Translations under genes and position numbers: made by a program
Notes under the pieces: generated by a model
Told to the model about the DNA's origin: nothing
The model's database searches: none
Seen by the model: only the letters and a program-made list of their open reading frames with translations
In this document: positions 1 through 35,816 of the stretch, piece after piece
Numbering within the stretch: the stretch's first letter is position 1
Layout of the letters: each line of letters opens with the position of its first letter
NCBI GenBank assembly: GCA_025060575.1
Contig: JANXBL010000003.1
Coordinates: forward strand, 1 to 35,816
From: Patescibacteria group bacterium
Lineage (GTDB): Bacteria > Patescibacteriota > Minisyncoccia > UBA6257 > HR35
Direction: 5' to 3'
Length of the DNA stretch: 35,816 nt

Positions 1-76
1 TAGCTTGAAAAGTAGCTGAAATATCACCAGATCTAACATTTCTTAATAATTCTGAAGGAGAAGGAAAGTTTGGCAT
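1..76 (-). CDS. 5' end of a hypothetical protein, truncated by the window edge (MPNFPSPSELLRNVRSGDISATFQA...)
   Basis: Reverse complement of 76..1 is open from an ATG to the window edge; too short for a family call. Confidence 0.5.
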   Translation of the reverse strand, partial: MPNFPSPSELLRNVRSGDISATFQA

Positions 77-111
77 TATGTCAAATTAATTTTAAAATAA
101 AAATATTATTC

Positions 112-184
112 GCCCCTGTAGCTCAATTGGAAGAGCGTGTGGCTTCGGACCACAAGGTTGGGGGTTCGAGTCCCTCCAGGGGCA
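112..184 (+). tRNA. tRNA-Arg (anticodon TCG)
   Basis: Acceptor GCCCCTG/CAGGGGC; D-arm AGCTCAATTGGAAGAGC; anticodon arm TGTGG-CTTCGGA-CCACA; T-arm GGGGGTTCGAGTCCCTC. CCA is not encoded. Confidence 0.95.
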
Positions 185-186
185 AA

Positions 187-1191
187 TCATAACTTTCCTC
201 TTCTTATCTTTTCATACCAGTATGTTAAATAATATTTAAAGGAAAAACGATAGTCAAAGGTAGGCAACAGATTTATTAAATGTCCGCCAAAACCTTTTTT
301 AAATTGGCTTAATCCATGCCAAGGGTGATTAGAGTCACTTTTCCTGGCTATTCCCCAGAAATTGTAAAATTTACAGCCTCTTCTCTTGGCTTCCTGAATA
401 ACTGTCCATTGCAGTTTATAGTTTAACGGTTCTTTAATTGGCAATGAAGCAGAATGATGATAAAAGGCAATATTATGAGAAAAAATAATGAGGGCAGCTG
501 AACAGTATGAGTTTTCTACTTTTCCTAAAAATAGAAGCGCTTTATTTTTTTGGGTAAAAATTTTAAACTCTTCTTCAATTAATTTTTGCGGATAGGGAAC
601 AAAATTTTTTCTCTTACTTAATTCTTGATAAAGATCGAAGAAAATTTTTAAACTATCAATGTCTGATTTTATTTCAATTTCTAGAAAGGGTTTCTTTAGG
701 CTATCAACAACCATTTTTCGATGACCATCACTCATCTCTTCTAACATTTTTTTATCATCATCTATCTTTTTCAACCAGAAATTTTCAGTGACTGCATAAG
801 TAGGAGCAAGCCTAAAGCCTAGAGATTTAAAAATTTCTTTAATTTCATTGTCAGTTTGAATGGGGTTGATTCTTAAAAAATCATATTTTTTATGAAATTT
901 TTTTTCTTTCAAAAAATTTAACAATGATAACAAACATTCTTTTAGATGATCATTTTTTGTGACTGGGCCATGATGGACAACTAATCCATTCCCTCTTTTT
1001 CCTCGATAACCAATAAGCTGACATAATCCTACAATTTCTTTTTCATATATAAAACCCAGATTTAAAACTTCTCTTCCTAGGCTTTTTTCTGCTTGACCAT
1101 ATTCGTAATCTTGAAGAAAACTTAGATAATCATTTTTATCCAAAAAATCATTCCATAGCTTTTCATTATCAATTTTTTCAATTCTAATCAT
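187..1191 (-). CDS. FemAB/FemX-like aminoacyltransferase (peptidoglycan interpeptide bridge, GNAT fold)
   Basis: FemAB-like motifs in the translation: SFLQDYEYGQAEKSLG, YHHSASLP...YKLQWTVIQEAKRRGCKFYNFWGIA, LSQFKKGFGG. Confidence 0.8.
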   Translation of the reverse strand: MIRIEKIDNEKLWNDFLDKNDYLSFLQDYEYGQAEKSLGREVLNLGFIYEKEIVGLCQLIGYRGKRGNGLVVHHGPVTKNDHLKECLLSLLNFLKEKKFHKKYDFLRINPIQTDNEIKEIFKSLGFRLAPTYAVTENFWLKKIDDDKKMLEEMSDGHRKMVVDSLKKPFLEIEIKSDIDSLKIFFDLYQELSKRKNFVPYPQKLIEEEFKIFTQKNKALLFLGKVENSYCSAALIIFSHNIAFYHHSASLPIKEPLNYKLQWTVIQEAKRRGCKFYNFWGIARKSDSNHPWHGLSQFKKGFGGHLINLLPTFDYRFSFKYYLTYWYEKIRRGKL

Positions 1192-1226
1192 TTTTTAATT
1201 TTAAAAAATTTTATCAATTTGATAAT

Positions 1227-1254
1227 TTGACAAAATTAAAAAGTTTGTTATAAA
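1227..1254 (+). promoter_or_regulatory. sigma70-type promoter upstream of the structured RNA
   Basis: TTGACA (1227-1232), 16-nt spacer, TATAAA (1249-1254), followed by GC-rich structured sequence. Confidence 0.7.
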
Positions 1255-1261
1255 ATTTATA

Positions 1262-1446
1262 TTAGTAACCAGCTGCCAAGGTCGGGGGTTTTTCTGGGCT
1301 TTCCACAATCAGCTGCCACTTGGCAAGCCTATCAGCCAATCCAATCTTTTGGATGGCTGTGCTGCTTGCCACCCTGAATCCACCCGCCACAACCCGACTT
1401 TTTAAGCCGGGAGGGCTTTGCTCTCCTTTCACCTCCCGGCTCTTTT
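1262..1446 (+). ncRNA. Candidate structured non-coding RNA of about 185 nt, family not recognised
   Basis: GC-rich island in AT-rich DNA with nested stems: GTCGGG(1281)/CCCGAC(1393); TTCTGGG(1292)/CCCTGAA(1372) with one mismatch; GGCAAGC(1322)/GCTTGCC(1364); CAGCC-A-ATCCAA(1333)/TTGGATGGCTG(1349). Strong promoter 5' and intrinsic terminator 3'. Confidence 0.65.
1404..1446 (+). terminator. Rho-independent terminator of the candidate ncRNA
   Basis: AGCCGGGAGG ... CCTCCCGGCT followed by CTTTTT. It overlaps the 3' end of the opposing gene. Confidence 0.75.
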
Positions 1447-2640
1447 TACTATATCTATTATTTTTTCGGCAATTTTTTCGTTAACATCAATGTGCGTTGG
1501 GAGATTTAAAACTTTGCCACCCAATTGTTCTGCCTTAGGACAGCTGTTTACTTGATAATCAAAATTTTTTGGATCAGAATAAGGGATTAAAACAAAGTTA
1601 TACCAGTCACCTAGATATATCTTTTCTTTTTTCATAAGTTTGACTATTTCTATTCTTTTTTCTGTAAGGAGGGGGAATCTTAAAAATATTGGTTGAGAAA
1701 AATTGTTAGTTTTAAAAGTCTCCAGTCCAGCCTCTTTATATAAGGAAGAAATTAATTGGCGATGTTGATTAAATCTTTCTAATTTCTTAAGCTGGTTAAC
1801 CAAAAGAGGCATAAGAACTCCAGGTAATTTTTTGAGATAATCGTAAGGTTTTTGGCCTAATTTTTCCTTTTCTGAGACCATTTCATTAAGCATCTTAAAC
1901 TTCCTAAGTAGTTTGACGGCGGATTTAGTCAAGAAATTATAATTTCTTTTAAGTCTAAATAAAACTACACCAGTTAATAAAATTTTTTTTATTTCCATGC
2001 CACTAGGCTCGTTGATTTTTTCATAAGCATCGTCTAGTTTTGAGATTAAAGATTGATTGTTAACTACTAATGCTCCACCGACAATACTTGATATTACCTT
2101 GTTTCTATTAAAACTTAGTAAGGCTACATCACCGAAATTGCCCAGATAGTTATTTTTAAATTTTGCTCCCAATGAGTGGGTTAAATTTTCGATCACCACT
2201 AAATTGTTTTCTTTCGCTATGGTCATAATTTCATCCATCTTAGCTGGCAGACCAAATGTGTTCTGAATAACTATTGCCTGCACTTCCTCTTTTATTTTTC
2301 TCTTAAGATCTTCAATGCTGATATTAAAACTTTCATCAATATCAACATAAATAGGCCTTAAACCGGCAAACTTAATAGCATTGGGAACGACTATACAAGA
2401 AAAGGCTTGAGTGATAACCGCTGATCTATTTTCTAGGCTAGAGAGAAGAAAGGTTAGAGCGCTTCTGGCTGATTTAAAAAAATAGACTTTAGCGTTAGGA
2501 AAATATCTTGCCAAAATTTCTCTGGCCTCTTTTTCTAGGGCTGAGGTGTCATATTTTTTACCTTGCAAAATACCCTTTATTATTTCATGGTCATCATTTT
2601 CAAAATTTGGCACTATATCAATGCTGATTATTTCTGGCAT
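1429..2640 (-). CDS. DegT/DnrJ/EryC1/StrS-type PLP-dependent aminotransferase-like protein
   Basis: Fold-type I motifs AITQAFSCIVVPNAIKFAGLRPIYVDID, VIENLTHSLGAKFKNNYLGNFGDVALLSFNRNK. Confidence 0.8.
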   Translation of the reverse strand: MPEIISIDIVPNFENDDHEIIKGILQGKKYDTSALEKEAREILARYFPNAKVYFFKSARSALTFLLSSLENRSAVITQAFSCIVVPNAIKFAGLRPIYVDIDESFNISIEDLKRKIKEEVQAIVIQNTFGLPAKMDEIMTIAKENNLVVIENLTHSLGAKFKNNYLGNFGDVALLSFNRNKVISSIVGGALVVNNQSLISKLDDAYEKINEPSGMEIKKILLTGVVLFRLKRNYNFLTKSAVKLLRKFKMLNEMVSEKEKLGQKPYDYLKKLPGVLMPLLVNQLKKLERFNQHRQLISSLYKEAGLETFKTNNFSQPIFLRFPLLTEKRIEIVKLMKKEKIYLGDWYNFVLIPYSDPKNFDYQVNSCPKAEQLGGKVLNLPTHIDVNEKIAEKIIDIVKRAGR

Positions 2641-2709
2641 CTATAACTAGATTTTAAGGTATTTGTTCTATAATTTACTTAGAACACTCTAGACGGAGGT
2701 GCTGAAAAA

Positions 2710-2988
2710 ATGGAATTAAACGTCCGAAATGTAAGAGTGAGGTACGAGATACTTTCAACCTCTTATCTTTCACCAGGGGAGAATATGACTAGAAATTCCT
2801 CTATCGTTGCGACAGACCTTCCTTCTGGTCAACTGGTGAAAATGAGCCTGGAGGCCACTATCACTATGAAAGTGATGGTAACCTCCTATGGCCATACCAA
2901 AGGCGAAGCGTTTAATAACGCCGCTAAAATGGTAGAAAAACTTATCCCCTCCTCTAGGAAAATCTTTCAACTTCGCTTCTCAGACTAA
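2710..2988 (+). CDS. Small conserved-looking hypothetical protein (92 aa)
   Basis: ATG preceded by a strong SD (CGGAGGTGCTGAAAAA) and an upstream TATAAT; followed by an intrinsic terminator; visibly higher GC than neighbours. Confidence 0.7.
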   Translation: MELNVRNVRVRYEILSTSYLSPGENMTRNSSIVATDLPSGQLVKMSLEATITMKVMVTSYGHTKGEAFNNAAKMVEKLIPSSRKIFQLRFSD

Positions 2989-3005
2989 CATGAAGACCAA
3001 TGGCT

Positions 3006-3039
3006 GGTGGCCGTGAGACGGTCACCATTATTTTTTTTG
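3006..3039 (+). terminator. Rho-independent terminator
   Basis: GGTGGCCGT-GAG-ACGGTCACC (9 bp, one GU) followed by ATTATTTTTTTT. Confidence 0.85.
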
Positions 3040-3042
3040 TAA

Positions 3043-4611
3043 CTAATTCAAACCGATAAAGCGATTGAAATAGTTATTAAACTTAGCTGGTAATCTGTTC
3101 ATAATCCATACACCAACCTTTTTCATCTTTAATGTTTTTAGGAACAGTTCCATTTCGGTTAAATCCTCAACAATCATCACTCGATCAAGTAAAATTTTTC
3201 TAAAAATTTCGTAATGGTCATTTGAGGTAAGGATAACTTTATCAAAGCTTTTTAATTTTTGAGCTAACTCTTGATAGATCTTTTGAGTTTCTTTCCCTAA
3301 TTCGAAAAGTCCATTAAAAATAATCAGTTTATAGTCAAGCTTTAATTTTTCAAAAAAATCTAAAGAGCTAAAAACGCCATGAGGGTTAGCATTGTATGAG
3401 TCATCAAAAATATAAAAATTTTCTATTCTTTTCAATTTTAAAAATCCTTCCGGCAATTCGATCTTTTCGACCACCTCGCTGTAATCGTTAATATCATCAA
3501 TTTTTGAGATATAAGCTAAAGCACCGCAAAGATTTTCAATCTGCATAGGAAAGATAATTTTGCTCTTTAAAACTATTTCATCCGATAAATACTTAAATTT
3601 AAAAACAGTTCTTTCTAAATCATTTTGTAGTATTTTATAGGCAAAATCTCCTTCTAGACCATAGGTATAAATTTCTATCCTTCTATCTCCAATAGCATTT
3701 TTTACTTCCTTCTTAAGTTCATTCACATATTCGTGGTTATTGTTTATAAAAATAGTTCCCTCTTTCATCCAACTCAAAACCTCAATTCCCTCACCTCTCA
3801 TAATATTTTTTATATTGCCAAAGAGAAACAAATGCTGTTTAGTGATGCCTGTGATATATGCTATTTTGGGAGTAATAAATTTTGTTATCCATTTAACGTT
3901 CCCCAGATAATACGAGCCGAACTCTATCACGAGAAAGTCGTAATTATCTAATTTGCTTTTATCGATAAACTTTAACAGAGCTAATTCATGATTAATTCTA
4001 GGAGGAGGAGCTAAAACATGGTATTTTTTCCTTAGCAGTTGAACCAATAACTCCTTTGTTGTTGATTTACCATAGCTACCTACTATACCAATTATTTTTA
4101 AAGATTCATTTTGATCAAGTTTCTTTTTAACTCTATTGCCGAGCCAAATCATATAGGGTTTAGCAATTAGGTAGCTTATCTTACTTGCAATAGTGAAAAT
4201 TAAAAATTGACTTGACCAAAAAGATAAGCCAGCCACTACTAAAATATCGTTTCTAAAAATGTTTAATATCCAAAAGTTCAAAACAAGAGATATTGCTAAA
4301 ATTATGGTTGCTCTAAGAGTAAAGCTTATCTTTTTGATTAATCTAAAACGCAAAACTAATAAAATAGCTAAGATAAGGAGGAGAAAATCCGTGGGATATT
4401 TGTCTATCGAAAAATCAAGTATAAATATAAGTAAGAATATTAACCAAAGAAGATATTCTTTAACATTAAAAATAAATTTTTTTGAGCTTTCTAGAAAAAA
4501 ATGAGCCCTAACTCTTCTTAGTAGATAGTCCTTGATTTGATAAATTCTCAAAACTGGAAAGCCATTAATAAAGATAATAATTAAAGAAAGCAAAAAGCTG
4601 GTGATCATCAT
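3043..4611 (-). CDS. Mur ligase family protein (MurF-like) with N-terminal transmembrane region
   Basis: P-loop GIVGSYGKSTTKE, VIEFGSYYLGNVKWI, TPKIAYITGITKQHLFLFGN, IFDDSYNANPHGVFSSLDFF; several hydrophobic segments in the first ~160 aa. Confidence 0.8.
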   Translation of the reverse strand: MMITSFLLSLIIIFINGFPVLRIYQIKDYLLRRVRAHFFLESSKKFIFNVKEYLLWLIFLLIFILDFSIDKYPTDFLLLILAILLVLRFRLIKKISFTLRATIILAISLVLNFWILNIFRNDILVVAGLSFWSSQFLIFTIASKISYLIAKPYMIWLGNRVKKKLDQNESLKIIGIVGSYGKSTTKELLVQLLRKKYHVLAPPPRINHELALLKFIDKSKLDNYDFLVIEFGSYYLGNVKWITKFITPKIAYITGITKQHLFLFGNIKNIMRGEGIEVLSWMKEGTIFINNNHEYVNELKKEVKNAIGDRRIEIYTYGLEGDFAYKILQNDLERTVFKFKYLSDEIVLKSKIIFPMQIENLCGALAYISKIDDINDYSEVVEKIELPEGFLKLKRIENFYIFDDSYNANPHGVFSSLDFFEKLKLDYKLIIFNGLFELGKETQKIYQELAQKLKSFDKVILTSNDHYEIFRKILLDRVMIVEDLTEMELFLKTLKMKKVGVWIMNRLPAKFNNYFNRFIGLN

Positions 4612-5300
4612 TTTGTTAATATATTTCTCAGGACTTCAGCGAATTGAGTCGGAATTTCTCTGTGAAGATTATGACCACCTGATAAAATGAACATCTCAGC
4701 ATTTTTTATTTTCTTTTTAAGTAGATAAGCATTTTTTAGAGGTGTGGCTTTATCATATTTACCCCATAAGATAACCGTTGGAACCTGAATTTTTTCAGCT
4801 AAATTACTTAGATTTTGATTAATGTTGGCAAATGTTTTTTTTAAATTTTCGTCAACCAAGAAATAATCATAGCTACCTACAATGAACCGATAAAAAAATT
4901 TTTTAATCAGATAGGTTAAGTGAGAGGATAATTTTTTTTCAATCGGCTTAAAAATTCTAACCACCACAGATACTATTTTCTGTTTAATTCCTTTTTTTCT
5001 GATAATTGCTGAATTATAAAGAATCAACTTTTGGATTTTGTTAGGAAATTTTAATGAGTAGAGCATTGCCAAGGCGCCACCAAAAGAATGACCCATAAGA
5101 TTAAATGTTTCGAGTTCCTTTAATTCTTCTTCTAGATAATTTAAGTAATCATCAAAATTATATGGTCGATCAATTTTTAGTTGAAAACCTGGCAGGGGAA
5201 TAACCTTGATTTCGATGTCATCCTTTAAAATATTACCGATGGCATCAAAGCTTTCAACCTTTTCTCTCCATCCTGGTATTATTACTAGTCTATTTTTCAT
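4608..5300 (-). CDS. Alpha/beta hydrolase
   Basis: Nucleophile elbow GHSFGG; VILWGKYDKATP and GGHNLHRE for the Asp/His. The ORF track starts at a TTG (5318); the ATG at 5300 (MKNRLVIIPGW) looks more likely. Confidence 0.85.
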   Translation of the reverse strand: MKNRLVIIPGWREKVESFDAIGNILKDDIEIKVIPLPGFQLKIDRPYNFDDYLNYLEEELKELETFNLMGHSFGGALAMLYSLKFPNKIQKLILYNSAIIRKKGIKQKIVSVVVRIFKPIEKKLSSHLTYLIKKFFYRFIVGSYDYFLVDENLKKTFANINQNLSNLAEKIQVPTVILWGKYDKATPLKNAYLLKKKIKNAEMFILSGGHNLHREIPTQFAEVLRNILTK

Positions 5301-5318
5301 AAAGTTTAATTTTATCAA

Positions 5319-7406
5319 ATGACGTTAGAAGATCTTGAAATTGATTTAAGGGAATTTCGGGGAATTGGTTATAAAACCGCTTTAAAATTAGCGGAGAACA
5401 AAATAAAGACAGTTAGAGATTTGCTCTATTATTTTCCCTATAAGTATCAGGATTTATCTCAGATTCAAAAAATTCAGGACTTAAAAGTTAATCAGGATGT
5501 TGTTATTGTTGGTAAAGTTAGCAATCTTAAGTTTTTTTCGTCGCCTCGAAAAAGAATGTTTATCTTACAAGGAATTGTTTCTGATGATACTGGTAGCTTA
5601 AAGATTGTTTGGTATAACCAACCATTCTTACTTAAGACACTTTCAGGTAATCCTACCTTGCTAATTTATGGTAAGCTTGTTAAGAATAATTTCGGAATCA
5701 ATATTCAATCGCCAAAATTTGAAATAGTTAAAGGCTCTAAGGTTGAGATGGCAAGAATCATACCGATTTATTCAGCAATTGGCAACCTTACCAGCAATTT
5801 CTTTGCTAGATTGATTAAGGGTGTCCTAGAGAAATACGATTTAAATTCTCTAGCCGATCCATTGCCTTCAGAGGTATTAGCTAAATTTAACTATCCTTCA
5901 ATTGGCCAGGCGCTATACTTTATCCATCAGCCAAAAAGGTTTGAAGAAATTAAATTAGCTCAAGAAAGATTTTCTTTCGAAGAATTATTCTATCTCCAAT
6001 TAGCTCTTCTCAAAGAAAGAGAAAGCTTAGCTAAAAATAGAGCTGTAATTTTTGAGATAGATAACAATATTACTAAAAAATTTCTAGAACAGTTTAGCTT
6101 TAAATTAACTGATGGCCAGAGAAGAGTAATTAATGAGATATTTGCGGATCTTAAAAGTGGAGTTCCAATGAATAGATTACTTCAGGGAGAAACTGGTGCT
6201 GGTAAAACTTTGGTTGCCGAAATTTTAGCCCTTAATGTAGCTTCGAAGGATTATCAGGTAATTTTTATGGCACCAACTGAGATTTTAGCCCAACAGCATT
6301 TTGGAAGATTTTTGAAAGATTTTTCAAATTTCAATATCGGTTTAGGGTTGATAACTTCGGGTGGAGCATTTTATGGCGAGCGAGGATTTAAAGCTGTTAA
6401 AGATATTAACTTTATTCAACGTTTTCTCGTTTCTGGCAAAATAAAGATTTTAATTGGTACTCACTCTCTCATTGAAAATGAATTTTCCTTTCAACGAGTG
6501 GGATTGGTTATTGTTGATGAACAACAAAGATTTGGTTTGGAACAGAGAAAAAGGTTAATTCAAGCCACTAATCAAAATTTTTTGCCACATTTTCTTTCAA
6601 TGTCAGCCACTCCCATTCCTCGCACTTTAGCTTTAGCCTTTTATGGTGATCTAGATTTTTCCCAATTAGATGAAAAACCATTTGGTCAACAACCGATAAA
6701 AACTTATATTGTGCTTAAAGAAAAAGAAGGTAATATGTGGCAATTCGTTTTAAAGGAAATCAATGAAGGTCATCAAGTTTTTGTTATCTGTCCGAGAGTA
6801 GAAGATAGAGAAGATGATGTTAAGTCAGTTAAGGCAGAATACGAGAGAATCAAATCAATATTTACTCCATATGAAAACGTTAGGATTGGAATGCTTCACG
6901 GTAAAATGAAAGCTAACGAAAAGGAAAAAATTTTAAAAGAGATGCAAGTAAATAGAATTAATATTTTAGTTAGCTCTTCGGTGGTTGAAGTCGGCATTGA
7001 TCTTCCTTTAGCTACAGTGATAATTATTCAATCGCCCGAAAGATTTGGCCTAGCTCAACTTTATCAATTAAGAGGAAGAGTGGGGAGAAGTGTTCATCAA
7101 GGTTATTGCTTTTTATTGCCTCAAAAACTTTCACCAAGATCAAAATTGAGACTTAAATATTTTCTTCAAGCGAAATCAGCTCTTGAGCTAGCAGAATACG
7201 ATCTTAGATTAAGAGGAGGTGGAGAACTGTTAGGAGAAAAACAGGCCGGCATTCCTGATTTAGCAATGAAATCACTAACTAATATTAAGCTTTTAGAAAG
7301 AGCCAAAGACTTAGCTAGAGAATTTTATAAACAAAATGCTAACTTTAATCGTTATCCATTGCTAAAAAGAGAAATTTTAAAGAGGAAAAAAATTCTTTTT
7401 GTTTGA
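5319..7406 (+). CDS. recG: ATP-dependent DNA helicase RecG
   Basis: LREFRGIGYKTALKL wedge/OB domain, GETGAGKTLVAE, MAPTEILAQQHF, DEQQRFG, SATPIPRTLAL, VVEVGIDLP, QLRGRVGRS. Confidence 0.97.
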   Translation: MTLEDLEIDLREFRGIGYKTALKLAENKIKTVRDLLYYFPYKYQDLSQIQKIQDLKVNQDVVIVGKVSNLKFFSSPRKRMFILQGIVSDDTGSLKIVWYNQPFLLKTLSGNPTLLIYGKLVKNNFGINIQSPKFEIVKGSKVEMARIIPIYSAIGNLTSNFFARLIKGVLEKYDLNSLADPLPSEVLAKFNYPSIGQALYFIHQPKRFEEIKLAQERFSFEELFYLQLALLKERESLAKNRAVIFEIDNNITKKFLEQFSFKLTDGQRRVINEIFADLKSGVPMNRLLQGETGAGKTLVAEILALNVASKDYQVIFMAPTEILAQQHFGRFLKDFSNFNIGLGLITSGGAFYGERGFKAVKDINFIQRFLVSGKIKILIGTHSLIENEFSFQRVGLVIVDEQQRFGLEQRKRLIQATNQNFLPHFLSMSATPIPRTLALAFYGDLDFSQLDEKPFGQQPIKTYIVLKEKEGNMWQFVLKEINEGHQVFVICPRVEDREDDVKSVKAEYERIKSIFTPYENVRIGMLHGKMKANEKEKILKEMQVNRINILVSSSVVEVGIDLPLATVIIIQSPERFGLAQLYQLRGRVGRSVHQGYCFLLPQKLSPRSKLRLKYFLQAKSALELAEYDLRLRGGGELLGEKQAGIPDLAMKSLTNIKLLERAKDLAREFYKQNANFNRYPLLKREILKRKKILFV

Positions 7407-7439
7407 TTTTACATTTAACATTTTTTCCACAAGTTTTTA

Positions 7440-7468
7440 TTGACTTTTTAAACAATCTTCAATATAAT
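7440..7468 (+). promoter_or_regulatory. Promoter P1 of the PG-binding surface protein gene
   Basis: TTGACT (7440-7445), 17 nt, TATAAT (7463-7468). Confidence 0.65.
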
Positions 7469-7506
7469 TTACTTTGATACTAAATGTTGAAAAATCCCCA
7501 AAAAAA

Positions 7507-7536
7507 CTTGACTTCTAAAAATCATTTAGTATATAA
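7507..7536 (+). promoter_or_regulatory. Promoter P2 of the PG-binding surface protein gene
   Basis: TTGACT (7507-7512), 18 nt, TATAAT (7531-7536). Confidence 0.65.
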
Positions 7537-7660
7537 TTCAATTATTAAAATAAAATTTTAAATAAGGTCGTAAAGTAAAATTAATAAAAAGGTCAATTAA
7601 ATTAAAACCATCATCTTCAAGGTCAAAAATTAAAACGAAGATTGATGGTAGAAAATAAAA

Positions 7661-9643
7661 ATGAATAAAAAATTATTTGTCGGTTTACTTGCCGCTTCAT
7701 TATTACTTTCAGTCGTCGTTCCTTATTCAAGCACTTCAGCTCAAACAACTTGTAATGTTGATGCTTTAAGAAGAGTTTCATTTGGTCAAAGAGGACCTGC
7801 TGTTGGGGCTCTACAGAGATGCTTGATTGAATTAGGTTATCTAAATATTGCAAGACCTACTAATTATTATGGTAGTCAAACTGCGGCTGCAGTTTTGCAA
7901 TTTTACAGAGATGCCAATATTCAGGCTGGAGTACAAGCAAGAGGAAGAGTCTTTGGTCCTGCAGGAATAGCTGCTATGAGACAAATGCTTGCTGGAGAAA
8001 TGCCTGAAAGAGAGGAAGTAGTGGTAAGACCACAACCAGAACCACAACCACAACCACAAACAGGTCAAGTACCACCTGAAGTCTTGAATCAAGCATTATC
8101 TTTGATTATTGCTGGTAAGACCAATGAGGCTTTAGCCTTAATGGCTCCTTATCTTGGTGGTCAACTTCCTCCCGTTGCTACTCCAACTCAACAAACAACC
8201 ACACCACCAACTACAGGTCCTAATCTTACTCCAGGAGTACCAGGCTATCTCACCGCAGAAATTGAACCATCTGTTAGCGGTGTTATTGTTAGAGAAGGAG
8301 AAACAGCTAGAGCTTTTGGATTAAGATTCAGAGCAGATAGTGGCGCAGTAAGAATTGATTCTATAGTTCTAAGATGGCCTACTACAAATCCTGCTGCTCC
8401 TGCTAGAGTTATTTCAAGAATAGAATTGCTTGATGACAACAACAATGTTCTTTCCAGTAAGACACCTGCTGATTTTTATCAAGATTCTAATCTAAATTAC
8501 TTTGTTCCTTTTTCTGGTTTGAACTTTGTTGTACCTGCTAATCAATTTAGATCATTGTTCTTTAGAGTAAGTCTAGTAGGAACACTTCCTTCTGTAACAC
8601 CAACATGGCCGAGAGATGTTACTTTTCAGGTAAGTGCTTCTGATGTTAGAGGAACTGATGGTACTGGCGCAGTTATTTCTCCTTCAATTTCACCATCACC
8701 TTTATCCCTTACCTTTTCTGCTGATGCTACAGTTGCTGGTTCGGCATACTTTGTGACAGCAGTTGATCCTTCTTCACCAATGGAAGGATATGTTTTCGCT
8801 TCTGATTTAGTTAATGGTAAATCTCAAGATGTTCCTGCTTTAGTTGTTAACTTAACGCCTAAGAATGATGACTTGAGATTAACCAGCATGACTGGTTCTG
8901 TTGTAAATACATCTATAGTTGAAAGATTAAGAATAAAAATTGGTAATACCACTGTTATCCAGACTACTTCCAGCAACGGTTCTTGGGAAGTTCCTTTAGC
9001 TTCTTACGGTATTACCCTTAAAAAAGATCAAGCTCAAAAGGTTACTATAAGTGTTGACTTAAGAAATGCTGCGGTAACCCCAGCTACCTTTACAGTATCT
9101 GTTGCTACTACCACGGCTATAAACAGCGTGGGAGATACAAAAGGATATACAACTCAAGCTGTGTCTCAGGTCTTAGGTTTTGTTAAAGGTGGCCCAACAT
9201 TTGCTGTTTCTTCTAAGTCTTTAGTACTTAAGGCAAAGAAAGATTCGAGCCAAACTATTGTTACCACCACTGTTGATACTGTTTCATATGTTATAAATGT
9301 TACTGCTAATGGTACGGATGTATATATACCAACATCTGCACCTGTTTATGTTGAAGTTGTAAAACCTGATAATTCAGTTGTTGCAACAACTACATTAAAT
9401 GTAGTTAATGTTGTACCAAATAACACCGAGCTCGTAGGATCAAGGTATAGAGTTCCAGCTGGAAATACAGTATCTTTTGAACTTTCTAGGGTTGTAAATA
9501 CTGACATAGGTGGAAACTTAACCTTAAGAGCTTGGGTTAAAAGAATCAATTGGGGATATGATTCTACTAGCCCAACTGTCCAAGCCACCTTTATGGCTAA
9601 TGATGTGAATACTTACGCAACATCTTTGGTTGTTCCTCAGTAG
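7661..9643 (+). CDS. Secreted surface protein with N-terminal peptidoglycan-binding (PG_binding_1-like) domain, Pro/Gln linker and beta-rich body
   Basis: Signal peptide MNKKLFVGLLAASLLLSVVVPYSSTSA; RRVSFGQRGPAVGALQRCLIELGYLN...YYGSQTAAAVLQFYRD; PQPEPQPQPQ linker; long Val/Thr/Ser-rich beta body. Confidence 0.85.
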   Translation: MNKKLFVGLLAASLLLSVVVPYSSTSAQTTCNVDALRRVSFGQRGPAVGALQRCLIELGYLNIARPTNYYGSQTAAAVLQFYRDANIQAGVQARGRVFGPAGIAAMRQMLAGEMPEREEVVVRPQPEPQPQPQTGQVPPEVLNQALSLIIAGKTNEALALMAPYLGGQLPPVATPTQQTTTPPTTGPNLTPGVPGYLTAEIEPSVSGVIVREGETARAFGLRFRADSGAVRIDSIVLRWPTTNPAAPARVISRIELLDDNNNVLSSKTPADFYQDSNLNYFVPFSGLNFVVPANQFRSLFFRVSLVGTLPSVTPTWPRDVTFQVSASDVRGTDGTGAVISPSISPSPLSLTFSADATVAGSAYFVTAVDPSSPMEGYVFASDLVNGKSQDVPALVVNLTPKNDDLRLTSMTGSVVNTSIVERLRIKIGNTTVIQTTSSNGSWEVPLASYGITLKKDQAQKVTISVDLRNAAVTPATFTVSVATTTAINSVGDTKGYTTQAVSQVLGFVKGGPTFAVSSKSLVLKAKKDSSQTIVTTTVDTVSYVINVTANGTDVYIPTSAPVYVEVVKPDNSVVATTTLNVVNVVPNNTELVGSRYRVPAGNTVSFELSRVVNTDIGGNLTLRAWVKRINWGYDSTSPTVQATFMANDVNTYATSLVVPQ

Positions 9644-9668
9644 CGATTGTGGTTTATCCCTGTTTTTC

Positions 9669-9700
9669 AATCCCCCGGCCAAAGAGGCCGGGGGATTTTG
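9669..9700 (+). terminator. Strong intrinsic terminator hairpin
   Basis: AATCCCCCGGCC-AAAGA-GGCCGGGGGATT, 12 bp perfect stem, then TTGATT (weak T-tract). Confidence 0.8.
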
Positions 9701-9759
9701 ATTCGGCTTAAATTATAGTCATTTTTTTGTATTAAAATTAATAAAAGATTTGAAATTAG

Positions 9760-10875
9760 ATGAAGCTTAAGATTAAAAATAAAGATTTATTATTAATTGT
9801 TTTGATCTTTATTGTCTTAGGGTTTTCCTTTGCTCAACAAAAACCTAAATTTAGACCTAATCGAAATATTGAAACTATTATTCAATCAGCCCCACCATCT
9901 ATTATTGAGACTAATCAAGTAACTTTTAAATTTTCTGGAGTAAACTTTAGAAAGCAGGATGATAAACTTCGCTTTCAAACGAAACTTTGGCCATTAGAAA
10001 AGGGATGGCAAGATAACTATTCCAACGAGAAAACTTATTCCAACTTACCTAAAGGTAAAAACGTCTATTTGTTCTATGTAAGAGCAGTGAATGAGAAAAA
10101 TGAATATGATCCTTTTCCAGCGGTATATGTCTTTGAAACGAGAATTTCTCCGTTCTATAAAGATGTTTCCATCGGGACTTCTTATGATGGTATGTCTTTA
10201 ACTCTTTATAATGATTCTGATAGGGAAATTAATATTACTGGTTGGAAAATATCTACCTCGAAATTAGTTTTTACTATCCCTCAAGGAGTTAAGAACTTTA
10301 CCTATGACATTAATAAGATTAAGTTAGAAGATATTGTTTTATCTGCTAGAGGAAGAGCGATTATTCAGGCTGTCTATTCTTCGGCGACTTCTGGGCCAAT
10401 TGGAAGTGATTGGCGTAATTTACCTCTCTCTCCTTATGGTTTTAATTTTTTGCCTAATAAATGTTTTCTTTATGTTAATAAAAATTTTAATGATCACTAC
10501 GCCTGTGATTACTTAAGTATTTCTCGAGAGGAACTTTTGCAGATGGTCCTTAATGGAAGAATTTCTTCTGATTGTGCTGTTCTGTTAAGCTCCTCGGATT
10601 GTGATGGTAGCTGGTTAATTCGTCGGACGATAGAAAGAGGAGATTTAAGGTGTCAAGCTATAGTTGAGCAGTGGTATAACTATAATTCTTGTTATCAACG
10701 CAAATCAGCAGATAGTGATTTTTTTAGTAAAATTTGGAGAATCTATTTTGATCCCAGAAACGAAGATGATAAAAAAAATAGAAAACCGATCGAAAGATTT
10801 TTCCGTGATCGTTTTGAAAAGATTATGCTTTTAGATCAAAACAATCTTTTGGTAAACAGCTACGAAATTTATTAA
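9760..10875 (+). CDS. Secreted/membrane-anchored hypothetical protein with a lamin-tail-like (LTD) beta domain
   Basis: N-terminal hydrophobic segment LLLIVLIFIVLGFSFAQ; GMSLTLYNDSDREINITGWKIS...FTIPQG resembles LTD domains. Confidence 0.6.
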   Translation: MKLKIKNKDLLLIVLIFIVLGFSFAQQKPKFRPNRNIETIIQSAPPSIIETNQVTFKFSGVNFRKQDDKLRFQTKLWPLEKGWQDNYSNEKTYSNLPKGKNVYLFYVRAVNEKNEYDPFPAVYVFETRISPFYKDVSIGTSYDGMSLTLYNDSDREINITGWKISTSKLVFTIPQGVKNFTYDINKIKLEDIVLSARGRAIIQAVYSSATSGPIGSDWRNLPLSPYGFNFLPNKCFLYVNKNFNDHYACDYLSISREELLQMVLNGRISSDCAVLLSSSDCDGSWLIRRTIERGDLRCQAIVEQWYNYNSCYQRKSADSDFFSKIWRIYFDPRNEDDKKNRKPIERFFRDRFEKIMLLDQNNLLVNSYEIY

Positions 10876-10951
10876 TTTTTCAGATGTGGTTATCTTCAGA
10901 AAATTAACTTAGTTTATAATTTATATATTGCTAAAATTTAGGTTAACCATG

Positions 10952-11024
10952 GCGGCGGTAGTTCAGTTGGTAGAACGTCTCCCTTCCAAGGAGAAAGTCG
11001 CGGGTTCGAATCCCGTCCGCCGCT
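10952..11024 (+). tRNA. tRNA-Gly (anticodon TCC)
   Basis: Acceptor GCGGCGG/CCGCCGC; anticodon arm TCTCC-CTTCCAA-GGAGA; T-arm CGCGGGTTCGAATCCCGTC. Confidence 0.95.
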
Positions 11025-11044
11025 CTTCTGCTTTAAATTTAAAA

Positions 11045-11073
11045 TTGACATTTTATAGATTTTTTGATATTAT
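11045..11073 (+). promoter_or_regulatory. sigma70-type promoter upstream of the O-antigen ligase-like gene
   Basis: TTGACA (11045-11050), 17 nt, TATTAT (11068-11073). Confidence 0.65.
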
Positions 11074-11148
11074 TAAAAGTAATAGTTAAATTTTAAAGCG
11101 TTATTTGTTGTTTAAATAAAATTTATCAATTTAATCGTTATATTAACG

Positions 11149-13236
11149 ATGACTAGAAAAATATTAAATTATCTAACGGGGATTATTTTTCTTATGCCAT
11201 TTACTTTGCTAATTGTTGATACTTCTGTGCTTTTCCCTTACATTACAACTAAAGCTATCATTTTTAGAATTCTGGTGACTATAGGCTTTGTTCTTGCTCT
11301 TTGGTTATATCTAATTAATCCTGGTTCCTTTCCTAAAAAGAACTTTATGTTGATAGCCATAGTTTTTTTCTTATTGGCGAACATTCTGTCAACAATTTTT
11401 AGTATTACACCTTATCGTTCCTTTTGGGGGAATGCGGAAAGAATGGAAGGTCTATGGTCATTGTTTTTTTATTTAGGATATCTTTTTTTGCTCATAACAC
11501 TTTTTCAATTTGCTCCTGAGAAAAAAAAGACAATATTCATTTCAATTGCTATTGTTTCAGTCATTATTTCTGCTGTCCAAATAAATCAAGCTTTTTTTGA
11601 TGGCATAGTAAGACCATCGGCTACTTTGGGTAATGCCACTTATGTAGGTTTCTTAAGTTTGCTAGTAATTTTTTTAACTTTATTCTTTTTATCTACTGCC
11701 AAAAGTTTTCCCGAAAAATTGATCTATTTTGGTTTAATTGGCATGAATTTAATCTCACTTTTAGCTTCTCAAACCAGAGGGTCAATTTTGGGTTTATTGG
11801 TTGGTGCATTTTTCGGTTCGTTGTTGTACTTGATTCTAAATAGATGGTCATTAAAAATTAAATTGGCTGTATTAGGTGGGTTAGTTATTTTAATTTTCGG
11901 TTTTTATTTTTTCTTAAAGACAGATCTGGCTTATCAAATTCCCGGATTTAATCGATTAGCCGATACTCTAAAAAATCCGGTTTCAGTTTTTCCTCGTCTT
12001 TTTGCTTGGAAAATATTTCTTGATGCCTTTAAAGAAAGGCCGATATTTGGGTGGGGGCAGGAATCTTTGCCCGTAGCTTTCTTTGCTCATTTTAACCCCG
12101 AGCTTTACTTATATGAAAGAGCCATTTTTGATCGTCCCCACAATAAGTTCGTTGAAATGTTAGTTTCAAACGGTATAGTTGGTTTTATAGCTTGGCTATC
12201 AATATTTATCGCTTTCGTTTACTATCTTTTAAAACAAAACATTTCCATTTTTCAGAAATCAGTTTTATTTGGTTTACTGTTTGCCTATCTCGGACAAAAT
12301 TTTTCTCTTTTTGATATGCAAGCAAGTTATCTTGTCTTTTTGTTTGCCCTTTCTTTGGTTACTCCAAAAGTTGAGATAAAGGAAGACAGGGGACGATTCA
12401 TTAGGCCCTACTTGGTTTTAGCCTCGGGAGTTGCTTTAGTTCTTATCGTTATTCACTTGCAACATTACTATGTGGTCAGGAATATTATTAGCGCTTTAAG
12501 AGGAGTTAACCCTCAAACAAATCTTCATGATACTAGATATGCAACCTCCGAATTTAAAAGATTGTCGAACATTGCTGGACCGTTTTTAACCGAAGAAGCA
12601 ATAATGATTGCTAACTATCTAACAAATAATGCTGGCAAGATAGATAACTTTGGGGATTTTATCGCTCTTTTTGAAGTTATTGAAAAAGCTTATCAAAAAG
12701 ATCGTTATGATTATCGATTAACTAATATCTATCTTGGTAATCTCTATATTTTGACAGCGATTGAAAAACAATTTGGGCAAGATTCTCGACCAACTATTGC
12801 TAAAATAGACTCTATCTATCGTGAATTAATCTCTCAATATCCTTTGGTACCAGAAACTTATATTCAATATGCCCTTTTTTGGTCTAATTTAGGAGATAAA
12901 CAGAAGGCATTAATGATTCTGGAGGAAGGCGAGAGAAAAATAGCATCTTTATATCCTAAATATTTATTACAACAGGCAACGGCTTTAATAAATTTAGGCG
13001 AAAATAGTTTAGCCTATAAAAAGGTGCAAAAGTTTAAAGAAACTAATATTCATAACTTAACCAGCGATGATTACCAAATTCTTCTTGAGACATATTCAGC
13101 TAACAACGATGTGGAAAACTCAAAATCATTAATTTCTCAATGGTTGAAGATTGATAATTCAAGTTCTACCAAGAAATTAATAAGGGAAATTTTATCGAAA
13201 TACGGCCAAGCTAAAATTTACAATCTTGACATCTAG
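11149..13236 (+). CDS. O-antigen ligase/polymerase (Wzy/WaaL-like) family membrane protein with C-terminal TPR-like region
   Basis: Many TM segments; SQTRGSILGLLVG, FGWGQES, DRPHNKFVEMLVSNGIVGF; helical repeats after residue ~470. Confidence 0.8.
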   Translation: MTRKILNYLTGIIFLMPFTLLIVDTSVLFPYITTKAIIFRILVTIGFVLALWLYLINPGSFPKKNFMLIAIVFFLLANILSTIFSITPYRSFWGNAERMEGLWSLFFYLGYLFLLITLFQFAPEKKKTIFISIAIVSVIISAVQINQAFFDGIVRPSATLGNATYVGFLSLLVIFLTLFFLSTAKSFPEKLIYFGLIGMNLISLLASQTRGSILGLLVGAFFGSLLYLILNRWSLKIKLAVLGGLVILIFGFYFFLKTDLAYQIPGFNRLADTLKNPVSVFPRLFAWKIFLDAFKERPIFGWGQESLPVAFFAHFNPELYLYERAIFDRPHNKFVEMLVSNGIVGFIAWLSIFIAFVYYLLKQNISIFQKSVLFGLLFAYLGQNFSLFDMQASYLVFLFALSLVTPKVEIKEDRGRFIRPYLVLASGVALVLIVIHLQHYYVVRNIISALRGVNPQTNLHDTRYATSEFKRLSNIAGPFLTEEAIMIANYLTNNAGKIDNFGDFIALFEVIEKAYQKDRYDYRLTNIYLGNLYILTAIEKQFGQDSRPTIAKIDSIYRELISQYPLVPETYIQYALFWSNLGDKQKALMILEEGERKIASLYPKYLLQQATALINLGENSLAYKKVQKFKETNIHNLTSDDYQILLETYSANNDVENSKSLISQWLKIDNSSSTKKLIREILSKYGQAKIYNLDI

Positions 13237-13254
13237 ATATTTTTAAGAAATAAT
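13226..13254 (+). promoter_or_regulatory. Putative nrdJ promoter
   Basis: TTGACA (13226-13231), 17 nt, AATAAT (13249-13254). Confidence 0.5.
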
Positions 13255-13300
13255 TTCTCTTAATCTTATTAACCGTCGTCTATTAAGAGGTATTTTTAAG

Positions 13301-15988
13301 ATGGCCAAAAAAACAGTTATCTCTTCAAGTTTTAAAACAAAAAACAATAGTCAACTTTTAAAAATAGACTATTTTTTTTCTAAACCTCATAAACATCCTT
13401 TCGATGAAGTTAATTGGATTAAAACAAAAGCAGAAATACCGGGTTCTAATTTCCTTATGGAAGAAGTTGAATTTCCTGATTTTTACTCCCAGAATGCAAT
13501 CAATATCATTTCTTCTAAGTATTTCAAGATTAACAAAGGCAAACAAGAGACTTCTTTAAAGGATATACTTTTGAGGGTAGCGAAAACTTTCAAAGAATGG
13601 GGGTTAGAGCAAGGTTATTTTGATAATGAAAATAGTCAAATTTTTGAGAAGGAATTAATATCGATTATCCTCTTTCAAAGAGCAACATTCAATTCACCTG
13701 TTTGGTTTAATGTTGGAGTGAATGGCAGAAAACAACAATGCTCAGCTTGTTTTATTCTAGATGTTCAAGATAGTATGGAGTCTATTTTGGAATGGATAAG
13801 GACTGAAGGATTAATTTTTAAGGGTGGCTCAGGATCAGGAATAAATCTTTCTACCTTGAGGGCAAAAGGAGAGTCACTTTCTAGCGGTGGGCACTCTTCA
13901 GGGGTAATTTCTTTTATGAAGGCTGCTGATGCAGTGGCGGGAGCAATTAAGAGCGGAGGGACAACGCGACGGGCTGCTAAGATGGTTATTCTTAATGCTG
14001 ATCATCCTGAGATAATTGATTTTATCAGAGTTAAAGCAGAGGAAGAAAATAAAATTAGAGCTCTAATCGATGCTGGTTATGATATGTCAGATATGAATAA
14101 TCCACTTTGGCAAAATATTTTCTTTCAAAATGCCAACAATTCAGTGAGAATACCTGACTCTTTAATGGAAGCAGCTTTAAGAGATGGAGAATGGAAAACT
14201 TATTATGTAACTAATGGTAAGGTGGCTCAAACGTATAAAGCTAGGGATATTTTAATGGAAATTGCTAAAGCTGCTTGGGAATGCGGTGATCCTGGAGTTC
14301 AATTTGATGATACCATTCAACGATGGCATACGTGTAAAAAATCGGGCAAGATTAATGCTACCAATCCTTGCGCAGAATATCTTTTTCTTGATAATACGAG
14401 TTGTAATTTGGCTTCCATCAACCTACTTAAGTACATCGACGAAGAGGGACATTTTGATATCGAAGCTTTTAAACATACAGTAAGAATTATCTTTTTGGCT
14501 CAGGATATATTGATTTCCAAGGCTGATTATCCAACAGAAAAAATAGCTGAAGAGACAAAAAAATATAGAACCATTGGATTAGGTTATACAAATTTAGGAG
14601 CTCTGATTATGAGTTTAGGCTTAGCATATGATTCGGAGGAGGCAAGATCACTAGCTTCAGCTATTACTTCTTTAATGACTGGAACTGCTTATCTTCTTTC
14701 AACTGAGATTGCTAAAATCACTCATCCCTTTCCTGAGTATGATAAAAACAGAGAGTCGATGTTGGAGGTGATTAATATGCATCGCAATGAAAGCTATAAA
14801 TTGAGAGATAAATATAAAGAAAGTCAATTTATCTATCTCATTGAAGAGGCTAATAAAGTGTGGGATGAGACAATGGAAAATGGTAGTAAATTCGGATTTA
14901 GAAATGCCCAAGCAACAGTGATTGCTCCGACAGGAACAATTAGTTTTATGTTAGATTGCGATACCACTGGTATTGAACCAGATTTTGCTTTAGTTAAAAA
15001 CAAACAACTAGTGGGCGGAGGTTGGTTAAAAATTGTTAACAAAAGTGTTTCTTTAGCGCTAAAAAGATTAGGATATCTACCGGAAGAGATCGATGATATT
15101 ATTAAGCATTTAGAAGAAACGGAAAATATTGAAACCGCTCCTCATCTTAAGAAAGAGCATCTTAGCGTTTTTGATTGTGCTATTAAACCACTTCAAGGTC
15201 AAAGATTTATTCATTGGTTAGGTCATGTAAAAATGGTGGCTGCTGTTCAGCCTTTTATTAGTGGAGGTATAAGTAAAACATTTAATATGCCCAATGAATG
15301 CACTGTGGACGATATTTACAATGCCTATTTTACTGCTTGGCGATTAGGGATCAAATGCTTTGCTGTTTATCGAGACGGCTCTAAGGCAACTCAAGCTCTT
15401 TACACCAAAAAGAAAGACAAGCATACTAAAAGTATTATTAGAAGAAAATTGCCTGATATTCGTCAATCTGAAACGCACAAATTTTCAATTGCCGGTCATG
15501 AAGGCTATTTAACATATAGTTTTTTTGAAGATGGTTCCTTGGGTGAAATTTTTATTAGAATGTCAAAACAGGGGAGCACTCTTTCCGGTTTGTTGGACGC
15601 TTTCGCTATTGCTGTTTCTATTGCTCTTCAATATAATGTGCCATTAAAGGAGCTGGCTAAGAAATTTGTCCATATGAGATTTGAGCCAATGGGAATTACT
15701 AATAACAAAGAAATTTCAACTACTTCCTCGATTGTTGATTATATTTTTCGCTATTTAAGCATGAAATTTTTAAACCCTGAAGAATTGAAAAATTTAGGTA
15801 TAGAAGCAAAGGATAGAACTTTATTAAATGATCATCCGAGATTAATCAATAATAATAATCTTTTAAGCGATGAGAAAGGCGAAAATCTAACCGGTCCACC
15901 CTGTCGATATTGCGGAGGAATGACTACTAGAACAGGTTCTTGTTATACTTGTCTTGATTGTGGAGAAAGTAGCGGAGGTTGTGGCTAG
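13301..15988 (+). CDS. nrdJ: Class II (adenosylcobalamin-dependent) ribonucleoside-diphosphate reductase
   Basis: FNSPVWFNVGV, KGGSGSGINLSTLRAKGE, ATNPCAEYLFLDNTSCNLASINL, APTGTISFMLDCDTTGIEPDFALVKNKQLVGGG; C-terminal Cys-rich tail CRYCGG...CYTCLDCGESSGGCG. Confidence 0.95.
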   Translation: MAKKTVISSSFKTKNNSQLLKIDYFFSKPHKHPFDEVNWIKTKAEIPGSNFLMEEVEFPDFYSQNAINIISSKYFKINKGKQETSLKDILLRVAKTFKEWGLEQGYFDNENSQIFEKELISIILFQRATFNSPVWFNVGVNGRKQQCSACFILDVQDSMESILEWIRTEGLIFKGGSGSGINLSTLRAKGESLSSGGHSSGVISFMKAADAVAGAIKSGGTTRRAAKMVILNADHPEIIDFIRVKAEEENKIRALIDAGYDMSDMNNPLWQNIFFQNANNSVRIPDSLMEAALRDGEWKTYYVTNGKVAQTYKARDILMEIAKAAWECGDPGVQFDDTIQRWHTCKKSGKINATNPCAEYLFLDNTSCNLASINLLKYIDEEGHFDIEAFKHTVRIIFLAQDILISKADYPTEKIAEETKKYRTIGLGYTNLGALIMSLGLAYDSEEARSLASAITSLMTGTAYLLSTEIAKITHPFPEYDKNRESMLEVINMHRNESYKLRDKYKESQFIYLIEEANKVWDETMENGSKFGFRNAQATVIAPTGTISFMLDCDTTGIEPDFALVKNKQLVGGGWLKIVNKSVSLALKRLGYLPEEIDDIIKHLEETENIETAPHLKKEHLSVFDCAIKPLQGQRFIHWLGHVKMVAAVQPFISGGISKTFNMPNECTVDDIYNAYFTAWRLGIKCFAVYRDGSKATQALYTKKKDKHTKSIIRRKLPDIRQSETHKFSIAGHEGYLTYSFFEDGSLGEIFIRMSKQGSTLSGLLDAFAIAVSIALQYNVPLKELAKKFVHMRFEPMGITNNKEISTTSSIVDYIFRYLSMKFLNPEELKNLGIEAKDRTLLNDHPRLINNNNLLSDEKGENLTGPPCRYCGGMTTRTGSCYTCLDCGESSGGCG

Positions 15989-16863
15989 ATTTTTGCTCGT
16001 CTTCTACCGTGAAAAGCTCGATGGATCTCTTTAAGTTCTTTGTTGGTGAGATGAGTATAAATTTGTGTTGTTTGAATATTTTTATGACCAAGCAAAAGTT
16101 GAATGGCCCGGAGATCAGCTCCTGCCATTAATAAATCAGTAGCAAATTGGTGTCGCAAAAGATGAGGAGTTACTTTTTTAATTAGGCCAACTTTTTTAGC
16201 ATAGTGCTTGATTATTTTTTGAACACCACGACTAGTTATTCTTTTACCTCTAAGGTTAATAAATAGTGCAGGATCATTATCTTTTCTTGCTTTAAGGTAA
16301 TTTTCTAAACATTTTTTGGCTGTTTGAGAAAGAAAAACAACTCTGATTCTATTTCCTTTACCTCTTACTTTTATCTCCCCTTTTTCTAGGTTTATGTCTC
16401 TATTAAGATGACAAAGTTCAGATACTCTTAAACCAGTGCTAAATAATGTCTCTAATAAAGCTCTGTTTCGTAGACTTTTTAAATCATTGCCTTGAGGTGC
16501 GCTGAGTAATTTGTTTAATTCTTCATCGTCTAAAATGTTTATTTCTCTATCTGGTAATTTGGGTAGTTCTATCAAATTTGGTTCATAGATATTCTGTTTG
16601 TTTTTTTGAAGAAACTTTAAAAAATTGCGAAGAGCAATCAGATAATAAGACTGAGTTTTAAGACTTAGATTTCTTTTATTTAAATGAATTCGGTAATTAA
16701 ATATCGTTTCACTATTGATTTCGTTATGTTTATTACTCTCTAACCAATTTAAAAAATCTAATATTTTTCGTCTATATTCTTTAATGGTTCCGTTACTCCT
16801 GCCTTTTTCAATGGCGAGATAATGCTCATATCTGTTGAGCCATTTTTTGAGGTCTTCAATCAT
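15985..16863 (-). CDS. Tyrosine recombinase, XerC/D-like
   Basis: TGLRVSEL (Arg I), TPHLLRHQFATDLLMAGADLRAIQLLLGHKNIQTTQIYTH (HxxR...H...Y). Start trimmed from 16953 to the Met at 16863 (MIEDLKKWL), because the longer ORF overlaps rpsO. Confidence 0.92.
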   Translation of the reverse strand: MIEDLKKWLNRYEHYLAIEKGRSNGTIKEYRRKILDFLNWLESNKHNEINSETIFNYRIHLNKRNLSLKTQSYYLIALRNFLKFLQKNKQNIYEPNLIELPKLPDREINILDDEELNKLLSAPQGNDLKSLRNRALLETLFSTGLRVSELCHLNRDINLEKGEIKVRGKGNRIRVVFLSQTAKKCLENYLKARKDNDPALFINLRGKRITSRGVQKIIKHYAKKVGLIKKVTPHLLRHQFATDLLMAGADLRAIQLLLGHKNIQTTQIYTHLTNKELKEIHRAFHGRRRAKI

Positions 16864-16903
16864 TTTGGTAAAGTTAATTTTTATGCTAAAATTATTATAA
16901 AGG

Positions 16904-17167
16904 ATGGTAAAAATAAAAGAAAAAATTAAAGAGATTGTTTCTAAGTATGGCAAAAATGAAAAAGACGTTGGCAGTCCTGAGGTTCAGGTAGCAATTCTAA
17001 CCGAAGAAATTTTGAATCTAAGCAAGCATCTTAAAGATAATAAGAAAGACAAGAGTTCTAAGAGAGGACTTATTTTAAAGATAGTTCAGCGAAAAAAGTT
17101 GCTTCATTATCTTAAAAGGACATCGTATTCTAGATATAAAAAGATAGTTGAGGATCTTAACTTATGA
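16904..17167 (+). CDS. rpsO: 30S ribosomal protein S15
   Basis: DVGSPEVQVAILTEEILNLSKHLKDNKKDKSSKRGLILKIVQRKKLLHYLKRTSYSRY. Confidence 0.97.
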   Translation: MVKIKEKIKEIVSKYGKNEKDVGSPEVQVAILTEEILNLSKHLKDNKKDKSSKRGLILKIVQRKKLLHYLKRTSYSRYKKIVEDLNL

Positions 17168-17667
17168 ATCCTTTAGCTCGTTCAGATCAAAGAGTAAGTG
17201 TTTTTATTGATACCCAAAATATTTATCACTCCTCGAAAAATTTATATGACCGTAAAGTTGACTTTAAAAGGTTGGTTGATATATTAGTTGGCGAGAGGAG
17301 CGTGATTAATGTGCTGGCTTATGTCATCAGAGCTGAATTTACACCAAGAGAGATAGATTTTTTTGAGGCACTAGTTAGTCAAGGTATCAGATTACGAATT
17401 AAGGATTTACAAGTATATCCTGATGGGACTAAAAAGGCTGATTGGGATATTGGTATTGCTGTCGATGTCATTAGGTTCAGTCATTTGGTAGATGTAATCG
17501 TTCTAGTCACAGGAGATGGTGACTTTCTACCTTTAGTAGAATATTTACAAGGCCAGGGAAAACAAGTTGAGGTAGCCGGGTTTTCACAAACAACTTCTTC
17601 TCGCCTAAAGGAGTCAGCTGATTTTTATTATGATTTAAGCGAGTTAATTTCGTTTATTCTAATTTGA
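17164..17667 (+). CDS. NYN domain (LabA/DUF88, PIN-like nuclease) protein
   Basis: VFIDTQNIYHS, KKADWDIGIAVDVIR, VDVIVLVTGDGDFLPLVEYLQGQGKQVEVAGF: acidic residues typical of NYN/LabA. Confidence 0.9.
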   Translation: MNPLARSDQRVSVFIDTQNIYHSSKNLYDRKVDFKRLVDILVGERSVINVLAYVIRAEFTPREIDFFEALVSQGIRLRIKDLQVYPDGTKKADWDIGIAVDVIRFSHLVDVIVLVTGDGDFLPLVEYLQGQGKQVEVAGFSQTTSSRLKESADFYYDLSELISFILI

Positions 17668-17683
17668 TTAGATCCAGAATAAA

Positions 17684-19771
17684 ATGGATAAAAAATATAT
17701 TTATCGGTCAGAAAATTACGAGATTGAATTTACTCTGAATGATTGGGCAGAAAGATCTAAAATATCAGTTCTGACAAAAAGCAAAGATACAGTGATATTT
17801 ACGGTTGTTAATTCTGGTAAGGAAATACCAGATTCAGATTTTTTACCATTGACTATTGATTATGATGAAAAATTTTATGCGGGTGGTAAAATTTTTGGTA
17901 GTCGATTTATAAGAAGAGAAGGCAAACCAACCTTAACCTCCATATTAAATTCTAGATTAATTGACAGGAGTATTAGGCCTGCCTTTTTATCTAATTTTCG
18001 CTGTCAATTACATATAGTTAATACACTGCTTTCTTATGATCCAGAAAGCGATCCAGCGGTTTTGGCACTTCTAGGAACTTCTTTTGCGCTTCATCATTTA
18101 GGATTAGACTGGCTAGGTCCGGTAGCAGGAGTAAGGGTTGGATTTGATGGTGAGAGATGGCAAATAAACCCTAAAAACGATCTTAGATCAGGATTATTAG
18201 CAGAAGGAGTGGTATCAGGAACAATTAATAAAATTAATATGATTGAATTAGAAGGAAAGGAAATTGAAGAGCGAGAAATCATCAACGCTCTTAAAATTTC
18301 TTTTTCTGAAATACAAAAAATAAATTCATTTTTTCAGTCAATCGAGATTGAAAAAAATAAAAATGTCCCAAATGATTATCCATCCAAAGAAAATTATAAT
18401 TTCTACTTAGAAGCAGAAAAAATACTAGATAAGTTTTTAGAAGAAAAAAATATTTCTTTGCAAAAAGTCTTATTCTCTCAAGATGAGGGAGATAAAGGTT
18501 GGCAATCAGTAATATCGTCTTTAACAGAGTATGACTTTGGAGAAATAACGCCATATGTTTTGAATGCTCTTCAAAAAAAATTTAAACGAGTTTTTCAAGA
18601 CACAATTCTGAAAGAAAAAATTAGACCAGACGGTAGAAAGTTGACTGAAATTAGAAAAATTTCTGCAGAGCTGGATATTTTACCTCGTGTTCACGGTTCA
18701 GCCATTTTCAAAAGAGGATTAACTCATATTCTTTCAACGCTAACTTTAGCTAGTCCAGGAGAAGAGCTTATTTTGAGAGAGATCGAATATGAAGGGAGTC
18801 GACATTTTATTCATCATTATAATTTTCCTCCCTATTCAGTAGGTGAATTAGGTAGTTCACGCGCCCCTTCGCGAAGAGAAATAGGTCATGGAGAATTAGC
18901 TGAAAAAGCTTTGAGAAATATTGTCCCTTCTCAGGAAGAGTTTCCTTATACTATAAGATTAGTTTCCGAGGTTCTCTCTTCTAATGGTTCGACATCCATG
19001 GGCTCAGTTTGTGCTAGCTCATTAGCCTTAATGGCAGGAGGAGTGCCTCTTAAAAAGCATGTTGCAGGTATAAGCATTGGTTTAGCATATGAAAATGATC
19101 AAGAATATGAATTGCTAACTGATATTCAAGGACCAGAAGATTTTTTTGGAGCAATGGACTTTAAAGTGGCGGGTACAGAGTCGGGAGTAACAGCTATTCA
19201 ATGCGATGTTAAAATTGAGGGGCTGAATATTGAACAAATTGAGAGTGCTTTAGATAGAGCAAAAGATGCCAGGCTAAAAATTATAGATTACCTCAATACT
19301 ATTATCAGCCAACCAAGGAGCAAGCTAAGTCCCTTTGCTCCAAAGGTTGAAAAAGTTAAAATTGATTCTTTCAAGATAGGACTAGTGATAGGGAGTGGAG
19401 GAAGAACGATTAATGATATTATCACTTCCACCAATACCAAGATAGATATTAATCCTGATGGTTTAGTGTATATAAGCGGAGATAATCTTGAGGATGTTTG
19501 TTTAGCTAAGAATTGGATAAAAATTATTAGTGATTCACTGCAGGTGGGAGAAATTATTAAGGGGAAAATTATCAAGATCCTTCCTTTTGGGGCTATAATT
19601 GAATTAGCTCCTCAAAAAACCGCTTTTCTTCATATTTCTGAAATTGCTGATCGAAGGATTGAAAATATTGAAGATGAGATTAAGGTTGGTGAGGAGATGG
19701 ACTTTTTAATAAAAAACATAGCAGAAGACGGGAAAATTTATCTTTCCTTAAAAAATGTCAGACGAGAATGA
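17684..19771 (+). CDS. pnp: Polyribonucleotide nucleotidyltransferase (PNPase)
   Basis: FYAGGKIFGSRFIRREGKP, SRLIDRSIRPAF, RPDGRKLTEIRKISAELDILPRVHGSAIFKRG, GDVMG-equivalent GPEDFFGAMDFKVAGT, C-terminal KH and S1 domains. Confidence 0.97.
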   Translation: MDKKYIYRSENYEIEFTLNDWAERSKISVLTKSKDTVIFTVVNSGKEIPDSDFLPLTIDYDEKFYAGGKIFGSRFIRREGKPTLTSILNSRLIDRSIRPAFLSNFRCQLHIVNTLLSYDPESDPAVLALLGTSFALHHLGLDWLGPVAGVRVGFDGERWQINPKNDLRSGLLAEGVVSGTINKINMIELEGKEIEEREIINALKISFSEIQKINSFFQSIEIEKNKNVPNDYPSKENYNFYLEAEKILDKFLEEKNISLQKVLFSQDEGDKGWQSVISSLTEYDFGEITPYVLNALQKKFKRVFQDTILKEKIRPDGRKLTEIRKISAELDILPRVHGSAIFKRGLTHILSTLTLASPGEELILREIEYEGSRHFIHHYNFPPYSVGELGSSRAPSRREIGHGELAEKALRNIVPSQEEFPYTIRLVSEVLSSNGSTSMGSVCASSLALMAGGVPLKKHVAGISIGLAYENDQEYELLTDIQGPEDFFGAMDFKVAGTESGVTAIQCDVKIEGLNIEQIESALDRAKDARLKIIDYLNTIISQPRSKLSPFAPKVEKVKIDSFKIGLVIGSGGRTINDIITSTNTKIDINPDGLVYISGDNLEDVCLAKNWIKIISDSLQVGEIIKGKIIKILPFGAIIELAPQKTAFLHISEIADRRIENIEDEIKVGEEMDFLIKNIAEDGKIYLSLKNVRRE

Positions 19772-21578
19772 AAAGAAAATAAATTATAAAATTCTAACTG
19801 CTGATCATCTTCTTGAGGGGACAGAGGCTGAAAGTAAAGAAGCAATATTTAAAGATAGGGTAAATGTTGAACCAGAAGTGGTCAAAAAAGTTGATTCTTC
19901 TGCGGAAATAACACGCGAAGAGCCTAATCTTGATCAAGAAAAAATTGAGTTCGAAACTAAATTAGAAAGTGGAGTGGTCCATCCTACTTCAGAAGAGATT
20001 TTACCTGCCGTTGATTTTCAGCCGACATCATTAACATCAACATCACCAATAACCATCGAAGAACAGCCAGCCATTACGAAAGAAACTCTACAACCTGAAT
20101 ATTTCTCACCTTCTTCTACTTTGCCATCAGAAGAAACACCAGCTAAACCAAAATTTGAAATTATAAAACAGGAAGAGCTAATCTCAGAAGATGCTCCTCA
20201 ACTTAAGAAGACAACTCCAGAACTAAAAAGAAGAAAAATTGATTTTAAATTATTGTTACGCTTTATTCTTCCCATTGCTGGTGGTTTAGTGTTGGTTGGC
20301 TTTATTATGGTTTTTAAGCCTTATCAAAAATTTATTTTCTCGCCTAAGTCAAACAATAATCAAACAAGCTCAGTTGAAGACTTAGCTATAAGATTGCCAG
20401 AAATAAAAACTACTTCTGAGCCTTTGATTATTATAACTTCTGCTAAAGAAATGGTGACTTCTTCAATCTCTACTTCAACAATCTCCACAATGACTACTCC
20501 CACTCTGCCATTGGAAACAACTTCCATTGTTATTTTACCTCCTTTAATCAAGGCGACAGATTCTATTCCTACGCCAACAAAAGTAACATCTACCGAGACA
20601 TTATCAACAAATGAAAATCAAACTTCAACTAGCACCAAGACAACATCTGCTATACCTTCTGTTAAAACACCTCAAAAATCTACCTTTATCGTTGCTACTT
20701 CTCTTTTACCAACTTTTCAACCTTCATCAGCTCAAACCACAACAAAAACAACTACCTTATCTTCGGCAACAAACGCTACTTTGACAATAACCACCAAAAC
20801 TGATGGTTCAGCTAAAACAGAATCAAAAACCTCTCGTAAGGTAAGCATCAAGACAAAAACTTCCTCCATTCCTGAGATTAAGTTAAGCACTACTTCAGTT
20901 CCTGATACAACTGTCACTAAGCAAGAATTAATTCCAACAACATCTGATCAATTGGAGAAGTTGATAACATCAAATCAACAGAATACTTTTTCACTTTCAA
21001 ACCTACCAGCTGAAATCATTACTTTTCCCGATATTGAAGAGAGAAAACTGGAATTAAAGGAGGTCAATTTTTCAGAATTAGAAAAAAACCTTGTATCCTT
21101 TATAGCAAGGCAAGATTTCTATTCTTTAATGATAAACCTTAAAATTTTAGTTAATGAACAAATCGTTCCATGGGATTTGGTATTTTCCTACTTTATTAGA
21201 CCAACGAAAATTAAAGAAACAGATTTCAATCTTTTTAAACAATCGCTAACTAATAAAATGGCTTTGCTAATTTATTATGGTCATACTAGAGAATATCCTA
21301 TTTTGATTTTTGAGACCAAAGACTCCAAGGTGGCAAGACTTTTTAATAATCAATGGATGAAAGGAGCAATGTCAAGTGATTTACAGACATTATTTTTAGG
21401 AGCTACCAGTGGTAAAGTAACTTCTCGTTTCACCACTAAGAAATTTAACAATGTGAGCTATAATATAATTTATTTCCAAAATAACTTTCAACTATGCTGG
21501 CTTGTTTTCCATAACTATGTAGTATACTCATCAAGCGAGGAAGGCTTAAAAAAAGTTATGTATTATTTATCAAAATGA
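19755..21578 (+). CDS. Single-pass membrane protein: acidic N-terminus, TM, long Thr/Ser-rich linker, globular C-terminus
   Basis: TM segment FILPIAGGLVLVGFIMVF; long T/S/P-rich tract; conserved-looking C-terminal ~170 aa. Confidence 0.75.
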   Translation: MSDENEKKINYKILTADHLLEGTEAESKEAIFKDRVNVEPEVVKKVDSSAEITREEPNLDQEKIEFETKLESGVVHPTSEEILPAVDFQPTSLTSTSPITIEEQPAITKETLQPEYFSPSSTLPSEETPAKPKFEIIKQEELISEDAPQLKKTTPELKRRKIDFKLLLRFILPIAGGLVLVGFIMVFKPYQKFIFSPKSNNNQTSSVEDLAIRLPEIKTTSEPLIIITSAKEMVTSSISTSTISTMTTPTLPLETTSIVILPPLIKATDSIPTPTKVTSTETLSTNENQTSTSTKTTSAIPSVKTPQKSTFIVATSLLPTFQPSSAQTTTKTTTLSSATNATLTITTKTDGSAKTESKTSRKVSIKTKTSSIPEIKLSTTSVPDTTVTKQELIPTTSDQLEKLITSNQQNTFSLSNLPAEIITFPDIEERKLELKEVNFSELEKNLVSFIARQDFYSLMINLKILVNEQIVPWDLVFSYFIRPTKIKETDFNLFKQSLTNKMALLIYYGHTREYPILIFETKDSKVARLFNNQWMKGAMSSDLQTLFLGATSGKVTSRFTTKKFNNVSYNIIYFQNNFQLCWLVFHNYVVYSSSEEGLKKVMYYLSK

Positions 21579-21913
21579 CTATTAACTTTGAGGAGCTAAG
21601 GGAAAAATTGATCAAGGAAAAAGAAGAGATAGTTTTAATCTTAGAAGTGCTAGGGAAAGCAGTAAGGGATTCAGTAAGTGAAGTTGTTTCATCAAGTGAT
21701 GAAATCGCCGATAAGTACGAACTAAAACAAGAAATTCATGTTCAAAAAGAGGTTTTGGAGGAAAAATTAGAGAAAATAGAACAAGCCTTAAAGAGGATAG
21801 AAAGTGGTACTTATGGTAGATGTACCCGATGTGGTCAAGCGATTGAGGATGCTAGGTTAATGATTGATCCTGCTGCTGATCTTTGTAGAAGTTGTGCCCT
21901 AAAGACTATCTAG
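21575..21913 (+). CDS. TraR/DksA family C4 zinc-finger protein
   Basis: Coiled-coil N-terminus and YGRCTRCGQAIEDARLMIDPAADLCRSCA. Confidence 0.92.
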   Translation: MTINFEELREKLIKEKEEIVLILEVLGKAVRDSVSEVVSSSDEIADKYELKQEIHVQKEVLEEKLEKIEQALKRIESGTYGRCTRCGQAIEDARLMIDPAADLCRSCALKTI

Positions 21914-22916
21914 GGAAAACTTCTATCTTGTCAACTTCTACAGCTGAGGATAGATTAAAGTAACCAGCAAGGGCGATATTTATGCCGTTATCAGTGGCCA
22001 GAGACTTTTGGGGAAAATAGATGGGGATCTCAGGCATTGCTTTTTTGAACATTCTCTTAAAAGTTTGATTAGCACTGACTCCTCCACTAACAATGAGCGT
22101 CTTAACTTTAAAATCGCGACTCGCTTTTTTCATTTTATAGATAATTATTTCAAAGATGGTTTTTTGTAAAGAAGCACAAAGATCGTTAACTGTTCCTTCA
22201 TCTAGCTTGCCATATTTTTTTATTTGAGATACAAGATCGATGAAGGCTGTTTTCAGACCAGCAAAGCTAAATTGATATCCTTTTTGAAGTAGTGGTTTAG
22301 GTAGGGAAAAAAATTTTTTAGCCATTTTGGCTCTTCTTTCTATTTCTGGACCACCTGGATAACCCAACCCTAGAGCGCGAGCACATTTATCTAGGCATTC
22401 GCCAGCTGCGTCATCGACTGTTTCTCCTATTTTTCTTCTTTCGTTCCATGATTTAAAGACATAGAGAGTAGTATGACCTCCAGAAACTACCAAGACAAGA
22501 GCAGGAAAATTGATAGTAATAAATTTTTGCCATTGCTGAGTTTTTTTTCTGATTAGAACAGAGTACCAATGAGCTGAAAGATGATTTACAGGAATGACTT
22601 TTTTGTTGAGGTTTTTAGCTAATTCTTGAATAAATTTTTTTCCAGCTAGCAATGATGGCAAAAGGCCTGGCCCCACACTAAAGGCTAGGTAGTCAACTTT
22701 CTCTAGTTCAAAGCTGTTCTTAATTCTTTTAAATAAAAAAGGTAAATTTTTTTCATGCTCTCTTGCTGCTAGTATCGGTACTACTCCTCCATAAGGTTGG
22801 TGAATTTTTACTTGGGATGACAATTGATTATCAATTATCTTAACTCTGTTTTCTTTAACTTCAATTAGCCCTAGACCAGTTTCATCGCAAGTTGTTTCAA
22901 TTCCTAGTATGTACAT
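21906..22916 (-). CDS. tsaD: tRNA N6-adenosine threonylcarbamoyltransferase TsaD
   Basis: ILGIETTCDETGLG, YGGVVPILAAREHEKNLPFL, NHLSAHWYS, VSGGHTTLY, DDAAGECLDKCARALGLGYPGGPEIE, VSGGVSANQ. Confidence 0.96.
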   Translation of the reverse strand: MYILGIETTCDETGLGLIEVKENRVKIIDNQLSSQVKIHQPYGGVVPILAAREHEKNLPFLFKRIKNSFELEKVDYLAFSVGPGLLPSLLAGKKFIQELAKNLNKKVIPVNHLSAHWYSVLIRKKTQQWQKFITINFPALVLVVSGGHTTLYVFKSWNERRKIGETVDDAAGECLDKCARALGLGYPGGPEIERRAKMAKKFFSLPKPLLQKGYQFSFAGLKTAFIDLVSQIKKYGKLDEGTVNDLCASLQKTIFEIIIYKMKKASRDFKVKTLIVSGGVSANQTFKRMFKKAMPEIPIYFPQKSLATDNGINIALAGYFNLSSAVEVDKIEVFPR

Positions 22917-22981
22917 TTTCTGTCAAAAATTTAAGATTAATACTATGATATAATTATAATTATAAGCTGATAGAGGATAAA

Positions 22982-23467
22982 ATTTTAAAATTGAAACCAG
23001 ATAAAGTGAGATTGATAGGCAATGATGATAGACAAAGAGGCGTTTTTAGTTTGGAAGAAGCAAAAGAGATTGCTGAAAAAGAGGGATATGACTTGATTTT
23101 AGTTAATGCCAAACAGCAACCGGTAGTAGTAAAGCTAGTAGATTACGGAGCCTACATTTATCAAAAGGAAAAAAAACTTAAGAATATTAAGAAGCAGAAA
23201 GAAACTAAAGAGGTGAGAATTAGTTTTACTGAGGCACCTTATGATTTGAAGAGAAAAGCTGAATTGAGTAGAAAATTTCTTGAAGATGGGCACCAAGTTC
23301 AGATTAAATTGCTTCTCAAAGGTAGAGAAAGAAATTTTCAAGACTTGGCTGATGAGAAATTAAATAATTTTTTAAAAATGATAAGCGAAATAGTCAAATT
23401 TACCGTCAACCAACCGATTAAGAAAACAAATAATTTTTTAATGATTATTATCAGTCCAAGTAAATGA
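22982..23467 (+). CDS. infC: Translation initiation factor IF-3 (start codon non-ATG: ATT at 22982 or TTG at 22991)
   Basis: KVRLIGNDDRQRGVFSLEEAKEIAEKEGYDLILVNAKQQPVVVKLVDYGAYIYQKEKK and IF3-C domain. The ORF track uses TTG at 22991; GAGG at 22973-22976 is better spaced for ATT at 22982. Confidence 0.92.
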   Translation: MLKLKPDKVRLIGNDDRQRGVFSLEEAKEIAEKEGYDLILVNAKQQPVVVKLVDYGAYIYQKEKKLKNIKKQKETKEVRISFTEAPYDLKRKAELSRKFLEDGHQVQIKLLLKGRERNFQDLADEKLNNFLKMISEIVKFTVNQPIKKTNNFLMIIISPSK

Positions 23468-23661
23468 AAAGCAAATTAACCACAATGGCTAAAATTAGAA
23501 AATCATTTTTAAAAAGGTTTAGAATTACAGCTAGGGGTAAGATTTTAAGAAGAACAAGAGGCCAAAGCCACTCTTTTGTTAAAAAAGAGACCGAACATCT
23601 TCTAAGGAGGAAAAGGCTAAAATTAGCCAATAAGTTAGTTTTAGAATACAAGAACTATTGA
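23464..23661 (+). CDS. rpmI: 50S ribosomal protein L35
   Basis: MAKIRKSFLKRFRITARGKILRRTRGQSHSFVKKETEHLLRRKRL resembles L35; position directly after infC. The start may be the internal Met at 23485. Confidence 0.85.
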   Translation: MKSKLTTMAKIRKSFLKRFRITARGKILRRTRGQSHSFVKKETEHLLRRKRLKLANKLVLEYKNY

Positions 23662-23673
23662 GCATTTTTTAAA

Positions 23674-24237
23674 ATGGAGATTATATTTCCTCAAATAAAA
23701 GTTGTTATCTCCGGTGCAGCTGTCAGCTCTCCTTGTCGAGAAGATATTTATGAGTTGTCATATGAAGTTGGCAAAGAGTTAGCTAAAAAAAATTGCGTAG
23801 TATTGACAGGAGCAACAACCGGTGTTCCATTATGGGTAGCTAAGGGTGCCTTTGAAAATGGTGCTCTTGTTGTTGGTATTTCTCCTGCTCGAAGCTATCG
23901 CGAGCATACCAAGTTATATAAACTACCTGTTGATTACCATAATTTAATTTTGTATAGCGGTGAAGGATATAGTGGTAGAAATCTTTTGCTAGTTAAGATG
24001 GGAGACGGAGCGATTTTTCTTTGTGGTCGTACTGGTACTTTAAATGAGTTTTCTGCTGCCTTTGAAGAAGAAAAGCCAATTGCCGTTTTGACAGGATCAG
24101 GTGGGGTAGAAAAATATTTTTCTGAATTAATCATGGTTTCTCAAAAAGGTGAAGGCAAGATAATTTGGGAAAGTGATCCTAAAATTTTAGTAGAAAAATT
24201 TGTCTCTCTTTTGAGAGAAGAAATTAACAATGCTTGA
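23674..24237 (+). CDS. SLOG/LOG-like nucleotide-binding protein (TIGR00725-like, 'lysine decarboxylase' superfamily)
   Basis: VVISGAAVSSP, VVLTGATTGVPLWVAKGAFENGALVVGISPA, FLCGRTGTLNEFSAAFEEEKPIAVL. Confidence 0.8.
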   Translation: MEIIFPQIKVVISGAAVSSPCREDIYELSYEVGKELAKKNCVVLTGATTGVPLWVAKGAFENGALVVGISPARSYREHTKLYKLPVDYHNLILYSGEGYSGRNLLLVKMGDGAIFLCGRTGTLNEFSAAFEEEKPIAVLTGSGGVEKYFSELIMVSQKGEGKIIWESDPKILVEKFVSLLREEINNA

Positions 24238-24652
24238 GTCAATAATTGTTAGGTTGATTCTTTCTCTCTTGTTAGGCGCCTTAATCGGGGCTGAAAGAAG
24301 CTTTATTGGCAAACAAGCAGGACTAAGAACTTTTGCTTTAGTTTCTATGGGAGCCTGTCTCTTTACCTATTTGGGTTTGAGCTTAGAACCCTCTAATCCT
24401 TCGCGGGTATTATCTAATTTAGTGGTGGGTGTAAGTTTTCTTGGAGCAGGCATCATTTTCGTTCATCAAGAAAGAGTTGTCGGTTTAACTACTGCTGCTT
24501 CATTATGGACAACAACCGCAATTGGTGCTGCGGTTGGTATGGGCTATGTTAAAGAAGCAATATTTGTTACAATTTTAACTTTAGCAATTTTATGGTTGCT
24601 AGTGTATGTTGAGAAGCTTATTCGAAGATCAGACGATGAGCAACGAGGTTAA
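24230..24652 (+). CDS. MgtC/SapB family membrane protein
   Basis: RLILSLLLGALIGAERSFIGKQAGLRTFALVSMGACLFTYLGL, FLGAGIIF, GLTTAASLWTTTAIGAAVGMGY. Confidence 0.93.
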   Translation: MLESIIVRLILSLLLGALIGAERSFIGKQAGLRTFALVSMGACLFTYLGLSLEPSNPSRVLSNLVVGVSFLGAGIIFVHQERVVGLTTAASLWTTTAIGAAVGMGYVKEAIFVTILTLAILWLLVYVEKLIRRSDDEQRG

Positions 24653-25748
24653 ATCATTTTTTATTATTGTTAGTACTATCATTGGTTTAGGTGTTTTCAC
24701 TTTACCTGACACATTTGCTAAAAGTGGTTATTTTTTTTTGATTTGGTTAGTTTTTTGGTTCTTTGCCTTTTTGATTTTACATCTTATGTGGGGAGAAATC
24801 TTGCTTCAGACTGAAGAAAAGCACAATCTTCCGGGGTTAACATCTATCTACCTTGATCCTCGTCTTAAGCACATAGTTTGGTTATTTGATTTTTTGGGTT
24901 TGATGGGAGTTTTTTTGGTATACTTCATTTTTTTGGTAAAGTTTTGGCAATTAATACTTCCAGATCTTAGTCCTTTTTGGCTTAAATTAGCTTTTGCTCT
25001 TTTCAATATATACTTTATCATTAAAGATATTTCAATATTTTCTAAATTCGAAGTAATTCTAGGGCTAGCAATTGGAATTATTTTCCTTACTATCTCGATT
25101 TTTCTTTTGCCTCATTTTAAGTTTGATAATATTATGTCAATTTTGGATCAAGGAAGAGAACCATTTTTACCCTATGGCATTATTCTTTTTGCTCTCTCTG
25201 GTACCTCTGCCTTACCAATCGTTTATGATTTAATTGGTAAAAACAGAACTTCATATCTGAAGGTTAATTTTTATTCTTTGTTATTTGTAACGGCTATTTA
25301 TTTTCTCTATGTTTTTTCTGTCAGCGGAGTGTTAGGAATTTCAGCAAGCGAAGAATCTTTACAAAGTTTAAGTTCTCACCTTCCTAAGTTATTTTTAATA
25401 ATTACAATTATTCTAGTTACTCTTAATATTACCTTTATTGATATGGCCTTTTACTTAAAGAGGGGTTTAATTTTCGATTATCAACTATCTCCTAAGTTAG
25501 CTAATTTTATTATTGCCCTCTCAACACTTTCATTGATTTTTTGGCAAATTGATAATTTAATTTATCTTATCGATTTTATCAGTTCCTTCTTTTTAGCTTT
25601 TAATCTTCTTATAGCCTGTCTTATCTATTTAAAATTAAAGAAAAGATTATTTTTTAATTTTCCTAAGGTAGCGGTCACATTTTTAATATTAGTTTTTCTG
25701 AGTGGAATAATATGGCATATTTTCGTTCGAATAAAGGATTTAGTCTGA
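24636..25748 (+). CDS. APC-superfamily amino acid permease-like membrane protein
   Basis: STIIGLGVFTLPDTFAKSGYFFLI; about 10-11 TM segments. The ORF track begins at 24606; MSNEVKSFF at 24636 is a more likely start. Confidence 0.8.
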   Translation: MSNEVKSFFIIVSTIIGLGVFTLPDTFAKSGYFFLIWLVFWFFAFLILHLMWGEILLQTEEKHNLPGLTSIYLDPRLKHIVWLFDFLGLMGVFLVYFIFLVKFWQLILPDLSPFWLKLAFALFNIYFIIKDISIFSKFEVILGLAIGIIFLTISIFLLPHFKFDNIMSILDQGREPFLPYGIILFALSGTSALPIVYDLIGKNRTSYLKVNFYSLLFVTAIYFLYVFSVSGVLGISASEESLQSLSSHLPKLFLIITIILVTLNITFIDMAFYLKRGLIFDYQLSPKLANFIIALSTLSLIFWQIDNLIYLIDFISSFFLAFNLLIACLIYLKLKKRLFFNFPKVAVTFLILVFLSGIIWHIFVRIKDLV

Positions 25749-26953
25749 TCGAAATTTTAGTAGTATTAGGGTTGTTGACTATAATTTTTAGCACTTTTTT
25801 TTATTTTTGGAATTCAAGTCAGGCATTTAAAAAAGTTCGCGATTCTAGAAGAATGAATGATTTACAAGCCATTGATATGGCAATTAAGAATTTGATAATT
25901 AATTATTCTGATATCTACTTAGGAGAAGAAAACATTATTTACATATCTTTACCCGATGCTACTTCTACCTGCAATAGTTATAACTTAACTCAAGTTTATT
26001 CTCCATTTTCTTATCGTTGCCGAGCTTCAACTACTTATCTTAATGTTGACGGTAGTGGTTGGTTGCCAATTAACTTTGTTTCGGGGAGTGTGATGATGTT
26101 GTCTTCATTACCTCGCGATCCTTTAAATAATTCTAGTTACTTTTATAGTTATCAAACAAGGGCAGGAAGATATAAACTATCTGCTCGTTTAGAAGATCCC
26201 ATTTTTTTAGAGGAAATGATAAGGGATGGTGGTCTTGAACCTACCCTCTATGAAGTGGGAAATGATTTAAGAATTCCTTCTCCACAAAGCGGGCTAGTGC
26301 TCTATCTTCCATTAAATGAAGGAACAGGAACAATTGCCTATGATTTATCTGGTTATAATAATAATGGCATCCTTTATAGTAGCTCAACGATTTGCTCTGA
26401 TCCACCTACCTCTGGCTGTCCTCAGTGGATAGATGGTAAGGTCGGTAAAGCTTTAAAGTTTGATGGACTAGATGATTATTTATATAAAGATGTTATCAAT
26501 GGATCTCCTAAATCATATCTTACTATTTGTTCTTGGATAAGAACTTCTATGTCTAGCGCTGCTTACATGCTTCAATTAAATAGAAGTCCTAGTAATTATT
26601 TTAACGAGTTAATGTTTGCAATTGATAGCGGTAGATTACAATTTATTGATTATTCAACAAGTACCTATGGATTTTCACTTGCTCAAAAATCAATCAAAAC
26701 TATTAACAATAATAACTGGAGATTCGTTTGCTTCGTAAAATCAAATACTGTTGGTTTATACTACATAGACGGTGATTTTGATAGTCAGGTTAGCGCTTCG
26801 ATCAATGTTCAGTATGGTGCTAATGATTTTGCTATCGGAAAAGATTATAGAGATAACAATAAATTATTCAATGGTTTTCTAGATGAAATCCGCATCTATA
26901 ACCGTTCTCTTTCTCAGAGTGAAATTAAAACCATTTACGAAGCAACAAAGTAA
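25712..26953 (+). CDS. Type IV prepilin-like protein fused to a LamG/concanavalin A-like domain
   Basis: Prepilin signal MAYFRSNKG|FSLIEILVVLGLLTIIFSTFFYFW; pseudopilin body SSLPRDPLNNSSYFYSYQTRAGRYKLSARLED; C-terminal VLYLPLNEGTGTIAYDLSGYNNNGIL...GKALKFDGLDDYL...FNGFLDEIRIYNRSLSQSEI. Confidence 0.9.
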   Translation: MAYFRSNKGFSLIEILVVLGLLTIIFSTFFYFWNSSQAFKKVRDSRRMNDLQAIDMAIKNLIINYSDIYLGEENIIYISLPDATSTCNSYNLTQVYSPFSYRCRASTTYLNVDGSGWLPINFVSGSVMMLSSLPRDPLNNSSYFYSYQTRAGRYKLSARLEDPIFLEEMIRDGGLEPTLYEVGNDLRIPSPQSGLVLYLPLNEGTGTIAYDLSGYNNNGILYSSSTICSDPPTSGCPQWIDGKVGKALKFDGLDDYLYKDVINGSPKSYLTICSWIRTSMSSAAYMLQLNRSPSNYFNELMFAIDSGRLQFIDYSTSTYGFSLAQKSIKTINNNNWRFVCFVKSNTVGLYYIDGDFDSQVSASINVQYGANDFAIGKDYRDNNKLFNGFLDEIRIYNRSLSQSEIKTIYEATK

Positions 26954-26962
26954 TTTTTAATT

Positions 26963-28102
26963 ATGAGAAAAATCTATTTTGACTTTGCAGCTACTACGCC
27001 TGTTAGAGAGGAAGTTTTACTTGAAATGATGCCGTATTTTACTGAAAAATTCGGTAATCCATCTAGTTTGCATTGGTGGGGACAACAAGCTTTAAAAGCT
27101 GTTGATGATTGTCGAGAAATGATTATGAATTTGATTAATGCTCAATCGCCAAACGAAATAATTTTTACTTCTTCAGCTACCGAAAGCAACAATTTAGCCA
27201 TTAAAGGATTAGCTTTTTTTTATTATTTTAAAAAGGGGATCAAGCCTCATTTTCTCACCTCAACTATTGAGCATGATTCTATTTTAAAAATTTTTGATAA
27301 TTTAGAAGAATTAGGGTTAGCTAGAATTAGTTATGTTAAACCTAGAAGTGATAGCTTAATCTATTTTGAGGATATTATCAATCATATTGAAGATCAAACT
27401 AAGATGATTGTTTTACACTATGTTAATAGCGAATTAGGCACAATCCAAAGAATAAAGGAAATTGCTAACCAGGTTAAGAAAACTAAAAGTGATATTCTTT
27501 TTCATGTTGATGCTGTTCAGGCTGGTTTTGAAAATTTGGATGTTCAAAGTTTGGGAATTGATATGATGACTTTATCTTCGCATAAAATTTATGGTCCTAA
27601 GGGAGTTGCCTTGCTTTATAAAAGAAGCGATATTGAATTAGTTGATATTATTTCTGGTTCTGGGCAGGAAAATAGTTTAAGAAGTGGCACCGAGATGGTT
27701 CCATTGATTGTAGGCTTCGCTAAAGCGCTCGAATTAGCGATCTCTCAAAGAGAAAATATTAATCAGTTATTAACTGATCTAAGGGATTATTTTATCTTGA
27801 AAACCAGTAATTTTTATGATAAAATTTTTTTGAACACTAAAGTTGAAATTTCTTCTCCGAAAATTTTGAATGTTTATTTCCCAACAAGAACCGCTGATGA
27901 ATTATTGTTCTATTTGGATTCACATGGAATTGCAGTAAGCGCGGGAACAGCTTGTCAGTCAAGAGCAGCACTGCCTAGTTCGGTGATATCTCATTTATTT
28001 TCACCGGAAAGAGCAAAAAAGAGTTTGAGGGTTTCATTTGGGCTAGGAAATAAGTTTGAAGATATTGATTTTTTAGTCGAATGTTTAAACAGGATTATTT
28101 GA
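26963..28102 (+). CDS. Cysteine desulfurase (NifS/IscS-like)
   Basis: IYFDFAATTPV, FGNPSSLHWWGQQA, TSSATESNN, HVDAVQAG, SSHKIYGPKG, SAGTACQSRAALPS (catalytic Cys). Confidence 0.95.
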   Translation: MRKIYFDFAATTPVREEVLLEMMPYFTEKFGNPSSLHWWGQQALKAVDDCREMIMNLINAQSPNEIIFTSSATESNNLAIKGLAFFYYFKKGIKPHFLTSTIEHDSILKIFDNLEELGLARISYVKPRSDSLIYFEDIINHIEDQTKMIVLHYVNSELGTIQRIKEIANQVKKTKSDILFHVDAVQAGFENLDVQSLGIDMMTLSSHKIYGPKGVALLYKRSDIELVDIISGSGQENSLRSGTEMVPLIVGFAKALELAISQRENINQLLTDLRDYFILKTSNFYDKIFLNTKVEISSPKILNVYFPTRTADELLFYLDSHGIAVSAGTACQSRAALPSSVISHLFSPERAKKSLRVSFGLGNKFEDIDFLVECLNRII

Positions 28103-28109
28103 TTCTAAG

Positions 28110-29363
28110 ATGAAAAAAATTCCTTGGCAAGTTTTTGTCTTAGGAATTGGCTTGATATTAGTCTTTTCTGATGCCAGTGGTCAAGCTTTTTTCAACAATT
28201 TATTAGATATTTTATTTGGAAGAACGAAGGTTGCTACTTCCACTAATCAGAATAATTCCAATAACTACTTTATTTCTTTACCATCAGCCATTTCTTTAGA
28301 AAATGTTGTAACTGGGATTGTTGAAAGAACATCGCCCGCGGTGGTAAGTATTGTTATTAGTAAATATGTGCCAGTAATTGAAAGATTCTATTTTAATCCT
28401 TTTGAGGACCTAGATTTGCCACCGGAATTAAAACCATTTTTCCAATTTGAGTTTCCTGCTCCTCGATCAGTCCCTAATCAAAACAGATCAGAAAAAAGAA
28501 AAGTTGGCGGAGGGACAGGTTTTATTGTTTCTCCTGATGGATTAATTGTCACTAATAAACATGTAGTCAGTGATAGAGAAGCTGAATATACAGTTTATCT
28601 TAGTAATGGTAAGAAATATACAGCTAAAGTTTTAGCTGTTCATCCAGTTGATGATTTAGCTTTGATAAAAATTAATGCTAACAATTTACCTGTTTTGAAA
28701 TTAGGTGATTCAGATAGGATAAAACTAGGCCAATTTGTTTTAGCCATTGGCAATGCTTTGGCTGAGTTTCAAAACACGGTTAGCTTTGGCGTTGTCTCTG
28801 GTCTAAAGAGATCAATCACTGCTTCTGATGAAAGTGGTAATATAGAAAGATTAGATGACCTTATTCAAACTGACGCAGCTATTAATTTTGGCAATTCCGG
28901 TGGTCCATTGATTAACTTACAAGGTGAAGTTATTGGTGTTAATACTGCCATTGCTGGTGGTGCTGAAAATATTGGTTTTGCTATTCCTGTCAACCGTGCT
29001 AAGAAAATGATTGAAGAGTTCAATCGAAAAGGCAAAATTGAAGTGCCATTTTTAGGAGTTTATTATATGCTGGTTAACGATGAGATACAGAAAAAATTTG
29101 ATTTACCAGTTAACTATGGAGCTTTTATCTACCGCGATAAGGAAAGTGCTATTGTCCCTAATTCTCCAGCAGAAAAGGCTGGTTTAAGAAATAGAGATAT
29201 AATTTTAGAGATAGATAATGAAAAAATAACACCTCAAAATAATCTCGCTCAAATAGTGAGCAGAAAAAACATTGGTCAAAGAATATCGCTTAAAGTTTTA
29301 AGGGAAAATAGAGAAATTACTCTTTATGCGGTTATCGGGTCTCTACCAGAAAATTCTCGGTAG
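28110..29363 (+). CDS. HtrA/DegP-like trypsin-type serine protease with one PDZ domain
   Basis: GGGTGFIVSPDGLIVTNKHVV, HPVDDLALIKI, QTDAAINFGNSGGPLINLQGEVIGVNTAI, C-terminal PDZ. Confidence 0.95.
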   Translation: MKKIPWQVFVLGIGLILVFSDASGQAFFNNLLDILFGRTKVATSTNQNNSNNYFISLPSAISLENVVTGIVERTSPAVVSIVISKYVPVIERFYFNPFEDLDLPPELKPFFQFEFPAPRSVPNQNRSEKRKVGGGTGFIVSPDGLIVTNKHVVSDREAEYTVYLSNGKKYTAKVLAVHPVDDLALIKINANNLPVLKLGDSDRIKLGQFVLAIGNALAEFQNTVSFGVVSGLKRSITASDESGNIERLDDLIQTDAAINFGNSGGPLINLQGEVIGVNTAIAGGAENIGFAIPVNRAKKMIEEFNRKGKIEVPFLGVYYMLVNDEIQKKFDLPVNYGAFIYRDKESAIVPNSPAEKAGLRNRDIILEIDNEKITPQNNLAQIVSRKNIGQRISLKVLRENREITLYAVIGSLPENSR

Positions 29364-29907
29364 TTATTATTCCTAAGTCAATTAAAAATTTTTCATAGCT
29401 ATTAAAAACAATATTAAACTCTTCGTCCTTTAGATCAACATCGTCTCCCTTATTAATTTTTTCTTTTATTAAATTAACAATTTTAATAGATTTCTTAAGA
29501 TCCTCTTTATTTTTGGCAACATCATCAGGAATTTTATCGACTTTTTCCTCTAAAGTATATTCACCATAACCAAACATATCTACTATTGAATTAACGAATT
29601 TGTCTATTTCAATTAAACCTCTTATTTTATCATTAATAAATATAGCCTTAATTCTTTTAAAGTTTTTCTCCTGATTCTTAATAAACTTAAAGTCTTTTCT
29701 CGATTTAAGAAATGATTGCCAATAATCAATTTCATCTTGATTTACCAATTCAAATTTTATCCACCAAATTATCATAAGGGAGGTAAGGATAAGGGATGTT
29801 AGATAAACGGATAATTTGGCAAGACCTAATCCAGTAGGAATAATAAAATTTAGAATAGTTTCAAAAAATAAGAAAACTTTTCCTACGGTTAATTCAATAA
29901 TTTCCAT
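29332..29907 (-). CDS. Hypothetical membrane protein (two N-terminal TM segments, cytosolic helical C-terminus)
   Basis: Complete ORF overlapping the gatA start by 14 bp; hydrophobic N-terminus VFLFFETILNFIIPTGL and LTSLILTSLMIIWWI. Confidence 0.75.
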   Translation of the reverse strand: MEIIELTVGKVFLFFETILNFIIPTGLGLAKLSVYLTSLILTSLMIIWWIKFELVNQDEIDYWQSFLKSRKDFKFIKNQEKNFKRIKAIFINDKIRGLIEIDKFVNSIVDMFGYGEYTLEEKVDKIPDDVAKNKEDLKKSIKIVNLIKEKINKGDDVDLKDEEFNIVFNSYEKFLIDLGIITTENFLVETR

Positions 29908-31276
29908 TAGTGTTTTTTATAAAAGAGAAAATAGCTTTTTCTTCAAAGAGATTGCCAATAATTTGAGCACCTACAGGTAAATTATTGACGAACCCAATTG
30001 GAAAGCTAAGCGCAGGAAGGTAAGCTAAATTTACGGGTACAGTATAGATATCAGCCAAGTACATTGATAATGGATCGGTCATTTTTTCTCCTATTTTAAA
30101 TGGCAAGGTAGGAGAGGTGGGCATAAGAATTAGGTCAACTGAACGAAAAGCCTTTTGGAAATCCTCAAAAATAAATTTTCTAGTTTTTAAAGCTTTGAGG
30201 TAATAAGCCTCATAATAGCCATGGGAAAGAACAAAAGTTCCTAACAGTATTCTTCTTTTAACTTCCTTGCCAAAACCTTTTTCTCTGGTTAATAGATATG
30301 TTTGTAAAAGTTCTTCATCTTTTATTGATAATCCATAACGAATACCGTCATATCTTGCTAAGTTGGAACTTACTTCAGCTGTCATGATTAAATAATAAGT
30401 TGGCAAAGAATAGGGCAATGATGGTAATGAAATTTTTTTGATTTTAAAATTTTGACTAATTTTTTCAATAAACTTTTCAAGGCACTCTTTAACACCACTT
30501 TCTAAGCCAAGACTATATACCTCCTCCGGTACTCCAATTATTTTAATTTCCTTCGTAATTTCCTTATAAACTTGAGAAGTGCTATCAAACTTATCTTTTC
30601 CTCTGATAATAGTAAAAACAGTTATTAAGTCATCCAAGTATCTAGAAAAAACTCCTATCTGATCAAGAGAAGAAGCCATAGCTATCAGGCCATATCTGGA
30701 AACAGCAGAGTAGGTTGGTTTTAAACCATAAACTCCACAAAAACTAGCTGGTTGTCTAATTGAACCACCAGTATCAGAACCTAATGCTATTGGGATAATT
30801 CCTGCTCCTACCACTGCTGCTGATCCACCTGATGAGCCACCAGGCACTCTTTCCGGGTCAAAGGGGTTAAAAGTTGGATGATAGGCTGAGTTTTCAGTGG
30901 ATGAGCCCATAGCAAATTCATCTAGGTTTGTTTTGCCCACAATGACTGCACCAGCCTCTTTTAATTTTTTGATTACAGTAGCATCATAAGGGGCAATGTA
31001 ATTTTCTAGTATTTTTGATCCAGCAGTACATCTTTCTCCCTTGACCAAAATATTATCTTTAATAGCAATGGGTATACCCCAAAGAGGTAAATTTTTATCT
31101 TTGTTCTTTAACTCATCTAATGTTTTCTCTATTAGTTTTTCTGTTAAAAATAAGAAACCCTTAACCTTTTCATCTTCTTTCTTGATAAATTCAAGATAGT
31201 GATGATAAAAATCTTCCAGTCCTATTTCATCTATTAATTTTCTTAGTTCATCAATCGATAAATTTTTAAAATTCAT
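29894..31276 (-). CDS. gatA: Aspartyl/glutamyl-tRNA amidotransferase subunit A
   Basis: GIPIAIKDNILVKGERCTAGSKIL, PGGSSGGSAAVVGAGIIPIALGSDTGGSIRQPASFCGVYGLKPTYSAVSRYGLIAMASSLDQIG. Confidence 0.96.
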   Translation of the reverse strand: MNFKNLSIDELRKLIDEIGLEDFYHHYLEFIKKEDEKVKGFLFLTEKLIEKTLDELKNKDKNLPLWGIPIAIKDNILVKGERCTAGSKILENYIAPYDATVIKKLKEAGAVIVGKTNLDEFAMGSSTENSAYHPTFNPFDPERVPGGSSGGSAAVVGAGIIPIALGSDTGGSIRQPASFCGVYGLKPTYSAVSRYGLIAMASSLDQIGVFSRYLDDLITVFTIIRGKDKFDSTSQVYKEITKEIKIIGVPEEVYSLGLESGVKECLEKFIEKISQNFKIKKISLPSLPYSLPTYYLIMTAEVSSNLARYDGIRYGLSIKDEELLQTYLLTREKGFGKEVKRRILLGTFVLSHGYYEAYYLKALKTRKFIFEDFQKAFRSVDLILMPTSPTLPFKIGEKMTDPLSMYLADIYTVPVNLAYLPALSFPIGFVNNLPVGAQIIGNLFEEKAIFSFIKNTNGNY

Positions 31277-32196
31277 CTGATGGTATTTAAATACTTTACT
31301 ACTTCAAGGGAGGCAATGATTCCTTGTCCAACAGCGACTCCGATTTGTTTATGTGGTATATTGGTTACATCTCCAGCGGCAAAGACGCCAGGAATTGATG
31401 TTTGGCATAGTTGATTAACTATAATCTCGCCGTATTCATTCTTTATGTTCCAAGCGTCAGGAACAAATTCTGAATTGGGTTTAAGCCCGATATGAATAAA
31501 AATTCCATCAACTGCTAAATTTTTTACTTCACCTGTCATTTTATCTAAATATTTTAAACCACTAACTTTTTGATCGCCATAGATTTCCTGAGTAAGAGCA
31601 TTATAGATTATTTCCACATTCTCTTTTGATTTTAATTCTTCAATTAAGACTTTATCTCCCTTCATTTCTGGGTTCTTATTAATGATATAAACCTTTTGGC
31701 AAATTCTTGAGCCCATAATTCCACCTTCATTAGCAGAGTTTCCCCCTCCTATAATGGCAACAATTTTATTTTTAAATAATGGCAAATCGCAGACAGAGCA
31801 ATAGCTCAATCCTTTATGGTAAAATTTATCTTCTCCTGGTATGTTAAGCTTTTTAGGACTAGATCCCGTTGCGATGATGATCGTTTTAGCTTCGTATGTA
31901 TTTTTATTTGTTTTGATGATAAAACCGTTTGGCTTTTTAATCTCAAGAGATAGGACCTCTTCTATTATTGGCTTTATTTGGTATTTTTCCATATGTTCCC
32001 TAAATTTTTTGGCTAATTCCACTCCATTAGTTTCGGGAAATCCAGGATAATTTTCGACAATTCCCGACAATGCCATCTCACCACCAATATCTTTGGCAAT
32101 AATCGAAAATTCTATTCCTTGCCTTTTTAGATAGATAGAGGCAGAAATTCCTCCAGCCGAAGCACCAATTATGATCGAATCGTAGACATTGCTCAT
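31273..32196 (-). CDS. Thioredoxin reductase (NAD(P)/FAD-dependent)
   Basis: DSIIIGASAGGISASIYLKRQG, GLSYCSVCDLPLFKNKIVAIIGGGNSANEG, GIFIHIGLKPNS, PGVFAAGDVTNIPHKQIGVAVGQGIIAS. Confidence 0.93.
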   Translation of the reverse strand: MSNVYDSIIIGASAGGISASIYLKRQGIEFSIIAKDIGGEMALSGIVENYPGFPETNGVELAKKFREHMEKYQIKPIIEEVLSLEIKKPNGFIIKTNKNTYEAKTIIIATGSSPKKLNIPGEDKFYHKGLSYCSVCDLPLFKNKIVAIIGGGNSANEGGIMGSRICQKVYIINKNPEMKGDKVLIEELKSKENVEIIYNALTQEIYGDQKVSGLKYLDKMTGEVKNLAVDGIFIHIGLKPNSEFVPDAWNIKNEYGEIIVNQLCQTSIPGVFAAGDVTNIPHKQIGVAVGQGIIASLEVVKYLNTIR

Positions 32197-32243
32197 TTTA
32201 CTAAATAAAATAAAAATTACATTAGAAAATATTTATTCTTTGC

Positions 32244-32474
32244 TTATGATAGAGCTGAAGATATTTCGTCAGGAGAGAATCCTACGATTATTTTTCCCTC
32301 AATATCAATAACAGGCACTCCATACTGGCCTGATTTTTCTACCATTTCATTTGCCCATTCTTCATTAGTTTCAACATTTCTCTCTTCATATTCATATCCC
32401 TGACTTTTAAGAAATTCCTTTGCTGCTTGACACCAGGGACAATAGGTTGTTGTATAGATAATTATTTTTTTCAT
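32244..32474 (-). CDS. Glutaredoxin/NrdH-like redoxin
   Basis: IYTTTYCPWCQAAKEFLKSQGYEYEERNV, YGVPVIDIEGKIIVGF. Confidence 0.92.
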   Translation of the reverse strand: MKKIIIYTTTYCPWCQAAKEFLKSQGYEYEERNVETNEEWANEMVEKSGQYGVPVIDIEGKIIVGFSPDEISSALS

Positions 32475-33145
32475 TGCTGTTGAAGTTTTTCAATCCCCGA
32501 CAAGAGACAATTTTCGTCAATACCTACCACCTGAAAAGCCATGTTATCCTTTTGAATAAAAAAATTTGGTGTTCCTCCGAGGTTCAAGCTAAGAGAATAA
32601 TTCATGTCATTTTTAATGTCTTGATTATATCTATTCTCATCAACGCAAGCATCAAAGTTTTTTGTGTCCAGATTCAATGTTTGAGCAATTTCTGTCCAGA
32701 TTTCCTTTCGAGTAGTATTTTTACCTGCTAATAATTCTTCGAATATCTTCTTATTAAATTCCCAAAATCTTCCTTGTTCATTAGCACACCTGGCTGCATT
32801 AGCAATTGGTTCAGCTTCTGGGTGAACCGAAAAATCACGATAATAAAGAGCGACTTGTCCATCTCGCACTAGCGGTTCTATCTTAGGATAAAACTCAATC
32901 GCTGCTTTAGCACAGAAGGGACATAGATAGTCCGAAAATTCAACTATTTTAATAGGTGCATTAGGATTTCCATAGGGCGGTAAATTGCCAAGCTCAACAG
33001 GTGTTGTTGGTTTAAGGTTATTTTGACAAGATGAAACTTCTCTCTTTTGGACTTTACCACCTAGAAAATAAAGAGAGATTGACAAAGCTAAAATTACTAA
33101 AATGATAATTATCAAACCTAAATTTTTCTTAATGTGTGTTAACAT
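32471..33145 (-). CDS. DsbA-like thioredoxin-fold oxidoreductase, membrane-anchored
   Basis: N-terminal TM; EFSDYLCPFCAKAAIEFYPKI; LNLGGTPNFFI (cis-Pro). Confidence 0.92.
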   Translation of the reverse strand: MLTHIKKNLGLIIIILVILALSISLYFLGGKVQKREVSSCQNNLKPTTPVELGNLPPYGNPNAPIKIVEFSDYLCPFCAKAAIEFYPKIEPLVRDGQVALYYRDFSVHPEAEPIANAARCANEQGRFWEFNKKIFEELLAGKNTTRKEIWTEIAQTLNLDTKNFDACVDENRYNQDIKNDMNYSLSLNLGGTPNFFIQKDNMAFQVVGIDENCLLSGIEKLQQQ

Positions 33146-33223
33146 TAAATTAGACTAATCATTTAATTAACGACTTTTAAAATTATAACATAGTTATAAA
33201 GATTTATAAGCTATTAAAAGTTT

Positions 33224-33664
33224 ATGACTAACGGTAATAATCCTCTTTTTTGGATATTGGCTGTTGTTCTAATTCTAATTAATATCTTTGCTGACATAGT
33301 AGAATTAGTGGCTAATCTAATAAGTCTTACCGTGGTAGGCTCTTTTGTTTTGTTTATAAGTTCAATTATTGGAGGGTCAATTAGCTTTATGACTTCTTTA
33401 CTTTTGATTGTTATGGGAGGAATTGATTATACATCGATTGCTAAAAAAATAGCGATTTACTTGGTTAGTTTTTTAGCCGAACTTATTCCCGGTATTAGTT
33501 TTTTGCCCCTAAGAACTATTTCTGTTTTTATTGTGATTATGATGATGGTTGCTGAAGCTAGAGCCCAAAGGTTTGTTCAAGAACAAGGAGAAAAAAGTGA
33601 AGAAGGTAATGAACAAACAGAATCATCTCAGGATACGAACTTAGTCGAAAATCAGAACCAATAA
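33224..33664 (+). CDS. Hypothetical membrane protein (146 aa)
   Basis: Complete ORF with hydrophobic segments and a charged Glu/Gln-rich tail. Confidence 0.7.
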   Translation: MTNGNNPLFWILAVVLILINIFADIVELVANLISLTVVGSFVLFISSIIGGSISFMTSLLLIVMGGIDYTSIAKKIAIYLVSFLAELIPGISFLPLRTISVFIVIMMMVAEARAQRFVQEQGEKSEEGNEQTESSQDTNLVENQNQ

Positions 33665-33825
33665 GAAAAAAGCAGTTTAGCCAAATTTTTGTTTTTAAAA
33701 GTTTTTATTCATAAGGCTTTAAATAGTGACTAAACATTGATCTAATAGAATTTAAGTTGGGTTATAATTAAAACAGCTAAAGTTTAAGGAAGGTTACTTT
33801 AGTTAATTACTTAGAATAAAAGTTT

Positions 33826-35816
33826 ATGACATTTAATAAAAATATTTTCGTTTTCTTAATTATCTTGTGTGCTTTTTTTAATTTTTCTTATGCTCAAACA
33901 ACTCCACCTTCTCCTGGTCAAGTTTCTAACTTAGTTATTTCTGACATCACTACTTCCTCCTTAAAACTTTCTTGGCATCCATCAACTAACACTGACTACT
34001 ATAAAATTCAAAGAGATTATACTCCTAACATTGCCTCAACCACAGAAACATCATTTATTGACACTGGTCTTTTCCCTTGTACTAAATATATGTATGTCAT
34101 TGAATCAGTCAATAGATACTATGGCAATGAAAACAGATATGTTTCTCGAGGAACCTATAGTGGGACAGCCTCTGCCACTACCCAGTGTTTAGACTATTAT
34201 GACTTTCATCTTGGTTTTGATGGTCCTCAGACTGTTGTTCAAGGAAATAATCTTTATCTTAGAGTAGTTGTTCATATTTTTTATCCTTCTAATCCTAACA
34301 ATATCTACTTTCGAGTAGTTAATCAATTACCTTCTGGTGTTTCTGTTTCTTTTCCTGATATTTCCTCTGGGCCAAATGATAGATTTTGTAATAATCCAGA
34401 TTTAGGTTGTCAGTGGTGGCGACCAAGTGGAAAAGCAGTAACTACCATTAAAATTACCACTTCCTCTTCTACTCCTTTAGGTATTTTTACTGTCAGAGTT
34501 CAAGCAAAAGCAAGGCATTTTACAGCTGTTCCTCCTGATATTGCTGTTCGTTATGTTGATATTCCCATTAATGTTTTACCTCAACCACAACCTCTTCCTA
34601 AAAAAGAATTCAAACAATTACCACCTTTACCAGAGAAATCAAGATGGGAAAGTAATATGGTAAATTTTGGATCTTTACATTGCGAAGATAAAAATCTTTA
34701 TCGTTGGCATTGTTGTGGTTGGGAAGGCGGTGTTTGGTATTATGATGGTATGAGAGTTTATTATAACATTACTGACTATACTCAAGACCCCAAATGGATA
34801 ACTTGCGCTTCATACTTTAAATACATTCCTAATGCATCTTACACTCCTTATCGCCAAGTGGTGTTAGAAAAAAATGGGAGAATTCATGGTTGGCGAGTAT
34901 TTACTGAAGGATTAACAAGAGACTATTTTAGATTTGGAGATATCCTTTCCAGACAAGCAGTGATTTTACTATCTCAAAATAGTGGCTATGCCAATGTTTT
35001 CAGAGGTCAAAGAATTTGGGACATTATCTCTCCTCTTAGACAAAGAGAAGTTGCCTATGCCATTATGGCTCATCTTGATGCCGAAAAATTAGGTATGCCA
35101 GAACATCCTGAATTGAGAGAATATGTTAACGTTGCTCTTGGTCATCTTGATCAGCTTTTTAACTTTACTAGTCCACCCTATAATTATCAATATCCTTACC
35201 CCTATACTCAACCATTCTATGTTGCTCTTGCTTCTGAAGCTCTAATCAGATACTACGAAGAAAAAGAACAGGATCCCAGAATACCTGTTGCTATCAAACA
35301 AGCTTATGAATGGATATGGGAATACATGAGAGGAAATGTAAGAACAGGAATGACCATTTCTTATAGTGACAAAAAAGATCCTCATGAAGGTGGCGGTCCT
35401 AATTTATCTGATGGTTTAGTTGATCTCAATCTTCTTAATTTGCCTCCTCTTGGTTGGCTCTATACTTTAACAGGAGACGAAAAATATATCGAATGGTCAG
35501 ATCTTTTATGGTCAGCAGGAGTAAAAGGAGCATGGCTATCAAATGGTAAACAATTTAGTCAAAATTATCGTTGGTCATTTAAATATCTAGAGTGGAGAGA
35601 CGGAATTAAACTTAATCCCTATGTTCCTCCTTCAGCCAATTTCCTAAATCCTACTAACTATCATCAATATCTTAAAATCTCACTCTTTTCAGACAATTAC
35701 TCTCCTCAACCAGGAGATATTATTACTTATCGTGCTGTTCTCAGAAATATTTCCACTACTACTCTTGTCAGAACAAGATTTTCCTTTCCTCTAACTACCT
35801 TGATCAATCAAAATCA
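33826..35816 (+). CDS. Large secreted protein with N-terminal FN3 domain, truncated by the window edge
   Basis: Own translation from ATG 33826 is open to the window edge (~663 codons): MTFNKNIFVFLIILCAFFNFSYAQTTPPSPGQVSNLVISDITTSSLKLSWHPSTNTDYYKIQRD... Signal peptide, FN3, helical middle region, beta domain YLKISLFSDNYSPQPGDIITYRAVLRN. Not in the supplied ORF track. Confidence 0.9.
   Translation, partial: MTFNKNIFVFLIILCAFFNFSYAQTTPPSPGQVSNLVISDITTSSLKLSWHPSTNTDYYKIQRDYTPNIASTTETSFIDTGLFPCTKYMYVIESVNRYYGNENRYVSRGTYSGTASATTQCLDYYDFHLGFDGPQTVVQGNNLYLRVVVHIFYPSNPNNIYFRVVNQLPSGVSVSFPDISSGPNDRFCNNPDLGCQWWRPSGKAVTTIKITTSSSTPLGIFTVRVQAKARHFTAVPPDIAVRYVDIPINVLPQPQPLPKKEFKQLPPLPEKSRWESNMVNFGSLHCEDKNLYRWHCCGWEGGVWYYDGMRVYYNITDYTQDPKWITCASYFKYIPNASYTPYRQVVLEKNGRIHGWRVFTEGLTRDYFRFGDILSRQAVILLSQNSGYANVFRGQRIWDIISPLRQREVAYAIMAHLDAEKLGMPEHPELREYVNVALGHLDQLFNFTSPPYNYQYPYPYTQPFYVALASEALIRYYEEKEQDPRIPVAIKQAYEWIWEYMRGNVRTGMTISYSDKKDPHEGGGPNLSDGLVDLNLLNLPPLGWLYTLTGDEKYIEWSDLLWSAGVKGAWLSNGKQFSQNYRWSFKYLEWRDGIKLNPYVPPSANFLNPTNYHQYLKISLFSDNYSPQPGDIITYRAVLRNISTTTLVRTRFSFPLTTLINQN

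Follow-up and report, generated by a model that had tools for sequence, protein, structure and literature searches.

We identified a probable stand-alone small RNA gene, with a promoter, a folded body of ~185 nt and an intrinsic terminator, in the analyzed window (35,816 nucleotides, contig C33 of the Patescibacteria genome G000, which has 0.63 Mb and 32% GC). As judged from sequence, the most informative part of this gene, which had been missed by the earlier note, is a conserved terminator hairpin whose loop displays an anti-Shine-Dalgarno (anti-SD) sequence; the 16S rRNA of the lineage has lost its own anti-SD. Our preferred reading, to which we give a probability of roughly 40%, is that of an sRNA acting in trans through base pairing between its terminator loop and SD-like boxes, with LhrC-like action but without membership in either the LhrC or the 6S family. 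Such an sRNA would probably regulate the small set of genes that still bear the matching start signal. The FemAB proteins closest to that encoded next to the RNA were found in MAGs of Parcubacteria and other Patescibacteria, several of them labelled KatS3mg or HR35, which we take to be of hot-spring origin. Features are listed in Table 1.

Table 1. Features of the RNA locus, 16S rRNA ends and SD-bearing cassettes (positions without a locus label are those of the window)
Feature	Position	Strand	Details
Sigma-70-type promoter	1227-1256	+	TTGACA 1227-1232; -10 TATAAA 1249-1254 or TAAAAT 1251-1256
Predicted ~185-nt RNA	1262-1446	+	Putative transcription start; 5' end TTAGTAACC
Rod of nested stems with apical hairpin	1278-1400	+	One-sided 22-nt bulge 1299-1320
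Intrinsic terminator hairpin	1405-1441	+	10 bp, 17-nt loop; compensatory changes in G006 and G013
Terminator loop	1415-1431	+	GCUUUGCUCUCCUUUCA; invariant CUCCUUU core identical to part of canonical 16S 3' tail
Terminator U-tract	1442-1448	+	TCTTTTT, read from sequence
Nearest SD cassette	2669-2988	+	TATAAT-N6-AGAACACTCTAGACGGAGG-ATG; 92-aa GC-rich ORF 2710-2988; Pfam/PHROG negative
SD cassettes	L060:277-1124; L066:8575-9208; L096:14835-15287; L113:2645-2884; L115:18419-18710		Leader pattern
SD cassettes	L116:1698-3095; L117:7200-7963		Leader pattern
SD cassettes	L090:9203-10916; L104:3602-4399	-	Leader pattern
16S rRNA ends	L090:11525-13047; L178-L189	- (L090)	Tail GGACCAAUUCUNUUU-like

Organization of the RNA gene

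The near-consensus promoter described in the earlier note (TTGACA-16-TATAAA) is present, and the alternative -10 element, TAAAAT, at a spacing of 18 gives a match at 11 of 12 positions. A promoter match alone is weak evidence, as AT-rich DNA contains many of them; those of this kind numbered 51 genome-wide versus 31–37 in simulated genomes, i.e., mildly above chance. The predicted RNA start is close to, and in part fits, the motif (AGnAnnC) with which the cassette transcripts described below begin. Other elements claimed previously were also found. The GC-rich island reaches 0.58 over 100 nt versus a genome mean of 0.32 and is the highest intergenic one seen apart from tRNA and rRNA genes. The intrinsic terminator has a 10-bp hairpin followed by a U-tract, and was missed by a generic scan because the loop limit of that scan was 8 nt. 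On the + strand, no ORF of 80 aa or more begins for 1.26 kb, and the first one (at 2710) has its own promoter-like -10, in agreement with the claim that no + strand gene follows for more than 1.2 kb. A same-strand gene just downstream, as expected for a riboswitch or leader, was not found at the locus. With no close same-strand gene 3' of it in G000 and in the complete genome G006, which carries a copy of the hairpin, the RNA is therefore not a leader there. The description of an orphan structured ncRNA, with a promoter and terminator of its own and no obvious leader role, is supported.

The RNA occupies a cassette-like position, antisense, inside the DegT-FemAB gene pair, and DegT, encoded on the opposite strand (1429-2640), has its stop codon within the terminator hairpin of the RNA. 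We considered whether the - strand might be functional instead, as a folded element in the leader or between the genes of a DegT-FemAB mRNA. The element does lie between two co-directional genes, and the reverse-strand fold is almost equally improbable (z = -3.97). However, in each of the four homologs the hairpin is followed by a U-tract on the + strand, the copies in G006 and G013 lie away from FemAB, and DegT directly adjoins FemAB without the element in most relatives, so that we regard this explanation as very unlikely. We assigned the + strand from its promoter and U-tract and from the homologs.

The DegT-FemAB junction carries a promoter-driven GC- or C-rich RNA unit of opposite reading direction both in the window and in KatS3mg097 (G007); in the latter (L125 / L033:2780-2890), the unit has a TTGACA-17-TATATT promoter, a C-rich RNA (CACCCUCCCGUCCACCCCC) and a terminator. 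Upstream of FemAB in G003 (L127), two tandem intergenic mini-ORF cassettes of 16 and 27 codons, recognized by reading the sequence and in the same orientation, have AGGAGG leaders and terminators.

Additional candidate units were observed in G000 and its relatives. One (L072:2515-2618, - strand) is a candidate non-coding unit with TTGACA-16-TAAAAT, an AGTATAAT start, UUUUCUCCUCC, and a hairpin followed by a T run. Another, in an intergenic gap (L103:1080-1200, - strand), is a candidate small RNA with TTGACA-18-TATACT, a sequence beginning GCACCUCUCGG, the terminator GGTAAGCTTCAAGCTTACC and a T-run. A GC-rich intergenic island (L096:5256-5385) contains an GCCCCCACC/GGTGGGGGC hairpin and a GATTGC/GCAATC closing helix and was negative in Rfam. 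In G011 (contig C18, L173), a tandem pair of near-identical GC-rich hairpins (GGCAGGGGAG...CTCCCCTGCC), each with a T-rich tail, is located upstream of an apparent tRNA.

Fold of the RNA and known RNA families

The four nested stems and the large asymmetric bulge claimed for this RNA were borne out by folding. The minimum free energy (MFE) of 1262-1446 was -69.6 kcal/mol, compared to -53.0 (sd 4.0) for shuffled sequences (z = -4.2), and none of the 200 shuffles was as stable. The rod alone (1276-1402, z = -3.85) was also more stable than all shuffles. In both the MFE and centroid structures, predicted from a single sequence, the bulge is present on the 5' side only. No rod homolog was detected in G006, and no second copy in G000. 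On present sequences, the rod is unique to the G000 genome among those compared, all of other genera, and it is probably a genus-specific body that stabilises the RNA or binds a protein. The earlier note had suggested a search for homologs and covariation; the terminator hairpin has homologs and covaries in relatives (see below), and the rod has no homolog.

No Rfam family matched the locus, and only chance-level hits were seen at E ≤ 10. The RNA therefore does not belong to the RNase P RNA or tmRNA families; a whole-genome scan of G000 located both genes, together with rRNAs and tRNAs, elsewhere, consistent with the previously claimed lack of SRP, RNase P and tmRNA signatures. The scan of G000 detected neither SRP RNA nor 6S RNA. 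The SRP RNA model (RF00169) was below cut-off in all 17 family genomes, and a search limited to motifs found none of the partner proteins Ffh and FtsY in G000 or G006. It is thus unlikely that we are dealing with an unrecognized SRP RNA; SRP seems absent, and the pathway may be missing from the lineage.

The same scan bears on an RNA of the 6S type, whose bulged rod would mimic an open promoter and bind RNA polymerase. A length near 185 nt, a rod with a one-sided bulge, a strong promoter and the lack of any other 6S candidate in G000 favor this idea. However, the 6S model (RF00013) was below cut-off in all 17 family genomes and had no match at E ≤ 1 in G000, although this model was positive in only 6 of 14 control genomes. 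In addition, the bulge is predicted to be empty on its 3' side, whereas a 6S RNA has a central bubble open on both sides between two long stems. The rod is also absent from the complete genome G006, which has the conserved hairpin; conservation between genera is the norm for 6S RNAs. We consider a 6S-like function unlikely, and the analogy to 6S RNA drawn in the earlier note was not upheld.

Conservation of the terminator hairpin

A homolog search with a model of the terminator hairpin detected strong copies outside G000 only in G013 (two) and G006 (one); one weaker G013 hit (C6) has a loop that is CU-rich but contains no CUCC. The resulting four copies come from three genomes and two genera; two of these copies were found by the model built from the other two. 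They form a gapless alignment of 10 bp, 17 nt and 10 bp. All 40 stem-pair cells are paired and six of the ten pairs show two-sided compensatory changes. Stem covariation was 0.85 versus 0.29 in shuffled alignments (0/500 as high), and the score collapsed when the partner strand was slid. The CUCCUUU core, complementary to AAAGGAG, is invariant in all four 17-nt loops. A CU-rich motif is thus kept in an exposed loop while the stem covaries, which is the pattern expected for the class of CU-rich sRNAs that target SD sequences. The copy in G006 is an isolated intergenic unit with ACACCUCCUU directly 3' of its promoter; its RNA start, ACAGACACC, fits the AGnAnnCT motif less well than that of the RNA in the window.

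Other searches yielded little. In BLASTN of the RNA against relatives and phages, the sole convincing match was the terminator in G013. Exact matches to a loop 13-mer in 149 genomes of the order, beyond those in G000 and G013, were not located in hairpin loops. A syntenic link between the G013 copy and G000 via a neighbouring permease was rejected: in G000 the orthologous permease gene is broken across the ends of two contigs, and it has no GC island upstream.

These data could also mean that only the terminator matters. Several transcripts would then have the same hairpin as a type of terminator or as a protein-binding element, and the rod would be a GC-rich passenger that is mobile or present by chance. 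Indeed, the hairpin alone has relatives, and the parts upstream of it are wholly different between copies. On the other hand, other long-loop terminators of G000 have different loops, and the stability of the rod, greater than that of all shuffles, and its own promoter speak against a passenger. This explanation appears improbable, though not negligible.

SD-bearing cassettes and loss of the anti-SD

None of the 12 family genomes in which the 16S 3' end could be read had an anti-SD there; their tails were GGACCAAUUCUNUUU-like rather than GGAUCACCUCCUUU, and the canonical 14-mer tail (GGATCACCTCCTTT) occurred in only 4 of 120 genomes of the order. SD motifs before 455 G000 genes were at background level. 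However, GGAGG at SD distance before G000 starts was in excess (32 versus 8–16 in permutations), and this excess was concentrated in ~20 dispersed, GC-rich (0.38–0.47), mostly ORFan genes, designated here as cassettes. Most of their leaders share the pattern TATAAT-N5-7-AGnAnnCT...AAGGAGG-ATG, which gave 12 hits in G000 versus 0 with reversed-pattern controls, and 51 versus 15 over the 17 genomes. There were few SD cassettes in G006, and by the strict leader pattern none in G006 or G013. The cassette nearest to the RNA (Table 1) is a possible target of it.

A phage or plasmid origin of the cassettes was not supported, with only scattered matches: one ORF is a 3D-domain peptidase with matches to phage families, another has a weak sigma-70 region 2 and a third a marginal tape-measure match, while the other tested ORFs had no match and one had no homolog in family or phage records. 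An apparent homology between the cassette at L104:3602 and G006:562771 had no BLASTP support although their leaders look alike. The occurrence of CUCC in other non-coding cassettes was not significant given their C-richness, by a rough estimate.

The promoter and near-start motif common to the RNA and the SD cassettes raise the question of whether the locus is itself a degenerate or unusual coding cassette whose product would be a small peptide, as with the SD mini-genes nearby. A 54-codon ORF with a TTG start crosses the locus, and the two AGGAGG mini-ORF cassettes upstream of FemAB in G003 provide a parallel. However, no start at the locus is preceded by AGGAGG, the ORF continues through the terminator and U-tract, and the G013 copy stops 3 codons after its ATG. 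A coding function is therefore unlikely.

Proposed mode of action

In the reading that we prefer, the RNA would act in trans on mRNAs of the SD-bearing cassettes. The 17-nt terminator loop, perhaps together with the adjoining CACCUCC, would pair with the AAGGAGG box just 5' of the start codon, hide the start region and lower translation. With no anti-SD in the 16S rRNA of this lineage, the AGGAGG box could function chiefly as a recognition site for RNAs of this kind. AAAGGAG, which complements the loop core exactly, was found in 7 of 20 cassette leaders versus 3 of 574 other starts, a comparison that is partly circular given that cassettes were chosen by GGAGG. When all starts were ranked by duplex energy with the loop, 7 cassettes were in the top 20 versus a mean of 4.9 for composition-shuffled loops; 42 of 200 shuffled loops did as well, and no specific target was supported by this ranking. 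A CU-rich loop can arise by chance in any C-rich RNA. A far less probable idea is that of a detached anti-SD, in which a separate small RNA carrying the 16S tail would join the small ribosomal subunit and aid initiation on AGGAGG cassette mRNAs only.

Comparison with known systems

This RNA family is new to Rfam, although its probable way of working, by analogy, is already known from low-GC Gram-positive bacteria. In LhrC, UCCC motifs in loops, including the terminator loop, bind the SD region of lapB, which is an experimental precedent (PMC4132741). Like LhrC, RsaE, SprD, RNAIII and FsrA, the present RNA has a CU-rich, SD-complementary single-stranded motif in its terminator loop (PMC4132741), and like CU-rich/UCCC sRNAs in general it appears to be an independent gene that has a promoter and a terminator of its own. 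However, it has no sequence relation to LhrC (RF00616; 21.2 bits, cut-off 110). It also differs from CU-rich/UCCC sRNAs in its large rod body and its occurrence in Parcubacteria, in a host whose 16S rRNA has no anti-SD and most of whose mRNAs have no SD. Length and a bulged rod are shared with 6S RNA, but the predicted one-sided bulge, the lack of a model match and the lack of conservation of the rod set it apart.

In a limited literature search, we found no sRNA described for these bacteria, and nothing on anti-SD loss in Parcubacteria among open-licence papers. The setting is unusual: the ribosome is devoid of an anti-SD, and a small RNA carries one. If the loop truly addresses AGGAGG, SD-like sequences unread by the ribosome would become private targets of sRNA control. 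Family-wide loss of the 16S anti-SD together with surviving SD cassettes allows a direct test of what an SD does in the absence of an anti-SD.

A survey of 128 anti-SD-less taxa, mainly Bacteroidetes, Tenericutes and Proteobacteria, reports that such organisms generally have no SDs (PMC6107228); a term search of its text found neither Parcubacteria nor small RNAs mentioned. Like the bacteria described there, the present lineage has a 16S rRNA without CCUCCU and has lost SD motifs genome-wide. Unlike them, it retains a discrete set of SD-bearing genes and an anti-SD-bearing RNA.
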